Positions 1 through 64,000 of a DNA stretch of 64,000 nucleotides are shown here, one piece after another. A program made the position numbers and the translations under genes. Below the pieces are notes generated by a model. It was not told where the DNA came from. It saw nothing but the letters and a program-made list of their open reading frames with translations, and searched no databases. Source of the DNA: Paenibacillus terrigena DSM 21567 (GTDB lineage Bacteria; Bacillota; Bacilli; Paenibacillales; Paenibacillaceae); assembly GCF_000374845.1 (NCBI RefSeq), contig NZ_KB895419.1:248001-312000 (forward strand), in the 5' to 3' direction. Numbering within the stretch: position 1 is the first letter of the stretch; every line of letters starts with the position of its first letter.

Positions 1-245
1 GGGACTTTCTGCGGAAGATCCAGTTCATATGATCGGAGGATATGTTCCGGGATATTTTTTAGCTCGGGTATAATGCTTTGCTCTACTTTGTTCACATCGC
101 ACAACCCTTGGCAATAAACCAGATGGACTGCACGGTCTGATTTAGACAAAGTAACCGTCATCTTAATGACGTCTGAGCTCGAACCGAATAGTTTTGATAG
201 CGCATCCTCAAACGGGTGAGATTCCTTCTGACCATACCCATTCAT
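1..245 (-). CDS. GerA-family spore germination protein, N-terminal part (cut by window edge)
   Basis: Only the first 81 codons are inside the window. The ATG at 245-243 overlaps the stop of the upstream permease gene in an ATGA arrangement, which fixes the start and implies translational coupling. The visible protein has the look of the soluble N-terminal domain of GerA-type receptor subunits: a short polar start, then a segment reading VYCQGLCD followed by KVEQSIIPEL. GerA subunits sit in the spore inner membrane and form nutrient receptors with GerB permeases and GerC lipoproteins. The order permease then GerA differs from the common A-B-C order. The specific receptor (germinant) cannot be inferred. 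Confidence 0.8.
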   Translation of the reverse strand, partial: MNGYGQKESHPFEDALSKLFGSSSDVIKMTVTLSKSDRAVHLVYCQGLCDVNKVEQSIIPELKNIPEHILRSYELDLPQKV

Positions 246-1336
246 GATGTTACTTTCCCCTTTCGATAGGCCAAGCTAATCAGCCCCGTTATAACGACAG
301 AAAAAATCACAATTCCCCAAATAGAAAAGGGAAGAACATAAGCAGATATCATTTTCAGAAAGAACTGGTCGCTAATAGGAATGGCTGTGAACAGTACAGC
401 ACCTAAAAAAATACATCCGAGCACCCAAGCCTTCACCTTAGGGCTTTGAATTTGGAAAACATCGAGAAACAGGAACATGGTCAGAGATATTCTTAGAAAG
501 GCCCCACTGAACCACTGGTATACGCTTAAAAAGTCCAAATGCTCAATGTATCGACCAATCGTCAATAATCTCCATTCTTCAAATGCGGGATATCGGAGCT
601 TACCAGCCTCGTCCGCACCAAACTCAGCAATTGCGCCAATGATCGGACCCATGGTGAGACCCAAGATAATCAGGATCATAATCATAAAGGAAAGATATGA
701 CAGTTGCGACTTGATGTGGTGTTGCAAAAAGAAGAGCATAATGACCTCTACAAAGCCGACTCCTGCATACATGGCTCCTCCCCAAACTGGCTGCATTCCA
801 TGCTCAAGTATTGGTTTTAATAAGGAATAATCCTTATGAGGCGTATTGGATATCATGATAAAAAAGCCCAAAACAACGACAAAGGGCAGCAATATGCTGG
901 CGGTATTAGCGAGAGAATAAATACCCATGTAAGCATTTAGTGCAGAAATCAATAAAAATATGCTGGAAAGTACCAATATGGGCGTCTCCGGAGCGAAGGT
1001 GAGATGGATCCAATAGACGGTGTCTCTGGTCGTAAACATACAGATAACAAGCAGATATACCCCGGCTGCTGCCGCAAACATGTGGCCCACGAAGGGATGA
1101 TAAGCTTTGGCCAGCCATTCGAAAAGATGCTGTTTATTGATTTTGGTGATGCCGATGTGCAGAATAAAAATCCAAATCAACGCACATGCGCCTGCCAGCA
1201 GTACCGAAATCCAGGCGTCACGTTTAGCTGCGTCCAATATGATAGGAATAATAATGACATGATTTAGAAGGCCTGTACTCAGCATAATGATCATAACGGA
1301 CTGTATAAATGAAATTTTTGTTTTTATTTTCCTCAA
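242..1336 (-). CDS. GerAB/ArcD/ProY-type spore germination permease
   Basis: This is a 364-residue, strongly hydrophobic protein with about ten predicted membrane segments and the family-like N-terminus KISFIQSVMIIMLSTGLLNH. GerB proteins are amino-acid-permease-like subunits of germinant receptors in the spore inner membrane. The family and the coupled GerA gene immediately downstream support the call. The start is odd: the only upstream in-frame standard start is a TTG directly touching an AGGAGG, with no spacer. The real start may be an ATA or ATT a few codons later, about 9-21 nt from the Shine-Dalgarno, so the first 5-10 residues are uncertain. Confidence 0.88.
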   Translation of the reverse strand: MRKIKTKISFIQSVMIIMLSTGLLNHVIIIPIILDAAKRDAWISVLLAGACALIWIFILHIGITKINKQHLFEWLAKAYHPFVGHMFAAAAGVYLLVICMFTTRDTVYWIHLTFAPETPILVLSSIFLLISALNAYMGIYSLANTASILLPFVVVLGFFIMISNTPHKDYSLLKPILEHGMQPVWGGAMYAGVGFVEVIMLFFLQHHIKSQLSYLSFMIMILIILGLTMGPIIGAIAEFGADEAGKLRYPAFEEWRLLTIGRYIEHLDFLSVYQWFSGAFLRISLTMFLFLDVFQIQSPKVKAWVLGCIFLGAVLFTAIPISDQFFLKMISAYVLPFSIWGIVIFSVVITGLISLAYRKGKVTS

Positions 1337-1503
1337 CCTCCTAAAAAAACGTATCGCTTCTCCACATTTATCATGGCATTTTATAGAAGATTTATTCTCC
1401 AGCTTTTGTCATATTATCAATGCCATACCGAATGAGAGAGCAACATTTCGAAAATCGCCTTGTGATATAACTAAAAATGACATTCACATAAGGAGATGAG
1501 AGA

Positions 1504-2268
1504 ATGGGTAGGTTGAAAGGTAAAGTAGCTTTAGTAACTGGTGCAAGCAGGGGGATAGGAAGAGGTATCGCGCTTCGATTAGCAGAAGAAGGTGCAGTCG
1601 TGGCGGTACACTACGGAAGAAGACATCATGCGGCAGCGGAAGTTGTCCAACAAATCGAGCAAAACGGAGGATCGGCATTCACGCTTGGTGCTGATTTGAG
1701 TTTAATTAATGGTATTAATAATTTATATGATAAATTAGATGATGTCCTACGGGAACGCACAGGTGATCATCGGTTTGATATTCTAGTGAATAACGCTGGC
1801 ATCGGGCAAATTTTAACCATGGAAGAGGCAACGGAAAATTCTTTTGACGAGGTGATGAACATGAATGTCAAAGGGCCGTTTTTTATTACGAAGCAAGCTT
1901 TGCCGCGTCTGAAGGATGGTGGGCGTATTATCAATATTTCATCGTTCGTTACACGCGTGGCATCACCGAGTGTTTTCACCTATAGCATGTCCAAAGGTGC
2001 AATTGACACGTTAACACTTGCCTTGGCTAAGCAGCTTGGGAGCCGCAAGATTACAGTGAATGCCATTCAACCAGGCATTATCAATACAGAGATGAACGCC
2101 GGTACCTTGCAGGATCTAGGCGGTCAGAAATATGCCGCTGGCTTGTCAACCTTCAACAGATGGGGAGAGCCAGAAGATATCGCAGATATCGCAGCCTTTC
2201 TTGCATCTGAAGACAGTCGTTGGGTAACCGGTCAATGCATTGATGCAAGTGGTGGATCTCATCTATAA
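1504..2268 (+). CDS. Short-chain dehydrogenase/reductase (classical SDR)
   Basis: This 254-residue protein has the complete classical SDR signature: the nucleotide-binding TGASRGIG at residues 12-19, NNAG at 96-99, catalytic Ser146/147, and the YxxxK motif at Tyr160-Lys164. The size is normal. It would use NAD(P)H to reduce or oxidise a carbonyl or alcohol; the closest general look is 3-oxoacyl-ACP reductase or glucose-1-dehydrogenase-like proteins, but substrate cannot be read from sequence. A good Shine-Dalgarno (AAGGAGATGAGAGA) precedes the ATG. It is transcribed divergently from the germination genes and ends at a strong terminator, so it is probably monocistronic. Confidence 0.9.
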   Translation: MGRLKGKVALVTGASRGIGRGIALRLAEEGAVVAVHYGRRHHAAAEVVQQIEQNGGSAFTLGADLSLINGINNLYDKLDDVLRERTGDHRFDILVNNAGIGQILTMEEATENSFDEVMNMNVKGPFFITKQALPRLKDGGRIINISSFVTRVASPSVFTYSMSKGAIDTLTLALAKQLGSRKITVNAIQPGIINTEMNAGTLQDLGGQKYAAGLSTFNRWGEPEDIADIAAFLASEDSRWVTGQCIDASGGSHL

Positions 2269-2274
2269 TACGGA

Positions 2275-2327
2275 GGGCTCTAGAACCTAGCGTAAACGCT
2301 AGGCTTTAGAGCCCTTTGTTTTTTTAT
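2275..2327 (+). terminator. Rho-independent terminator after the SDR gene
   Basis: A long stem of about 17 bp, beginning GGGCTCTAGAACCTAGCG and closed by a TAAA loop, is followed by a T-rich run. It lies between convergent genes and could act for both. Confidence 0.88.
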
Positions 2328-2341
2328 TTCCGATGATCAAT

Positions 2342-2746
2342 TCAGCCTGCTGCCCAGACATCCAATTCAATCTTCAATGCTGGTAATCCTAATCCTTGAA
2401 CGTAAGCAATGGTCATAGATGGGGGAGTGGGGCCAAATACACGGTTCCAAATGTCATAGAAATGATCCCAATCGATTTCTTCTGTAGCCCAGATGTTAAC
2501 CTTAACGACGTGATCAGGAGTTAATTGTTGAGAGGTAAGAATATCAACAATATTGTTCATTGTATTGGTGACTTGTAGATTGAACGTCTCGGGGATCTGC
2601 CCGTCTTTATCGATCCCGATTTGACCGGAAAATACATACATCTCCGCATTCCGGCTAATTTTCGTTACATGGCTGTAGCTGCCTACAGGTTTGGCAATAT
2701 TGTCAGGATTCGAACGTTGTATGATAGGTTGACGATTGTTCATCAT
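2342..2746 (-). CDS. RidA/YjgF/YER057c/UK114 family protein
   Basis: The 134-residue length and pattern match the RidA family: SGQIGID near residue 40, the NIVDILTSQQLTPDHVVKVNIW region, and a C-terminal segment ending in LPALKIELDVWAAG. RidA proteins are small trimeric cytosolic enzymes that hydrolyse reactive enamine/imine intermediates from PLP enzymes; some subfamilies do other deaminations. The usual C-terminal Arg of the canonical imine deaminase motif is not obvious here, so the archetypal RidA activity is not assured. The start has an AAGGAG about 9 nt upstream. It stands alone, convergent with the SDR gene. Confidence 0.85.
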   Translation of the reverse strand: MMNNRQPIIQRSNPDNIAKPVGSYSHVTKISRNAEMYVFSGQIGIDKDGQIPETFNLQVTNTMNNIVDILTSQQLTPDHVVKVNIWATEEIDWDHFYDIWNRVFGPTPPSMTIAYVQGLGLPALKIELDVWAAG

Positions 2747-2992
2747 GTGAATGTTCTCCTTTTCGTTAGGAAGTAATGAAGTGACAATCAGTCAACCATT
2801 CTAGAAAAAGACAGCTGTAGAATACCCAATCCCCGAAGACAAGCTTTTAATGGATCTCTTTTTCATTGGGTAACCCTCCTATATTGATAAGAAATTTATA
2901 GTAGAACAGGATCATTATACCATAGAACGCTGGTTTTTTAACGCCGTTGTAGTACAATGGTAGCCATGAAAAGAAGCGGAGGTTATGTTGCC

Positions 2993-3598
2993 ATGATTAA
3001 TTCCTACATACCAGCATCCATTGATAAGCTTACCATCATGAATGAGCCGGCTCATTGGCGTGTTACAAATGATTCTCTACTCATCCAATCGAAACCCGAA
3101 ACGGATTTCTGGTTGAAAACCCATTACGACTTTGAAGTGATGAACGGTCATGTCTTGTACGAGTCCGTTACGACGGATTTCATCGCCGAGATTTCGCTTA
3201 GCATGGAGCCTGTGTCAACCTATGATCAAGCGGGACTGTTCGTGATGGTATCGGATTCCTGCTGGTTGAAGACGTCACTTGAGTACATCCCAGTTGGTCC
3301 GTCACATCTAGGGGCTGTCGTTACCAATCACGGTTATTCGGACTGGTCTACGAGGAACTATGACAATGCACTTGTGACGCAGCCGTTGGCATTTCGTGTT
3401 GAACGGAAAGGTAGCGATTATACCCTATTAACTAAAACCCCAGGTAACCCTGAGGCGTGGGAGCAGATCCGAATCGCTCATTTACACGAAGATCCACATC
3501 GTAATCCTGTAAAAGTGGGTATCTACTGCTGCAGCCCAACCGCACAAGGCGGTGGTTTCGAGACGCGCTTCCACTCCTTTACCATTGAAGAGAAATAA
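2993..3598 (+). CDS. DUF1349 family protein (concanavalin-like fold)
   Basis: The protein (201 residues from the preferred start) resembles DUF1349 proteins, annotated as 'regulation of enolase protein 1-like': a jelly-roll beta protein with SKPETDFWLKTHYDF, DQAGLFVMVSDSCWLKTSLEY and VGIYCCSPTAQGGGFETRF blocks. The molecular function of the family is not established; the fold suggests carbohydrate binding. I chose the ATG at 2993 because GGAGG lies 10 nt upstream; an earlier in-frame ATG at 2957 has no ribosome site. No signal peptide is visible, so it is probably cytosolic. No operon partner is evident. Confidence 0.82.
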   Translation: MINSYIPASIDKLTIMNEPAHWRVTNDSLLIQSKPETDFWLKTHYDFEVMNGHVLYESVTTDFIAEISLSMEPVSTYDQAGLFVMVSDSCWLKTSLEYIPVGPSHLGAVVTNHGYSDWSTRNYDNALVTQPLAFRVERKGSDYTLLTKTPGNPEAWEQIRIAHLHEDPHRNPVKVGIYCCSPTAQGGGFETRFHSFTIEEK

Positions 3599-3685
3599 GG
3601 CGAGAAGCTAGCAAGCCGCAACGGGATCAGTAAGCTCCGATATGTTTTTATATGGTATTGAAGCTGCTTAAAGGAGATCATGACG

Positions 3686-4600
3686 ATGGTACAAGAAGAT
3701 CAAAAGTTTTACACATTGGTTCATCGAATGAATACAGCGTGGCAGTTGCTACGCACATGGGTGTTAAAAGGAGGGATTTCCGCACAGGTAACGGGGCTTG
3801 AAATCTTGCAATCTGATGGACACATCATCAAGTTGATCGTTCGTGAGCATGGCGATCTCGATTTACAACGCAATCCACATCTCGCTGCAGATGAATTCAA
3901 GCTCTTGAACCTATTGCATTCCGAGAGCGTAGCTGTACCGAAGCCTTATTACTTGGTTCCAGATGGAGAACTATTCATCAAACCCGCTTTAGTTATAGAA
4001 TTCATTGAAGGTAAGACGAACTTCGCACCTTCCAATATGAACGAATATACATATCAACTCGCAGTCGCGTTATCACAACTTCATCGTATCGATTGCTCCT
4101 GCGTGGACGTATCTTTTCTGCCGCAGCAAATTGAGAATTACAATATATTGCTAGTAAAAGATTTATTACGCATGGATAGCTTACTGAATAATTCGGATAC
4201 GCTCGAAAAGATCCATTCCTTTTTGCGATCGCCATCATGCAATAAAGTTGCCATCCTCCATGGAGATTTTTGGTCAGGTAATTTATTGTGGAACAATGGC
4301 CAGCTAATCTCGTTAATTGACTGGGAAGATGCAGCAGTAGGTGATCCGTTAGCGGATCTAGCCAATGGTCGTCTAGAAATTCTTTTCCATTTCGGAGAGG
4401 ATGCTATGAATTGCTTCACGAATCATTATCAAGCCATGATGCCGACAGTTGATTATTCGCATTTAGCCTATTGGGATGTATTCGCTGCATTACGCCTATG
4501 TAGATTTTCCGAATGGGGCTTAGATGAAGAGACCGTTAAAATGATGCATGATAAATACAGATTTTTTGTATCTCAGGCTATTAATAGGTTAATATCCTAA
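3686..4600 (+). CDS. APH-type phosphotransferase (aminoglycoside/choline kinase fold)
   Basis: The protein (about 304 residues) carries the APH-fold catalytic loop HGDFWSGNLLWN and the metal-binding IDWEDAAVGDP, followed by LADLAN, as in aminoglycoside, choline and homoserine kinases. It would transfer phosphate from ATP to a small hydroxylated molecule. Substrate is unknown and resistance should not be assumed. The ATG at 3686 is preferred because AAGGAG is 9 nt upstream; the ATG at 3680 would leave only 3 nt. It follows the DUF1349 gene by about 90 nt on the same strand and may share its transcript. Confidence 0.87.
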   Translation: MVQEDQKFYTLVHRMNTAWQLLRTWVLKGGISAQVTGLEILQSDGHIIKLIVREHGDLDLQRNPHLAADEFKLLNLLHSESVAVPKPYYLVPDGELFIKPALVIEFIEGKTNFAPSNMNEYTYQLAVALSQLHRIDCSCVDVSFLPQQIENYNILLVKDLLRMDSLLNNSDTLEKIHSFLRSPSCNKVAILHGDFWSGNLLWNNGQLISLIDWEDAAVGDPLADLANGRLEILFHFGEDAMNCFTNHYQAMMPTVDYSHLAYWDVFAALRLCRFSEWGLDEETVKMMHDKYRFFVSQAINRLIS

Positions 4601-4608
4601 GAAGAGCT

Positions 4609-4638
4609 GCCTCCATGACTGACATGGAGGTGTGTTTA
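4609..4638 (+). terminator. Hairpin after the phosphotransferase gene
   Basis: An 8-9 bp stem (CCTCCATG / CATGGAGG) with a 5-nt loop is followed by only a weak T-rich run, so termination may be partial. Confidence 0.6.
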
Positions 4639-4734
4639 TGTTGATTTAGGAAAAGTACGAAATTGGACCTTAGACAATTCAGACTATTCGGGTATACAAT
4701 ATAAGGAATGAAAGAAGCAGGGAGAGAATGCCAT

Positions 4735-5925
4735 ATGTACTCGATTCAATCGGATCCGTTTGTAAGGAACGAACGTGAACATGCGATAGCTTTAAGATCT
4801 GAGAAGCTTGCTGAGATATTGGAACAACACGCTTCCTTGCATGATCGTGAAGGGTCATTTCCTTTTGAAAATTTTGAACATTTGAAGGAAGCAGGTTATT
4901 TAGCACTAACCGTGCCGCAGGAATTCGGTGGTGAAGAAGCGTCCTTGTATGAGATGATCCTTGCCCAAGAACGGCTTGCCAAGGGGGACGGATCAACGGC
5001 GCTCGCTTTAGGCTGGCATGTCAGTCAGGTACTCCAGTTACGTATTAAACAGTCGTGGCCGCGGGAATTGTACGCTGATTTTTGCAGAAGAGCTGTCGAA
5101 GACGGGGCGATGATCAACCAATTTGCGAGTGAGCCTGCTACAGGCAGCCCAAGCCGTGGAGGGCGACCTCTGACCACCGCTTTACGGACGGAAAACGGCT
5201 ATCTATTGTCCGGCCGTAAAACATTCAGTTCACTGATTCCGATTTTGGATCAATTTACTGTCACTGCATTTGTAGAAGATGAAGAACGGACTGGCACGTT
5301 TTACGTACGAAAAGGCCCGGGGGTAAGCATAGATGAGACCTGGGATACGTTAGGTATGCGTGGGACTGGAAGTCATGATCTGGTGCTTGATGCAGTATTT
5401 GTGCCAGTAGAGCATAGAATCGATATCTGTGAGAACGAAGGAGCGGTAAGTCCGGGTATGTCTGATCACGGCGGAGGGCTCCTGCATGTCCCCGCTTGTT
5501 ATCTTGGGATTGCCTGGGCTGCACGGAATTTTGCGGTGAAGTTTGCAACGGAATATCGTCCCAACAGCTTACCCGGCCCGATTGCGGAGTTGCCCCATAT
5601 CCAGCAGAAAATCGGAGAAATGGAATCTGAACGCATTACAGCGCGCACATTGCTCTATAGTGTTGCCGATCGCTGGGATCGACTACCATCAGAGCGGGCA
5701 GCGATGAAGCCGGAGCTTGGGCTAGCCAAGACAATAGCGACGAACTCCGCTATGCGGATTGTTGATCTAGCGATGCGTGTTGTGGGCGGATCAAGTCTAT
5801 CGCGCAGTTTGCCACTGGAACGTATGTACCGCGATGTCCGCGCTGGACTTCATAATCCCCCGATGGATGATACTGTTATAGCGATGTTAGCGCAGCGAGC
5901 GATTCGCGAAGCGTCGTCTTCATAA
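4735..5925 (+). CDS. Acyl-CoA dehydrogenase family flavoprotein
   Basis: The protein (396 residues from 4735) shows the acyl-CoA dehydrogenase architecture: helical N-terminal domain, a beta domain with FASEPATGSPSRGG and TLGMRGTGSHDLVLD, and a C-terminal helical domain ending with the VVGGSSLSRSLPLERMYRDVRAG region typical of the FAD/acyl site. These FAD enzymes oxidise acyl-CoA thioesters or, in the DszC/SfnB-like branch, act as flavin-dependent monooxygenases. The sequence has the flavour of the latter branch, but I cannot assign the reaction. The start at 4735 has GGGAGAG upstream; the in-frame ATG at 4708 lies in what looks like promoter sequence. It appears monocistronic. Confidence 0.86.
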   Translation: MYSIQSDPFVRNEREHAIALRSEKLAEILEQHASLHDREGSFPFENFEHLKEAGYLALTVPQEFGGEEASLYEMILAQERLAKGDGSTALALGWHVSQVLQLRIKQSWPRELYADFCRRAVEDGAMINQFASEPATGSPSRGGRPLTTALRTENGYLLSGRKTFSSLIPILDQFTVTAFVEDEERTGTFYVRKGPGVSIDETWDTLGMRGTGSHDLVLDAVFVPVEHRIDICENEGAVSPGMSDHGGGLLHVPACYLGIAWAARNFAVKFATEYRPNSLPGPIAELPHIQQKIGEMESERITARTLLYSVADRWDRLPSERAAMKPELGLAKTIATNSAMRIVDLAMRVVGGSSLSRSLPLERMYRDVRAGLHNPPMDDTVIAMLAQRAIREASSS

Positions 5926-5950
5926 AATCGTATCGAAATTGAAACAAGAG

Positions 5951-5987
5951 TTAAGACCCGTCGGTTCAATCCGAAGGGTCTTCTTAC
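5951..5987. terminator. Bidirectional terminator between convergent genes
   Basis: An AAGACCC / GGGTCTT stem with T-rich flanks sits between the acyl-CoA dehydrogenase gene and the leftward TPR gene. Confidence 0.75.
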
Positions 5988-5997
5988 ATTTTACGTG

Positions 5998-6507
5998 CTA
6001 TTCAGCTTTTTCATCAAGATCTTCCGTGTAAGCCAAAATACCTCGTTTAAAGTAATGAAGCTTTTCATCCGTGGTGGTCTCCATTAAATTCGTGATCAGC
6101 AGCTCAACACTTTCCTTGTAGCTATGACTGTTGTAGAGTGCCATGGCGAGAAATACTTGAATGGCTCGATTCTCTGGGAATTCCTTAGTACCTCTGCGCA
6201 GCGTCTCTACCGCTTGTTCGTAGAACCCCCAATAGCGATATGTACTTCCCAAGCCCATGAGACATCTCTCCAAATCCGGCCCCGATATGCCCCGCTCTAG
6301 TGCTCGCTCATAAAAAGGTATGGCCTCACGACCCAAGCCAGAATTGTCATGCGCGATCCCGGTTTGATAGTTGATCTCCGCATCATCCGGATGATCGGCA
6401 AGTAGTTCTAACAAGTCCCTCCGAACCTCACTTAAAATCTCTTGATCTTGCTTAGATCGTCCTTCTTCGCGCCGTTCAATAAGCTTCTTCAAATCGTCTC
6501 TAGACAT
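5998..6507 (-). CDS. Tetratricopeptide repeat (TPR) protein
   Basis: This small soluble protein has about three TPR motifs: blocks around DDAEINYQTGIAHDNSGLGR, then LMGLGSTYRYWGFYEQAVET, then IQVFLAMALYNSHSYKESVE. It resembles the TPR_5 group of short Bacillota proteins. TPRs mediate protein-protein contacts, and no enzymatic motif is seen. I prefer the ATG at 6507, which has a purine-rich GGGGAAAG upstream; an in-frame ATG at 6525 lacks a ribosome site. Length about 169 residues. It is divergent from the serine hydrolase across a 300-nt intergenic region in which I see no other gene. Confidence 0.8.
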   Translation of the reverse strand: MSRDDLKKLIERREEGRSKQDQEILSEVRRDLLELLADHPDDAEINYQTGIAHDNSGLGREAIPFYERALERGISGPDLERCLMGLGSTYRYWGFYEQAVETLRRGTKEFPENRAIQVFLAMALYNSHSYKESVELLITNLMETTTDEKLHYFKRGILAYTEDLDEKAE

Positions 6508-6809
6508 ATACTTTCCCCATTCCATTGTTTGGAAGTTAGTTAAGATGAGATCATCTTACCATAGATGGGCATAACCGAGGATATTGATTATCCCAACAAC
6601 ATACTCAACTTGTCTAATGAATATAATGCATCAAATCCTTGTGCGACGAGTGGCAAGATCCATAAATGAGGGTAGAAAGAGCTGGCAGATTGTGTAGAAA
6701 ATAATCATAAACGATATTAAACCTATTTATATCATTTGCGCCGTTTTAGAATTGAATTAATGCGTGACGGACAATAATATCAACGAACTGATCGAAGGGG
6801 GAGCCAGAA

Positions 6810-8171
6810 ATGCAAGAATATCAACAGATAACAGAACAACTGGACTTATTGCTGAGTGACTATATGAAACGTGACATCGCCACTGCTGGCATGGCCGTAG
6901 GCATCGTATATCATGGGCAGCCGATCTATGCGAAAGGCTTCGGGGTGAAGAGCAAAGAAACAGGGGAGCCTGTTGACGGAAACACCTTGTTTCATATGGC
7001 TTCTATATCCAAAACATACGTGGCTACTGCTATCATGCAGTTGGTAGAGCAAGGAAAAGTAGCTCTTGATGAGAAGGTTCTATCGTACTTGCCTTATTTC
7101 TCATTGCAGGACGAGCGCTATCGCGATATTACAGTGAGGGATCTGCTCAGCCACACATCAGGAATGCCGGATGAGGATGATTATGAATGGGATCGCCCGC
7201 AGTTCGATGATGGAGCGCTCGAACGATATGTTCGCGGCATCTCCAACCATCAATTGATGTGGGAACCAGGCATCGGCAAATATGCTTATAGCAATATCGC
7301 ATTTGAGATCCTTGGCGATCTGATTGCCAAAGTATCCGGCGTCTCTTTTGAGCAATACATGAAAGAGAATATTCTAAATCCACTAGGGATGAACAGCAGC
7401 AGCTTTTTCAAGCCAAGTGTCAACGAGCAGTTATTGGCAACACCGCATATTATGGGGATGAGTCCGCAGTTCGGGGCCAAGGTCAGCAGTGTATTCCCAT
7501 ATAATCGTGCCCATGGTCCAAGCTCAACGCTGTTGACTAGTGCTGCAGAATCCTGCAAATATGCGATGGCTTACTTGAACGGAGGCTGTGCGGACGAAGC
7601 GAGGATTCTGCAAGAGTCCAGCGTGAAGAAGGTATGGGAAGAAATTGCACCGGCTGGTGACTTTGGTTACTTCCGTCATATCGGTCTGGGTTGGTTCATG
7701 GGGCAGTATAGAGGGTTTGATGCCAAAGCTCATTCAGGGATGGATACTGGTTTTTGCTCCAATTTGGTTATTTTACCTGAGAAGGGGATAGCGGTTACCA
7801 TCATGTTCAATACGGACTACCTCGGACTCGATTCGGTCAACAATGCTATTCTGGATATATTGTTAGGAGAGCAAGTTCGGGTCATTCCGCGTTCACTCAC
7901 CATGCATGTGACTGGTATTTTGGCTGCAGAAGGCATTGCGGCTGCTGTGAACGAGCACAAGTCTAGTATGGATCAACGGACAACTCTGGGGTTTGTCCCC
8001 GCGGAGAATGATTATAGCTACCGTTACATCGCTCAGAGTCTCCTTAATCATGGTGACCCAATTCATGCAGCGAAGGTCTTGGAATTAGCTATCCAAATCG
8101 ATCCGGATGCAGAAGACCTTCGGTTGATGTTGAATCAAGTGGTTAATCCATCTAGGAATTCCATGAATTAA
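6810..8171 (+). CDS. Serine hydrolase, class C beta-lactamase-like fold
   Basis: This 453-residue protein has the class C beta-lactamase/DD-peptidase motifs: Ser65-x-x-Lys68 in HMASISKTY and Tyr160-x-Asn162 in KYAYSNIAF, plus the HTSGMP motif near residue 115. The last 100 residues look like a TPR-like tail (HGDPIHAAKVLELAIQIDPDAEDLRLM). The family covers esterases, D-aminopeptidases and peptidoglycan-related enzymes; beta-lactam hydrolysis cannot be claimed. There is no signal peptide, so a cytosolic esterase or peptidase role is likelier than a penicillinase. GAAGGGGGAGCC upstream is a good ribosome site. Confidence 0.87.
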   Translation: MQEYQQITEQLDLLLSDYMKRDIATAGMAVGIVYHGQPIYAKGFGVKSKETGEPVDGNTLFHMASISKTYVATAIMQLVEQGKVALDEKVLSYLPYFSLQDERYRDITVRDLLSHTSGMPDEDDYEWDRPQFDDGALERYVRGISNHQLMWEPGIGKYAYSNIAFEILGDLIAKVSGVSFEQYMKENILNPLGMNSSSFFKPSVNEQLLATPHIMGMSPQFGAKVSSVFPYNRAHGPSSTLLTSAAESCKYAMAYLNGGCADEARILQESSVKKVWEEIAPAGDFGYFRHIGLGWFMGQYRGFDAKAHSGMDTGFCSNLVILPEKGIAVTIMFNTDYLGLDSVNNAILDILLGEQVRVIPRSLTMHVTGILAAEGIAAAVNEHKSSMDQRTTLGFVPAENDYSYRYIAQSLLNHGDPIHAAKVLELAIQIDPDAEDLRLMLNQVVNPSRNSMN

Positions 8172-8180
8172 TTATCTGAA

Positions 8181-8212
8181 ATCCACGAGGAGAGGTCCTC
8201 GTGGATTTTTAC
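8181..8212 (+). terminator. Terminator of the serine hydrolase gene
   Basis: A perfect 10-bp stem (ATCCACGAGG... / CCTCGTGGAT) with a short loop is followed by TTTTTA. Confidence 0.9.
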
Positions 8213-8392
8213 TTAGTTCAGCAACCACAATGCAGGAACATTCGAAGGCTCCCAGCCAACCAAGGATGTATGATTTTGACGGCATTCATTGACGGATCCA
8301 TTATATGTCACTAACGTGCCAAAGGTATAGGCCGTGTTCGGTGCCCATGCCAGTGCAGTTGAAGCTGCAGAGTTTGTACAGTTTACCGCAGC
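8213..8392 (-). pseudogene. Remnant of a chitin-binding (CBM5/12, ChtBD3) domain
   Basis: Read leftwards there is an open stretch of 59 codons, closed by stops on both sides, that translates as a recognisable CBM5/12 module: AWAPNTAYTFGTLVTYNG, then ECRQNHTSLVGWEPSNVP and ALWLLN before the stop. The W-x-x-x-x-x-Y, V-x-Y-x-G and GWEPSNVPALW hallmarks are those of C-terminal chitin-binding domains of chitinases and lytic monooxygenases. No catalytic domain, start codon or ribosome site is present upstream on that strand. I read it as the last exposed piece of a lost secreted polysaccharide-binding enzyme. Confidence 0.72.
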
Positions 8393-8429
8393 TTAGTTAA
8401 CCTCTTAAATAACGAACTCGTGGCAAACA

Positions 8430-8457
8430 TTGACAAAATTACGTGTTATCTTATCTA
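8430..8457 (+). promoter_or_regulatory. Possible sigma-A promoter upstream of the phosphoesterase gene
   Basis: A TTGACA hexamer, 16-nt spacer and TATCTA hexamer fit a sigma-A promoter. It lies about 170 nt before the coding start, so it is only a candidate. The rest of the 8393-8630 interval shows nothing I recognise. Confidence 0.35.
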
Positions 8458-8630
8458 ATGAATATATATATCATGATGATAATGACTTCTGACAACGGTA
8501 CCTATGTATACCAGTTGAATTGCTGAGCTATCATGACAAACAGCATGCTGAACGCATCTAGTAGAGACCGCCATGTTCCATGGGAGGGAAGTGGCAGTTA
8601 TTTTTTTCATCATAGAACAGGAGAGAAATT

Positions 8631-9377
8631 ATGCAAGAGTCAATCGCAATTATTTCAGATATTCATAGTAACAGCCTAGCATTAGAAGCAGTATTAAAAG
8701 ATATTTCAGCGCGCGAGATTCACCAAGTCGTGAATTTAGGCGATAGTTTGTTCGGACCGATCGACCCTTTGGGTACAGCAAGGCTATTAATGGAGAATCA
8801 GACCATCATCCATATCATGGGGAATTGCGATCAAATTCTTCTGGAAGCGTACAGTCCATCTGCTACGTTTCAATTTGTAAAACCATTTTTGAATACAGAC
8901 ATCGAGAATTGGATCAGATCTTCTTATCAAGCGACTTGGAGATGCGATGATCTTCTGTTCTGTCACGGGACACCATTTGTAAATGATAAGTACTTGTTGG
9001 AGGATGTCGACGAAAATGGCGTTAGACTTAAAGATCCGAATGAACTGATGATAGAACTCGGAAATATAACACAAAGTTTTATTTTCTGCGGTCATAGTCA
9101 TGTGTTCAAATCGATCAACTTACCGAACGGCAAGTTGATCGTAAACGCGGGTAGTGTAGGGCTGCCAGCCTACGATGATGAGCTTCCTTTTCCGCATGTC
9201 ATGGAATCTGGCACCCCTTATGCTGAATATGTAATTGCTCATCGAACAAATCAATGCATGAGCATTGAGCATGTGATGATAGATTATGATTGGGAGAGAG
9301 CCAGCCGGATTGCTAGTGAAAACGGACGAGAAGATTATGCATTTGCTATTAAAACTGGCAGATCGTTACTCAAATGA
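8631..9377 (+). CDS. Metallophosphoesterase (YfcE-like calcineurin fold)
   Basis: This 248-residue protein has the ordered metal-binding motifs of calcineurin-like phosphoesterases: D-x-H in IISDIHSN (residues 7-14), GD in NLGDSLFG, GNCD in place of GNH, FCHGTP, and the C-terminal GHSH. The family hydrolyses phosphomonoesters or diesters, usually with two divalent metals. The GNCD motif (Asp for His) occurs in the DNA/RNA-repair-like YfcE/MJ0936 branch, but substrate is not predictable. Cytosolic. It precedes a CPT-like kinase gene by 32 nt on the same strand, so the two may be co-transcribed. Confidence 0.88.
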   Translation: MQESIAIISDIHSNSLALEAVLKDISAREIHQVVNLGDSLFGPIDPLGTARLLMENQTIIHIMGNCDQILLEAYSPSATFQFVKPFLNTDIENWIRSSYQATWRCDDLLFCHGTPFVNDKYLLEDVDENGVRLKDPNELMIELGNITQSFIFCGHSHVFKSINLPNGKLIVNAGSVGLPAYDDELPFPHVMESGTPYAEYVIAHRTNQCMSIEHVMIDYDWERASRIASENGREDYAFAIKTGRSLLK

Positions 9378-9409
9378 CTCTATTTCCAACGAATGTGGAG
9401 GCCGAATGA

Positions 9410-9925
9410 GTGGAGAAAGGGAAGATTGTATTTCTGAATGGGGTCACAAGCTCAGGGAAAACCTCGATCGTAGATGCAATCCAATCGAAATCTGAAGCAT
9501 TCTATTATGTCGTAGCTAATGACCTATTCGAACAAATGATTGGTGATAAGTATCTGAAGGAAGATTATTGGAAATATCTAAGTGATGCCATTATGATGAT
9601 GTATCGAACGGCAAAATTATTTTCTGATTGTGGAAAGAATATATTGATTGATGGGATATTAGTGGAGAAACCCGAACTTAAACCACACTATGAACAAGTC
9701 AAAGAAATATTTAAGGGTTCCCCTCTACATATCGTTGAGGTGTATTGTCCATTGGAAATATGTCGGCAACGAAATATCCAGCGTGGCGACCGATCCGTAG
9801 ACCAATCGGATTGGCAACACGACATCATGGCAGAGCATATCACATACCTCTGCACAGTCGATACCAGTGTAAATACACCTGATGAATGTGCGGAATGGAT
9901 ACTTGAAAGGCTATATAACTTATAG
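9410..9925 (+). CDS. Chloramphenicol phosphotransferase-like P-loop kinase
   Basis: This 171-residue protein begins with a Walker A loop in FLNGVTSSGKTS (near residues 8-19) and continues with the ANDLFEQM and DGILVEKPEL segments characteristic of the CPT family of P-loop kinases. The C-terminal half has VEVYCPLEICRQRNIQRGDR, a lid-like Arg-rich stretch. Family members phosphorylate small hydroxylated molecules; the founding member inactivates chloramphenicol, but most homologues are uncharacterised and resistance should not be inferred. The start is a GTG with GGAGG about 9 nt upstream. Confidence 0.82.
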   Translation: MEKGKIVFLNGVTSSGKTSIVDAIQSKSEAFYYVVANDLFEQMIGDKYLKEDYWKYLSDAIMMMYRTAKLFSDCGKNILIDGILVEKPELKPHYEQVKEIFKGSPLHIVEVYCPLEICRQRNIQRGDRSVDQSDWQHDIMAEHITYLCTVDTSVNTPDECAEWILERLYNL

Positions 9926-9938
9926 ATTTAATGTAATT

Positions 9939-9979
9939 ACAGGCACATACGCCCATGAGGGAAAGTGCCTGTTTTTTTG
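9939..9979 (+). terminator. Terminator after the CPT-like gene
   Basis: A CAGGCAC / GTGCCTG stem is followed directly by seven T residues. Confidence 0.88.
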
Positions 9980-10003
9980 TTCCATTGGCTAACTAATTTT
10001 CTA

Positions 10004-10032
10004 TTGACTAAACGTTCATTCAATAATAAAAT
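10004..10032 (+). promoter_or_regulatory. Promoter with embedded TetR-type operator
   Basis: TTGACT (10004-10009), a 17-nt spacer and TAAAAT (10027-10032) make a good sigma-A promoter. The spacer region holds an imperfect 18-bp palindrome at 10005-10022 (TGACTAAACGTTCATTCA, 14 of 18 positions symmetric), with an AACGTT centre like many TetR-family operators. Binding there would block RNA polymerase. The TetR gene is the second gene of this transcript, so autoregulation is the simplest reading. Confidence 0.72.
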
Positions 10033-10073
10033 GTAAGTATATTCCAATTCAATCATTTATGGAGGGATCGCGG

Positions 10074-10823
10074 ATGGATTTGTACTATGAGGTAACAGGT
10101 GAAGGGAAACCAGTCGTTCTTGTACACTGCGGAGGAGCTGATATAAGGGACTGGACGTATGTGGCACCTATTCTGGCGAAGCATTACCAGGTTATTGCTT
10201 TCGATGGTCGAGGGTGTGGGGAATCGCCATCTCCAACGGAACCAGCCAACTATGTAGAGGATTTGCTTGCTTTCTTCAACCATCTACAGCTAGATCAAGC
10301 TACCATTATCGGTCACTCGATAGGCGGAAGGATTGCAACTGAATTTGCCCTGACTTATCCAGAGCGAGTAAATAAGCTGGTACTGATTGGTCCTGATTTA
10401 TCCGGATTTACCCCTAGTGAAGCATTCTCGGAAAGGATGGAAGAGACACGAGCAGCAGCCCCGAATGTTGATCGAATGATGGAAATATCATTAAAGGCTT
10501 GCTCATACCGCGTCGTGATGGCAAGTCCTGAGCAGGAACTTACGGTGCAAATGTGGAAGCATAACATTACGAAAATGATGGAATGGGCAACATGGGAATC
10601 GGTATGGCCGCAGCCACCGGCGATAGAACGACTTGGAGATCTTGCCGTCCCAACCTGCTTCGTGATTGGTAAGAAGGATGCAGCTGATCTTCACCGTATT
10701 GCTGAGCTATATCAGGTTGTCCCTGATATTCGTTTTGTCGAGATTGAAGAAGCTGATCATATGCCGACACTGACACATCCTGAAGAGCTATGTCGTCATA
10801 TTACTGAATTTCTGGAGGAATGA
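10074..10823 (+). CDS. Alpha/beta hydrolase
   Basis: About 249 residues with the alpha/beta hydrolase pattern: HCGG oxyanion region, the nucleophile elbow GHSIGGR (G-x-S-x-G), an acid in the KKDAADL turn and a C-terminal catalytic His in EADHMPTLTHPEEL. It probably hydrolyses an ester, lactone or similar bond in the cytosol; substrate unknown. The start at 10074 is chosen because GGAGGG lies 7 nt upstream, whereas the ATG at 10059 has no ribosome site. It is followed 7 nt later by a TetR-family gene and both lie behind a promoter with a palindromic operator, so its substrate class is probably linked to the regulator's ligand. Confidence 0.87.
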   Translation: MDLYYEVTGEGKPVVLVHCGGADIRDWTYVAPILAKHYQVIAFDGRGCGESPSPTEPANYVEDLLAFFNHLQLDQATIIGHSIGGRIATEFALTYPERVNKLVLIGPDLSGFTPSEAFSERMEETRAAAPNVDRMMEISLKACSYRVVMASPEQELTVQMWKHNITKMMEWATWESVWPQPPAIERLGDLAVPTCFVIGKKDAADLHRIAELYQVVPDIRFVEIEEADHMPTLTHPEELCRHITEFLEE

Positions 10824-10830
10824 ATTTATC

Positions 10831-11421
10831 ATGCCACGCACGCCGGAAGAGAATGAGCGTATACGACAAGCTGCGAAAGAAAAAATCCATCATGCAGCGA
10901 TGGCGCTTTTCGTTAAAAAGGGCTACCATGCCACTTCAATTGATGATGTTGCCAGACTGGCTCAGATCTCAAAAGGATTACTATACAATTATTACAAAGG
11001 AAAAGAAGAGCTGCTTGCCGCGATGGTCCTGATTCGGATCGAAGAAGTGAAGGAAGTGATGGAAGACGCCGCTGCGTTATTGACGCCGGGTGACCAGCTT
11101 CGTCATATCGTCGAAGGAGCGATTAATAACGTATACCGCAGACCTGAGGTGTATCGATTTTACTTGAATTTGCAGACGCAGCCGGAAGACGATCATATCC
11201 TAGCAACCTATAGTGCAATGTTGAACGACGAATCCCGCAAGCAGTTCGAGGTTCAATGCCGGATATTCAAACAGCAAGGCGTGAAGGAACCTCGCATGAA
11301 GTCACTACAGTTCTCTGCCGCGCTCCAAGGCGCAATGTTGATGATGACGACGTATCCTGGTGATTTTCCGGTCGAAGAGATCAAGGAACAGATCATTCGC
11401 GAATACTGCAATGGAACGTAA
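10831..11421 (+). CDS. TetR/AcrR family transcriptional regulator
   Basis: This 196-residue protein starts with a typical TetR DNA-binding domain: IHHAAMALFVKKGYHATSI, then DDVARLAQISKGLLYNYYKGKEELL, the helix-turn-helix with the YxYF-like YNYYKGKE signature. The C-terminal 130 residues are the variable ligand-binding helical domain. It lies 7 nt after the hydrolase gene, in one operon behind a palindromic operator at 10005-10022, suggesting it represses that operon until it binds a small ligand. Confidence 0.92.
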   Translation: MPRTPEENERIRQAAKEKIHHAAMALFVKKGYHATSIDDVARLAQISKGLLYNYYKGKEELLAAMVLIRIEEVKEVMEDAAALLTPGDQLRHIVEGAINNVYRRPEVYRFYLNLQTQPEDDHILATYSAMLNDESRKQFEVQCRIFKQQGVKEPRMKSLQFSAALQGAMLMMTTYPGDFPVEEIKEQIIREYCNGT

Positions 11422-11463
11422 TAAAGGAGTTTAAATCTCCAATTGCACAATACCTATTGAAAT

Positions 11464-11508
11464 CAGAAGGACATCCTTTCTTGTAAGTGGGGAGGTCCTT
11501 CTTTTTGC
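11464..11508 (+). terminator. Terminator of the hydrolase-tetR operon
   Basis: An AGAAGGAC / GTCCTTCT stem with a 22-nt loop is followed by TTTTT. Confidence 0.78.
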
Positions 11509-11594
11509 TATTGTTATATCCCTCGAACTAAAGCAACTAACATATTGTATATGGCCAGATCTAACATTTTCGATATCTTCTAATCTATTATCCA

Positions 11595-11622
11595 TTGATT
11601 CATGGAAGCGTTATCATATATC
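11595..11622 (+). promoter_or_regulatory. Promoter and CcpA cre site of the carbohydrate operon
   Basis: The 15-mer ATGGAAGCGTTATCA at 11602-11616 matches the CcpA consensus WTGNAARCGNWWWCA at every specified position. It fills the space between a TTGATT (11595-11600) and a TATATC (11617-11622) hexamer, so CcpA binding would occlude the promoter. This predicts carbon-catabolite repression of the transporter and hydrolase genes downstream. Confidence 0.8.
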
Positions 11623-11670
11623 TTGTGTATGTTCTAGTCCAATTCAACAACATAAAAGGAGGTGAGTTTC

Positions 11671-12633
11671 ATGAGAAATCAGACCGCTGCTATGACAGGT
11701 GAGCTAGTAGATCCGCATGGATCTAAGAATCAAAGTCCATTCCTCCAATCCTTTTGGAGACAAAAGTACTTATATCTCATGGTACTGCCAGGGTTCCTCA
11801 TCGTGCTCATATTCGCATATTTCCCGATGTACGGCGTGTTGATCGCCTTCAAGGATTATAATGTGGCTAAAGGCATATGGGGAAGCGAGTGGGTGGGATT
11901 TAAATATTTCCATGAATTTATTAACAATCCCATTGCAGTGCGAACCGTCAAAAATACGTTAATCCTTGGCGTATACAGTCTATTTTTCGGTTTTCCCGCT
12001 CCCATCGTACTCGCACTGCTGCTGAATGAAATTCGAGTGCTTGCATTCAAGAAATTCGTACAAACAGTATCGTACTTTCCTCATTTCATTTCGACCGTGA
12101 TTATTGTAGGCATGCTCAAGGAATTCACCTCGTTGGACGGTATGTTCAACACGATCGCATGCTGGTTCGGGAAGGAACCCGTCAACTTTATTACGGAATC
12201 GCAATATTTCCGCACATTGTTCGTAGGGTCCGGGATTTGGCAGGGTATCGGCTGGGGCACGATTCTGTATCTGGCTGCACTCAGTAATGCCGATCCAACA
12301 TTGTATGACGTTGCTTCGATGGATGGGGCGAATCGTTGGCAGAAAATGAAACACATCTCACTTCCCGCCATTATGCCGACCACGATTATCCTGTTCATCT
12401 TATCCATTGGAGGCATTCTGGGCACCGACTTCATGAAGGTCATGCTGATGTACAACCCAGGGACCTATGAGACGGCCGATGTCATTGGTACATACGTGTA
12501 CAGAGTAGGTCTAGAGGGAGGACGATTCGAATACAGCGCTGCCGTCGGATTGATGCTGTCCGTTGTCTCCTTTCTGTTCGTTCTGGCAACGAACCGTTTG
12601 TCACGTAAATTTTCAGAAACAAGTTTATGGTAG
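11671..12633 (+). CDS. Sugar ABC transporter permease (LplB/YteP type)
   Basis: About 320 residues with six predicted membrane segments and the LplB-like start region KYLYLMVLPGFLIVLIFAYF, then PMYGVLIAFKDY. The cytoplasmic EAA-type loop (LYDVASMDGANRWQKMKHI) that contacts the ATPase is intact. It belongs to the oligosaccharide importer group common in Paenibacillus, and there is no ATPase gene nearby, as usual for systems that share an MsmX-type ATPase. The start at 11671 has a perfect AAGGAGGTGA 5-8 nt upstream. It is the first gene of a four-gene operon with the second permease, lipoprotein and GH95-like hydrolase. Confidence 0.93.
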   Translation: MRNQTAAMTGELVDPHGSKNQSPFLQSFWRQKYLYLMVLPGFLIVLIFAYFPMYGVLIAFKDYNVAKGIWGSEWVGFKYFHEFINNPIAVRTVKNTLILGVYSLFFGFPAPIVLALLLNEIRVLAFKKFVQTVSYFPHFISTVIIVGMLKEFTSLDGMFNTIACWFGKEPVNFITESQYFRTLFVGSGIWQGIGWGTILYLAALSNADPTLYDVASMDGANRWQKMKHISLPAIMPTTIILFILSIGGILGTDFMKVMLMYNPGTYETADVIGTYVYRVGLEGGRFEYSAAVGLMLSVVSFLFVLATNRLSRKFSETSLW

Positions 12634-12643
12634 GTGAATGTAG

Positions 12644-13528
12644 ATGGGGTTTAAACATAGCTTAGGTTCCCGCTTGTTCGACGTATTCAACTATGGACTC
12701 ATGCTGCTGCTGATCATCATCACGGTATACCCGCTGCTGCATGTCATATCGATTTCGCTCAGCCATGCGGATTTTATTGCGCTCGGTCAAGTGAGTTTTT
12801 TTCCGAAAGGTTTCAATATCAAGGGATACCAGATCATATTTGAGAAGCGGCTTCTGTATACGAGTTACGCCAATACCATCATGTATGCGACCGTAGGCAC
12901 GCTGTTGACGCTGCTCCTGACTTCGCTCATGGCTTATCCGCTTACGGTATCGAAGTTCCGAATCAAAAAGCCGATTACGATCTTCCTCGCGGTAACGATG
13001 TTCTTCAGCGGCGGCATGATTCCGACGTATTTGTTAATGAAAGAGCTTCACCTGCTTAATACGTTTTGGGTGATGGTATTGCCGGGCTGCATCAGTGCTT
13101 ATAATGTCATCATTTTTCGTACCTTCTTCCAGAACATCCCGAGCGAGCTGCGTGAATCGGCGTATATGGATGGCGCGAATGACCTGACGGTTCTATTTCG
13201 AATCTATCTGCCTCTGTCTAAGGCGCTGCTCGCTACATTCGCCTTGTTCACGATTGTCGGGCATTGGAATGAATGGTTCAGCGCACTCATCTATTTGCGG
13301 GACGAGAATCGTTATCCGCTCCAAATGTTCTTGCGCAGCATTATTTTCACGCAGCAGGGATATGGCAGCAGCGAACAGGCAACAGAGATGATCCAAAATC
13401 GGCAAATCAACCCGAAGAACATTCAAATGGCTGCCGTAGTCATCACAATGGCTCCGATTCTGTGTATTTATCCGTTCGTGCAGAAGTATTTCGTTAAAGG
13501 GGTTATGGTAGGTTCAATAAAAGGATAG
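12644..13528 (+). CDS. Sugar ABC transporter permease (YtcP/YesQ type)
   Basis: This 294-residue protein has six predicted membrane helices and the partner-permease hallmarks: DVFNYGLMLLLIIITVYPLL, FFSGGMIPTYLLMKEL, and the EAA loop LRESAYMDGANDLTV. It pairs with the LplB-type permease ending 10 nt upstream to form the membrane channel. The MsmX-type shared ATPase is not encoded in this locus. Confidence 0.93.
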   Translation: MGFKHSLGSRLFDVFNYGLMLLLIIITVYPLLHVISISLSHADFIALGQVSFFPKGFNIKGYQIIFEKRLLYTSYANTIMYATVGTLLTLLLTSLMAYPLTVSKFRIKKPITIFLAVTMFFSGGMIPTYLLMKELHLLNTFWVMVLPGCISAYNVIIFRTFFQNIPSELRESAYMDGANDLTVLFRIYLPLSKALLATFALFTIVGHWNEWFSALIYLRDENRYPLQMFLRSIIFTQQGYGSSEQATEMIQNRQINPKNIQMAAVVITMAPILCIYPFVQKYFVKGVMVGSIKG

Positions 13529-13540
13529 GGGAGAGTTGAC

Positions 13541-15160
13541 ATGAAAAAAACGTTAATGGGCATGTTGATGGCGCTGCTGCTAATTACGACGTATCTTAGC
13601 GGCTGCAGCGGAGAATCAGGCACAAGTGAATCGAAATCAGAAGACAAGGGGAGTTCCGACAAGGCCAATGCGTTGCATTTAAAGGTTGTGATTCCGCATT
13701 TCGGAGGCGATCCGACGGGAACGACTGTGCAGCAGGAATACGAGAAGGAAATCCAGAATTATCTAGGGACTGAAGTCAAAATTGATTGGACACGCATTCC
13801 GTGGGCCGAATATACGGAGAAGACGAAGGTCATGCTGACGAGCGGCGATATTCCAGACGTCATGCTGGTGCGGGGTCAAGATAATATTATCAAATTCGGA
13901 GAACAAGGGTTGTTCGTAGACTTGTCACAGCATATAGATAAGATGCCAAATTATAAAACATATATCGATGCGACAGGCAACAACGAGCAATATTTGATGA
14001 ACGAAAATAAACAGTTGTTCGCATTCTATGACGGCTATACGAATCCGACAGACATAGAGCCAAGCCAATATGCCGCAGCCTATCGCCTCGACGTCTTCCA
14101 GAAGCATAATATTAAGGTGCCGACGACACTCGATGAATTGTATGATGCAGCCAAACAGTTGAAAGCATTGTATCCGGATGCCTATCCCGTAGGACAGAGT
14201 GAGCAATATTTAGAGTATGACGGCATCCTGAGCGCGAATCATACCGCAGGGAACATTTATTGGAACGGCGAGAAATATGTATACGGTCCAACGGAAGAGG
14301 CTTATAAGGAGGCTTTGATATTCCTGAACAAGCTGTATAAGGAGAAGCTGCTGGATCCGGCCTATTGGTCCGACAATATGGATGAGGCCAAGACCAAAGC
14401 CACCTCGGGTAAATCATTTATCTATCCTCTGCTATGGTCAGGGTATGTAGCTGATTTCAATGCGAACAAGCAGGCTGGCGTGACATGGACGTTAGCCATG
14501 GGTGCTGACAATCCGAAATACGGTAAGGCTTGGAAATATGGCAGTGAGCCAAAAGGCAAGGGATTAAGCAACGGCTCGGGTCTAGTGATCTCTGCGAAAT
14601 CCGAGAATGTGGAGCAGATTGTGAAGCTGCTTGATTATCAGTACAGCGACAAGATGGTCGATTTGCTCATGTGGGGGATGGAGGGCAAATCTTATGAGGT
14701 GAAGGACGGGAAGAAGCAGTTCTTGCCAGCTCTGATTCAATCAGATGATTTTGTTGGTGAACTCGCGAAATTAGGCGTATCCGCATCGATGCGCACGAGA
14801 CCGGGTATCGTATTTACACCACAGGAGCGCATTGCCAAATACACGTCGATCCCGGATGTGATGTTCTACCATGATGGGAAAGCACAGATGGAGAACTACT
14901 GGTTCTCCTCAGACAAGTACGGGGGCAAAGAATCGATTGCGCCTATGGATCATGCGCCAAAAATGATGTTCACGAAGGATGAAAGTGACCTGAAAGCCAA
15001 TACGATGACACCGATCGAGACGTATGTCAAAGAAAGCGCCGTAAAATTCATTAAAGGCGAAATGGACTTCTCCGAGTGGGGCAAATTCCAGGATACGATC
15101 AAAAAGATGGGCGACTATGAGTCGATTCTAAAATTGTATAACGATAAAGTACAACAATAA
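13541..15160 (+). CDS. Extracellular sugar-binding lipoprotein (LplA-like)
   Basis: This 539-residue protein starts with a lipoprotein signal: MKKTLMGML..., hydrophobic core, then lipobox L-S-G-C at about residues 20-23 and a Ser/Glu-rich linker. The rest is a large cluster-D-type solute-binding protein as in LplA/YtcQ, with VVIPHFGGDPTGTTVQQEY, SGDIPDVMLVRG and a C-terminal EWGKFQDTIKKMG segment. It would capture an oligosaccharide outside the membrane and deliver it to the two permeases just upstream. Confidence 0.93.
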   Translation: MKKTLMGMLMALLLITTYLSGCSGESGTSESKSEDKGSSDKANALHLKVVIPHFGGDPTGTTVQQEYEKEIQNYLGTEVKIDWTRIPWAEYTEKTKVMLTSGDIPDVMLVRGQDNIIKFGEQGLFVDLSQHIDKMPNYKTYIDATGNNEQYLMNENKQLFAFYDGYTNPTDIEPSQYAAAYRLDVFQKHNIKVPTTLDELYDAAKQLKALYPDAYPVGQSEQYLEYDGILSANHTAGNIYWNGEKYVYGPTEEAYKEALIFLNKLYKEKLLDPAYWSDNMDEAKTKATSGKSFIYPLLWSGYVADFNANKQAGVTWTLAMGADNPKYGKAWKYGSEPKGKGLSNGSGLVISAKSENVEQIVKLLDYQYSDKMVDLLMWGMEGKSYEVKDGKKQFLPALIQSDDFVGELAKLGVSASMRTRPGIVFTPQERIAKYTSIPDVMFYHDGKAQMENYWFSSDKYGGKESIAPMDHAPKMMFTKDESDLKANTMTPIETYVKESAVKFIKGEMDFSEWGKFQDTIKKMGDYESILKLYNDKVQQ

Positions 15161-15198
15161 CAGGCTGACTGATAGAACGATGACAAGCTTAATGGGCG

Positions 15199-15223
15199 CC
15201 GTCTGATCTGATACAGACGGTTT
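15199..15223 (+). terminator. Intercistronic hairpin after the binding-protein gene
   Basis: CCGTCTG / CAGACGG stem followed by a weak TTTG. Its place after the lipoprotein gene suggests partial termination or 3'-end protection, keeping hydrolase output below that of the binding protein. Confidence 0.55.
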
Positions 15224-15263
15224 GCTCTATCTGCTAGTAAGACGGATGGGGAGGCTCTATCAA

Positions 15264-17534
15264 GTGAACAAGTATGATCTTCTATTCGAACAACCAATCG
15301 CAAGGTGGGATGAGGCGCTGCCGCTTGGCAATGGATTAACGGGATGTCTCCTATGGGGGAACGGCGCACCGCTCAGATTCAGTCTAGACCGAGGGGATCT
15401 ATGGGATCTCCGGCTGGCTCCGGAAGTGCATGAGGTGGGGTTCACGTATGCTGAAATGATTGATTGCGTGAAGCGGGGCGATCAAGAGGGGCTATTGAAC
15501 CGATTCGATCGCATTTATGAAAAATATCCGTATCCGACGAAGCTTCCGGCCGGTCGCTTGGAGCTGAATTTCAGACAACCCGCAGATCAGATCATAAGTA
15601 ATCTAGTTCTACAGGAAGCATGTGCGAATATCGAGATGACCTTCGGGGATCGTACCGTTACGGTGTCCAGTTACTTGCATGCTGTGAATGGCCTTGGCTA
15701 TATTCGAATTGTCGGTGATCCGGAAGCAGCAGGAAGATTGGACATCGTTCCACCGGATTATGTTGGCGCCCAGCAGGATGACAACGCGAACCTTGTATTT
15801 CATTCAAGCCTGACTCGGCTTGGTTACCCGGCTGCTTCACAGCATGCGGAAGGTCATGTGCGTTGGTTCCATCAACATACCGCGCATGAACTCGAATACG
15901 CTATTGTCGTAGCAGAAGGCCATTCAGCTGCAGGGGAGCGTATAGCCGTATATACGGTTGCCACGAACCACGATGGCATGGATTGGTTGGAGATGGCGAA
16001 ACGGAAGACCGCATCGGCTCTGGAGACCGGGTATGATGCCGCGTTCGTCGAGCATGTCGAATGGTGGGCTCGATACTGGGCTCAGAGCTCCATCACTTTG
16101 CCGGATGAAGAAGCGGAGAAGATGTGGGTGCTGAACAATTATCTGTTCGGTTCCTGTTCCCGAAAAGGAGCGCCGCCGATGCCTCTGCAAGGGGTATGGA
16201 CTGCCGATGAAGGAAAGCTTCCCCCGTGGAAAGGTGATTACCATCATGATCTCAATACGCAGCTTAGCTATTGGCATTATCTGAAGGCTAACCATCTCGA
16301 AGAAGGGGAGAGCTTCATCGATTTTCTGTGGAACTTGCGGCCGGAAGCAAGAAGATTCGCCGAGCGCTTCTATGATGCGCCTGGCATCAATCTCCCTTCA
16401 GTGATGACCCTGACTGGTGGGGCGATGGGTGGATGGCCGATGTACAGTTTGAGCATTACGAACCAGATTTGGTTGTGCCAGGCCTTCGATCATTACTGGC
16501 TGAGCACGGGGAATCAAGAATTTCTGCGCGATAAAGCTTATGTGTACTTCCGAGAAACGGCGGAATGCGTCCAGCGCTGGCTCGTGCCAGGCGAAGATGG
16601 CAAGCTGAGGCTGCCGTTATCAAGCTCGCCGGAGTTCCATGATAACCGGTTAGAGGCATGGCTTGATCCCATGAGTAACTATGACTTGTCCCTGTTAATC
16701 TATCTGTTCCGCCGTCTGAGAGATATGGCCGGACAGTTAGATTACGCCGATGACGCCGAACAATGGGCAGATGTTCTCGAAAATCTGCCAGAGCTTGCTA
16801 GTAACAAGGACGGCGTACTGATGATCAACCTGAAGGAATCATTGACGGAGAGCCATCGTCACTTTTCACATATGATGTCCATATTCCCATTGAAACTGCT
16901 CAATCGGAACGCGTCGACACGCGATCGCGACATTGTCGATAAGACGATCTCTCATTTGGAAGTGCTAGGCAAAGGCCAATGGGTCGGTTATTCATTTGCT
17001 TGGGCGGCAGCGATGTACGCATGGCAAGGGAATGGAGAAGCCGCACTCTATCATTTGCAGCAAATGTGGCGTTATACATGCTCACCGAATGGTTTCCATT
17101 TGAACGGCGATTACAAGCATGCGGGGGTATGCATGTTCCATTACCGCCCTTTTACGTTGGAAGGCAACTTCGCGGCAGTAAGTGCCCTGCAGGATATGCT
17201 GCTGCAGGTGGATGAAGGAACGATCCGCGTATTCCCGGCAATTCCAGCAGCATGGGCTGATCGCACAGCCGAGTTCCGCGATTTCAGGGGCGAAATGGGT
17301 GTACTCTTATCGGCAAGGTTAAGTGGAGGTAAGCTAGATTATATCAAGCTGCGTGCAGAACGAGGTGGCTCCTTCCGAGTCCAGAACGATTTTGGCTGTG
17401 AAGGTCTGTTGATTATCATCGGGGATCGATCTAATGAGATCAATTGCACGGCTGGTGAATCGTTCCGTGTTGATCTGCAAGCGGGAGATGAATGTAGGAT
17501 TACAGGCATCGGATCTCCAATTCCTGTACGGTAA
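15264..17534 (+). CDS. Glycoside hydrolase, family GH95-like (alpha-L-fucosidase/galactosidase class)
   Basis: About 756 residues without signal peptide, so cytosolic. The N-terminal segment WDEALPLGNGLTGCLLWG is the GH95 beta-domain start. The (alpha/alpha) barrel shows MPLQGVWTADEG, PWKGDYHHDLNTQLSYW (in place of the family N-x-N-x-x-x-x-W asparagines), LPLSSSPEFHDN with the likely catalytic Glu, and SHRHFSHMMSIFPL. The asparagine motif reads DLNTQ rather than NINxx, so it is a divergent branch and the sugar specificity is uncertain. The start is a GTG with GGGGAGG 9 nt upstream; an in-frame ATG at 15222 lies inside the intercistronic hairpin. It would cleave the sugar imported by the upstream transporter. 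Confidence 0.8.
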   Translation: MNKYDLLFEQPIARWDEALPLGNGLTGCLLWGNGAPLRFSLDRGDLWDLRLAPEVHEVGFTYAEMIDCVKRGDQEGLLNRFDRIYEKYPYPTKLPAGRLELNFRQPADQIISNLVLQEACANIEMTFGDRTVTVSSYLHAVNGLGYIRIVGDPEAAGRLDIVPPDYVGAQQDDNANLVFHSSLTRLGYPAASQHAEGHVRWFHQHTAHELEYAIVVAEGHSAAGERIAVYTVATNHDGMDWLEMAKRKTASALETGYDAAFVEHVEWWARYWAQSSITLPDEEAEKMWVLNNYLFGSCSRKGAPPMPLQGVWTADEGKLPPWKGDYHHDLNTQLSYWHYLKANHLEEGESFIDFLWNLRPEARRFAERFYDAPGINLPSVMTLTGGAMGGWPMYSLSITNQIWLCQAFDHYWLSTGNQEFLRDKAYVYFRETAECVQRWLVPGEDGKLRLPLSSSPEFHDNRLEAWLDPMSNYDLSLLIYLFRRLRDMAGQLDYADDAEQWADVLENLPELASNKDGVLMINLKESLTESHRHFSHMMSIFPLKLLNRNASTRDRDIVDKTISHLEVLGKGQWVGYSFAWAAAMYAWQGNGEAALYHLQQMWRYTCSPNGFHLNGDYKHAGVCMFHYRPFTLEGNFAAVSALQDMLLQVDEGTIRVFPAIPAAWADRTAEFRDFRGEMGVLLSARLSGGKLDYIKLRAERGGSFRVQNDFGCEGLLIIIGDRSNEINCTAGESFRVDLQAGDECRITGIGSPIPVR

Positions 17535-17559
17535 TCCTTCATCAATACCAACCATTGAA

Positions 17560-17603
17560 TAAGGCAGTGAAGCTTCAAGCGGAGTCTTTGCTGCCTTTTT
17601 GTA
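17560..17603 (+). terminator. Terminator of the transporter-hydrolase operon
   Basis: AAGGCAG / CTGCCTT stem with an inner TGAAGCTTCA palindrome and a TTTTT tail. Confidence 0.8.
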
Positions 17604-17693
17604 TATCCATTTTTTGTAGTACATGTTCCAATACCTGTGTTATATTATTACAACTAGATGTATGCGCATTCATTTCCAGGTGGGAGGGTCCCT

Positions 17694-20015
17694 ATGAAGC
17701 ATTGGGTCACAGCGTTTCCCCGTAAGGCCACAGCCCAAATGAAGAAAAGAACGCTAATTGCCATCTTTTTGCGTTTCTTCGTGCTGATTGTGTTGCTCCT
17801 CATCTCGTCCAGTACCATTGCCGTTTATTCGAATTATCGAATGATCGATGATGCTCGTGAAGCAAACAGTAACTATTTGCGCGCGGCCTCGTCTTCACTC
17901 GACGGCTTACTCGACAAAATGAAGGACCAGGGGTACAGCATTTCGTCTGATCCGAGCTATTTGAATTTATTATCCATGAGAGACAAGTCACAAATCCAAT
18001 ACGCTTCAACGGCGTATTTGCTAAGCAGCAAGCTGTATGACCTTTTCGTAAGCGATAGCGCCGTGGACGATTCCTATATTTATTTTTCCAACCTGAACAC
18101 GATCCTAGCAGGATCCGGCTCCTATGAACCCGCGTTCTACTTAAGCAAGCACTACCGATTCAAGGATTATCCATTGGCTTTCTGGGACGAGCAGTTCAAG
18201 CGTGGCATTGTATCGACCATTCTGCCGGCGACGGATGTGTACAGGGAGAGCGGTTCGGGAAGTGAGAAAAAATACAAGACCATTATCCCGCTAGTGCTTA
18301 ACATAGAGAGCGTGGTCGGATCACGCAGCTATATGGTTGTTAATATTGATGAACAGAAGATCTATCAAATGATCAACAATATGAACATCACCAAAAAAGG
18401 CGACATTTATCTAATCGATACGCTCCACAATCGCATCATTAGTGCAACCGATCGCGATAAGCTCGGCGATACGTTCGACATCGGGAAGCTTCAACTCAAT
18501 GCTACAAGTGGATTGTCCGAATCAGAAATATCGATTCATGGCGACGATTATATATTAACCTATCACCCTTCTTCCTGGGACAACCTCGGCTTTCTCGTCG
18601 TAACGCCTGAGAAGGTGTTGACGGCTCCGGTCTATCAGTTCCTGTATATGACGATAGGTGTCATCGCTTTATTTATGCTGGTTGGGGTCGTTGCTTCCGT
18701 TGTATTCTCACGTGGCATATATTCGCCGCTCGCTGAGATGGTTCATGTTGTCAAACGCTTTGCCATAGCCCCCTTCGAGAGCAACAAATCCGAATACGAT
18801 TATATCAAAGAGAGCATTACGACATTGCATCAATCCCATCAGGAGTCGATGCCATCACTGCTGCAGATTTTTTTGTATCGAGCACTTCATCAGCAATTGA
18901 ACAAGGATGACATTGAACGGCTGTCGCAGAAATATGAGTTTTTTCGCGGAGGCGGCAGCTTTGCGATTGCTGTCGTTAGGTCTGATTTCGCAAGAGATCA
19001 TCAACTACAAGCGGCTGAGCTTCATACGCGTATGACTCTACTTCACAAACCCGTCCTGGATTTAACCAGCACTGAGATGGTGTTGTTCTTGCAGGAGCAG
19101 GATGATGAATCAATCGATCTTTTCGTGTCACAACAGATGCACCCACTCTTATCCATTTATGAAGAAGAATTGGCAGGTGAGATCAGTCTTACGGTTGGCA
19201 TAAGTAGAGTCTTCGATAAGCTAGAGAATATTCAGCAAGCATATAAGGAAGCAATTGATATACTCGATATGCGCAGCGTAGGGGAGAACCTTATGATTTA
19301 CCACGCATCAACCAGTACGCCCGGCACGATTGGCGCTATTTTCTCCTCGGATGTGAAGGAGACAGCGCGCAAATATTTAGAGAACGGCTATGTGGATGGC
19401 GCTTCAGTGCTGCTCGATCAGCTGTTCGAAGGTGCGAGAAGCCAGCAGATGCGATTTGCGGTATTCCGGCAATTCGTAAGTGATCTGCTCTATTTCGCCG
19501 CTGAAACGGTGTATAACCGTCGAATCGACGAGGAAGCAATGTTCGGAATGCCTGCGGGTGAGATGATTGCATACGTCAATGCGCTCAATCATCCACATCG
19601 AATTGAAGAAGCCTGTCGTAGCGTATATGAGAATGTAACAGCTCAGGTCCATTCCCAGCAGCAATCGTCTCAGGCCATAACCGGCATGCTGGAGTACATA
19701 TCCTCTAATCTGGCTGAAGCGAATTTAACGTCAATCTCCGAACGATTTCATATGAACACGAACTATGTATCGCAATACTTCAAGAAGCATCAGGGCGTCA
19801 CGTTTACCGATTATATCAACCGCCTACGCATTGACAAAGCGAAGGAATTGCTCCTTAGCACCGATTATACAGCGTCTGATATCGGCAAACTCGTCGGATT
19901 CAATAATGCGAATGCTTTCATTCGGATGTTCAAGAAGCTGGAAGGGACCACACCAAATGAATACCGCAAGAGCGCCTTCACCATTTATAACAAATCGTCG
20001 TTAGAGGGGGAGTAG
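17694..20015 (+). CDS. Membrane-bound AraC-family regulator (sensor domain plus HTH_18)
   Basis: About 773 residues. One membrane segment near residues 20-45 (FLRFFVLIVLLLISSSTIAV), an extracytoplasmic Cache-like sensor of about 260 residues, a second membrane segment (FLYMTIGVIALFMLVGVV), a cytosolic linker region with a GGDEF-like/HTH-spacer fold, and a C-terminal AraC pair of helix-turn-helices (ISERFHMNTNYVSQYFKKHQ and ASDIGKLVGFNNANAFIRMF). Such one-protein receptors commonly control the neighbouring LplA-type sugar importers in Paenibacillus. The start at 17694 has GGGAGGG upstream; the ATG at 17658 lacks one. A second binding protein gene follows after 3 nt. Confidence 0.9.
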   Translation: MKHWVTAFPRKATAQMKKRTLIAIFLRFFVLIVLLLISSSTIAVYSNYRMIDDAREANSNYLRAASSSLDGLLDKMKDQGYSISSDPSYLNLLSMRDKSQIQYASTAYLLSSKLYDLFVSDSAVDDSYIYFSNLNTILAGSGSYEPAFYLSKHYRFKDYPLAFWDEQFKRGIVSTILPATDVYRESGSGSEKKYKTIIPLVLNIESVVGSRSYMVVNIDEQKIYQMINNMNITKKGDIYLIDTLHNRIISATDRDKLGDTFDIGKLQLNATSGLSESEISIHGDDYILTYHPSSWDNLGFLVVTPEKVLTAPVYQFLYMTIGVIALFMLVGVVASVVFSRGIYSPLAEMVHVVKRFAIAPFESNKSEYDYIKESITTLHQSHQESMPSLLQIFLYRALHQQLNKDDIERLSQKYEFFRGGGSFAIAVVRSDFARDHQLQAAELHTRMTLLHKPVLDLTSTEMVLFLQEQDDESIDLFVSQQMHPLLSIYEEELAGEISLTVGISRVFDKLENIQQAYKEAIDILDMRSVGENLMIYHASTSTPGTIGAIFSSDVKETARKYLENGYVDGASVLLDQLFEGARSQQMRFAVFRQFVSDLLYFAAETVYNRRIDEEAMFGMPAGEMIAYVNALNHPHRIEEACRSVYENVTAQVHSQQQSSQAITGMLEYISSNLAEANLTSISERFHMNTNYVSQYFKKHQGVTFTDYINRLRIDKAKELLLSTDYTASDIGKLVGFNNANAFIRMFKKLEGTTPNEYRKSAFTIYNKSSLEGE

Positions 20016-20018
20016 AGG

Positions 20019-21596
20019 ATGTGGATACGCCGTAGAAAACTGGTAATATGGATCTGTACAGGAATTCTAGTAGTCCTGTCAGCCGTATGTTTGCCCTATG
20101 ATGAACTCGTGTCTGGCACACCCCCGATAAGCCCGGTCGTTATTCATGCTGCGGTTCCTGCGTTTGATCGTGACCGGAATACGCCAATCGATAAAGAATT
20201 CGAACGGAGGACGAATTTAACATTTGATTGGCTGCAGTTTCCTGTCAATGAATATATGAAGCGAATCAATCAAGTACTAACCTCGGCTGGTCAGAAACCG
20301 GATATATTTATCGTTAATAAAGATATGGTTCAGCGGTTCGGTCCGATGGGACTACTGCTAGATTTACGGCCTTACCTCGACGAAATGCCCCATTTAAAGC
20401 GATGGATTGAACGGTACCCCCAGATTGTTGAGGATATGATGACCGAAGATGGTAAGCTATATGGCATAGATGGTCTGAACACGTACGGTCAAATGCCGAT
20501 CGGTTATATCCTGCGTGAGGATATCTTCTACCGCAATGGTATGCTGCTGCCTACGACATTCGATGAATTGTACGAGTCGCTGAAAAGGCTCAAGCAGATT
20601 TATCCCGATTCGAAGCCGATCTCAAGCCGTTCGGGCCCGGCTAATTTGTTCCAGCAATTCTATATGGCCTACCATACCCAGAGCGGTGTTTATTTCGATA
20701 ATGACGAGATGACGTATACATTCGGTCCCGCCGAGCCTAACTTTAAGAAGGCTGTCATGATGGCCCGTAAATTTTATCAGGTGGGTCTAATTGATCCTGA
20801 TTTCGCGACGGTCTCCGAGGCACAGTTTTTCGAAAATATGATCGGAGGCAAGACGTTTGCCTTATTCGGAGAATATTTTATCGAGATGGATGGCTGGATT
20901 GAGAAAGGGGTAAAGAGAGATTCATTCTATAGCTTGAAAGCAGTGCTGCCACCCATGACAGATCAAGGCTTACAGGCGCTGCAGCCCGTTCAGTATCCGA
21001 ATTCTCGCGGGAATTGGGTCATTGCCATCCATGCGAAATCCCCGCATATTCGAGAGCTGATTGCACTGTTGGATGCGCAATATTCCGATGAAATTGTGGA
21101 ATTGACGAACTGGGGAATCGAAGGCGATACATTCAATCGAGTCAACGGGGAGAATCGATACACGGCTCGATTGCAGACCAAGCTAAATCCATACGGCGAG
21201 GTTACGCCGCAGGAAGCGGGCGTGGACGGACGATCTGGGATATGGGTGCCTTATGATCAGGATGCGGAATACGCGAGAAGATGGGGCGCCGTTGGACTCG
21301 AATCCCAGCAGTTATATACCGCAAATGCAGACAAAATCGGGTTCTTCGCGGGCCCCGCCATCCCCTTTACGTCCGATGAATTCATTGAGATTACGAAAAT
21401 CATGTCGCCAATCAAAAACTTCGTTACGTTGAAAGTGATCCAATTCGTAACGGGAGAACTCGGGATGAATCAAGACTGGGATGACTTTCAGGATGAGCTT
21501 ACTAAAATGGGGGCAGGACGCGTGCTTAAGCTCTACCAAGATAAATATGCCAAGCTGCCGGATGAGAGGAAGGTTCTTCATAAGTCGCTTCGGTAG
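20019..21596 (+). CDS. Second solute-binding-protein homologue, membrane-anchored
   Basis: This 525-residue paralogue of the lipoprotein at 13541-15160 shares the VVIHAAVPAFDRDRNTPID start, KPDIFIVNKDMVQRFGPMG and QFVTGELGMNQDWDDF blocks. The N-terminus has a positively charged start and a hydrophobic segment, but the only cysteine follows Val (SAVC), which is not a good lipobox; it may be anchored by the uncleaved helix instead. It starts 3 nt after the AraC receptor gene with GAGGGGGAG upstream, so the two are co-translated or nearly so. I infer a co-sensor role for the receptor rather than transport, but that is not shown. Confidence 0.83.
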   Translation: MWIRRRKLVIWICTGILVVLSAVCLPYDELVSGTPPISPVVIHAAVPAFDRDRNTPIDKEFERRTNLTFDWLQFPVNEYMKRINQVLTSAGQKPDIFIVNKDMVQRFGPMGLLLDLRPYLDEMPHLKRWIERYPQIVEDMMTEDGKLYGIDGLNTYGQMPIGYILREDIFYRNGMLLPTTFDELYESLKRLKQIYPDSKPISSRSGPANLFQQFYMAYHTQSGVYFDNDEMTYTFGPAEPNFKKAVMMARKFYQVGLIDPDFATVSEAQFFENMIGGKTFALFGEYFIEMDGWIEKGVKRDSFYSLKAVLPPMTDQGLQALQPVQYPNSRGNWVIAIHAKSPHIRELIALLDAQYSDEIVELTNWGIEGDTFNRVNGENRYTARLQTKLNPYGEVTPQEAGVDGRSGIWVPYDQDAEYARRWGAVGLESQQLYTANADKIGFFAGPAIPFTSDEFIEITKIMSPIKNFVTLKVIQFVTGELGMNQDWDDFQDELTKMGAGRVLKLYQDKYAKLPDERKVLHKSLR

Positions 21597-21604
21597 ATTT
21601 GATT

Positions 21605-22123
21605 TCACCGATGGCGCCAATGCCACTTGAGCGCCTCTTTTTCAATTTTTTTGACAAAACCATCTTTCCCAACACTATAACCATCAATATCTGTTGGATA
21701 TTGTTTGGCTAATTTGCTTTTCAATTCGCCATACGTTTTACAGATGTCAGGGTTCTGACGAAGATAATCTCGGAACGCGAGATGTCGCTCGATTTCTTGA
21801 ATATGATCATACTGGAACGCATGGATTTGATGCGTGCGATCATCTCCGCCTTTGCGATAATATCTTCTCCCTGCAATACCAAACTCGCCCATGACTTCAT
21901 AGCCAAGCTCTTCAAAGTGTGCCGTGTAATCATCTAGTTTATTGATATCGTTAACAACAAGTAGAATGTCAATGATCGGTTTCGCTTGTAAGTTCGGCAC
22001 GGAAGTACTTCCGATATGAAAGCTGCTCACAAGCTCATCTTGAAGTATGCTCTGAATGGCATGTTCTTCCTGCAAATAAACCTCTGGCCAATTTGGGTCG
22101 TATGCGACGACGGTGATATTCAT
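21605..22123 (-). CDS. GrpB family protein (nucleotidyltransferase-like, UPF0157)
   Basis: This 172-residue protein has the GrpB pattern: VVAYDPNWPEVYLQEEHAIQ at the start, FHIGSTSVPNLQAKPIIDIL (the nucleotidyltransferase-like G-S-T...D-I motif), and HQIHAFQYDHIQEIERHLAF near the middle. Biochemical function of the family is not established; some members are linked to dephospho-CoA kinase fusions. It runs leftward, convergent with the binding protein gene (8 nt between the stops) and divergent from the SWIM operon. Confidence 0.9.
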   Translation of the reverse strand: MNITVVAYDPNWPEVYLQEEHAIQSILQDELVSSFHIGSTSVPNLQAKPIIDILLVVNDINKLDDYTAHFEELGYEVMGEFGIAGRRYYRKGGDDRTHQIHAFQYDHIQEIERHLAFRDYLRQNPDICKTYGELKSKLAKQYPTDIDGYSVGKDGFVKKIEKEALKWHWRHR

Positions 22124-22206
22124 TTTTCGATTCCTCCTTTATGTATTGAAAAATATGAACAGGCACGAGGGCGTTGATACAGTGTATATAATATTGAATA
22201 TTGCGT

Positions 22207-22293
22207 CAACTCAGAAGGGGGTAGCACCTCACATAATGAAGGGACGATCCTATGTGCTGAATGCTGGCATGGGGGTGGTTCCTTTTTGAGTTG
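22207..22293. other. Structured intergenic element between grpB-like gene and SWIM operon
   Basis: A 12-bp outer stem (CAACTCAGAAGG with CCTTTTTGAGTTG, one bulge) encloses an inner CACATA / TATGTG hairpin and other short complementary pieces. The 319-nt interval 22124-22442 has no gene I recognise; this is the only structure I see in it. On the + strand it would be in the leader of the SWIM operon. It could be a leader RNA or terminator-like element. Low certainty. Confidence 0.35.
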
Positions 22294-22442
22294 GTTCCTA
22301 TCTTGAGACTACTCGGGCATAGCCAAAAGCTCCTTATCGGTATAAAGTGGAAGATGAGTATGATTCAACCATTCATACTTATAAGAGATCCGACGTACGT
22401 TGATAAAGTAGTAAGGAAGTAAGAGAGATAGGAGCGATAATT

Positions 22443-23882
22443 TTGATTGAAATGACATCATCATTCGTGGATTCACTAGCTTCGAATACCGCGGCAATAA
22501 AGAATGCCCAAGGTCTGGTGAAAAAACGAAGTTTCGTGCAGCTGCATCAATCCGAAGACGGTACATTGTTATTCGCGGAATGCAAAGGAAGCGGAAGCTC
22601 GAATTACCAATGCTCAGCAGATTTCATCCAACCGGATAAACCGATACTACGTTGTTCTTGCCCAAGCAGGCAATTGCCATGTAAGCATTCGTTGGGACTA
22701 TTATATGCCTACATCGGGGGAGAAGCATACACCACCGCTGCAGTGCCGGAAGACATTGCTGCCAAACGGGAAAAAGCAGAGAAGCGGGAAGAGAAGAAGT
22801 CGCAACAGACGAGTGAAGGGGCGGAACCCAAGCCGAAAAAAGTGAACAAGACGGCGCTCAAGAAAAAAGTCCAATCACAGCTCGAAGGATTGGAAGTCCT
22901 CAAGAAGTTGCTTCGATCATTGGTTCGTAACGGTCTGGGCACGATCGATAAGAAGGTCATCAAGACGATGCAAGAGCATGTGAAGCAAATGGGAAATTAT
23001 TATCTCGCGGGTGCGCAAACGGAGTTGCGACGGCTTACCTTACTGCTCTCAGAAGCAGACGATCGTGAGCAAGTATATACGGACGTCGTGGAGCAATTGG
23101 CCGTGATGCATGCTTTTATAAAAAAGGGACGTGCGTATTTAACAAGCAAATTAGCAGATCCAACATTGGCGCTTGATCATGAATCGACGATCGAGGAATG
23201 GCTGGGACATGCATGGCAGCTTACAGATCTGAAGGAATACGGGTTGATGAAGGAACAGGTAGAGTTGGTTCAGCTCGCATTTGTGAGCTATGACGATTCG
23301 GCAAGACAAGAATATGTTGACGAAGGATATTGGCTCGAACGAGACAGTGGGGAGATTCATCGTACCATTCAATATCGGCCTTACAAAGCGGCGAAGCTGA
23401 TGCGTGAAGAGGACAGCTTCTTTGATGCTGTGCGAACTCCCTCCTTATATCAATATCCAGGGGATATGAACCGAAGAGTACGCTTTGAAGAGATGGCTGC
23501 TAGACCGCTGGATTCGCATGAGGTCGTACATATACCGAAATATGCCGAGCGATCGTATACAGATGTCATCAAAAAAGTGAAAAACCAGCTGAAGAATCCG
23601 TTAAGTAACGCCAATCCGCTCGTATTGCTACATGTGGCCGAGGTGATGCAATCCAATCAAGATGAAGTTGTCATTGCAGATGAATCCGGTCAACATCTCG
23701 TATTACGGGATCAAACATCTAATGGGCATCGGACCCTTCCACTGTTAACGCACTTGTCATCATCGCAATTGGAGGATGTAAGCATGCTGGTGAGGTTCGA
23801 GCACGATATGGACACGGGGCGGTTAACGGCAATGCCCTTAACGATATTGAAAGATGCGGAAATGCTCCGTCTCTTGTATTAG
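22443..23882 (+). CDS. SWIM zinc-finger protein (yehQ-like), first gene of MoxR/VWA operon
   Basis: 479 residues. A SWIM zinc finger lies at Cys71-x-Cys73...Cys80-x-His82 (RCSCPSRQLPCKHSLGLLYA), preceded by a FVQLHQSEDGTLLFAECKGS beta region. A Lys-rich linker (residues 108-145) and a long helical C-terminal part follow. SWIM domains bind DNA or proteins. Translation starts at a TTG at 22443 with GGAG 8 nt upstream, or at the ATG at 22452. It is the first of five tightly spaced genes (SWIM, HEAT-like, MoxR, YehM/DUF5682-like, VWA). E. coli YehQ is also a SWIM protein beside MoxR and VWA genes. The exact role is unknown. Confidence 0.85.
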   Translation: MIEMTSSFVDSLASNTAAIKNAQGLVKKRSFVQLHQSEDGTLLFAECKGSGSSNYQCSADFIQPDKPILRCSCPSRQLPCKHSLGLLYAYIGGEAYTTAAVPEDIAAKREKAEKREEKKSQQTSEGAEPKPKKVNKTALKKKVQSQLEGLEVLKKLLRSLVRNGLGTIDKKVIKTMQEHVKQMGNYYLAGAQTELRRLTLLLSEADDREQVYTDVVEQLAVMHAFIKKGRAYLTSKLADPTLALDHESTIEEWLGHAWQLTDLKEYGLMKEQVELVQLAFVSYDDSARQEYVDEGYWLERDSGEIHRTIQYRPYKAAKLMREEDSFFDAVRTPSLYQYPGDMNRRVRFEEMAARPLDSHEVVHIPKYAERSYTDVIKKVKNQLKNPLSNANPLVLLHVAEVMQSNQDEVVIADESGQHLVLRDQTSNGHRTLPLLTHLSSSQLEDVSMLVRFEHDMDTGRLTAMPLTILKDAEMLRLLY

Positions 23883-23893
23883 GAGGAATGAAC

Positions 23894-25756
23894 ATGAGTA
23901 CAGCATTATTACAGGAGCTCCATCAAGAGCTGCGTCGAATCTACATCGCTGGAAGCGATCTGGCACTCGGCGATTACCGACTAAAACGGATGCTGCCGCA
24001 ATTCCAGCAGCTTGGCGAGCGAGCTCCGATTTTTAGAAGACTAGCCGAAGGGATTGCGGCTCTGATTGAGCCTGCGGATATAGAAAATTATCAATCTGCA
24101 GAACAACTGCAGGATTTGAATCTACTCCTTACCTCCGTGCTTCGAACACAAGGGTTGACAGCACCGCAGGGTGAGCTTGGACCGCTAGAACATCGCCCCG
24201 TTTCCTTATCTACATTTCTACCGTATCGCAAGCTGGCTGCTGTGGAGGAGGCGCTCACGACGACAGGGAGCAATCGGTATGAGGTGGTTGTTCACGCATT
24301 CGAAGAGGGCATGTTCCGGGATCTTCGTCTGCTGGCCCTTGCCGTTCGAGCGCTTGGGGATCCCTATTCGGAAATCGCTGAATTTGCAATGCAGAAGATC
24401 CTGCCTTCCTACGGAGCAGAGGTCGTGCCTTATTTGATCGACAGCTTCGATCCGATGGGAGGCAGGGTAGAGAGCCGCAAGATTCAAGTGATCGGGCAGG
24501 CGGGCGGAGAAGATGTATTGGATCTGATCTTTCAGGCAGCTGAATCCGGGTCAGAGGAAGTTCGCGTGACGGCGATTCGTTTACTAGCGGATCAGACTTC
24601 CTATGCGTCAGCATTGCTCTCTTGGACGAAAGATAAAAAGAAAGCGATACGTGAAGCTGCCTATCATGCCTTAGCAGTCATTAACTCCGAGGCAGCCGTT
24701 GAACGGATTTATGAAGCTCTTGCAGGCAAGGACATTGAAATCGTAGCTGAAGCCGCGGCCAAATGCAGCTCGGAACAATTAACAGCATGGTTGGTTCGTG
24801 ATCTCGGTGAAGAGCTGAAGCATGCATTATCGAACAAAGAAGATAAAAAGAAGGTTGAAGCATCGCAGAACAAAATAAATCACTTTCTTACCGCTTTGGA
24901 AGGAAAACGAAACGATACGCTATATGAACTATTTTCTGAGGTAACAAGACAATATTCTTTGTATATCTCTACTGCTGGACTAGATCTTTTGGATGCCGCA
25001 GCACAGTACTTGGAACACGAAAATTCCTCGGAAGCCTTGGAAGCTCTTTATAGCTTGGAACAACATAATACACGTTATTTATCATATGCCTTCCGTGCGT
25101 CGTTCCGGCAGCTCTCGCCAGCCCAGTTATTTGAGCACTATGTGCAATCCGTTCGAAATAAATGGAAGATGAAGACCAATAAGGAGACCCAGAAAAAGCT
25201 GAAGCAATTCCTATCGATCCTTGAGCAGCAATTGATTGCCTATCCCTATCAGCTTTACCCTAGTTTGTGGAATTCCCCTGAAGAGACTACTTACCTGCGC
25301 AAAGTGGAAATGATGCCTGTAGAACAGGTCGCACAGCTGTGGGATTCACGATGGTTAGATTGGCTGATTGAGGTTCAAGCCACCCAGCTCGTCTGCGTCT
25401 TCGCGCGGCCGGACCATTCGGAATCACAGTCATTTCTGATGGAGCGAATGCAAGACATGACAAATCTGCGTCATCAATCCTTTGAAATTCTGCTTCTTGG
25501 CCTTGAACGTGCGGGTGTGGATGCTTCGATCCGGTCGGAATTACTCATGAATGTGCTTGAACAAAAGCGGAGCAGCAACCTTTATACGTTCGAAGGCCAT
25601 GTGCTGGAATGTCTGTATCAATTGCCTTTCACCTATCAAGATCGGCTGGCTGATATGATCCAAAAATATCGATATTCCGCTCGCGAACAGCTGCAATATG
25701 TATGGAACGAGATGGAGAAAAAGAAGCAAGAAGCTTTTGTGGTGGATTCCGTGTGA
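23894..25756 (+). CDS. HEAT-like repeat protein of the MoxR/VWA operon
   Basis: About 620 residues, alpha-helical throughout, with HEAT-like repeats in the middle: EIAEFAMQKILPSYGAEVVP, then SRKIQVIGQAGGEDVLDLI, EEVRVTAIRLLADQ, and KKAIREAAYHALAVINSEAA. No catalytic motif is seen. Solenoids of this kind are scaffolds or substrate binders. The ATG at 23894 has AGGAGG 7 nt upstream; the in-frame ATG at 23888 is too close. It follows the SWIM gene by 11 nt and precedes the MoxR gene by about 50 nt. In actinobacterial versions of the operon this place is held by DUF5691 proteins, and this may be the functional counterpart. Confidence 0.75.
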   Translation: MSTALLQELHQELRRIYIAGSDLALGDYRLKRMLPQFQQLGERAPIFRRLAEGIAALIEPADIENYQSAEQLQDLNLLLTSVLRTQGLTAPQGELGPLEHRPVSLSTFLPYRKLAAVEEALTTTGSNRYEVVVHAFEEGMFRDLRLLALAVRALGDPYSEIAEFAMQKILPSYGAEVVPYLIDSFDPMGGRVESRKIQVIGQAGGEDVLDLIFQAAESGSEEVRVTAIRLLADQTSYASALLSWTKDKKKAIREAAYHALAVINSEAAVERIYEALAGKDIEIVAEAAAKCSSEQLTAWLVRDLGEELKHALSNKEDKKKVEASQNKINHFLTALEGKRNDTLYELFSEVTRQYSLYISTAGLDLLDAAAQYLEHENSSEALEALYSLEQHNTRYLSYAFRASFRQLSPAQLFEHYVQSVRNKWKMKTNKETQKKLKQFLSILEQQLIAYPYQLYPSLWNSPEETTYLRKVEMMPVEQVAQLWDSRWLDWLIEVQATQLVCVFARPDHSESQSFLMERMQDMTNLRHQSFEILLLGLERAGVDASIRSELLMNVLEQKRSSNLYTFEGHVLECLYQLPFTYQDRLADMIQKYRYSAREQLQYVWNEMEKKKQEAFVVDSV

Positions 25757-25808
25757 TTTCGAAAAGTTGCAACACAAACATAATGAACGATCATGAGGAG
25801 ATGAGGAT

Positions 25809-26912
25809 ATGGTTACGAGTCAAGAGCAATGGCAAGATATGATGTGCTTGCCCGCTGAGCAATTATATCAAGAAGAAATAGCTGCATTGAAGAAAGCGGA
25901 TAAAGGGAAGATCCCCGTAGGCTGGCAAATGTCGCCTCAATCAGTACTTACGTTCATTACCGGAGGGAAAGTCGGTAAAACGGTGATCACACCGAAATAT
26001 ATTGGCAACAAAAGGTTGGTCGAAATGGCCATCGCGACACTGGTCACCGATCGTGCGCTACTGTTAATTGGAGAGCCAGGTACGGCTAAATCCTGGTTAT
26101 CCGAAAATCTAACGGCCGCCATTTATGGACATTCCGGCCTTGTTGTTCAGGGGACGGCGGGTACCAGTGAGGAGCATGTTCGATATTCGTGGAACTATGC
26201 CATGTTGCTCGCGAATGGGCCAACACCGGAGGCACTTGTGCAGAGCCCTGTAATGCGGGCGATGGAAGCCGGTGGTATTGCCCGATTCGAGGAAATATCA
26301 CGATGTGCTTCCGAGGTGCAGGATGCGCTGATCTCGATATTATCGGAGAAGACGATTTCGGTCCCGGAGCTGGGTCGGGAAGTTAGTGCTCGGAAAGGAT
26401 TCTCGATTATCGCTACGGCGAACACACGGGATCGGGGCGTCAACGAGATGTCGGCAGCCCTGAAGCGCCGTTTCAATATTCTGATCCTGCCGACACCAAG
26501 CGATATGGACACCGAAGTCGAGATTGTAAAGAAAAGAGTACGTGAAATTGCTTCCTCCTATGATCTGCAAGCTGCTGTTCCTGCAGATGAGGCGCTGATT
26601 AAGGTCGTAACCATCTTCCGGGAATTGCGCAGCGGGATGACACTCGATAAGAAAGAGAAGCTGAAATCTCCTGCGGGAGTGATCTCCACGGCTGAGGCGA
26701 TTTCTCTCCTGACGAACTCCATGGCTTTAGCCGCGAGCTTCGGCAACGGCGAAATAACGGATGAAGATCTTGCCGCAGGATTGCAAGGAGCCATCGTCAA
26801 GGATGACGTGAAAGATAAACTGGTCTGGAAAGAGTATCTCGACAATGTGATGAAGAAGCGTGGCGCAGAATGGCGAGGTCTATACACAGCCTGTAAGGAG
26901 ATGAACGAGTGA
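25809..26912 (+). CDS. MoxR-type AAA+ ATPase (yehL-like)
   Basis: 367 residues with Walker A GEPGTAKS (88-95), a Walker-B-like ARFEEIS, sensor 1 ATANTRDRG, and the NEMSAALKRRF arginine-finger region, as in MoxR/YehL ATPases. MoxR proteins work with VWA partners as metal- or cofactor-insertion or remodelling chaperones; such pairs also occur in proposed conflict-response systems. The Walker B has Glu-Glu where Asp-Glu is usual. A VWA gene lies two genes downstream and the next gene overlaps its stop, so it is probably the engine of a complex with the HEAT, YehM-like and VWA proteins. Confidence 0.9.
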   Translation: MVTSQEQWQDMMCLPAEQLYQEEIAALKKADKGKIPVGWQMSPQSVLTFITGGKVGKTVITPKYIGNKRLVEMAIATLVTDRALLLIGEPGTAKSWLSENLTAAIYGHSGLVVQGTAGTSEEHVRYSWNYAMLLANGPTPEALVQSPVMRAMEAGGIARFEEISRCASEVQDALISILSEKTISVPELGREVSARKGFSIIATANTRDRGVNEMSAALKRRFNILILPTPSDMDTEVEIVKKRVREIASSYDLQAAVPADEALIKVVTIFRELRSGMTLDKKEKLKSPAGVISTAEAISLLTNSMALAASFGNGEITDEDLAAGLQGAIVKDDVKDKLVWKEYLDNVMKKRGAEWRGLYTACKEMNE

Positions 26913-29245
26913 ATAGCGTAGCGACGGCCGCTGTACATATATTTGGTGTGCGGCATCTGTCACCCGGCGGCTCTTTGCATCTTCTGGAGCTGCTGCAGGA
27001 ATTGCAGCCAACCGCCGTACTCATTGAAGGACCATCGGATGCGAACTCGGAGATCCAACATCTAACGAATCGACACTCAACTCCGCCTGTCGCTATTCTC
27101 GCCTTTACGGAGGATATCCCTGTTCGAACGGTATTATGGCCTTTTGCTGCCTACTCCCCAGAGTTTCAAGCGATGAAATGGGCAGCTGAGAATGGAGCCC
27201 ACGCCGCATTTATCGACCTACCGTCCTCGGTTACGGTTACGATGCAGCAGCTGCGATTGGAAGCAAAAGAGAACGTGGAAGAGGAAGAAACGGAAGATGG
27301 AAAGCCTTCCGGTTCCGATTCCTTCGATGATTCTTCCATCTACAGTCGAATCGCCACGATTGCGGGCGAGCATGACTACGATATGTACTGGGAGCGTAAT
27401 TATGAGCTCAATCCGAGTAAAGGGGTCTATCGGGAGGCAATTATTGCCTTCTCCACACAGATGCGCGAACTGACGGAGGAGGATGAGAGACAACATCAAC
27501 GGGTGGAATACGCCTATAACGCAGTTCGCGAGGCTTATATGCGGAGGCAGATTCAAGACACGATTGCCGCAGGCCACGAACCGAACCGCATTGTTGTCGT
27601 CTGCGGGGCTTATCATGCGGCTGCGCTTGCGCAAGATTCGTATGTGATGACGGATCAAGAATGGACGCATCTGCCATCGCGTAAGACGAAGCTGACGCTG
27701 ATGCCATACTCATATTATAAGTTGTCTTCGATGTCCGGCTATGGGGCAGGCAATCATGCACCACATTATTATGAGATGATGTGGGAGCGCATGCAGACGA
27801 ATACGCTCGAGGAACTGCCGTATTATTACTTGTCATCGATTGCAAGGTGGATGCGGGAGACGGGGAACCATCGTTCAACCGCTGAAGTGATCGAAGCCGT
27901 TCGGCTTGCCGAAGCACTAGCAGCCCTGCATGGAGGGAGCGCGCCAACGCTACGGGATTTGAGAGATGCTGCTCAGACATTACTGGGGCGCGGCGATCTC
28001 TCTGTCATCGCAGAAGCGCTCGCACGCGTTGATGTCGGAACAGCCATCGGCTCATTGGCTGAAGGTGTCAGCCAGACTCCGATTCAGGATGATCTGAACC
28101 GCATGTTGAAGCAATTGAAGCTCGAGAAGTACAAGACAACCGTGGCTACCGACTTATCACTCGATTTACGTGAGAATCGCCGGGTTACATCGGAAGAATC
28201 CACCTTCCTTGATTTGAATCGGTCCACGTTATTGCATCGATTAGCATGGTTAGGCATATCTTTTGCGAAGCTTCGTCCTAGTGGGCAGGAGCATGCAACT
28301 TGGGCTGAGTATTGGGTCATCCAATGGTCTCCTGAGGTCGAAATTCAGGTGGTGGAATCGACGCTTCTTGGGGAGACGATTGAAGTAGCCTCTGCGTATG
28401 TTTTGCAGCAGAAGTTGGATAGCTGCAGTACCATCGCGGAAGCATCTTGGCTGATCCGTACGGCATGCGATTGCCGCATGCTAGAGCAGATGGAAACCGC
28501 GCGGCAGACACTGCAGCGGCTTGCTGCAGATAGCCGTGATGTAATCCAGATCGCTGCAGCGGCGAAGGAGCTGTCTATGATTATCGGTTACGGTGGCTTA
28601 CGTCGCATGGATACCGCACGGTTGCTGCCGCTTCTAGAACAGTTATTCATGAGGGCGTGCCTGTTCCTCCTGGATGCAGCGCAATGTAATGACGAGGCGG
28701 CAACCGACATGATGTCGGCGATGAATGAGCTGAACCGAATTTCCTTGGAACATAGCGAACAGGTGGATGAATCCCTATGGCTTCAAGAATTGCTGCATTT
28801 ATCAGAACGGGATGATCGGAATCCGCGTCTCTCCGGTTTTGCTTGCGCCATCTTGATGGAACGCCATGCCATCACCGCTCAGCAATGTGCTGAAGAGGTA
28901 TCTAGAAGGCTCTCTCCCGGCATTCCAGCAGATCTCGGTGCAGGGTGGTTCGAAGGGTTGTCGCAGCGCAATCGGTATGCCCTTCTATCTCGGCAGAGCT
29001 TATGGGAGCAGTTGAATGCGTACATTGTCTCGCTGAGTGATGATGAATTTGCTCGTGCGCTGGTTTTCCTGCGGCGTGCTTTTAGTTCGTTCGCTCCGCG
29101 GGAGAAGACGATGATTGCCGAATTATTAGGCGAATTGTGGGGAGTTCATGCAGATCAAGCAGCTGAGATCTTGACGGGGGAATTGAAGGAGGACGAAGTA
29201 AAGATGATTGACGAGCTAAATGATTTTGATTTTGAGGATTTTTGA
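26909..29245 (+). CDS. DUF5682/YehM-like protein of the MoxR/VWA operon
   Basis: 778 residues. The N-terminus has a motif set like the EreA/ChaN-TIKI-type hydrolase superfamily: GVRH at residues 13-16, EGP at 40-42, and VVCGAYHAAAL near residue 230. This matches DUF5682 proteins, of which E. coli YehM appears to be one. The remaining 500 residues are mostly helical with no further motif. I infer a possible hydrolase or metal-dependent head domain; no activity is known. GTG start overlaps the MoxR stop, with AAGGAG 9 nt upstream. The Glu/Asp-rich tail FDFEDF ends at the VWA gene. Confidence 0.82.
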   Translation: MNSVATAAVHIFGVRHLSPGGSLHLLELLQELQPTAVLIEGPSDANSEIQHLTNRHSTPPVAILAFTEDIPVRTVLWPFAAYSPEFQAMKWAAENGAHAAFIDLPSSVTVTMQQLRLEAKENVEEEETEDGKPSGSDSFDDSSIYSRIATIAGEHDYDMYWERNYELNPSKGVYREAIIAFSTQMRELTEEDERQHQRVEYAYNAVREAYMRRQIQDTIAAGHEPNRIVVVCGAYHAAALAQDSYVMTDQEWTHLPSRKTKLTLMPYSYYKLSSMSGYGAGNHAPHYYEMMWERMQTNTLEELPYYYLSSIARWMRETGNHRSTAEVIEAVRLAEALAALHGGSAPTLRDLRDAAQTLLGRGDLSVIAEALARVDVGTAIGSLAEGVSQTPIQDDLNRMLKQLKLEKYKTTVATDLSLDLRENRRVTSEESTFLDLNRSTLLHRLAWLGISFAKLRPSGQEHATWAEYWVIQWSPEVEIQVVESTLLGETIEVASAYVLQQKLDSCSTIAEASWLIRTACDCRMLEQMETARQTLQRLAADSRDVIQIAAAAKELSMIIGYGGLRRMDTARLLPLLEQLFMRACLFLLDAAQCNDEAATDMMSAMNELNRISLEHSEQVDESLWLQELLHLSERDDRNPRLSGFACAILMERHAITAQQCAEEVSRRLSPGIPADLGAGWFEGLSQRNRYALLSRQSLWEQLNAYIVSLSDDEFARALVFLRRAFSSFAPREKTMIAELLGELWGVHADQAAEILTGELKEDEVKMIDELNDFDFEDF

Positions 29246-29247
29246 CC

Positions 29248-30465
29248 ATGGATAACTATGTAGATTCACAGACGGTATCGAGATGGAGAATGATATTAGG
29301 CGCTTCTGCAGAGAAGCAGCTTGCAGGCTGTTGTGCAGGCGGGAGTATTGCGTTATCGGAAGAAGAGAGAATTATGGATGAAGCCTTGGCGGCAATCTAT
29401 GATGATACCGGTGAAGAAGAGGCAGGCCAACATAACGCTCGGTCTTCAACCGGGAGGAATGCAGGCCTCGGCAAGTCCGCACCACGTCTATCCAAATGGC
29501 TCGGTGATGTCAGACAATGTTTCCCTGAGGACGTGGTCTCGATCATTCAGAACGATGCTATGGAAAGAAAGGGATGGAAGCAGCTCTTATTCGAGCCGGA
29601 AGTCCTTGCTCATGTGAAGCCAGATATTCAATTGGTTGGCACGCTGTTATCGCTGAAGGGTAAAATTCCGGAGAATACGAAGGACACGGCACGAATGTTG
29701 GTATCCTCTGTTGTAGAAGAACTCGTCAAACGTCTCGAACAGGGCATCCGGCGTGCGGTGACGGGAGCTCTTAATCGTCGTCAGCATTCCCCGCTTCCTT
29801 CCGTGAGCGGAATCGACTGGAAACGTACGATTCAGCGAAATTTGAAGCACTATGATCGGGAGAGCCGTCAGATCATACCGGAGAAGTTCTACTTTTTCGA
29901 CCGGGCCCAGCGCAGTCAGGAATGGACGGTTATTCTGGATATTGATCAGAGCGGATCGATGGCTGATTCGGTCATATGGGCTTCGGTGATCGGCTCGATA
30001 TTCGCAAGCATTCCTGCGCTCAGAACGCGCGTTGTCGTATTCGATACGGAAGTGGTAGATTTAACAGAGCAATGCGCGAATGACCCAGTGGAGATGCTGT
30101 TCGGCATTCAATTGGGCGGTGGAACGGATATTAACAAATCTGTAGCCTATTGCGAGCAATTTGTGGAAGAGTCGAAGAAGACCTTGTTTATCATCATTTC
30201 GGATTTGTATGAAGGCGGCAATCAATCCGCACTAATTCGACGCATGCGTGAACTGCGTGAAGCGGGTGTACGGACGATGTGCTTACTCGCATTGTCGGAT
30301 CAAGGTCAGCCTTTCTATGATGAACATGTTGCGAAGCAGCTCGCTCGGGATGGAACGCCTTGCTTTGCTTGTACACCTGCATTACTGCCTGAACTTGTCG
30401 AAGGTGCGCTGAAAGGCTTTGATTTAGTCGAACTTGCGAAGCGGGTGGGAACGAAGCAGGGGTGA
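29248..30465 (+). CDS. VWA domain protein (yehP/CoxE-like)
   Basis: About 405 residues. The C-terminal half is a von Willebrand A domain with an intact MIDAS motif D233-x-S-x-S in LDIDQSGSM, followed by the GGGTDINKS Thr motif and the IIISDLYEGG third strand. The N-terminal half is helical. VWA proteins bind divalent metal and partner with MoxR ATPases; in E. coli the yehL/yehP pair is similar. The start may be the ATG at 29248 or a TTG at 29242 that overlaps the upstream stop. It ends the operon at a terminator-like hairpin. Confidence 0.88.
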   Translation: MDNYVDSQTVSRWRMILGASAEKQLAGCCAGGSIALSEEERIMDEALAAIYDDTGEEEAGQHNARSSTGRNAGLGKSAPRLSKWLGDVRQCFPEDVVSIIQNDAMERKGWKQLLFEPEVLAHVKPDIQLVGTLLSLKGKIPENTKDTARMLVSSVVEELVKRLEQGIRRAVTGALNRRQHSPLPSVSGIDWKRTIQRNLKHYDRESRQIIPEKFYFFDRAQRSQEWTVILDIDQSGSMADSVIWASVIGSIFASIPALRTRVVVFDTEVVDLTEQCANDPVEMLFGIQLGGGTDINKSVAYCEQFVEESKKTLFIIISDLYEGGNQSALIRRMRELREAGVRTMCLLALSDQGQPFYDEHVAKQLARDGTPCFACTPALLPELVEGALKGFDLVELAKRVGTKQG

Positions 30466-30490
30466 GAATTTTTATATTGTTCTAAGGACG

Positions 30491-30537
30491 AAGTCGTGTT
30501 TGAGCAACTTCCTATTCGCTCAAGCACGGCTTTTGTG
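30491..30537 (+). terminator. Terminator of the SWIM-MoxR-VWA operon
   Basis: A 14-bp stem with two G-T pairs (AGTCGTGTTTGAGC with GCTCAAGCACGGCT) is followed by TTTTG. Confidence 0.75.
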
Positions 30538-30579
30538 CTCTGCCGATATGACATTTTGTCATGTCTCCCATTTGACGAG

Positions 30580-30632
30580 TTTAGTAGAACGCTAGCATTC
30601 GGGCTCGTGGATACAAGAATGTTATAAGAAAT
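30580..30632 (+). repeat. attC-like repeat, degraded 3' end, at the array edge
   Basis: A short stretch ending GTTATAAGAAA, preceded by TTCGGG-type sequence, matches the 3' end of the array repeats. Only the 3' part is visible. It lies before the first cassette, where an attachment point or a partial copy is expected. Confidence 0.4.
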
Positions 30633-30728
30633 CGGCGGAAAACATAAAATATCAAAATCATTTACATAAGAACAAGTATTCGGTATTATATTAATGGGTG
30701 TAAATTCCAATTATGGGGGACGAATAAT

Positions 30729-31073
30729 ATGGGTCGAGTTGTATTATTTGAATTAAGTAGTCAAGATCCGGAACGTACTGCAAGTTTTTATTCGTCTGTT
30801 TTAGGGTAGAAGATTGCTGAGCCTAACTGGGGATATTATTCAGGAAATAATGATAAGCCAGGAATTAATGATGGGATTTCTAAGGGGTCAAATGACTCTC
30901 CACACGGAACAAGAATTCAAATAGAAGTTGAGAGCATCGATGATGCAATAAATAAATCATTAGAACTTGGAGCGCAAGTTTTAAGAGGTAAGATGGAATT
31001 TGATAATTTTTATCTTGCTTACTTAGTTGACCCGGTAGGGAATGAAATTGGATTAATTCAAACTATTAATTGA
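30729..31073 (+). pseudogene. VOC (glyoxalase/bleomycin-resistance fold) gene with a premature TAG
   Basis: Translated in one frame it reads as a VOC protein of about 114 codons: MGRVVLFELSSQDPERTASF, then YSSVLG, stop, and after the stop KIAEPNWGYY... YLAYLVDPVGNEIGLIQTIN. The stop is TAG at 30807-30809, exactly where VOC proteins usually have Trp; a TGG to TAG change explains it. The fold and the DPxGNEIGL end are clear. GGGGGAC upstream is a weak ribosome site. A single nonsense change suggests recent inactivation. Confidence 0.8.
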
Positions 31074-31142
31074 TTTTTTAGATTATAGGCAGAGAAGATA
31101 ACAACATGACTTTGAGAGAAAATTCGATGAAGGCCTTGGCAT

Positions 31143-31293
31143 CAGATAACACTGTGTTCCCGCTTCGGGGCTTACGTGAAGCAATTCGAGGAGGCGAATT
31201 CAGGCAGACAACCCTGTGAGGCTAGTAGAAGAGCCACCTGTCGCTGGTGCTCCCTTAAGCCTCTGTGGATCGGGAAATCAACAACATTATCTG
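31143..31293 (+). repeat. attC-like repeat 1
   Basis: 151 bp bounded by CAGATAAC and ATTATCTG (inverted, 7 of 8). It has the family words CGGGGCTTA and CAGGCAGACAACCC, an AATTCG/CGAATT inner hairpin, and a final CTTAAGCC arm with GGGAA before the core. It lies between the first VOC relic and the VOC copy at 31341. The preceding lead-in, GATGAAGGCCTTGGCATC, is the upstream block shared by most copies. Confidence 0.85.
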
Positions 31294-31340
31294 AAACCAG
31301 TGTAACAAACTATAATAAATATTTTAGAGGCGAGTTCAAG

Positions 31341-31715
31341 ATGGAAAGAGTAAAAATATCTGGACCTACAATGATCTTACTTGTAAGAGATATCGAAAAA
31401 TCAATTGAATTTTTATAAGAGACTTGGATTTAGTTATGAACTAGTCGAGGTCCGGACGTACAACATGTACATATGAATAGAGATTCTGTTACATTTATAC
31501 TCCATCCAGCAAAGAATCCTGATGATGTGAAACCATTCTCATCGGTTGATGGTGGATTATATTTTGATGTATTCTGCTATACAGATGTTAGATCGCAACT
31601 AGAGGAATTTAGAACTAAAGGAATAGATATAGTTAAAGGGCCTGATTTAAATGACTTTTTTAGTGAATTTACTTTTCAAGATATTGATGGGTACAGAATA
31701 TCATTTGGTGGATAA
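31341..31715 (+). pseudogene. VOC gene, broken duplicate of the 37661 gene
   Basis: Nearly identical to the intact VOC gene at 37661-38035, with matching flanks. It has one extra T near 31416 (five T instead of four) and one missing G near 31447, which shift the frame and expose a stop between them. It therefore does not encode a full protein, although the last 80 codons are in the original frame. See the duplication finding. Confidence 0.92.
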
Positions 31716-31787
31716 TTTTATTTTAAACATTAGAGATTTGATTATTAATAAAGAACTCTGTTAGTAATTCGAAGAAGGCACTGGCAT

Positions 31788-31953
31788 CATATAACACTGT
31801 TATCCTACTGCGTCGCTTTCGCTCCTTAGTCTGCCCGAGGATTTTCGAAGAAGTGAAATCAGGCAGACAACCCTACGAGGCTAAGTGGCGGAGCCACCTA
31901 GTCGCTACGCTCCTTTAAACCTCTCGGGTTCAGGAACACAAAAACGTTATACG
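31788..31953 (+). repeat. attC-like repeat 2
   Basis: 166 bp bounded by CATATAAC and GTTATACG (7 of 8 inverted). Inside are TCTGCC/GGCAGA, a GAGGCTAAG arm, the hairpin GTGGCGGAGCCAC, and CCTCTCGGGTT. It sits between the broken VOC copy and the histidine phosphatase gene, which begins 39 nt after the core. Confidence 0.85.
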
Positions 31954-31991
31954 AAATGTGGCGAAACCAATATAAAAAAATTAGGAGGCTT

Positions 31992-32531
31992 ATGAAAATT
32001 GGATTAGTAAGACATTTTAAAGTTACATATAGACCTGATTCTAAATGGATGACATCTGAACAATTCAATCAATGGGTAGACCAATATAATAAATCTGATA
32101 TTACACCAACGATACATAGTAGTAATGACCTGAATTGGGGTGTATGTCTTTCAAGTGATTTATCAAGAGCAATTAAAACAGCTGAAATTATGTACCAAGG
32201 CAATATAATTAGAACCAATCAACTAAGAGAAATAGGAATTCGGTCGGTTATTCAATCAAGAATCAAATTACATTATAGTATTTGGTTATTTATGGGTCGG
32301 GTGGCTTGGTACTTCTCACATAAGTCACAGGAGGAAAGTAGAGATGAAACATTATTAAGAGCAAGGTATGTCATTAATAGGCTAGAGACATATGAAGAAA
32401 CCAATGTATTAGTAGTAAGCCATGGGGCTTTTATGAAATCTCTAAGTAAAGAATTAATTCGAAGAGGATATAAGGGGAAGGGCTTTATAAAACCCAGAAA
32501 CGGAAGACTCTATACATATGAAAGACGATGA
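31992..32531 (+). CDS. Histidine phosphatase (phosphoglycerate mutase fold)
   Basis: 179 residues, cassette-borne. The N-terminal LVRHFKV holds the catalytic RH, though the common RHG reads RHF; the second His is in VVSHGAFMKSL. The Arg of SSDLSRAIKTA and the acidic middle region also fit histidine phosphatases. It probably removes phosphate from a small metabolite or a phosphoprotein; substrate unknown. AGGAGG is only 3 nt before the ATG, a tight spacing. An attC-like repeat lies on each side. Confidence 0.85.
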   Translation: MKIGLVRHFKVTYRPDSKWMTSEQFNQWVDQYNKSDITPTIHSSNDLNWGVCLSSDLSRAIKTAEIMYQGNIIRTNQLREIGIRSVIQSRIKLHYSIWLFMGRVAWYFSHKSQEESRDETLLRARYVINRLETYEETNVLVVSHGAFMKSLSKELIRRGYKGKGFIKPRNGRLYTYERR

Positions 32532-32564
32532 TTTTGAAAGTTAACTTGAAGAAGCACCACACTA

Positions 32565-32718
32565 CATCTAACATTTTCCTGCTGCGGGGCTTTCTCCCCT
32601 TGGTTTCCCCGAGGCATTTCGGGGAAGGGGATACAGGCAGATAACTCTACACCGCCCAAGTCCGTCGGACCCGGCGCTTAGGGCGGAAAAGGGTTCGGGA
32701 ACATAACAACGTTATGTG
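32565..32718 (+). repeat. attC-like repeat 3
   Basis: 154 bp bounded by CATCTAAC and GTTATGTG (6 of 8 inverted). It keeps the shared GCTGCGGGGC word but its stems have other sequences: TTCCCCGA/TTCGGGGAA, CCGCCCAAG paired with CTTAGGGCGG, and GTCCG/CGGAC. These replace the arms of other copies by compensating changes. Confidence 0.88.
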
Positions 32719-32769
32719 AAAGGAATGCAGTATAAACTATAAGACCAATAAAAAGAAATGTAAGAACGC

Positions 32770-32798
32770 TTGTACGTAGATGTAAATAAAGGTAAAAT
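32770..32798 (+). promoter_or_regulatory. Promoter of the holin-like toxin mRNA
   Basis: TTGTAC (32770-32775), 17 nt, and TAAAAT (32793-32798). A start near 32805 would give an mRNA of about 258 nt to the terminator at 33063. Confidence 0.62.
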
Positions 32799-32826
32799 AT
32801 AACTACAATTGAATCTTGGGTGGGCA

Positions 32827-32855
32827 TGGTTTCCCTTCGAAAGGAGGTGAAGCCA
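32827..32855 (+). promoter_or_regulatory. Hairpin sequestering the toxin Shine-Dalgarno
   Basis: TGGTTTC plus CCTT pairs with AAGG plus GTGAAGCCA around a short loop, burying the AAGGAGG (32841-32847). Such sequestration limits toxin translation in several type I toxin mRNAs. Confidence 0.55.
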
Positions 32856-32950
32856 TGGAAATGAAAGATGCATTAACGATTATGTTCCTATTTGGATCAT
32901 TTATTCTTGCTCTTTTAACTTACATCAATAATAGCAACAAGAAAAAGTAA
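32855..32950 (+). CDS. Small holin-like type I toxin candidate (31 aa)
   Basis: A 31-residue peptide MEMKDALTIMFLFGSFILAL continuing LTYINNSNKKK: one hydrophobic membrane segment and a Lys-rich tail, as in the short 'putative holin-like toxin' peptides of Bacillota (Hol_Tox, TxpA/BsrG-like group). AAGGAGGTGA lies 7 nt upstream. It would depolarise or damage the membrane when freed of antitoxin. An antisense promoter lies downstream on the other strand and a sequestering hairpin covers the Shine-Dalgarno. The module lies between array repeats 3 and 4. Confidence 0.75.
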   Translation: MEMKDALTIMFLFGSFILALLTYINNSNKKK

Positions 32951-32987
32951 AACCCACCCTAAGATTGATAGCCGAAGGTGGGTTTTG
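32951..32987. terminator. Bidirectional terminator at the toxin stop codon
   Basis: AACCCACC / GGTGGGTT stem with TTTT to the right and a T-rich run to the left on the opposite strand. Confidence 0.75.
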
Positions 32988-33035
32988 ATCCTTTGTGACC
33001 TAGAAGGGAATAAACCATCCAAGCCAATTGTACTG

Positions 33036-33063
33036 ACCAAGTGTTCACAGCACTTGGTTTTTA
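33036..33063 (+). terminator. Second terminator of the toxin mRNA
   Basis: ACCAAGTG / CACTTGGT stem followed by TTTTATT. Confidence 0.78.
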
Positions 33064-33160
33064 TTAACTATATAATAACACATGTAAAAACATGTATCAA
33101 AACAATATTGTAAAGAAATATAAATGACTTAAGAAAGTAAATCAAGGAATGCATCCGCAT

Positions 33161-33323
33161 CAACTAGCACCGTTTTCCCGCTGCGGGGCTTACGCCCCTT
33201 GGTCTGCCAGAGGTAATTTGGTGAAGTAGATGCAGGCAGAACCCTGCAAGGCTATGATGAAGAGCCACCCGGCAGCAAGCTGCCTTAAGCCCTTCGGGTT
33301 CGGGAACATAACAACGCTATACG
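33161..33323 (+). repeat. attC-like repeat 4
   Basis: 163 bp bounded by CAACTAGC and GCTATACG (inverted TAGC/GCTA core). It contains GGGGCTTACGCCCC, TCTGCC/GGCAGA, and a GGCAGC-AA-GCTGCC hairpin. It stands between the toxin module and the PPP phosphatase gene, whose start follows by 30 nt. Confidence 0.82.
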
Positions 33324-33352
33324 TACCGCGAGACTTTTTATGGAGGTTATAC

Positions 33353-34009
33353 ATGGAGCTATTAGTAGTTGGTGATGAACATGGTTGTTATCATACTTTT
33401 ACTAAGTTAATTAATGAGCATTGGAATAGTGGGAAACAGATCTTAGTGCAACTAGGTGATTTAATGGATAGAGGGAAGTTCTCTCCTGAGACAATTTTAT
33501 ATGCGATTGAATTACAAAAGAACAATCCCGAAAAGGTATATTTTCTTAAAGGAAATCATGAGATTGAAGTTGTTGTTCATTTAGAAGAAGGAAATGAGAA
33601 TTGGTTAAAACAATGTGGACAAGAGACATTAAATCAATATAAAAGAAAATCATTAGATCTAGTTCACTATATTTCTTGGTTGAAATCTCTACCTCTGTAC
33701 TATGAAACGGATCATGCCTTTATCAGTCATGCAGGTATTTCTTTGGTAGCAGAAAACCCATTTGAAGAATCTCATCCAGAAAGCGTCTTGTGGAATAGGG
33801 GACAACTAAAAAATATTGGTAAACTGCAGATTATTGGGCATACTCCTTGTAAATCAGATAGGGCAGAATTTGATAGTGTAAGCAATACTTTGAATATAGA
33901 TACAGGGGCATATCTTCCTAAAGCGCTTACAGCCGTAAAAATAAATGATGAAGGTAGAATAGATGAAATAATATTGGTACCTACGCTATCTGATGATGTA
34001 ACCGATTGA
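33353..34009 (+). CDS. PPP-family metallophosphatase
   Basis: 218 residues with the full PPP motif set: GDEHG (for GDxHG), GDLMDRG, GNHE, and HAGIS, plus IGHTPC near the end. Such bacterial proteins act as protein Ser/Thr phosphatases or as diadenosine tetraphosphatases (PrpE-like); sequence does not decide. Two metal ions are expected in the active site. GGAGG lies 6 nt upstream of the ATG. It is the gene of the cassette that follows repeat 4; no repeat separates it from the next gene. Confidence 0.88.
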   Translation: MELLVVGDEHGCYHTFTKLINEHWNSGKQILVQLGDLMDRGKFSPETILYAIELQKNNPEKVYFLKGNHEIEVVVHLEEGNENWLKQCGQETLNQYKRKSLDLVHYISWLKSLPLYYETDHAFISHAGISLVAENPFEESHPESVLWNRGQLKNIGKLQIIGHTPCKSDRAEFDSVSNTLNIDTGAYLPKALTAVKINDEGRIDEIILVPTLSDDVTD

Positions 34010-34115
34010 AAAGATATTCTAAGTTCATAGTAGATTCATAGACTATTCAAATTTTGATGAGTAAATTAAATGATGAATTTTTGAGGATTCCGTATCTGAG
34101 AAAGGACGTATATCG

Positions 34116-34862
34116 ATGATGACACAAAAAGAAATGATACACATCGTACAATCACAGCTTGCAATTGACCTAAACTGTACAATTGACGACTTGAACAGAG
34201 AAAAAGACAGTGTAATTTTTGTAGACGCGAAAGAAAATCCCGGACGCAGGCCGTATCCGAGAAAAGAGCGATATTTTGAAATTTTGTCCATGGGCAAATC
34301 AATTGTGGTATCGGCTACGCCGGAACGACTGTCTATTGCCAAAACGCATATGCAAGGAAAAGATAGGGATTCGATATTTTCATTACCATTTATCAGAGGG
34401 TTATACCTGCATTTTCTTCCTGATCTAGAGAAATTAAAGCCAATGTCACCACCTGCAAATTTTTCATATGAAGTGGTTGAGAAGGATGAGGTTCCCAAGC
34501 TATTGGGGCTTAAAGGATTTGATAATTCAATTATAACTGACATGAATCATCCCTATCATACTGTATTGGTCGTACTTGCCAAGAAAAATAGTAAAATTGT
34601 TGGCATGGCAGGGGCATGTAATATATGTACAAAGATGTGGCAAATTGGTATAGAGGTACTACCTGAATACCGTCAATTTGGTTTGGCAACTTATCTTGTA
34701 AACAGCTTAACTTTTGAAATATTAAATCGTGGTCGTGTTCCAATTTATGATGTCATCTCAAGCAATATTGCCTCTCAGAGAGTAGCTTACCGGGTAGGAT
34801 ATTATCCGGCGTTCGTGACTGATTGGCGAGTTGATTTTAAGGATTTTGAAACTTTATCTTAA
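34116..34862 (+). CDS. GNAT acetyltransferase with long N-terminal part
   Basis: 248 residues. The C-terminal 110 residues are a GNAT domain (MWQIGIEVLPEYRQFGLATYL, with R-x-x-G-x-A in place of the R-x-x-G-x-G/A pattern, then ASQRVAYRVGYYPAF). The first 120 residues are a separate domain without a known motif. It would acetylate a small molecule or protein with acetyl-CoA. AAGGAC upstream of the ATG is a modest ribosome site. No array repeat lies between it and the phosphatase gene, so the two may form a two-gene unit or the repeat has been lost. Confidence 0.83.
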   Translation: MMTQKEMIHIVQSQLAIDLNCTIDDLNREKDSVIFVDAKENPGRRPYPRKERYFEILSMGKSIVVSATPERLSIAKTHMQGKDRDSIFSLPFIRGLYLHFLPDLEKLKPMSPPANFSYEVVEKDEVPKLLGLKGFDNSIITDMNHPYHTVLVVLAKKNSKIVGMAGACNICTKMWQIGIEVLPEYRQFGLATYLVNSLTFEILNRGRVPIYDVISSNIASQRVAYRVGYYPAFVTDWRVDFKDFETLS

Positions 34863-34923
34863 AAATATGTGTGCACGTACGTAAAATGTCTTTTCAGGAT
34901 TTGTTTAAACTAAAACATTTCCT

Positions 34924-35043
34924 ATGGAAACTGGCTTTTTTCCATTCGAAGAAGCAATAATGATGGTCACCTTTATGAACTTCAGAGAAAGAAATGAAAA
35001 GAGTATAAAGACAGAGGGAGCACCGGTCTATGTAGAGTTTTAA
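34924..35043 (+). other. Unassigned 39-codon open stretch, possible gene remnant
   Basis: The gap 34863-35098 has an open stretch METGFFPFEEAIMMVTFMNF, then RERNEKSIKTEGAPVYVEF and a stop. There is no ribosome site and I do not recognise it. It may be the tail of a lost cassette gene. Confidence 0.22.
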
Positions 35044-35098
35044 ATAAAGATGAAAGTTGATGTAAGTAACACATAGAAACTCATAAAGGATGATAAGA

Positions 35099-35563
35099 AT
35101 GCGGCAACGCGCTCAGGCAATTATTATTAGAGATAGAGCAATGTTATTTGCATATGGAATTGTGTCCAGCAACAATGAATTACGTCATTCCTTTATTGGT
35201 GGTGGAATAGAACAAGGTGAAACTCCAGAGGAAGCAGTGTTAAGAGAACTACGGGAAGAAGCACATATTGAAGGTCGAATTATCTTTAAGTTTAATCGTG
35301 AAATAGTTGAGAATCATCATACGTTCTTAATTCATATAGGGAATCAGAGTTGTAGGTTAGGAACAGATCCAGAGGAAGAGCACCTAGCATTAGAGGAGCG
35401 AAATCTTAAGGATCTGATTTGGATATTATTTGAGGATAGACATTTATTTACTAGTATTGACAAAGAGTATATCGAAAGGCTAATTGAAGAATGTAAAGAA
35501 AGGGAATATTATCCCGAGTGGATAGATGATATACAAGAAATTAGCTTGCCATTCAGACCATAA
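35099..35563 (+). CDS. NUDIX hydrolase
   Basis: 154 residues with a Nudix box G-GIEQG-E-TPEEAVL-RELREEAHIEG. The catalytic RELREE core is intact, but the box's last Gly is replaced by His, so substrate range may differ. Nudix enzymes hydrolyse nucleoside diphosphates linked to another moiety. The ATG at 35099 has AAAGGA 8 nt upstream; the earlier ATG at 35090 does not. A degraded repeat follows it. Confidence 0.88.
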   Translation: MRQRAQAIIIRDRAMLFAYGIVSSNNELRHSFIGGGIEQGETPEEAVLRELREEAHIEGRIIFKFNREIVENHHTFLIHIGNQSCRLGTDPEEEHLALEERNLKDLIWILFEDRHLFTSIDKEYIERLIEECKEREYYPEWIDDIQEISLPFRP

Positions 35564-35604
35564 ATAAGAATTAATAAGAATAGTGAAAGAGTGACTTAGA
35601 TAAC

Positions 35605-35657
35605 TCGAAGAAGCAACTGACTTCATCTAAACCGTATCTACGCGGTGGGCGTGCGGG
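35605..35657 (+). repeat. attC-like repeat 5, 5' part only
   Basis: The lead-in TCGAAGAAGCAACTGACTTC and CATCTAA then ACCG match the 5' part of the repeats, but sequence diverges before the inner stems and runs into the cupin relic. Confidence 0.6.
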
Positions 35658-35671
35658 GGATTATAGGATCG

Positions 35672-35895
35672 CATAAGGCTACAGTAGATCAATATCAACT
35701 CTTTTTAGTCCTAATGGGCAAGGGTGGACAATAGGTAAGGAAGGGAAAAGATATGATATTTGATCTGGTAACGCAGCATATTGGGAGCCTGGAGAGATAC
35801 ATGAATCGGGATCAGAACTAGGAATGACAGTAGTCGTAATTGAAGGTGAGAATCTAAAACCACTAATGAATGAAGTAGAATGGATGGAGAGTTGA
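35672..35895 (+). pseudogene. Cupin-domain gene with frameshift and stop
   Basis: Read in two frames it gives HKATVDQYQLFLVLMGKG, then (shifted one base) TIGKEGKRYDI, stop, SGNAAYWEPGEIHESGSELG and MTVVVIEGENLKP. This is a small cupin: the G-x-A-x-W-x-x-G-x-x-H metal motif is intact. One missing base near 35727 and an in-frame TGA break it. It was probably a cassette gene that has decayed; it stands between repeat remnants 5 and 6. Confidence 0.78.
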
Positions 35896-35995
35896 TTCGA
35901 AAAAGCGTTGCGGCTGGACTCTTCGAGTCGCCTCGCTCGGATTGAATGTGAGAACCTTAAGCCTTTCGGATTCGGGAAGGCAATAACGTTATTTG
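35896..35995 (+). repeat. attC-like repeat 6, shortened
   Basis: Begins just after the cupin stop, with GATTCGAAAAAGCG, has a GACTC-TTC-GAGTC hairpin, and ends with CTTAAGCC, TTCGGG and a GTTATTTG core. The 5' AAC box and first stems are missing. Confidence 0.72.
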
Positions 35996-36043
35996 AAATA
36001 GCCGTAAAACCAAAGAATCTTAAGAATTAAGGAGATGATTCAC

Positions 36044-36511
36044 TTGACCATCACTACTGAGATTGTAAACATCAAGAAATTGAATATTCTAGGCATTCCT
36101 TGCAAAGGTCTCACTAATATGGGTGAAAAAGTTGGAAATGCAGTAAAAGAATTAATGGAACACGTCAAAGACGTAAAAACATGGAATGGAAAACCTTGGT
36201 TTGGTGTTTTTCAACCATGTCCTGAGGAAGTGGAGAATGAAGAACTAATCTATTTTGTATGTATAGAGACTGAAGGGTCAATTGTGCAAGGAAACTATCC
36301 AGGTGGATTACAACAAATAACAATTCCTGAACAACGATACATGGTGATTCATAAGGGAAAAGATGATTCTATTAAAGATGTATACAGTGGACTCAATAAC
36401 TTCTTAATCGAGAGAAATGAAGTACAGAACAGTGAAAGTCATTGCTATATTCTCGAATTCCCAGTTGATGAATTGTGGGAATCAATTCAAGTATATGTCC
36501 CAATTAAGTAA
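36044..36511 (+). CDS. GyrI/Cass2-like effector-binding protein 1
   Basis: About 155 residues with the fold pattern of AraC-type effector-binding (GyrI-like) domains: IKKLNILGIPCKGLTN, a WFGVFQPC middle strand, FVCIETEG, the IPEQRYMVIHKG turn, and a VYVPI end. Stand-alone members include Cass2, found in an integron cassette and classed as integron-associated effector-binding protein. They bind small, often cationic molecules. The start is a TTG at 36044, with AAGGAG 9 nt upstream; the ATG at 36035 touches the AAGGAG. Two more homologues occur in this array. Confidence 0.78.
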   Translation: MTITTEIVNIKKLNILGIPCKGLTNMGEKVGNAVKELMEHVKDVKTWNGKPWFGVFQPCPEEVENEELIYFVCIETEGSIVQGNYPGGLQQITIPEQRYMVIHKGKDDSIKDVYSGLNNFLIERNEVQNSESHCYILEFPVDELWESIQVYVPIK

Positions 36512-36616
36512 AGTTGGTCAACTCTTGGAAGTTTGGTATCAAGGTAGTGTCGATACTTCATATCCAGCTCAGGCCGGAGCAAAGAAAGTGGAAATTATTG
36601 AGGAACCGAGGTGATT
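36512..36616 (+). pseudogene. Unassigned gene tail after the first GyrI-like gene
   Basis: Translated in the next frame the segment ends WYQGSVDTSYPAQAGAKKVE, then IIEEPR and a stop. It looks like the C-terminal end of another protein, of family unknown to me. No start or ribosome site precedes it. It may be the end of a cassette gene left by recombination. Confidence 0.4.
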
Positions 36617-36619
36617 ACT

Positions 36620-36691
36620 TTGAGTGATTAAATTCGTGAACTGCGATCATTAGTAGGAACCATGCCCCTTATTTTAGTCGGTTCGGTAGTA
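36620..36691 (+). pseudogene. Remnant of a NUDIX hydrolase N-terminus
   Basis: TTG AGT GAT TAA then IRELRSLVGTMPLILVGSVV: this is the start of Nudix proteins of the (M)xYIxELRxLVGxRPLIxxG type, with a stop at the fourth codon. The rest of the protein is absent. Confidence 0.55.
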
Positions 36692-36742
36692 AGGTTAAAG
36701 GCAAACTTCAAAAAATTCAATAACCATGAACAGGAGTAATAA

Positions 36743-37444
36743 ATGAAGAAAATTGGTATTATCGCGGCTTGGGAGCCTGAACTTCAATATTTGTTAAAGC
36801 AATATGAACCAATAAAAACTGAAACAGTTGCTGCATGGACTTTTTATACTCATCAGTTAGCCGATTTACATATTATTTCGGTAGTAGCTGGAGTCGGAAA
36901 GGTCAAGACAGCTAGTTGTACACAATTACTGATTACTAATTATTTTCCAGAAGAATTATATATGACCGGAATATGCGGAGGGTTATCAGAAGAAGTTAGC
37001 GGTGGAGATATTATTATTGCAGAAAAAACGATACAACATGACGTTACAGACGCTGGTATCTCTAGTGACCCATTGGATGCATACTTGGGAAGAAGTAGTA
37101 TAATTGATTCAACTCAAGAGATCATTTCTATGTTTAAAGAATTTACAAAGAATACTGCAGAGCGAGTACATTTTGGAACATTTGTTTCGGGCGATCAGCG
37201 AATACGTGATAATGAATTAAGCTACAAGCTGATGACAGATTTTGCAGCGATTGCAGTGGATCAAGAACTGGCAGCTTTTGCTCATGTTTGTTATCTAAAC
37301 AATATTAATTTTATGGGTCTTAAATCAGTATCAGATAAAGCCAATACAAACACCATAAATGATCAAAAGCTGTTCATACAAAAAGCTTGTATAAACTCTT
37401 GTAAATTAATAATTGATTTTTTAGATTATAGGCAGAGAAGATAA
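36743..37444 (+). CDS. MTA/SAH nucleosidase-like protein (PNP/UDP phosphorylase fold)
   Basis: 233 residues. It has the fold's GVGKVKTA, the CGGLSEEVSGGDIIIAEKTI strand, FVSGDQRI, and VDQELAAFAHVC with the conserved Glu, then SDKA at residues 210-213. The catalytic region resembles methylthioadenosine/S-adenosylhomocysteine nucleosidase, but the MEG motif is changed to DQE, so the substrate may differ. AGGAG precedes the ATG. Its last codons (IIDFLDYRQRR) recur at 31066-31110 in the other copy of the duplicated unit. Confidence 0.83.
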   Translation: MKKIGIIAAWEPELQYLLKQYEPIKTETVAAWTFYTHQLADLHIISVVAGVGKVKTASCTQLLITNYFPEELYMTGICGGLSEEVSGGDIIIAEKTIQHDVTDAGISSDPLDAYLGRSSIIDSTQEIISMFKEFTKNTAERVHFGTFVSGDQRIRDNELSYKLMTDFAAIAVDQELAAFAHVCYLNNINFMGLKSVSDKANTNTINDQKLFIQKACINSCKLIIDFLDYRQRR

Positions 37445-37485
37445 CTACAAGACTTTGAGAGAAATTTCCCTGAAGGCCTTGCATT

Positions 37486-37613
37486 AGATAACACCGTGTT
37501 CCTGCTGCGGGGCTTAGCAGGCAGACAGTCCTGTGAGGCTAAGTGGCAGCGCCACCCGGTCGTGCTGGTGCTCCCTTAAGCCTCTGTGGATCGGGAAATC
37601 AACAACGTTATCT
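37486..37613 (+). repeat. attC-like repeat 7
   Basis: 128 bp bounded by AGATAAC and GTTATCT, a perfect 7-bp inverted pair. It has GCTGCGGGGCTTAG, then goes directly to GTGAGGCTAAG, hairpin GTGGCAGCGCCAC, and TTAAGCC, lacking the middle stem. Near-duplicate of repeat 1. Confidence 0.88.
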
Positions 37614-37660
37614 GAAACCAGTGTACAAACTATAATAAATATTTTGGAGGCGAGATCAAG

Positions 37661-38035
37661 ATGAAAAGAGAAAAAATATCTGGACCTACAATGGTCTTAC
37701 TTGTAAGAGATATCGAAAAATCAATTGAGTTTTATAAGAGACTTGGATTTAGTTATGAACTAGTCGGAGGTCCGGACGTACAACATGTACATATGAATAG
37801 AGATTCTGTTACATTTATACTCCATCCAGCAAAGAATCCTGATGATGTTAAACCATTCTCGTCGGTTGATGGAGGATTATATTTTGATGCATTCTGTTAT
37901 ACAGATGTTAGATCGCTACTAGAGGAATTTAGAACTAAAGGAATAGAAATAGTCAAAGGGCCTGATTTAAATGACTTTTTTAGTGAATTTACTATTCAAG
38001 ATATTGATGGGTACAGAATATCATTTGGAGGGTAA
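37661..38035 (+). CDS. VOC family protein (intact copy)
   Basis: 124 residues with the VOC fold: MVLLVRDIEKSIEFYKRLGF at the start and DIDGYRISFGG at the end. The VOC metal-binding positions are not all obvious. Members include glyoxalases, dioxygenases and antibiotic-binding proteins; substrate unknown. GGAGG lies 10 nt upstream. It is the intact partner of the broken copy at 31341-31715. Confidence 0.87.
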   Translation: MKREKISGPTMVLLVRDIEKSIEFYKRLGFSYELVGGPDVQHVHMNRDSVTFILHPAKNPDDVKPFSSVDGGLYFDAFCYTDVRSLLEEFRTKGIEIVKGPDLNDFFSEFTIQDIDGYRISFGG

Positions 38036-38052
38036 TTTTACTTAAAACATTA

Positions 38053-38124
38053 CTAAGTGGGCGGAGCCACCCGGTGACAAACGTCGCCTTAAGCCTCTCG
38101 GGAACGCATGAACGTTGGCTACGG
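38053..38124 (+). repeat. attC-like repeat 8, 3' half
   Basis: CTAAGTGGGCGGAGCCACCC, then GGTGAC/GTCGCC, CCTTAAGCC, TCGGGAAC and AACGTTGGC. The 5' half is missing. It begins just after the VOC gene. Confidence 0.68.
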
Positions 38125-38147
38125 TAAGAACATAAGGGGATAAGCAA

Positions 38148-39014
38148 ATGAAAGAAACAAGGGTATATAAGCAAGCAAATAACTGCTCAATAAGTGCTGA
38201 TATTTATTACCAAGGTGCTGATTCGCCAGTAATTATATATATTCATGGAGGTGCACTAATTTTTGGCACCAGAACATGGTTACCTTTTGAACAAATCGAG
38301 TATTTTACAAGTTCCGGATTTAGTATAGTCAACATTGATTACCGACTGGCACCAGAAACAGAATTTGAGTTTATTATTGAAGATATAAGAGATGCGATTG
38401 AATGGGTAAGAACAAAAGCAATTGAATGGTATGATTTTGATATCAATAATATTGCAGTAATGGGCAGCTCAGCAGGCGGGTACCTTAGCTTATTAACTGG
38501 AACAATGGATGTCAAACCCCAGGCCATTGTCTCTTTTTACGGTTATGGAGATATTCTAGGTGATTGGTACTCTCAACCGAGTGAGTTCTACTGCAAGAAG
38601 CCAATGATTAATAGAACTATGGCCTCTGAGTCTATAGGAAATATAGAAGTGACTACAGGTGTATGGGAAAGATTTGATTTTTATCTTTATTGTCGTCAGC
38701 AAGGTGTCTGGGTGCAAGAAGTAACTAGATTTAATCGTAATAAAGATTCTGATAATTTAATTAAGTATAATCCAATTAATAATATCTCTGAAGATTATCC
38801 CCCTACATTATTTCTTCATGGTGATCAAGATACAGATGTTCCATATGAACAATCTGTTCTCATATATGAGAAGCTTAAAGAAAAGGGAGTTTACTCTAAG
38901 CTAATTACTATAGAAGGCGCTGATCATGTTTTCGATCATAATTTTAACGACCCTACAATTCAAAGAGCTTTTATGAATGTTGTTGAATTTCTAAGAACTC
39001 ATTTATGTAAGTGA
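38148..39014 (+). CDS. Alpha/beta hydrolase, hormone-sensitive-lipase/esterase-like
   Basis: 288 residues with the HGGALIFGTR oxyanion motif (HGG), GSSAGGY nucleophile elbow, and a C-terminal Asp-His pair in DQDTDVPY and ADHVFDH. This is the pattern of the HSL-type (family IV) carboxylesterases, though the middle is unusual. It would hydrolyse a small ester or lactone in the cytosol. AGGGGATAAGCAA precedes the ATG. It lies between repeats 8 and 9. Confidence 0.86.
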   Translation: MKETRVYKQANNCSISADIYYQGADSPVIIYIHGGALIFGTRTWLPFEQIEYFTSSGFSIVNIDYRLAPETEFEFIIEDIRDAIEWVRTKAIEWYDFDINNIAVMGSSAGGYLSLLTGTMDVKPQAIVSFYGYGDILGDWYSQPSEFYCKKPMINRTMASESIGNIEVTTGVWERFDFYLYCRQQGVWVQEVTRFNRNKDSDNLIKYNPINNISEDYPPTLFLHGDQDTDVPYEQSVLIYEKLKEKGVYSKLITIEGADHVFDHNFNDPTIQRAFMNVVEFLRTHLCK

Positions 39015-39053
39015 TTCGAAGCAGCACCGCACTTCAGCCAGCATCATTGTATC
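39012..39053 (+). repeat. attC-like repeat 9, 5' fragment
   Basis: GTGATTCGAAGCAGCACCGC and CTTCAGCCAGC follow directly on the hydrolase stop and match the lead-in of the other repeats. The 3' half is absent and a GNAT relic follows. Confidence 0.5.
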
Positions 39054-39185
39054 TTTCCTGAATATCGAGGGCAAGGATATTGGGTAGAAGCTGCGAAATA
39101 GTGTTGAAGTATGCTTTTGAAGATTGGAATGCGATTAAAGTGGTTGCTATATTTATTATTATTCACATTAATGGAGGTTTATCTA
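39054..39185 (+). pseudogene. GNAT-domain remnant
   Basis: A 15-codon piece FPEYRGQGYWVEAAK ends at a stop; in a shifted frame LKYAFEDWNAIKVVAIF follows. Together this is the acetyl-CoA loop (R-G-Q-G-Y) and next helix/strand of a GNAT acetyltransferase. The rest is gone. Confidence 0.62.
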
Positions 39186-39635
39186 ATGTTGAAACTAGAA
39201 CCAGCAATAAAAAATGATGCACAAAAACTCGCTGAAATACAAAAGATCAGCTTTGATGAAGAATCTAAACATTTCAATAATAACGAAATCGGAGGTCCAT
39301 TTGGATACGATTCTATAAGTTGGCAAGAAGAGATGATGCAAAATTGTGAATATTTCAAGGTACTCTTTGATGGAGAAATAATTGGGGGGGCTTTGATATT
39401 TATAGGAAACAATCAAGTACATAATCTAGGAAGAATTTTTATTGATCCGAACTTTCAGAATCAAGGAATCGGTATTAAAGTTATGAATGAAATTGAAAGG
39501 ATTTTTCCGGATAGCAACAAATGGTGGCTTGATACTCCTAGCTGGTGTGTCAAGAATCATCACTTTTATACAAAGTGCGGATACACCAAAGTTAGAGAAG
39601 AAGATGACTTATACATTTTTGAGAAGACTTTATAG
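39186..39635 (+). CDS. GNAT family N-acetyltransferase
   Basis: 149 residues. The GNAT core is VHNLGRIFIDPNFQNQGIGI, with Q-x-x-G-I-G as the acetyl-CoA loop, and KNHHFYTKCGYTKV near the end. Substrate unknown. GGAGG lies 8 nt before the ATG at 39186; the open frame extends 25 codons upstream but that part is the GNAT relic read out of frame. It is a cassette gene. Confidence 0.88.
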   Translation: MLKLEPAIKNDAQKLAEIQKISFDEESKHFNNNEIGGPFGYDSISWQEEMMQNCEYFKVLFDGEIIGGALIFIGNNQVHNLGRIFIDPNFQNQGIGIKVMNEIERIFPDSNKWWLDTPSWCVKNHHFYTKCGYTKVREEDDLYIFEKTL

Positions 39636-39762
39636 ACTAATTGTTTGATGGAACTTTCAGGGAAGGCACAGTCATCGTTTAATAATGTATCACGATGCGT
39701 CCGTTGGATCTGGGAACGCCAGAAGTGACGTCATTGAATAAATCAATTTGTAGGTTTCTTAA

Positions 39763-39875
39763 AGCAACTCACGCATATCCGCCTTGCGGCTTCTCGGTCC
39801 GCCAGAGAGATTTCGAGGAAGCAGAATCAAGCTCATGCTCTACCTAACCATATCGCGTTCAATCACCTACGGATT
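39763..39875 (+). repeat. attC-like repeat 10, degraded
   Basis: AAAGCAACTCACGCAT, CCTTGCGGCTTCTCGGTCCG, CCAGAGAGATTTCGAGGAAG and CAGAATCAAGC resemble the 5' and middle blocks of the family. The 3' end has lost its GTTAT core. The rest of 39636-39902 shows nothing I recognise. Confidence 0.5.
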
Positions 39876-39902
39876 AAAAACTATTGAAGGGTGACGAGAA
39901 TT

Positions 39903-40511
39903 ATGGGTTCAAGAATAATGCACGTGATTATTGCTAATAGAATTGCAGAGTGTCTGTCGATGGAAGATAGAACACCGTTTTTATTTGGAAGCATTGCTCC
40001 AGATGCTGTTTCAACAAAAGATCTATCACATTTCTTTAAAGGTGAAGTACGAGATTATTCAAGGTTCATTGATTATAAAGGATTTTTACATAAATATAGC
40101 TCGCTAGTAGAAAGCCATTATGTATTGGGGTATTTTACACATTTAATAGCTGATGATATATGGCTCAAAGGTTTTAATCTTTCTTGGTTAAGAAACAGAA
40201 TGGAAGTTAATAAAGAATTATATCGTTCGTACCATAATGATTTCCGATTACTCAATGGGAAATTACTAGAATACTATGGATTTACAGATGAATTGAGGAA
40301 AAAGCTCAGTTATCTTCCTACAATCATTGATCTGCAAGAGGTAAAGTCCAAAGAAGTTGAAGAATTCATTCCTTATGTTTTAGGTGATATGGAGTACGAT
40401 AACGAAGTTTTACATGAAAAACTTAATGTTTTTACGTTTGATCAGATAATTGGTTATATAGAGACATCAGTTGAAATAGGGCTATTGAATATAAAACCTA
40501 TACTAACCTAA
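39903..40511 (+). CDS. Zinc-dependent phospholipase C-like / HD-like cassette protein
   Basis: About 202 residues. The opening MGSRIMHVIIANRIAECLSM, FLFGSIAPDAVSTKDLSHFF and YVLGYFTHLIADDIWLKGFN, with several conserved His/Asp residues, are those of the zinc-dependent phospholipase C-like family in Bacillota. Metal binding is likely; phospholipase activity is not shown. The start is the ATG at 39903; a GTG at 39891 is possible. AAGGGTGA is the probable ribosome site. It ends 33 nt before the next GyrI-like gene, without a repeat. Confidence 0.75.
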   Translation: MGSRIMHVIIANRIAECLSMEDRTPFLFGSIAPDAVSTKDLSHFFKGEVRDYSRFIDYKGFLHKYSSLVESHYVLGYFTHLIADDIWLKGFNLSWLRNRMEVNKELYRSYHNDFRLLNGKLLEYYGFTDELRKKLSYLPTIIDLQEVKSKEVEEFIPYVLGDMEYDNEVLHEKLNVFTFDQIIGYIETSVEIGLLNIKPILT

Positions 40512-40544
40512 TATTCAAGAATCATTTTGAAAGGGGGATCGTCT

Positions 40545-40994
40545 ATGAATATGAATAACGAAGTTGAAGTTGTACAATTACAAGAAAAGAAATTTGTTGG
40601 AGTTGCAGTGACTTCCGCATTTGCAAACCATGATCCAAGACGAGTTGAAGAAGCAAAGCATGTTTTCTTAATTCGGAAAGATGAAATAACGGGAATTATT
40701 AACCCATTAGAATACGTTTGTTTGAGCTTTACATCAGAGACATTGTTTACATATCTAATTTGCATGGAAGTAACGGAACTGAAAGAAGTTCCAGCTGGCA
40801 TGCTAGGATTCTCAATCCCTGCTCATAAATACGGGAAAACAAGATCAGAAGATGATCCATATGCAGCAATACATCATTATTTACAAGAGAATGAAATCAG
40901 CAATAACAAGAGAGCAATGGCCATAGAAGTCTATAAATTTGAAGACCCACAGTGGCCTAACAATGTAGATGTTTATATTCCAATTGAAGAATGA
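40545..40994 (+). CDS. GyrI/Cass2-like effector-binding protein 2
   Basis: 149 residues with the same layout as the protein at 36044: VQLQEKKFVGVAVTSAFANH at the start, LICMEVTELKEVPAGMLGFS, a PAHKYGKTRSED turn and a DVYIPI end. It is a distant paralogue of the other two and suggests binding of a small ligand. AAGGGGG upstream is a good ribosome site. Confidence 0.78.
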   Translation: MNMNNEVEVVQLQEKKFVGVAVTSAFANHDPRRVEEAKHVFLIRKDEITGIINPLEYVCLSFTSETLFTYLICMEVTELKEVPAGMLGFSIPAHKYGKTRSEDDPYAAIHHYLQENEISNNKRAMAIEVYKFEDPQWPNNVDVYIPIEE

Positions 40995-40999
40995 TTCTG

Positions 41000-41062
41000 A
41001 TTTGGAGATACCGCCGACCTTGGATGAGGTGATATGGGTCGGGAATTCAACAACGTTATATG
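41000..41062 (+). repeat. attC-like repeat 11, 3' end
   Basis: GGGTCGGGAATTCAACAACGT then TATATG matches the conserved 3' end of the family. The 5' part is missing or changed beyond recognition. It separates GyrI-like genes 2 and 3. Confidence 0.65.
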
Positions 41063-41114
41063 AAAGTAATGCAAAGCATTGAGAACAATATCAACGAAAG
41101 AGAGAGTGAGTCCT

Positions 41115-41573
41115 GTGAAAGTAGTTGAACTCAAAGAAATGAAGTTAGTTGGATTCAGAGTATTATGTCCTGGTGACCAGTATGTCAATGAAATCCCAAA
41201 AGCTTATTTCATACTTAATGATAGACTGAATGAGATTAATCATGTTGTAAACCCAGTTAGACTCATTGGTGCATTTATCGTTGAGGACTCCACGGAAGAG
41301 GAAGATGGTTACTGGGTATGTGTTGAGGTAAATGACATTACACAAGTTCCTGAAGGGATGGTTTCTATCGTAGTTCCGAGTCAAAAATATGCAGTCCAAA
41401 GTCATAAAGGGCCTAATTATGAAATTAGAAATACATATGATAAGTTACATCGCTGGATTGGAGAAAATAAACATGAACGATCGCTAAGAACTTGGCATCT
41501 GGAGATTTCAGATGAATGGGGATACAGGGAAGTAAATAACATTGAAGTAGACTTATATGACACGATTAAATAG
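41115..41573 (+). CDS. GyrI/Cass2-like effector-binding protein 3
   Basis: 152 residues starting KVVELKEMKLVGFRVLCPGD, with WVCVEVNDITQVPEGMVSIV, the PSQKYAVQSHKG turn and a final NIEVDLYDTIK. It shares the GyrI-like fold of its two array neighbours, notably gene 2. A GTG at 41115 is the likely start, with GAGTGAG upstream. It is the last gene of the array, and a hairpin follows. Confidence 0.78.
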   Translation: MKVVELKEMKLVGFRVLCPGDQYVNEIPKAYFILNDRLNEINHVVNPVRLIGAFIVEDSTEEEDGYWVCVEVNDITQVPEGMVSIVVPSQKYAVQSHKGPNYEIRNTYDKLHRWIGENKHERSLRTWHLEISDEWGYREVNNIEVDLYDTIK

Positions 41574-41589
41574 ATTCTGAGCGTTGAAT

Positions 41590-41622
41590 AACCTTAGTCC
41601 GGTTGAATCCCGAACTAAGGTT
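41590..41622. terminator. Hairpin between the array and the sulfatase gene
   Basis: AACCTTAGT / ACTAAGGTT stem with extra inner pairs, but no T-run on either strand. It marks the end of the array between convergent genes. Confidence 0.5.
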
Positions 41623-41676
41623 GCTTAGTTCTATAACTGTCTTCTTGTCGAAAAAAATCAGTTCAGCTGCGGAGTT

Positions 41677-43098
41677 TTAGTCAACATCGAGCACATATCG
41701 ATCATCTTTGACCTCTTCTTGAAGCGCATGGAGTTCATCCTTCAATGTCTTCACGATCTCAGCGTATTCTGGCTGCGCATACACATTATTGAGCTCAGAT
41801 GGATCTTGATGCAAATCGAACAATTCCCACTCTGGTTGGTTTGATTCATCCAAAGTACCAGGCACTCCCAATCCATCAGCGTAATAATAGATAAGCTTAT
41901 AGCGGTAGGTTCGCAGCCCATAATGCGAGAACACGTTATGGTCAATGCGATGCATCCAGTAACGATAATACATCGATGTCCGCCAACCTTCTGGCTGTTC
42001 GCTGTTGAAAATTGGTCGGAGGCTATGGCCCTGCATCTCGTCTGGGATCGGCAATCCTGCATAATCGAGGAAGGTCGGCGCAAAGTCCACGTTTAGGGCC
42101 ATTTTTTCCGTAATCTCGCCAGGTTTGATTTCTTTCGGATAACGTACGATAAACGGCATGCGAAGCGATTCCTCATACATGAAACGTTTGTCATACCAGC
42201 CATGGTCACCGAGGAAGAAACCTTGATCAGACGTGTAAATAACAATCGTATTGTCCGCAATCCCCATTTCGTCCAAATAATCGAGCAATCGTCCAACATT
42301 TTCGTCAATGGAAGCCACGCAACGTAAATAGTCTTTCATGTATCGCTGGTATTTCCAGCTTTTTGCTTGCTCTGGCGTCAGATGTTCGGGTGTTTCCTCC
42401 TTCAAATCGACGAGCGTTAGATCACTTTCCACCCGCATCGTCGCTTCTTTGGCGGCTGTAGCACGATTCGAATAATCATCATGGAAAGTTTCCGGCTCTG
42501 GAATCGTAACATCCTCATACAGTGTGGCGTATTTGGCGCTTGTTACCCATGGGCGGTGTGGCGCTTTATGGTGGCACATCAAGAAAAATGGCTTATCCTG
42601 ATCCCTGCGATTCAGCCAATCGATTGATAAATCTGTGATGACGTCAGTCACATAACCGTCGTAAACACGGTCCTCACCCATTTCAGAGAAAGTAGGCTGG
42701 TGGTATTCGCCTTGTCCCCAGTTGCCAATCAGCACGTTCCAATAATCAAAACCTGTCGGGTCGTAAAAGCCACCTTGGCCGAGATGCCATTTACCAATCA
42801 TGCCAGTCTCGTAGCCGCCGCTTTGAAGCATTTTGGCTACGTGATCCTGCCGACCGTCGAAGCCTTCATACAATGTACGAACGCCATTCAAATGGTTGTA
42901 TTTGCCTGTTAGAATCGTTGCCCGGCTAGGTGCGCAGATCGAATTCGTACAGAAACAATTGTCAAAACGAATGCCTTCCTTAGCAATCCGATCGATGTTC
43001 GGCGTCTGGTTAATGCGTCCGCTGTAGCAGCTCATGGCGTGCGCAGCATGATCGTCGCTCATGATAAATAGGATATTCGGTTTGGTGTTACTATTCAT
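41677..43098 (-). CDS. Sulfatase (Cys-type, formylglycine-dependent)
   Basis: 473 residues from the preferred start. The C-x-P-S-R motif is CAPSR at 55-59, followed by ATILTGKYNH, so Cys55 would be converted to formylglycine. Metal ligands appear in FIMSDDHAAHAM (Asp15, Asp16) and IVIYTSDQGFFLGDHGWYDK. It lacks a signal peptide, so it is likely cytosolic and hydrolyses a sulfate ester of an imported sugar or metabolite. The ATG at 43098 is chosen with GGGAGG about 12 nt upstream. It is divergent from an AraC-type regulator. Confidence 0.9.
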   Translation of the reverse strand: MNSNTKPNILFIMSDDHAAHAMSCYSGRINQTPNIDRIAKEGIRFDNCFCTNSICAPSRATILTGKYNHLNGVRTLYEGFDGRQDHVAKMLQSGGYETGMIGKWHLGQGGFYDPTGFDYWNVLIGNWGQGEYHQPTFSEMGEDRVYDGYVTDVITDLSIDWLNRRDQDKPFFLMCHHKAPHRPWVTSAKYATLYEDVTIPEPETFHDDYSNRATAAKEATMRVESDLTLVDLKEETPEHLTPEQAKSWKYQRYMKDYLRCVASIDENVGRLLDYLDEMGIADNTIVIYTSDQGFFLGDHGWYDKRFMYEESLRMPFIVRYPKEIKPGEITEKMALNVDFAPTFLDYAGLPIPDEMQGHSLRPIFNSEQPEGWRTSMYYRYWMHRIDHNVFSHYGLRTYRYKLIYYYADGLGVPGTLDESNQPEWELFDLHQDPSELNNVYAQPEYAEIVKTLKDELHALQEEVKDDRYVLDVD

Positions 43099-43133
43099 AT
43101 GTACGTCCAACCTCCCGTGTAAATGTTTGTCTC

Positions 43134-43161
43134 CATTATATAGAAGTGCTGCTTTGAGCAC
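43134..43161 (-). promoter_or_regulatory. Sulfatase promoter with inverted repeat
   Basis: On the minus strand a TATAAT (43140-43135) has no good -35 box; in its place lies GTGCT-6-AGCAC (43161-43146). A poor -35 with an adjacent inverted repeat is usual for activator-dependent promoters, and the divergent AraC protein is the obvious candidate. Confidence 0.45.
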
Positions 43162-43300
43162 GATGTACGTAATGTCTATTAGATGTACAAAACAACTGTA
43201 TTTTGATCTCTTAATTCTTGAAAGATTGTTTTCTTGTTTGCATGCCAGACCTAGGATTGCTATGCTGGGATTAACATTCTAGATAGAGAGGTCCGATGCT

Positions 43301-44080
43301 ATGTTTACGCTATTAGCGGTACATTATGATGATTGCATACCGGGCTGGAATACAGTACGCGAGGCAATTCCATACCATGTTATTGTCCTCATGGTGGAAG
43401 GAACGGCAACCTATACCATTAACGGCGTAACGCATCGGGTCGAGGCAGGAGATTTATTGGTGATACCGAAAGGTACGGTAAGAGCGGGAAGCAATACAGA
43501 AGCGCCACATAGGAAATATACCGTATTGTTTAATTTGATAGACGATGCTAATGCTGACGCTCAGCTTTTACTGCCTAGTCATTTTATGCGAATGAAAATT
43601 AGTAATTACGAATATGTGCTCAAACGATTCTCACGTCTGTTCCAAGAGAGATGGGAGGGAAAGCCGTATCATGAGTCGATCTGCCTCGGCATTCTGATTG
43701 AGCTGCTTGGAGTTGCGAAACGTGAGCCGATAAGCCCCGCCGTCGAGCCGATTAAATTTTATTTGGCCCGAAAAATTCATTTAGAGCTTCAGACACACTA
43801 TCGAGAGTCCATTCAAATTAGTGAATTAGCGAAGCTTATCGGCCGTTCACCGAATTACACGATCGCCATGTTCAAGAAAGCGCTGGGCATGACGCCAATC
43901 GAATACGTACATCAGCTGCGTGTCCAGGAAGCAAGTAGTCTACTGCTCGAATCAACCATGTCCGTCACCGAAATATCCGATTATTTGGGATTTTACGATA
44001 CGTCGCATTTCTATCGGGTATTCAAAAAAATGATGAAGGAATCCCCTTCGGCTTATATCACGAATAGAAAGGGTTGCTAA
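43301..44080 (+). CDS. AraC-family regulator with cupin domain
   Basis: 259 residues. The N-terminal cupin (IVLMVEGTATYTINGVTHRV, AGDLLVIPKG) is a likely sugar sensor; the C-terminal AraC HTH pair is IQISELAKLIGRSPNYTIAM and VTEISDYLGFYDTSHFYRVF. It is divergent from the sulfatase gene across a 200-nt intergenic region and probably regulates it. The ATG follows GAGAGGTCC. Confidence 0.9.
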   Translation: MFTLLAVHYDDCIPGWNTVREAIPYHVIVLMVEGTATYTINGVTHRVEAGDLLVIPKGTVRAGSNTEAPHRKYTVLFNLIDDANADAQLLLPSHFMRMKISNYEYVLKRFSRLFQERWEGKPYHESICLGILIELLGVAKREPISPAVEPIKFYLARKIHLELQTHYRESIQISELAKLIGRSPNYTIAMFKKALGMTPIEYVHQLRVQEASSLLLESTMSVTEISDYLGFYDTSHFYRVFKKMMKESPSAYITNRKGC

Positions 44081-44093
44081 TGGAAGGTGACAA

Positions 44094-44507
44094 ATGAAGA
44101 ATTTCAAAAGGAACTTGGGCTTGAATCCATCTCGGCAGCACAATATATTTCAAGTAACAAATCCAGCAATATCAGCAAAACTGGTATCAGACGTATTTGA
44201 ACTTGTATTTATTTTATTGAGACCAGTAAGTCATGATCAAGCGCAACTGAAAATTACTGATAGTCAGACGATTTTCTTAGTAAAGACGAAAGAAAAAACG
44301 ACTTTTAATTATTTTGAGGTAGGCGGAACAGAAATGTCGGCTATTACTCTCGAGATAAATTATCTTGAAGATCTAAATAAGAAACTGGTTAGTGAGAATG
44401 AGCAAGTTGATAGTATAGCGGATAATGGAGGTTGCGGCCTTTCTTTCCATGTACTGGATCCTGACGGAAATAAACTTCATCTTTGGGGAGGCTGGCCCCA
44501 GAAATAA
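44094..44507 (+). CDS. VOC-like protein
   Basis: 137 residues. The C-terminal LSFHVLDPDGNKLHLWGGWP is the metal/fold-closing segment of VOC proteins. The N-terminal half is less typical, with LVSDVFELVFILLRPV in the first beta-alpha unit. GGAAGGTGACAA precedes the ATG. It starts 13 nt after the AraC gene, so it may share its transcript. Confidence 0.7.
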   Translation: MKNFKRNLGLNPSRQHNIFQVTNPAISAKLVSDVFELVFILLRPVSHDQAQLKITDSQTIFLVKTKEKTTFNYFEVGGTEMSAITLEINYLEDLNKKLVSENEQVDSIADNGGCGLSFHVLDPDGNKLHLWGGWPQK

Positions 44508-44738
44508 AGTGAAATAACACATAACAGATAATTCCATTTCTTTTCTTCCCGATACATGAGGGGACTCAGCGGTCATAAAGAATATTGATGAAGATATTCA
44601 TATGCTAAAAAATAGATAGATATAAACCCTTATTTTAAGAGCTGCTCAGAGATCCTTATTGAGAATTTTGAGAATCAAATAGCTATACTTTAAATATATT
44701 GATTGAGTAAAGAATAACTTCGTTGAAAGGTGATGGAT

Positions 44739-45035
44739 ATGAAATTAAAACACTTCTTCATGTTGGCAACAGTATTGCTGCTTATGACTCTTCTAACAGG
44801 TTGCGTACCTGGAGATGGGACGAATAACGCTGAAAATCAGGCGGGATTTTTCTGGGGAATATGGCATGGATGGATCGCTCCTATTTCATTAATCATTGGC
44901 GCATTCAAAGAGAATATCAGGTTATATGAAATGCATAACACGGGTTGGTGGTATGATGCTGGTTTTTATATTGCTGTTATCAGTGGTTTCGGTGGGATTT
45001 CGCTGTTTCGGCGCAATAAAGGTGAAAGCAATTAA
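44739..45035 (+). CDS. Small predicted lipoprotein with membrane segments
   Basis: 98 residues: a lipoprotein signal MKLKHFFMLATVLLLMTLLT then GC (lipobox L-T-G-C), a segment FFWGIWHGWIAPISLIIGAF and a second hydrophobic stretch FYIAVISGFGGISLF, ending RRNKGESN. It looks like a conserved but uncharacterised Paenibacillus membrane protein. Start at 44739 with AAAGG 8 nt upstream; GTG at 44730 and ATG at 44733 are alternatives. Confidence 0.7.
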   Translation: MKLKHFFMLATVLLLMTLLTGCVPGDGTNNAENQAGFFWGIWHGWIAPISLIIGAFKENIRLYEMHNTGWWYDAGFYIAVISGFGGISLFRRNKGESN

Positions 45036-45070
45036 TCCCGAGATATAGAATAGAAAGTGAAGAATGCATA

Positions 45071-45112
45071 GAGTTAATGCGTATCATTTCAAGCGCAAAC
45101 TCTCTTTTTTTT
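45071..45112 (+). terminator. Terminator after the small lipoprotein gene
   Basis: GAGTT..TGCG / CGCA.AACTC stem followed by TCTTTTTTTT. Confidence 0.72.
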
Positions 45113-45121
45113 GCCCTCAAA

Positions 45122-45153
45122 AAATTGCATGAAATACATATTTCACGCAATTT
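45122..45153. repeat. 32-bp inverted repeat upstream of the tyrosine recombinase
   Basis: AAATTGCATGAAAT and ATTTCACGCAATTT around ACAT are near-perfect inverses (one A/C mismatch). It lies 156 nt before the recombinase start. It could be an operator, a recombination site or a structured 3' end. Confidence 0.6.
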
Positions 45154-45308
45154 CATTTTAAATAAACTTTTTTCATATTATAATAGGGATTAATAGGTTT
45201 ATATTTTCGCGAAATTAGAGGATATTTGTCATTTTTTCCAGATAGATGGAAGAATTCAATTGCGCTGATGCAATGAAAAAATACATAAAAAGAAGAGGAG
45301 GGGATTTC

Positions 45309-46247
45309 ATGACACTCACGCAATATGACCTTATTGAGGCATACAGTCTCGAGTTAGAATTATTTTCGATATGGATGAAAAACCAAGGGATGTCGAAATC
45401 GACGCAGTCGGCGTATATGAGTGATGCTCGTAGTTTTCTCAAAGGAGTCTATCCGGCGGAACTGTCGAAACTGGGTAAGATGGAGATTATGCGATTCTTG
45501 TCAGTTACACGGGAGCGAGGAGCGGGAGATGAAGCGCGAAATCGTAAACTTTCATCACTCCGGGCTTTCTATAAATCGTTAAATGAGATGGAGCATTTAC
45601 AAGTCAATCCTGCTGCATCGGTCGCGAAATCGAAACAGGTAAAGAATCGGATCCCGACATATCTGGAAGAGAACCAGCTCTATCAATTTTTTGATCGGGT
45701 GGAAGGCAAATATCATAACCGCAATATGGCGATTTTGCTTCTTATGGCTTTTGCCGGTTTGCGTGTTGGAGAGATCCATCGTATGAACACCCAAGATCTA
45801 CATCAAGACGGATCCATTCACATTCTTGGAAAAGGACGCAAATGGCGCGTCATCCCGCTTCCCACCGAACTGCATCAGATTCTGATACGTGCGCAAGAGG
45901 AGCGGCGAGCCCCAAACCAAGGGAAAGAGCAGGCATTCTTCATCTCACAATTCGGTCGTCGATTATCCATCCGCATGATCCAGACGATTGCAGACCAGAC
46001 GTTCGAGAAACTGAAAGAACAGCTGCCTGAGCTAGTAAATATGCGATTATCGAGTCATAAGCTGCGTCATTCGTTCGCGACAATGCAAATTCGAAGCGGG
46101 ACGGACATACGGACACTGCAAGAATTGCTCGGTCATGCAAGCATTGAAACGACACAAATTTATACGCATATTGATAATAAACAGATGAAGATGGCGATGG
46201 ATAAATTTTCAGGGAAAATACCTACGGTGGGTACATCGAATAAATAA
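45309..46247 (+). CDS. XerC/D-like tyrosine recombinase
   Basis: 312 residues. All catalytic residues of the tyrosine recombinase family are present: Arg152 in AGLRVGEI, Lys175, His250 and Arg253 in SSHKLRHSFAT, His276 in LGHASIE, Tyr285 in IYTHI. The N-terminal 110 residues are a SAM-like core-binding domain. The spacing is like XerC/XerD; I see no insertion typical of integron integrases. It has GAGGAGGGGA 5 nt upstream. A dif-like site directly follows the stop, and a near copy lies 0.9 kb away, so these may be its targets. Confidence 0.9.
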   Translation: MTLTQYDLIEAYSLELELFSIWMKNQGMSKSTQSAYMSDARSFLKGVYPAELSKLGKMEIMRFLSVTRERGAGDEARNRKLSSLRAFYKSLNEMEHLQVNPAASVAKSKQVKNRIPTYLEENQLYQFFDRVEGKYHNRNMAILLLMAFAGLRVGEIHRMNTQDLHQDGSIHILGKGRKWRVIPLPTELHQILIRAQEERRAPNQGKEQAFFISQFGRRLSIRMIQTIADQTFEKLKEQLPELVNMRLSSHKLRHSFATMQIRSGTDIRTLQELLGHASIETTQIYTHIDNKQMKMAMDKFSGKIPTVGTSNK

Positions 46248-46249
46248 TA

Positions 46250-46275
46250 ACATAATAAATGTTATGTAAACTAAT
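46250..46275 (+). repeat. dif-like site, left copy
   Basis: 26 bp ending TTATGTAAACTAAT. The 11-nt arm TTATGTAAACT is identical to the right arm of B. subtilis dif. The left arm (ACATAA at its inner end) is partly the inverse. It begins 2 nt after the recombinase stop. Confidence 0.62.
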
Positions 46276-46334
46276 AAAGCGAGAAATAAAACAAGGAGCC
46301 TAAGTTAGGGAAGAAATGCCCAAGATCATTACTT

Positions 46335-46666
46335 GGATCAGACGAATTAGTCCTATTCTAGATGATGAGTGGCAAATCTGCTGAATTTCATATTCGAGCC
46401 TTGGAAGATAGTGAATGCTGGACATTCTCATACGATACATTGCAAAAGATGTACAACCGAGATGCATGCTGAAAACGATTTGAAGAAGGCTGGCAGAACG
46501 ATTGTAGATGAAAAAAAGAAGAACGTGAAGGTGAATTTATTGCTCTGTTCAGCAGAGCAACGTTCCTGTATAATTATACATTTACAAACTGGACTCATGC
46601 AATAATCCCACAATATCATATTGCATTTTATCTAGGTAGTACCTCGGTTGCATGAAGCCGAATTCG
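46335..46666 (+). pseudogene. Crp/Fnr-like regulator, decayed
   Basis: One frame, interrupted by several stops, reads GKSAEFHIRALEDSECWTFS, YDTLQKMYNRDAC, stop, then ... IPQYHIAFYLGSTSVA, stop, SRI. These are the cAMP-binding-fold end, the dimer helix and the winged-helix start of Crp/Fnr proteins. It is clearly not functional. Confidence 0.72.
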
Positions 46667-46787
46667 TCACTGTATGAAATAAAATTAATGAAACAATCGC
46701 CGTTTGGTCATAACGTAGTGGAAGGGCTTCTCAGTGAAACAATGGTTTCTGGGAAGCGACACACTTTCGGGGGCTGAATGGGTAGGG

Positions 46788-47047
46788 AATTCAGATCATA
46801 CCGTACTTATAGCCGGTTGAGCAGCAGGCATCGAGTTAACGCTTAGCAAAAGGTGGTATGGAAATGGCATTCGGGTGATTGACTTGGGAAGGGATCTATT
46901 GAATCTAAACAATTACAACAGGAGCAACCGCAAGTCGTAACAATCACCTGTGATCTTGAGGATAAAGTTCAATGGGACGAACTAATTCGAAGCATTTATT
47001 TACACCATCGGGATATTAGTGTCGTTGTTAATCATACGGAAATTTAG
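46788..47047 (+). pseudogene. SDR (DltE-like) N-terminal remnant
   Basis: HTVLIAG, stop, AAGIELTLSKRWYGNG, IRVIDLGRD, then after a one-base shift LQQEQPQVVTITCDLEDKVQ, WDELIRSIYLHHRDISVVVN and HTEI, stop. It has the beta-alpha-beta nucleotide fold start up to the place of NNAG, with one stop and one frameshift. Confidence 0.72.
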
Positions 47048-47146
47048 TATAATTATTCATTGTTGGATGAGGTCAATTCGCGAGACACTGAGGAAATAGA
47101 ATTGATTCATAGGGTGGCTCTTTAAGAATGATTTGTAATATAAGAA

Positions 47147-47172
47147 ACATAATTAATGTTATGTTAACTAAT
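47147..47172 (+). repeat. dif-like site, right copy
   Basis: 26 bp matching the left copy at 24 of 26 positions, in direct orientation, with the right arm TTATGTTAACT. The 46276-47146 interval between the sites holds only the two decayed genes. Confidence 0.6.
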
Positions 47173-47236
47173 TATACATAAACTTGTCTCAACCACACTT
47201 CTCAAATAAAATAGTGCAATAGGAGGTCGTTGAAAA

Positions 47237-47566
47237 ATGGCAGATATAGAAGATTTTCTGAAATTAGATATGCGAGTAGGAACTATCCTGCAAGCGGAAC
47301 CATTCCCAGAAGCCCGTAAACCTGCAATAAAATTAACCATTGATTTGGGCGATCTAGGGATTAAGCAATCATCGGCTCAAATTACTAAAAGATATGAACC
47401 TGAACAACTGATTGGCCGTCAAGTGATCGCAGTCGTAAATTTCCCACCAAGACGCATTGCAGGATTCAAATCGGAGGTATTGGTGATTGGCGGTGTGCCC
47501 GAGGAAGGTGATGTGGTACTCTTGCAACCTGATCAACAGGTACGGAATGGTACACCAATCGCGTAG
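47237..47566 (+). CDS. csaA: CsaA, tRNA-binding-domain chaperone-like protein
   Basis: 109 residues, the usual CsaA size, with the EMAP/OB-type tRNA-binding domain: [40 protein letters not shown] and [20 protein letters not shown]. CsaA is a secretion-related chaperone that also binds RNA. AGGAGG precedes the ATG. It stands alone between the recombinase region and the thi operon. Confidence 0.92.
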
Positions 47567-47651
47567 CGTGGAGGACTTGATATTCTCCATGAAAATTTAT
47601 CCTATTCAACAAAGAAAGATTGTGCTATATTGTTGGTAACTTGATAAGCAA

Positions 47652-47741
47652 TACACACTAGGGGAGCCTTTTAAGGGCTGAGACGGATCTTCCGGACCCT
47701 TCGAACCTGATCTGGTTAATACCAGCGTAGGGAAGTGTTGA
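47652..47741 (+). promoter_or_regulatory. TPP riboswitch (THI box)
   Basis: Clear aptamer blocks in order: GGGGAGCC, GGCTGAGA, GACCCTTCGAACCTGATCTG, GTTAATACCAGCGTAGGGAA, and a closing GTGTT stem. It lies before the thi operon and would turn it off when thiamine pyrophosphate is bound. Confidence 0.96.
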
Positions 47742-47783
47742 GGCTCGCTTCATCCTTTTTAGGGTTTATTCATGAAGCTTGAC

Positions 47784-47814
47784 GACCACTTTTCTGCGGA
47801 AAAGTGGTCTTTTT
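47784..47814 (+). terminator. Riboswitch-controlled terminator
   Basis: GACCACTTTTC / GAAAAGTGGTC, an 11-bp perfect stem with TGCG loop and five T residues, stands between the aptamer and tenI, as an expression platform. Confidence 0.88.
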
Positions 47815-47841
47815 GCGTTCCAAGAAAGGAGCTCGGACACC

Positions 47842-48465
47842 ATGGAACTACATCTTGTCTCACCTGGATTCATGCCATTGCAGCGATTTGCAGAGATTGC
47901 TGCAGAAGTACATCCGCACGTTCAATTCATTCATCTTCGAGAGAAACAAAGCACAGCCAAAGAAATGCTTGAGACATTGCAAAGGATGATGCAGCTAGGG
48001 GTTCCAGCTCAAAAACTCTTGATCAACGACCGCGTGGATGTCGCATGTGTCGCTCAAATTGGTGGGGTACATCTTGCACATCACAGCTTACCGATTCGAC
48101 AGGTGAAGCTAATGTCACAAGGACTTCGCATTGGACGGTCCGTGCATTCGGTTGAAGAAGCCATCCACTGTGAGGCAGAAGGAGCGGATTATCTGTTCTA
48201 TGGCCATATCTACGCGAGCAGTTCGAAGCCGGGCTTATCTCCGCGGGGGCTTAAGGCCTTAAGAGAAGTAGCCGCTTCGGTATCAATCCCGGTTATTGGT
48301 ATTGGTGGGATCGGGCCTGATCAGGTACAAGAAGTGATGCAGCAAGGTGCACAAGGGATCGCTGTAATTAGCGGAATTGTATCCGCAGTTGATCCTCTAA
48401 CAGCAGCTATGCAATATGTGTCAAAGCTTAACGAAAGAAGGTCTTTCCATGCAGCAAACAGTTGA
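47842..48465 (+). CDS. tenI: Thiazole tautomerase TenI-like (ThiE fold)
   Basis: 207 residues with TIM-barrel hallmarks of the ThiE/TenI family: QFIHLREKQSTAKEM, LLINDRVDVACVAQIGGVHL, and VIGIGGIGPDQVQEV. It lacks some pyrophosphate-binding residues of ThiE, and its place beside thiO/thiS/thiG favours TenI, which aromatises the thiazole product of ThiG. Preferred start ATG at 47842, with AAGGAG upstream. First gene of the operon. Confidence 0.87.
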   Translation: MELHLVSPGFMPLQRFAEIAAEVHPHVQFIHLREKQSTAKEMLETLQRMMQLGVPAQKLLINDRVDVACVAQIGGVHLAHHSLPIRQVKLMSQGLRIGRSVHSVEEAIHCEAEGADYLFYGHIYASSSKPGLSPRGLKALREVAASVSIPVIGIGGIGPDQVQEVMQQGAQGIAVISGIVSAVDPLTAAMQYVSKLNERRSFHAANS

Positions 48466-49593
48466 CGTCATCATCGTGGGCGGAGGTGTCATCGGGTGTT
48501 CGATTGCGTATCATTTATCTGCTCGAGGCATCCGAGTTCGAGTCTTAGAGCGTAACCGTATCGCCTCCGAAGCCTCGGGTGCTGCGGCAGGCATGCTGGC
48601 AGCGCAAGCGGAATTCATCGAATCCGCACCATTATTTGAATTTGCACGACACAGTCGAGCGATGTTCCCCGCACTTGCGGCAGACCTAAAGGAACGTAGT
48701 GGGATTGAAATCGGACTTGTCCAGCAAGGCCTGCTGCGTATTGCAACCTGTGAACAAGATGTCATTCGTTATCATGCACAAGCTGCAATTCAGCAACAGT
48801 GGGGTGAAGCCACACAATGGTTGTCCGCTGTAGAAGCGAAGGAGATGGAGAAAGCGTTAGGCTCCGATGTGTATGGAGCGCTCTACTTGGAGCAAGACCA
48901 TCAGGTCATGGCGCCTTCGTTAACTCAATCGTATGCCAAGGCAGCATCAGATCTCGGCGCAGATATTTGTGAGCATACGGAGGTGTATGAGTTGATTCGT
49001 GAAGGCGGCAAAGTTGTCGGTGTCCGTACACAAGACGGTACCCACTATTGTCACCATGTCATTATCGCATCCAGCATCTGGTCGCAGTTCTTGCTCCGAT
49101 CCATTGGATACGATTTGCCGCTATATCCTGTCAAAGGGGAGTGTATTGCGGTAAAAACGAATACGCCGCTTATTCGTAAAACAATATACACAGACGATTG
49201 TTACATCGTGCCGAAGGCCAATGGAGAACTATTGATTGGCGCTACGGTGACGCCGCATACCTACAATCGACAAGTAACGGTCGGTGGCATCTTGGCATTG
49301 ATGGACGTTGCAGAACGGTTAATTCCTTCCATTCGCGGCGCGGAGTGGAGTCGAACGTGGAGCGGGCTAAGGCCGAAGACACCGCATGGGATGCCATATA
49401 TAGGTCGACATCCACAACTAGATGGTTTAATGATCGCTGCCGGGCATTATCGTAACGGTATTCTGCTCAGCCCGCTCACGGGGATCGTGATAGCAGATCT
49501 AATTGAAGAGAAGGAACCAGTAGCAGATTTATCTGCCTTCCAGATCCCTTCGATGCGATGGACGAAGGAACATCAAATGACTGGGGTGAGGTC

Positions 49594-49597
<4 letters not shown>
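48449..49597 (+). CDS. thiO: Glycine oxidase ThiO
   Basis: 382 residues. FAD-binding GGGVIGCSIAYHLSARG near residue 12, SEASGAAAGMLAAQAE, and SGLRPKTPHGMPYIGR near the C-terminus are those of ThiO. It oxidises glycine to the imine used by thiazole synthase ThiG. The start at 48449 overlaps the tenI end, and its stop overlaps the thiS ATG. Confidence 0.93.
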
Positions 49598-51526
<1,929 letters not shown>

Positions 51527-51540
51527 AAGGAGGAATTGCG

Positions 51541-52308
51541 TTGCTAACGATTGGTCCTCATTCATTTAAATCTCGTCTGTTACTTGGAACCGGAAAGTTC
51601 CCGAACTTTGAAGTTCAGAAAGAAGCGGTCGAGAAATCGGAGACTGAAATTTTAACGTTCGCGGTACGGCGTATGAATATTTTCGAGCCTAGTCAGCCGA
51701 ATTTTCTAGAAATGCTTGATCTGGCGAAATACACCTTGCTACCTAATACGGCAGGGGCTTCAACTGCAGAAGAAGCAGTACGGATTGCACGCCTTGCGAA
51801 GGCCTCCGGCCTATGCGATATGATCAAAGTAGAAGTAATAGGAGACCTGAAGACATTGCTTCCGGATCCGATTGAGACGGTGAAAGCTTGTGAGATGCTG
51901 CTTGATGAAGGCTTTATCGTATTGCCCTATATCTCCGATGATGTGCAGCTCGCCAAACGACTTCAACTGATGGGCGTGCATGCCGTCATGCCTGGCGCTT
52001 CTCCGATTGGTTCAGGTCAAGGAATTATTAACCCCGTTAATTTAAGTTTTATCATAGAGCAAGCGGTCGTGCCCGTCATTGTCGATGCAGGAATCGGTGC
52101 CCCATCGCATGCTGCATTTGCAATGGAGCTCGGCGCAGATGGTGTGCTCCTGAATACAGCAGTGTCTGGGGCAGGCGATCCCGTCAAAATGGCTGTCGCG
52201 ATGAAGCAAGGGATTGAGGCGGGGCGATTAGCCTGTGAAGCCGGGCGAATTCCTGTGAAGCGTTATGCCTCGGCGAGCAGTCCGCTTGAGGGAATGGTTA
52301 CGGTATGA
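51541..52308 (+). CDS. thiG: Thiazole synthase ThiG
   Basis: 255 residues. [14 protein letters not shown] at the start, the MIKVEVIGD strand with the catalytic Lys, and [20 protein letters not shown] are ThiG motifs. It builds the thiazole phosphate from DXP, dehydroglycine and ThiS thiocarboxylate. The start is TTG with AGGAGG upstream; the stop overlaps the thiF start. Confidence 0.95.
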
Positions 52309-53381
52309 TGGCGGAGCAAGACCAGCCGTCTTTCGATCGCTATTCACGCCAGATGAGCTTTGGACCGATCGGTACGGCTGGACAACAACAACTGGCCGAG
52401 TGTCATGTCCTTATCGTCGGTGCGGGAGCGCTCGGGTCCACTAGCGCGGAAACCCTTGTCAGGGCGGGCGTGGGGCATGTCACGATCATCGATCGCGATT
52501 ATGTGGAATGGAGTAATCTGCAGCGTCAGCAATTGTATACTGAAGAGAACGTACGTCAGCGGATGCCAAAGGCGATCGCAGCCAAACAGCATTTGGAACG
52601 GATTAACGCCAATGTCCAGATCGATGCGTACGTTTTGGATGCGCGAGGGGAAGATTTAGAACGACTAATCACGGGTGTTGACCTCATTATGGATGCGTGT
52701 GATAACTTCGAAACGCGATTCATTTTGAACGATATCGCTGCGAAATACCGTATTCCATGGATTTATGGTGCATGCATCGGGAGCTATGGGCTATCCTACA
52801 CGATTCTCCCTGGGGATACACCATGCCTGAGCTGTATGATGGACATCATTCCGAATGGTGGAGAGAGCTGTGACGTGGACGGCATTATTGCACCAGCGGT
52901 TCAAATGGTCGTGGCGCATCAGACTGCTGAGGCCTTTAAGCTGTTAACGGGGAACCATGATGCGCTGCACCGAAAGCTTGTTTCATTCGATCTATGGAAC
53001 AATCAGTACACCGCCATCAATATCCAAGCGATGAAGAAGCAGGGATGCTCTAGCTGTGGCGATCAAGCAACGTATCCTTATCTTCAATCACCTGCAACGG
53101 AGAAGGCAGCGATTCTCTGCGGGCGTGATACGGTCCATCTTCGTCCTTCTGAAGCGATGAAGCTGGATCTAAGGACATTATCGGAACAAATTCGGCAATA
53201 TCATTCTCGGCAGCTGCAAGTGGACATCATGAATGACTTTCTGCTTAGCGCACATAGGGATGAGCAGCGAATCGTATTATTCGTTGACGGCAGGGCACTT
53301 GTCCATGGGACGACAGATATTCAAGCCGCGAGACAGCTATACATTCAAATGATTAACATTAGCACAGTATCAACGAGATAA
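52305..53381 (+). CDS. thiF: ThiF/MoeB-type adenylyltransferase
   Basis: 358 residues. Nucleotide-binding [13 protein letters not shown], the RxxxxQ region [12 protein letters not shown], and two zinc Cys pairs (CLSC and CSSC) are all present; [15 protein letters not shown] is the usual E1-like strand. It activates ThiS by adenylation. The C-terminal 90 residues form the extended ThiF tail starting [10 protein letters not shown]. Confidence 0.93.
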
Positions 53382-53387
53382 GGATAG

Positions 53388-53433
53388 AAGGCCCTTCAAT
53401 TTCTTCTTGGAAGAAGTGGAAGGGTCTTCTTGT
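53388..53433 (+). terminator. Terminator of the thi operon
   Basis: GCCCTTC with an ATTTCTTC arm, pairing to GAAGAAGT and GAAGGGT, then CTTCTT. Stem long, T-run weak. Confidence 0.65.
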
Positions 53434-53529
53434 GTTGGTTGGAATATATGAATGGAAGTGACTGGGCGAAATCTGATATACTATGAAAATATTAAAATCT
53501 TGTAAACTTAATCGAAATAGGAGAGAAGA

Positions 53530-55428
53530 ATGAGAGAAATGGAAAACACATTTGCGAAGAAGATTCCAATCTTCTTCTGGGCTATCCTATGCGCATTCGG
53601 GAAGCTCGTCCTGATGCGATATTTCTTTTTCGAGCAGATGTCTGTGGTTCAACTGCTTCGAGATGTATTCGCGATTTGCGCGATCTTCGGTATTCTAGAA
53701 TTAATCTTACCCATGCGATCCAAACGATATGTCTACTGGGGAGTCAACTTCTTACTATCGTTCATCTGTTTTGCCGCGACATTATATTATGATCATTTCG
53801 GGTCTGTTGCAACGTATACGGCCTTAACGGCACTTCATCAGGTGACCGAAATCGGGGATAGTGTGAAAGCGACGATTCGTCCAATCTACTATATCTATTT
53901 CCTCGATACGCTCGTGATGGCTGTTATTTGGTTATTTACGCGTCGTCGGCCGCCAGCCGATTCAAGTCCGATTCGACGTCGATATTGGAAAATCGGGATG
54001 CTTGCAGTCACAGTCATCTGCCTTGTGTTATCGGGTAGAACGGTGATGCAGAACAAAGCGATGGATAACGAACTTGCGCTTGCACAGGATATTGGGTTCA
54101 TCGATTATCAATTTGCAATCGCGCTCAAGGCTAGAGAGACGAACAAGATGGTTGAAGAAGGTAACATTAATGAAGTTACACAGCAGGTTCAAACCTCTGA
54201 GGACACCTTCACTTACAGGGACAAGCCGCTTGAAGCAGGACAGAAACCCGCTCATTTTGGAGCTGCCAAAGGGAAGAATCTGATTGTCGTTCAAATGGAA
54301 GCATTTCAGAATTTCCTCATCAATCTGAAGGTCAATGATCAGGAGATTACACCTGTGCTCAATCAATTAGCCAAAGATAGCTTCTATTTCCCGCATATCT
54401 ACCAGCAAATTGGCCCCGGTAATACGTCGGACGCGGAGTTCATGTCGAACACCTCGATCTACCCGACAGGTGCCATTGCCATGTCAACGGGATATGGAGA
54501 TCGTGAGCTTCCTAGCTTGCCGAGACTTCTCGGCGAAGATCAATACTCAACGAATACGTTTCATGTCAATGATGTGAAGTTCTGGGATCGGATACGTCTT
54601 TATCCTGCGTTGGCTTTCAATCAATACTTCGATAAACCTTCATTCAAAAATGATCAATTTAATGAATTTGGGGCGTCAGATGAGGAATTGTATCGTGTCG
54701 GCGTGGAGAAGCTATCAGAGATTAGTAAGAAAAAGCAGCCTTTCTACGCGCAATTTGTTACGGTATCCAGTCATTTTCCTTTTAAAGTACCGGATCGTGC
54801 GAAAACCATTGATTTGCCAGCAGATTTAGCATCGAAGCAAATCGGAAATTATATGTATGCGCAGCATTATACGGACTATGCCCTTGGACAACTGATTGAT
54901 TCACTCAAGAAGAATGGCATGTGGGAGAATACGGTATTGGTCGTTTATGGTGATCATTTTGGACTTCAACCGCAAGATAATAACCCGGAGGAGCTCAGCA
55001 CAGCGCTGGGTATTCCATATAATGAGTATGTGAGCCGATTTAATATTCCATTCATGATTCACGTACCCGGGATGGAGAAGGGCCAAGTCGTCGATCGGGT
55101 TGGCGGTCAAGTGGATATGATGCCGACCATTGCGAATCTTATGGGAATATCGCTGGAAGATCAGCATTTCACAGCATTCGGTCATGATCTATTGAATATT
55201 GATCATAATATTATTGGGATGCGCTATTACTTACCAACAGGCTCGTTCTTTAACGATGATATTCTGTTCATTCCTGGCAAAGGGTTTGACGATGGTAAGG
55301 CCATTAATCTAAGTACACTGGAGCCAGTAACGGATCTAACACCCTATAAAAAGGATTACGATTATATTCTGAAATTCATGAAACTATCGGATACTTATGT
55401 GAAAATGTTACCGAAACGAGCGCCATAG
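53530..55428 (+). CDS. LTA synthase family protein (LtaS-like)
   Basis: 632 residues. Five predicted N-terminal membrane segments (from AILCAFGKLVLMRYFFFE to IGMLAVTVICLVLSG), then a large extracytoplasmic sulfatase-fold domain: VVQMEAFQNF (metal Glu), GPGNTSDAEF (catalytic Thr), and YGDHFG (metal Asp-His). This is the polyglycerol-phosphate synthase architecture. It would polymerise glycerol phosphate from phosphatidylglycerol; paralogues may be primases or related transferases. GGAGAGAAGA precedes the ATG. Confidence 0.92.
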   Translation: MREMENTFAKKIPIFFWAILCAFGKLVLMRYFFFEQMSVVQLLRDVFAICAIFGILELILPMRSKRYVYWGVNFLLSFICFAATLYYDHFGSVATYTALTALHQVTEIGDSVKATIRPIYYIYFLDTLVMAVIWLFTRRRPPADSSPIRRRYWKIGMLAVTVICLVLSGRTVMQNKAMDNELALAQDIGFIDYQFAIALKARETNKMVEEGNINEVTQQVQTSEDTFTYRDKPLEAGQKPAHFGAAKGKNLIVVQMEAFQNFLINLKVNDQEITPVLNQLAKDSFYFPHIYQQIGPGNTSDAEFMSNTSIYPTGAIAMSTGYGDRELPSLPRLLGEDQYSTNTFHVNDVKFWDRIRLYPALAFNQYFDKPSFKNDQFNEFGASDEELYRVGVEKLSEISKKKQPFYAQFVTVSSHFPFKVPDRAKTIDLPADLASKQIGNYMYAQHYTDYALGQLIDSLKKNGMWENTVLVVYGDHFGLQPQDNNPEELSTALGIPYNEYVSRFNIPFMIHVPGMEKGQVVDRVGGQVDMMPTIANLMGISLEDQHFTAFGHDLLNIDHNIIGMRYYLPTGSFFNDDILFIPGKGFDDGKAINLSTLEPVTDLTPYKKDYDYILKFMKLSDTYVKMLPKRAP

Positions 55429-55561
55429 TTGAGTTTGAATGACAATACGGAAGGCATGAAATTTGAGGTGAAGTCCTCGAAGTTCATGCCTTTTTGCTAT
55501 GTAAGTAGATTAATCGATATTTTCAAGAAGATAATCTATGAAAAATTTAGAGGTCCGGCGT

Positions 55562-55594
55562 TATAATCTTCGTGTAATCAGGTAAGCGGATACA
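55562..55594 (+). promoter_or_regulatory. Promoter (-10) and cre-like site of the beta-helix gene
   Basis: A perfect TATAAT (55562-55567) lies before AGGTAAGCGGATACA (55580-55594), which matches the CcpA cre consensus in all but one specified position. Placed just downstream of the -10 box, it could act as a roadblock. No clear -35. Confidence 0.5.
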
Positions 55595-55622
55595 AAATCA
55601 TGATAAATATGGAGGTTTGATC

Positions 55623-58600
55623 ATGCAATGGAAAAGTAGGTGTTATCGGGTGATGTGTTTATCACTGATTTCGGCATTATTGTTCAGCGCAATTGCAACC
55701 GTGACTGTACCTAAAACCGCGCATGCGGCATCGACAGAAGTGTACGTGGCGACGGATGGTGACGACAACAATACAGGCACGATTTCTTCTCCATTCCTAA
55801 CCCTTGCCAAAGCCCAGTCCGCTGTTCGAGACCTTATACCGTCATCAACCGGGCCAATACATATCTGGGTGCGAGGTGGGACCTATTATTTGGATCAAAC
55901 ACTCGTATTTAATCCGCAAGACTCCGGTCATATCAATAAACCAGTGATTTATTCCGCGTATGAAGGAGAGAAAGTTATTTTGAGCGGAGGCAAGAAATTA
56001 ACACCGACTTGGCGTGACTACCAAGGGGGCATTAAAGTTGCTGATATTGGAGCAGGGCTTGATTTCGATGGTCTGTTCCTGAATTCACAGCGACAGATCT
56101 TGGCGAGGTATCCGAATTATGATCCGAACGTTGCTATTCTAGGTGGGTACGCTGCGGATGCGCTTGCCCCAAGTCGTGTTGCCAAATGGAGTGATCCGAC
56201 GACGGGACTCGTCCGAGGCTTGCATGGGAATGAATGGGGTGGGAACTCGTTCAAGATCACAGGTGTAAACGCTTCGAACGGATCGCCAAATCTACAATGG
56301 GTCGGAGATAACAATCGCGGGAGCACATTGCATGCTACCTATCGCATGGTGGAGAATATTTTCGAAGAGCTCGATGCACCAGGCGAATGGTTCTATGATA
56401 GCAAAGGTGGCAAGCTATACTTCAATCCTCCAACGGGAACGGATATGAATAAGGCAAACATTGAAATTGCTGTCTTAGATGAGCTGCTGCGAATTACGGG
56501 CACGGCAACAGACAAAGTGAAGCATCTAACCTTCTCCAATTTTACATTTACTGAGACGCATCGCACTTTATTCAATAAGCCTTATGCAGGACTCATGAGA
56601 GGCGATTGGTCTGTCGCGCGTACCGGTACGGTCTTTGTCCAAGATGCAGAGAATATCTCCATTCAGAATTCAGTATTCGATCAAGTAGGCGGCAACGCCA
56701 TATTCGTGAATGGCTATAATCGCAACCATCAAATATCGAACAATGAATTTACTGGATCAGGTGCGACTGATGTGCAAATTGTGGGTCTGCAAAGTGCGGT
56801 TCGCTACCCTTCCACATGGTCGAATCAACACACCGATATTCAAGATACAACACCTGGTCCCCTCACAAATGATTACCCTCAGAACATCACCGTAAATAAC
56901 AATCATATGTTCAACATGGGGATATTCGAGAAGCAATCCGCTGGGGTGAATGTATCGGTTAGCCGCAATATTACGATAAGCCATAATACAATCCATCATA
57001 GCCCTCGGTCAGGTGTGAACATTAACGATGGAACGTGGGGCGGCCATGTCATTGAATTCAATGATATTTTCGATTGTGTCCTAGAGACAAGTGATCACGG
57101 TCCATTCAACGCGTGGGGGCGGGATCGGTTCTGGTCCTTGAGCGGCGGTGATGCGGTGAAGAAACAATATGCTTTCTTGGATGCGATGGAGACGACGGTC
57201 ATTCGTAACAATCGCATCTGGCATAACTCGGCATGGGATATTGATCTGGATGACGGATCTTCGAATTACGATATTTACAACAATCTCATGCTGAATGCCG
57301 GATTTAAACTTCGTGAAGGGTTCTCTCGGAAAGTCCATAACAATATCATCGTGAATGGCGGTGGACATTTCCATGTCGCATACGAGGGAAGTAATGATGT
57401 GATCGAGAAGAATATTTTCGTTACGGATAATCCCTACGATTTCATCCAAGACGATCCGAAAGCGGCAGGAACCTTCTACGATAATAATACGTTTTGGAAT
57501 AACGGTAAGGCGGTTGCGGATATCACGTCTGCTTGGATGAATTCAGGGTTTGATACACACTCCGTTATCGCAGATCCGCTGTTCGTTGGTGCATCACCTT
57601 TTACCGATGTGTCGAAAAAAGATTTCACGGTGCAAGCAGGATCGCCAGCAATCGCTCGAGGATTCGTGAATTTCCCGATGAATCAATTCGGCAAGCCAGG
57701 GGCTCCAACACCGCCAGGAATTAAATGGTCAACAGGAAATCCTACCACTGAGGCGGATATTGAACCGCTTATGGGTGCAGAAGTAAGCAGTATCTATTCC
57801 GATGCAGTCATGTCGTCGGTCGGGCTTGGGGATACCAATGGCCTATATTTCTATCAAGTCCCCGCAGATTCGAATGCGAAATTACAGGGGTTGCAGCAAG
57901 GTGATGTACTACGTCAATTGAACGGCGAGCAAATTACAACCAAGTCGAGCTTCTGGAATATCTACAATCGTGTTGCACCAGGCGGAACACTGTACGCTCA
58001 AATATGGCGTAATCAAGCTTCCGTATCTGTTCAATGGAAGAAGCAGTCGGGGAACGAACGTCTGAATGATACGGCTGGTGTTGAATACACGGGCACCGGA
58101 TGGGATTACAAAAACGCTGCTCGTGGTGGCGCCAACTCGTACTACAATGATTTGTATGCGACACAAACGAACGGGGATTTCTTCGAATTTACGTTTCATG
58201 GCACAGGAATTGATTATATTGCGCAAGTGAACAGTGATGAAGGCGATGTCGATATCTACATTGATAACGTGTTCCAGCAGACGATTAGTAACTATAATCC
58301 CTCTCGGATCTACCAGAAGGTCGTCTTTAGCAAGCAAGGCTTAACACCAGGGATTCATATCATTAAGGGGGTTAAGAAAAATAGTTCCTATTTGATCGTC
58401 GATGGATTCAATGTATATGGTGCAGCAACAAGTGATATTATAGCGCCCGTCACTACAGCACAGACGAATCCAGCAGTACCCGATGGAGAGAATGGATCCT
58501 TTACGAAAGATGTGACGTTATCCCTCTCGGCGAGCGATTCGGAGACGGGAGTTGCACGGATCGAATATCGCATCAATGATGGAGAATGGACGAAATATAA

Positions 58601-59327
58601 AGACCCCATTCTCTTGACACAGGAGGGTAAGAATACGGTTCATTATCGGAGTATGGATTATGCAGGGAATCAAGAGAAGGAGCAGATACTTGTCATTTCA
58701 ATTGATCGAAATGTGAATCCATCGAAGGAACTACGAACCGAACTGGTTGCTCCGCAAGCTATCGCGTCAGGAGAGCGGATGACCGTCCAAGTATATCTCA
58801 AATCCATTCAAGACGCTGTCTATGCGCAAGATATCGAGGTGAAGTACGATGAGAAGCTACTAGACTATATCTCCGCAGCTGCAAGTGACACAGGACTTCA
58901 GATCGTCAGCAGCAGTCTGAATGAACCGGGTAAGCTGCGATTCATCATCGCGAGTACAGGTGCCGATCATGCTGTGACGCAAGACTCGAAGGTATTGACG
59001 GTGACGTTCCAAGCGAAGACAGTATCGGTGGAGGCGATGGCTCAAGTCTCCGTTGACAAAGCCGTGGTCGCGGATCAACAAGGGAAGGAATTAGCTGCGA
59101 AGGGATCTACGAAAACGATCGGCATTACCGTTCCTCAGGGTGTTCCAGGCGATCTTAATCATGATGGCAAAGTGACGATTGGTGACCTTGCAATTGCAGC
59201 AACAAACTACGGTAAATCTGCCTCGGATCCAAATTGGCAGCAGATCAAAGCTGCTGACCTTAATCGTGATGGCGTGGTCGATATCGCAGACCTTGCCGCC
59301 ATTGCAACGTTAATATTGAATCGATAG
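55623..59327 (+). CDS. Secreted beta-helix protein with PDZ, Ig-like, cohesin and dockerin parts
   Basis: 1235 residues. A signal peptide is cleaved after TAHA (about residue 35). Then come a parallel beta-helix of about 650 residues (DGDDNNTGTISSPFLTLAKA, repeats with NNI/NHI turns), a PDZ-like segment (GLQQGDVLRQLNGEQITTKS), a jelly-roll-like domain (HGTGIDYIAQVNSDEGDVDI), an Ig/OmpL47-like repeat (GVARIEYRINDGEWTKYKD), a cohesin-like beta domain, and a C-terminal dockerin with two EF-type loops (DLNHDGKVTIGD, DLNRDGVVDIAD). It likely acts on a polysaccharide; the catalytic class is not clear. Start at 55623 with GGAGG 7 nt upstream. Confidence 0.83.
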   Translation: MQWKSRCYRVMCLSLISALLFSAIATVTVPKTAHAASTEVYVATDGDDNNTGTISSPFLTLAKAQSAVRDLIPSSTGPIHIWVRGGTYYLDQTLVFNPQDSGHINKPVIYSAYEGEKVILSGGKKLTPTWRDYQGGIKVADIGAGLDFDGLFLNSQRQILARYPNYDPNVAILGGYAADALAPSRVAKWSDPTTGLVRGLHGNEWGGNSFKITGVNASNGSPNLQWVGDNNRGSTLHATYRMVENIFEELDAPGEWFYDSKGGKLYFNPPTGTDMNKANIEIAVLDELLRITGTATDKVKHLTFSNFTFTETHRTLFNKPYAGLMRGDWSVARTGTVFVQDAENISIQNSVFDQVGGNAIFVNGYNRNHQISNNEFTGSGATDVQIVGLQSAVRYPSTWSNQHTDIQDTTPGPLTNDYPQNITVNNNHMFNMGIFEKQSAGVNVSVSRNITISHNTIHHSPRSGVNINDGTWGGHVIEFNDIFDCVLETSDHGPFNAWGRDRFWSLSGGDAVKKQYAFLDAMETTVIRNNRIWHNSAWDIDLDDGSSNYDIYNNLMLNAGFKLREGFSRKVHNNIIVNGGGHFHVAYEGSNDVIEKNIFVTDNPYDFIQDDPKAAGTFYDNNTFWNNGKAVADITSAWMNSGFDTHSVIADPLFVGASPFTDVSKKDFTVQAGSPAIARGFVNFPMNQFGKPGAPTPPGIKWSTGNPTTEADIEPLMGAEVSSIYSDAVMSSVGLGDTNGLYFYQVPADSNAKLQGLQQGDVLRQLNGEQITTKSSFWNIYNRVAPGGTLYAQIWRNQASVSVQWKKQSGNERLNDTAGVEYTGTGWDYKNAARGGANSYYNDLYATQTNGDFFEFTFHGTGIDYIAQVNSDEGDVDIYIDNVFQQTISNYNPSRIYQKVVFSKQGLTPGIHIIKGVKKNSSYLIVDGFNVYGAATSDIIAPVTTAQTNPAVPDGENGSFTKDVTLSLSASDSETGVARIEYRINDGEWTKYKDPILLTQEGKNTVHYRSMDYAGNQEKEQILVISIDRNVNPSKELRTELVAPQAIASGERMTVQVYLKSIQDAVYAQDIEVKYDEKLLDYISAAASDTGLQIVSSSLNEPGKLRFIIASTGADHAVTQDSKVLTVTFQAKTVSVEAMAQVSVDKAVVADQQGKELAAKGSTKTIGITVPQGVPGDLNHDGKVTIGDLAIAATNYGKSASDPNWQQIKAADLNRDGVVDIADLAAIATLILNR

Positions 59328-59336
59328 TGCACTGAT

Positions 59337-59374
59337 GAAGGAACGACGTTCTTGATAGGGCGTCGTTCCTTCTA
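59337..59374 (+). terminator. Terminator of the beta-helix gene
   Basis: GAAGGAACGACG / CGTCGTTCCTTC, a 12-bp stem, followed by T-rich sequence. Confidence 0.85.
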
Positions 59375-59400
59375 TAATTAATGACATGAATTAACAAGGT

Positions 59401-59850
59401 TTGAAAAAATCAAATATTCCATCCGGATTGAAACTGGTTCAGACGAAGCAGTCAGAACCTGGCATGCTGCGACTGATCTTAACGAGTGAAGGTAGCCAAG
59501 CAGGTGTTATCCGTGATGTGGAACTCGTCGAGATTACGATGAGAGCGAGAGATGTCACGAAGACGAGCACTGGACGTATTGCTGTCAGTCAAGCGACAAT
59601 AGCTGATGAAGCGGGAAAGGAGCAATCTGCTGCGCTGATTGCTGTAAATGTTAACGTAACGACTGGATTAACTGGTGATGTGAACGGAGATGGAAAAATC
59701 AGTATTGGTTATCTTGCGATTGCAGCATCATCATATGGACTGATCTCCGCGAGTAATGGTTGGGACCTCGTGAAAAATGCGGATCTGAATGGTGATAACA
59801 AAATTGATATTTCAGATCTTGCATTGATTGCGCAGCAAATCCTGAAATAA
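59401..59850 (+). pseudogene. Orphan cohesin-dockerin C-terminal fragment
   Basis: An open frame of 149 codons starting at TTG without ribosome site or signal peptide. It encodes the second half of a cohesin-like domain (PGMLRLILTSEGSQAGVIRD) and a dockerin with two Ca loops (DVNGDGKISIGY, DLNGDNKIDISD). It parallels the end of the 55623 gene. The first dockerin loop has GY instead of GD, so it may be weakened. Best seen as a leftover of a partial duplication. Confidence 0.72.
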
Positions 59851-59911
59851 TTACAGTCGATTGATATAATATGTCGATTTCATCTAGCGATGAACGTCGA
59901 ATTTAATAAGA

Positions 59912-59926
59912 ATGTAAGCGATTTCA
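59912..59926 (+). promoter_or_regulatory. Consensus CcpA cre site
   Basis: ATGTAAGCGATTTCA matches WTGNAARCGNWWWCA at every specified position. It lies 650 nt before the sugar ABC operon and next to the broken VOC gene; its target is uncertain. Confidence 0.6.
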
Positions 59927-60048
59927 ATCGAATCCTGCGCTCGCCTGGGAAATAATTGATATTTCCTACGATGTTGCAAGCGAGTCGCAACATCGCACAA
60001 GACCCCTATGATAGTACGAGAACGTCACGTATTCGTGTCGGTTCGTTC

Positions 60049-60429
60049 GTTGTCATTCAGAACCTTCATCATGTGAGTATTGCGGTTCGAGATTTGCAGA
60101 AAGCGAAACCTTTCTATGCGGAAGTCCTTCCGTTCCAAGAGATCGAACGACCGCCATTCGATTCGAATGTTGCATGGTTCTCGATTGGCGATCAGCAATT
60201 ACACCTGATCGAGTGTCCCGATGGTGAAATTTTACGCACGGGTCCGATACACACCGGTGACGAACATCTGGCGATATGGGTGACGAGCTATCACGATACC
60301 ATCGTATGGCTGGAACAAGCAGGGGTACCGTAAGAGGCACGTCCGGAGAATGTTGCGGGGTTCTCGCAGATCTACATCTTGGATGTCGATCAGAATATCA
60401 TTGCGTTTGACGCAGCGTATCATTCTTAA
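60049..60429 (+). pseudogene. VOC gene with premature stop
   Basis: QNLHHVSIAVRDLQKAKPFY, the middle VOC strands and DEHLAIWVTSYHDTIVWLEQ, then AGVP and TAA at 60331-60333, then EARPENVAGFSQIYILDVDQ, and NIIAFDAAYHS to a stop. A Tyr codon turned to TAA explains the break. No good ribosome site or start is seen, so the 5' end may also be lost. Confidence 0.72.
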
Positions 60430-60444
60430 TAATGGATCATGTAG

Positions 60445-60485
60445 GAAGATCGATGGAAGGCAAACATCGAATCTTCTTTTTTTTG
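60445..60485 (+). terminator. Terminator upstream of the sugar ABC operon
   Basis: GAAGATCGATG / CATCGAATCTTC stem followed by eight T residues. Confidence 0.82.
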
Positions 60486-60494
60486 TGCAGAAAA

Positions 60495-60522
60495 TTGAAC
60501 ACGTATTACGCGTTTGTATAAA
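60495..60522 (+). promoter_or_regulatory. Probable promoter of the ribose-type ABC operon
   Basis: TTGAAC (60495-60500), 16 nt, and TATAAA (60517-60522), with an ACGTATTACGCGT near-palindrome in the spacer. It lies 60 nt before the ATPase gene, after the terminator. Confidence 0.45.
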
Positions 60523-60578
60523 TACATCTGACTTTATTATTTCTATACTAATCTTAGAAGCAAGGGAGGTGGCACGGA

Positions 60579-62174
60579 TTGAAGCAGGAGCCATTACTGA
60601 TAATGAAGGATATCTCGAAATCTTTCGGTGCCGTGCAGGCATTGATGAAAGTGAATCTTGAACTCTATTCAGGAGAGGTATTGGCACTACTCGGGGAGAA
60701 CGGGGCAGGGAAATCTACCCTCATGAATATTCTCAGCGGTGGCGTTCCTTCGTACCAAGGGGATATTGAGATTTCCGGTGAGAGAGCACATATTCATTCC
60801 CCAATGGATGCGAGACAGGCAGGTGTAGCCAAGATCCATCAGGAATTGCAACTCGTTCCCGAGCTATCTGTAGCAGAGAATATCTATATTGGAAGAGAGC
60901 CGTGCACGAAGCTGGGATTTATCGATCGAAGGCGAATGAATCTTCTTGCGAAGCAATATTTGGATCTTCTAGATCTACATGTGGAACCGGATCTTCCTGT
61001 GAAGAGACTGCGGATCGGTGAGCAGCAATTGGTGGAAATTGCGAAAGCCTTATCCCTCCATGCGAAAGTGTTAATTATGGACGAACCGACATCCGCACTG
61101 AGCAGAACGGAAACGCGTACATTATTTCACATTATTAACAAAATAGCAGCGGAAGGTGTATCGATTATCTATATCACTCACCGAATGGAAGAGATATTCG
61201 AGCTGACACATCGCGTTACGGTGCTTCGAGATGGTGCAGCAATCGGAACGGTGCATACGGCTTCGACGAATCATGATGAATTGGTAGGGATGATGGCAGG
61301 TAGATCGATTACGGAGTTGTATCCTTCGCGTGAAGCCTACATCGGTAGAGAGATATTACGCGTAGAGCATCTACACTTCAATCCACCACCGCACACGAAT
61401 AAAAGAAAATTACAGGATATTTCCCTTCACCTTCATCGCGGTGAGGTGTTAGGTATCGCAGGGCTGCTCGGCTCTGGTAGATCTGAATTGTTCGAGTGTA
61501 TTTACGGCCTTCACACGAACCATAGCAAGGCCCGGATGTATATCGACGGTGTACGGGTTCAGATGAAGAAACCGAGGGATGCGATCCGTCGAGGAATCTC
61601 TTTCGTAACCGAAGATCGTAAAGGTCAGGGGCTCGTATTAGGCCGATCCATCGGGGAGAATATGTCGTTACCTCTACTCCGAGCATTCAGTAAGATGACA
61701 TTTATGTTAAGGAAGGTAGAGGCTGGACATTGGCAAGAGCAGATGGATAGCTTGAAGATTAAAGCCCCTTCTTACCATGAGATCGTAGGGCATTTAAGTG
61801 GGGGAAATCAGCAGAAGGTGATCCTCGGCCGTTGGCTGCTCGTCAAACCTCAGATTCTATTGCTAGACGAGCCGACACGGGGTATTGATGTCGGAGCTAA
61901 ATCGGAAATCTATCAGGTTATCAACAAGCTCGCTGCAAACGGGTTAGGGATTATCGTGATTTCATCCGACTTGCCTGAAGTAATCGGATTATCAGACCGC
62001 ATCTTAACGTTCTGTGAAGGGAGATTGACAGGTGAATTCACACAGCAGGAGGCGACACAAGAGAAGCTACTAAGTGCCGCTACACGGCGAGAGGAGGTGA
62101 ATAGTCGTGTCGAATCGACAGATCTCCATGAATTCGGATTTACAGGTACAAGAAGAGACAGTAATCTGGAATAA
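60579..62174 (+). CDS. Sugar ABC transporter ATPase (RbsA/MglA type, two ATPase domains)
   Basis: 531 residues with two ABC domains: the first with Walker A GENGAGKST, signature-like KRLRIGEQQLVEIAKAL, and Walker B LIMDEPTSAL; the second with a degenerate P-loop (GLLGSGRSE), signature LSGGNQQKVILGRWL and LLLDEPTRG. This double-domain layout is that of RbsA, MglA, AraG and XylG. Substrate is a monosaccharide, not determinable. TTG start with GGGAGGT 8 nt upstream. It overlaps the permease gene by 68 nt. Confidence 0.93.
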   Translation: MKQEPLLIMKDISKSFGAVQALMKVNLELYSGEVLALLGENGAGKSTLMNILSGGVPSYQGDIEISGERAHIHSPMDARQAGVAKIHQELQLVPELSVAENIYIGREPCTKLGFIDRRRMNLLAKQYLDLLDLHVEPDLPVKRLRIGEQQLVEIAKALSLHAKVLIMDEPTSALSRTETRTLFHIINKIAAEGVSIIYITHRMEEIFELTHRVTVLRDGAAIGTVHTASTNHDELVGMMAGRSITELYPSREAYIGREILRVEHLHFNPPPHTNKRKLQDISLHLHRGEVLGIAGLLGSGRSELFECIYGLHTNHSKARMYIDGVRVQMKKPRDAIRRGISFVTEDRKGQGLVLGRSIGENMSLPLLRAFSKMTFMLRKVEAGHWQEQMDSLKIKAPSYHEIVGHLSGGNQQKVILGRWLLVKPQILLLDEPTRGIDVGAKSEIYQVINKLAANGLGIIVISSDLPEVIGLSDRILTFCEGRLTGEFTQQEATQEKLLSAATRREEVNSRVESTDLHEFGFTGTRRDSNLE

Positions 62175-63129
62175 ATCGATTCGATTTCTGAGACGGTTCC
62201 AAAGTCTGTTCGGGCTTCTTATCATTATTCTCGCCGCGACAATCTTGTGTACACGAGATGGTGAGAACTTATTCTTATCCCCGGCTAATCTAGCAAATGT
62301 CGTACGATCAGTGTCAGAGAATGGGATTATGGCTATCGGATTGACACTTGTCATTCTCATCGGCGGAATTGATCTTTCGGTAGGAGCCATTCTTGGGTTA
62401 GCGGCGACGGGCGCAGCAGATTTGATGATGCACCGCTCTATGGGCATGTTCGAGACGATCCTGATTGTCCTAGCGATTGGAGCTGCGCTGGGGATGTTCA
62501 ATGGGGTCGTCAGCACGAAACTGAGAATACAGCCTTTCATTGTGACGCTTGCAGCGATGAGCATTGCCAGAGGGGTTGCTAGATATTGGTCGAACGGGAC
62601 AGGTATCCCGATCTCCTATGGTCAGGATGCGTTCCTAGCGCCGCCAGCATTTAGTATGTTAAGCTCCCGAATCTGGGGAATTCCCGTTCCTGCCATCTGT
62701 TTTATCGGACTCGGTATCTTATTTACGATCATGCTGAAGTATACACGATTCGGAAGGCATGTATATGCCATCGGGGGCAATGAAACGGCTGCACATTTGT
62801 CGGGTATTTCGGTGATTCGGATTAAAATCTTCATATTCGCCTTGTGCGGCGTTCTCGCTGCGATTGCGGGGTTGATTCATGCCTCCCAATTAAGCCAAGG
62901 CAGCCCCAATGACGGGATCGGCTATGAATTGAACGCGATTGCAGCCGCAGCTATTGGCGGAACGAATCTCGCAGGTGGCAAAGGAACAATCATCGGTACC
63001 CTTATTGGTGCTTTGATCCTTGGCGTACTCGATAATATGCTAGGCTTGCTGAATGTGAATACGAACATTCAATCGATCGTTAAAGGGCTTATTATTATCG
63101 CTGCGGTATACTTACAGAAGCAAAAATAG
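62107..63129 (+). CDS. Sugar ABC transporter permease (RbsC type)
   Basis: 340 residues, about ten predicted membrane helices, and the RbsC-type segments LTLVILIGGIDLSVGAILGL, RYWSNGTGIPISYGQ and ELNAIAAAAIGGTNLAGGKG. It forms the channel for the ATPase encoded just upstream. GTG start with AGGAGGTGA upstream inside the ATPase gene. Confidence 0.93.
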   Translation: MSNRQISMNSDLQVQEETVIWNKSIRFLRRFQSLFGLLIIILAATILCTRDGENLFLSPANLANVVRSVSENGIMAIGLTLVILIGGIDLSVGAILGLAATGAADLMMHRSMGMFETILIVLAIGAALGMFNGVVSTKLRIQPFIVTLAAMSIARGVARYWSNGTGIPISYGQDAFLAPPAFSMLSSRIWGIPVPAICFIGLGILFTIMLKYTRFGRHVYAIGGNETAAHLSGISVIRIKIFIFALCGVLAAIAGLIHASQLSQGSPNDGIGYELNAIAAAAIGGTNLAGGKGTIIGTLIGALILGVLDNMLGLLNVNTNIQSIVKGLIIIAAVYLQKQK

Positions 63130-63173
63130 TAGGATAGCATATCAAATTTGATCGGCGAAAGGTTGTGGTGAGC

Positions 63174-64000
63174 ATGAGGAAGAAGCGCATTATCTCGATC
63201 ATGGCATTGGTGTTAACGATGAGTATGGCTTTATTGGCGGGTTGTAGTGGCTCAGGGTCGACAACAACATCTGAAACTCCGAAGCAAGAGACGAATACGA
63301 AAGAAGCGACACCGACCAAGAAGACGAGCTTCCTGATCGGCATGTCCCAAGCCAATATCGGAGAGCCATGGCGGGTCGCGATGAATGACCAGATTGCAGC
63401 TGCAGCCAAGAATCATCCTGAATTCGAAGTTGTCTATGCAGACGCATCGCAGGATAATAGCAAGCAGATTGCGGACGTCGAGAATTTCATTCAGCAGAAA
63501 GTCGACATACTCATCATTTCCCCGAATGAAGCGAAACCGTTAACCGCCATTGTGAAAAAAGCCTATGATGCCGGTATCCCAGTCATTTGTCTGGACAGAA
63601 GGGTTGAAGGGGATGCCTACACCCAATTCATCGGCGCTGATAACGTTCTCATCGGTACCAAGATGGGCGAATGGGTCGCAAGTACCCTTGGTGAAAAAGG
63701 CGGAAATGTCGTAGAAGTCAAAGGACTCGAAGGAACTTCAGGTCAGAAGGAACGCCATGATGGATTCATGGAAGGCATTAAATCCAACCCCAATGTCAAA
63801 GTCATCGCATCGCAGAATGCGGACTGGTTAAGAGATAAAGCTATCACGGTCATGGAAGCGATGCTTCAAGCGAACAAACAAATCGATATCGTGTTTGGCC
63901 AGAATGATCCAATGGCCGAAGGCGCTTATATAGCTGCCAAAAATGCGGGTCGTGAGCAGGAGATGAAGTTCATTGGAGCGGATGGCCTGCCAACCCCGGA
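63174..64000 (+). CDS. Ribose-type sugar-binding lipoprotein (cut by window end)
   Basis: The open frame runs to the window end (275 codons). Lipoprotein signal MRKKRIISIMALVLTMSMAL then LAGC (lipobox), a Ser/Thr-rich linker, and a type I periplasmic-binding fold: FLIGMSQANIGEPWRVAMND, ISPNEAKPLTAIVKKAYDAG, IPVICLDRRVEGDAYTQFIG, and QNDPMAEGAYIAAKNAG. It delivers the sugar to the permease and ATPase just upstream. Only the C-terminus is missing. Confidence 0.94.
   Translation, partial: MRKKRIISIMALVLTMSMALLAGCSGSGSTTTSETPKQETNTKEATPTKKTSFLIGMSQANIGEPWRVAMNDQIAAAAKNHPEFEVVYADASQDNSKQIADVENFIQQKVDILIISPNEAKPLTAIVKKAYDAGIPVICLDRRVEGDAYTQFIGADNVLIGTKMGEWVASTLGEKGGNVVEVKGLEGTSGQKERHDGFMEGIKSNPNVKVIASQNADWLRDKAITVMEAMLQANKQIDIVFGQNDPMAEGAYIAAKNAGREQEMKFIGADGLPTP

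Follow-up and report, generated by a model that had tools for sequence, protein, structure and literature searches.

The tyrosine recombinase gene rec of Paenibacillus terrigena DSM 21567 probably forms a single-recombinase dimer-resolution module. Next to it lie terminus sites at which a catalytically degenerate XerD would dock, probably to unload SMC complexes. Both parts fall in the window, by which we mean the whole stretch of 64,000 nucleotides analysed here, so that two different Xer arrangements would lie side by side in the replication terminus. The catalytically complete rec would act on a cognate site at 45124-45151 and would most likely resolve chromosome dimers by recombination between the copies that the two sister chromosomes carry; rec homologues on plasmids would do likewise for plasmid dimers. 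The two dif-like sites that the earlier note had reported downstream of the gene, together with a third 31 kb away, are most likely docking sites for XerD, and the best-fitting role for XerD bound there would be to unload SMC complexes at the terminus. What we observed directly are the positions and motifs of the sites, their conservation, the covariation of site and protein, the catalytic residues and the chromosomal location. From these we infer, as the most likely assignment, which protein binds which site, dimer resolution by rec and SMC unloading by XerD. The corrected picture is apparently that of a variant single-recombinase Xer/dif system combined with a dismantled XerCD-dif system.

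The recombinase and the palindrome upstream of it

The gene rec (45309..46247, + strand, with an open frame that begins at 45246) encodes an XerC-like tyrosine recombinase of 312 aa. It scored 197 bits against the NCBIfam XerC model, under the equivalog cut-off of 335, and 101 bits against the XerS model, for which the cut-off is 267. The full R-K-H-R-H-Y catalytic set is present and, lysine included, is invariant in 26 of 26 orthologues. Orthologues were found in 33 of 59 relatives, and the named relatives with close homologues are almost all Paenibacillus. Among the 36 Paenibacillaceae genomes rec occurs in 21 and is absent from 15, and one further relative (G036) combines rec with CodV, XerD and dif; rec is therefore no obligatory replacement. 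Strict vertical inheritance was considered and rejected, as agreement of rec with DnaA was just moderate (rho 0.29) and with XerD little. A tblastn search also located homologues of the protein on 12 plasmids, most of which come from Paenibacillus.

Upstream of the gene, at 45124..45151 (+), lies a 28-bp palindrome of 11-6-11 architecture, ATTGCATGAAA-TACATA-TTTCACGCAAT, which is our candidate dif of rec. The earlier note had overlooked this palindrome, which extends to 32 bp (45122-45153) and is nearly invariant among close relatives. Indeed, a general palindrome scan revealed a strict 11-6-11 palindrome upstream of rec in most rec clades, and a position-weight scan returned one strong match per locus, always upstream, in 47 of 49 rec loci, the flank being just 1.5 kb in the two loci that had none. 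The distance from rec to the site is mostly 60-300 bp and in some loci 1.5-10 kb, and the retention of the site so far from the gene argues against a mere operator. Site scores were about 20-33 compared to a best score of 13.1 in 1 Mb of unrelated control loci, in a scan whose matrix had been trained on many of the same loci; the plasmids, which were not used in building the motif, matter as an independent test for this reason. On 7 of 7 rec-bearing plasmids examined the site was found upstream of rec, at a distance of 73-470 bp and with scores of 19.8-28.6.

The site is unique within the 380-kb contig that holds the window (C8), within 400 kb of the congener G001 and within the complete 115-kb plasmid pHD01; the remainder of contig C8 gave no second copy. 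The arms of the site covary with the rec protein (rho 0.42, reached in 0 of 1000 permutations), and the spacers do so weakly. The arm consensus is ANTGCRYDWAA, with XerC-like arms on both sides, and it resembles GGTGCGCATAA, which we take to be the XerC arm of E. coli dif. Searches of viral, plasmid and phage sequences with the 28-bp site gave no convincing copies; plasmids carrying diverged versions came to light in the search with the rec protein instead.

Such an arrangement has precedents. A dif site adjacent to the recombinase gene has been described as a hallmark of single-recombinase systems, being found in XerS/difSL and XerH/difH (PMC5357621), and the dif of the XerL/dif system of Legionellales lies at the terminus (PMC9765430). 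Like these three systems, the rec module has one complete tyrosine recombinase and a terminus site of about 28 bp that is almost a palindrome, and as with XerS and XerH the site stands beside its gene. Unlike them, rec is an XerC-like protein of about 312 aa and not an XerS, its site carries XerC-like arms on both sides, and it coexists with a degenerate XerD and occurs on plasmids as well. If the proposal is true, the rec/site module adds a single-recombinase dimer-resolution system in Bacillota that serves plasmids too.

The 115-kb plasmid pHD01 (NZ_CP013204, L322-L324) carries rec with its site and also an XerS gene; three XerD-type sites lie no more than 5 kb from rec. It has chromosome-like genes such as fumC and bioB as well, and it looks like a segment of a chromosome terminus. 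Its XerS is a true XerS (378 bits), and since this rec-bearing plasmid also encodes it, XerS may stand in for rec elsewhere.

XerD-type palindromes at the terminus

The dif-like site right after the recombinase stop, AACATAATAAATGTTATGTAAACTAAT at 46249, was confirmed, as was its second copy at 47146 (93% identity, direct orientation); the two are indeed Xer/dif-type sites beside an Xer-like recombinase, as the earlier note had said. Both have the 11-6-11 dif architecture, their right arm being the XerD arm TTATGTWAACT. Site 1 (46245..46272, +) reads TAATAACATAA-TAAATG-TTATGTAAACT, begins on the rec stop codon and scored 37.6, and site 2 (47142..47169, +) reads AAGAAACATAA-TTAATG-TTATGTTAACT, lies upstream of csaA and scored 37.2. 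The claim of a dif-type right arm also held, and TTATGTAAACT is the right arm of canonical dif in CodV-bearing relatives too.

The interval between the sites (46273..47141, +) is non-coding and contains faint traces of a short-chain dehydrogenase and a Crp/Fnr-type regulator. The relics proposed earlier are thus plausible but weak: the Pfam matches stayed below threshold for both adh_short (E 0.03) and cNMP_binding (E 0.045). To the right, the conserved neighbour csaA (47237..47566, +; 198.8 bits against NCBIfam CsaA, cut-off 171) holds the same place in the congener G001. There the outer two sites are also at the same places, one on the rec stop and the other directly in front of csaA. An extra site lies between them, and the counterpart of the interval could not be aligned with 46273-47141. 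An ordinary TPP riboswitch (47650-47750) precedes the thiamine genes further on.

The pattern CATAA-N6-TTATGTNAACT has exactly three exact matches in the 6.36-Mb draft genome, compared to 0 matches at 0 mismatches in a reversed control. The three share an orientation and all lie on contig C8, where the third, at C8:325767, is beyond the window; the probability that three random points fall within 31.5 kb is about 7e-5. This third XerD-type site of the genome, some 31 kb from the reported pair, occupies C8:325761-325788 of G000 (L014:15762) and lies upstream of a histidine kinase gene; it is adjoined by an inverted repeat, TGTGATAAACATCACA, that looks like a Crp/Fnr-type box.

We then searched the 59 relatives for the symmetric form AGTTWACATAA-N6-TTATGTWAACT with up to 3 mismatches. 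The palindrome, both arms of which equal the XerD arm of canonical dif, was found in 40 of them at 1-5 copies per genome, with controls near zero. In Paenibacillaceae it was present in 31 of the 36 genomes, namely 18 of 21 with rec and 13 of 15 without, and the sites therefore do not depend on rec; they occur in some other families of Bacilli as well. In seven complete relatives the sites, rec or both map to 0.45-0.55 of the genome as measured from dnaA. The GC skew of G001 reverses at about 1.82 Mb, and the sites, at 1.861 Mb, are 40 kb from that point. Both the rec locus and the cluster of XerD-arm sites are thus placed at the terminus by dnaA distance and GC skew. G036 and G039 have CodV and an asymmetric dif of canonical type, ACGTCCGATAA-TATATA-TTATGTAAACT or close to it, and in these two genomes the XerD-type palindromes occur alongside dif and no farther from it than about 80 kb and 4 kb, respectively.

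Spacers of sites in the same genome were identical in 1 of 40 pairs, where 1.4 would be expected, and were no closer than those of between-genome pairs; selection for dissimilar spacers within a genome was not found. An XerD-type site follows within 70 bp of the rec stop in 13 of 41 loci, compared to 0.21 expected, and downstream of rec the canonical arm is distal in 17 cases versus 2, although in both counts the loci are related and are not independent events. This enrichment and orientation hint that rec may also use, or be controlled from, XerD-type sites.

In P. gorillae four XerD-type sites (L148:10938-11082) follow right after the rec stop at an exact pitch of 39 bp, with unrelated linkers. 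In G013, which has no rec, the terminus DNA around two XerD-type sites (L313, 1.65-1.67 Mb) consists of small accessory genes, mostly on one strand, among them APH, GNAT, GrpB, kinase and methyltransferase genes.

XerD in a family without CodV and canonical dif

To our knowledge, XerCD-dif is regarded as nearly universal. At E<=1e-75, however, Paenibacillaceae genomes show no more than a single XerC/D-family protein, namely the XerD orthologue (in G006, G012 and G024 XerD itself falls below this limit), and no CodV (XerC), that is, no second XerC/D-type protein, was found in the 36 family genomes. The true dif, which the earlier note had proposed to locate, was sought with up to 3 mismatches: a canonical asymmetric dif was present in 0 of the 36 genomes and in 7 of 13 CodV-bearing relatives. 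Moreover, all 36 Paenibacillaceae XerD proteins lack the catalytic lysine K172, which all 13 XerD proteins of CodV-bearing relatives have. These counts are phylogenetically non-independent, and a single ancestral loss with subsequent drift is likely. In the family this alignment position shows S, P, A, G, T, N, L, M, R, E or a gap. The sequences were aligned on E. coli XerD, which supplies the numbering and whose residues fall at the published numbers. The remaining catalytic residues, R, H, R, H and Y, are for the most part conserved, so that residual catalysis by XerD is possible; the corresponding lysine has been called essential in XerH (PMC5241119).

In B. subtilis, XerD has been described as a sequence-specific unloader of SMC complexes at the terminus (PMC12322038; PMC13220808). 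That XerD is never lost in Paenibacillaceae and the terminus sites are kept, while a catalytic residue and the partner are gone, fits a DNA-binding role. As in B. subtilis, XerD-arm sites are clustered at the terminus and XerD is always retained; compared with that system, binding and unloading by XerD in Paenibacillaceae are predicted from sequence. The family resembles the CodV-RipX (XerCD-dif) system of B. subtilis in having an XerD orthologue, and the reported sites in carrying the XerD arm, but it differs in having neither CodV nor canonical asymmetric dif and an XerD without K172. More tentatively, we suggest that XerCD-dif has split in Paenibacillaceae: XerC and dif would be gone, and XerD would be kept as a catalytically dead terminus binder that unloads SMC at homotypic XerD palindromes. 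Where dimer resolution is present, it would have been taken over by a new XerC-like single recombinase that has a homotypic dif to itself, and this module is also found on plasmids. If true, the loss of XerC and dif, alongside an XerD that lacks the catalytic lysine yet is never lost, would amount to a natural separation of recombination and SMC unloading, and the SMC-unloading job of XerD would become testable by comparison and not by mutation alone.

Alternative readings and neighbouring features

The TTATGTWAACT palindromes might instead be working dif sites in redundant copies, recombined by XerD alone or by XerD with rec on the rec-proximal arm. Their dif architecture and terminus location, their enrichment and orientation next to rec and the tyrosine that XerD keeps would all agree with this, but dif is normally unique per chromosome (PMC3025954) and the genomes here hold 1-5 palindromes each. 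The missing K172, the distinct site that accompanies rec, the coexistence of the palindromes with canonical dif in G036 and G039, and the lack of an XerD-type site near the plasmid rec modules, pHD01 excepted, further argue against it, and we regard it as unlikely. Very improbable, in our view, is that both kinds of palindrome are ordinary regulator operators, the one upstream of rec being autoregulatory. Although they are palindromic and intergenic, and in most loci the palindrome upstream of rec is close to the gene's promoter, a regulator's operators would have to account for the strict 11-6-11 spacing with Xer arm sequences, for clustering at the terminus and not over a regulon, for arms that covary with rec, and for a site retained up to 10 kb from the gene.

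The least probable reading, to which we give very little credence, is the one proposed in the earlier note, which saw here either a Xer (pdif-like) cassette with decayed cargo or an element that had inserted itself at a dif-type site. Gene relics bracketed by two direct sites suggested it, and an interval unrelated to that of G001 would agree; pdif/Xer cassettes and dif-integrated elements (IMEX) do have paired dif-like sites. In those systems, however, spacers match and cargo is mobile, whereas the spacers here are unmatched (TAAATG versus TTAATG, in line with the 1 of 40 identical pairs within genomes), no mobile cargo was seen, and the sites are conserved in family members without the recombinase, 13 of the 15. 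The sites therefore make poor attL/attR or cassette boundaries, as attL and attR are expected to share a core. The recombinase, moreover, lies outside the bracketed segment and has a different site of its own upstream, and the positions of the outer two sites are conserved in G001. An element with attL and attR was rejected on the spacers together with the absence of a second rec-site copy from contig C8. Replacement of the interval was likewise dropped as a sign of cassette exchange: unconstrained DNA is unalignable anyway at the divergence of G001, so neutral divergence explains the observation equally well.

A functional link between the recombinase and the attC-like array 4 kb away, also raised earlier, found no support. 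Unlike an integron integrase, rec is under the IntI family cut-off (128.8 bits versus 265), which none of the six further Xer-like recombinases of this genome reached either, and the attC-like element profile had no matches in the other rec loci retrieved. In the array itself (31121-41077), seven attC-like elements are interspersed with small genes that share a strand (glyoxalase, GNAT, NUDIX, Cass2 and others), and one glyoxalase cassette is duplicated, at 31060-31732 and 37403-38052, with 91-95% identity. Another attC-like element of the genome (L086:2561-2756; contig C5, about 316.7 kb) stands beside a decayed tyrosine recombinase, and one in G036 (L116:744-960) lies about 0.5 kb from canonical dif.
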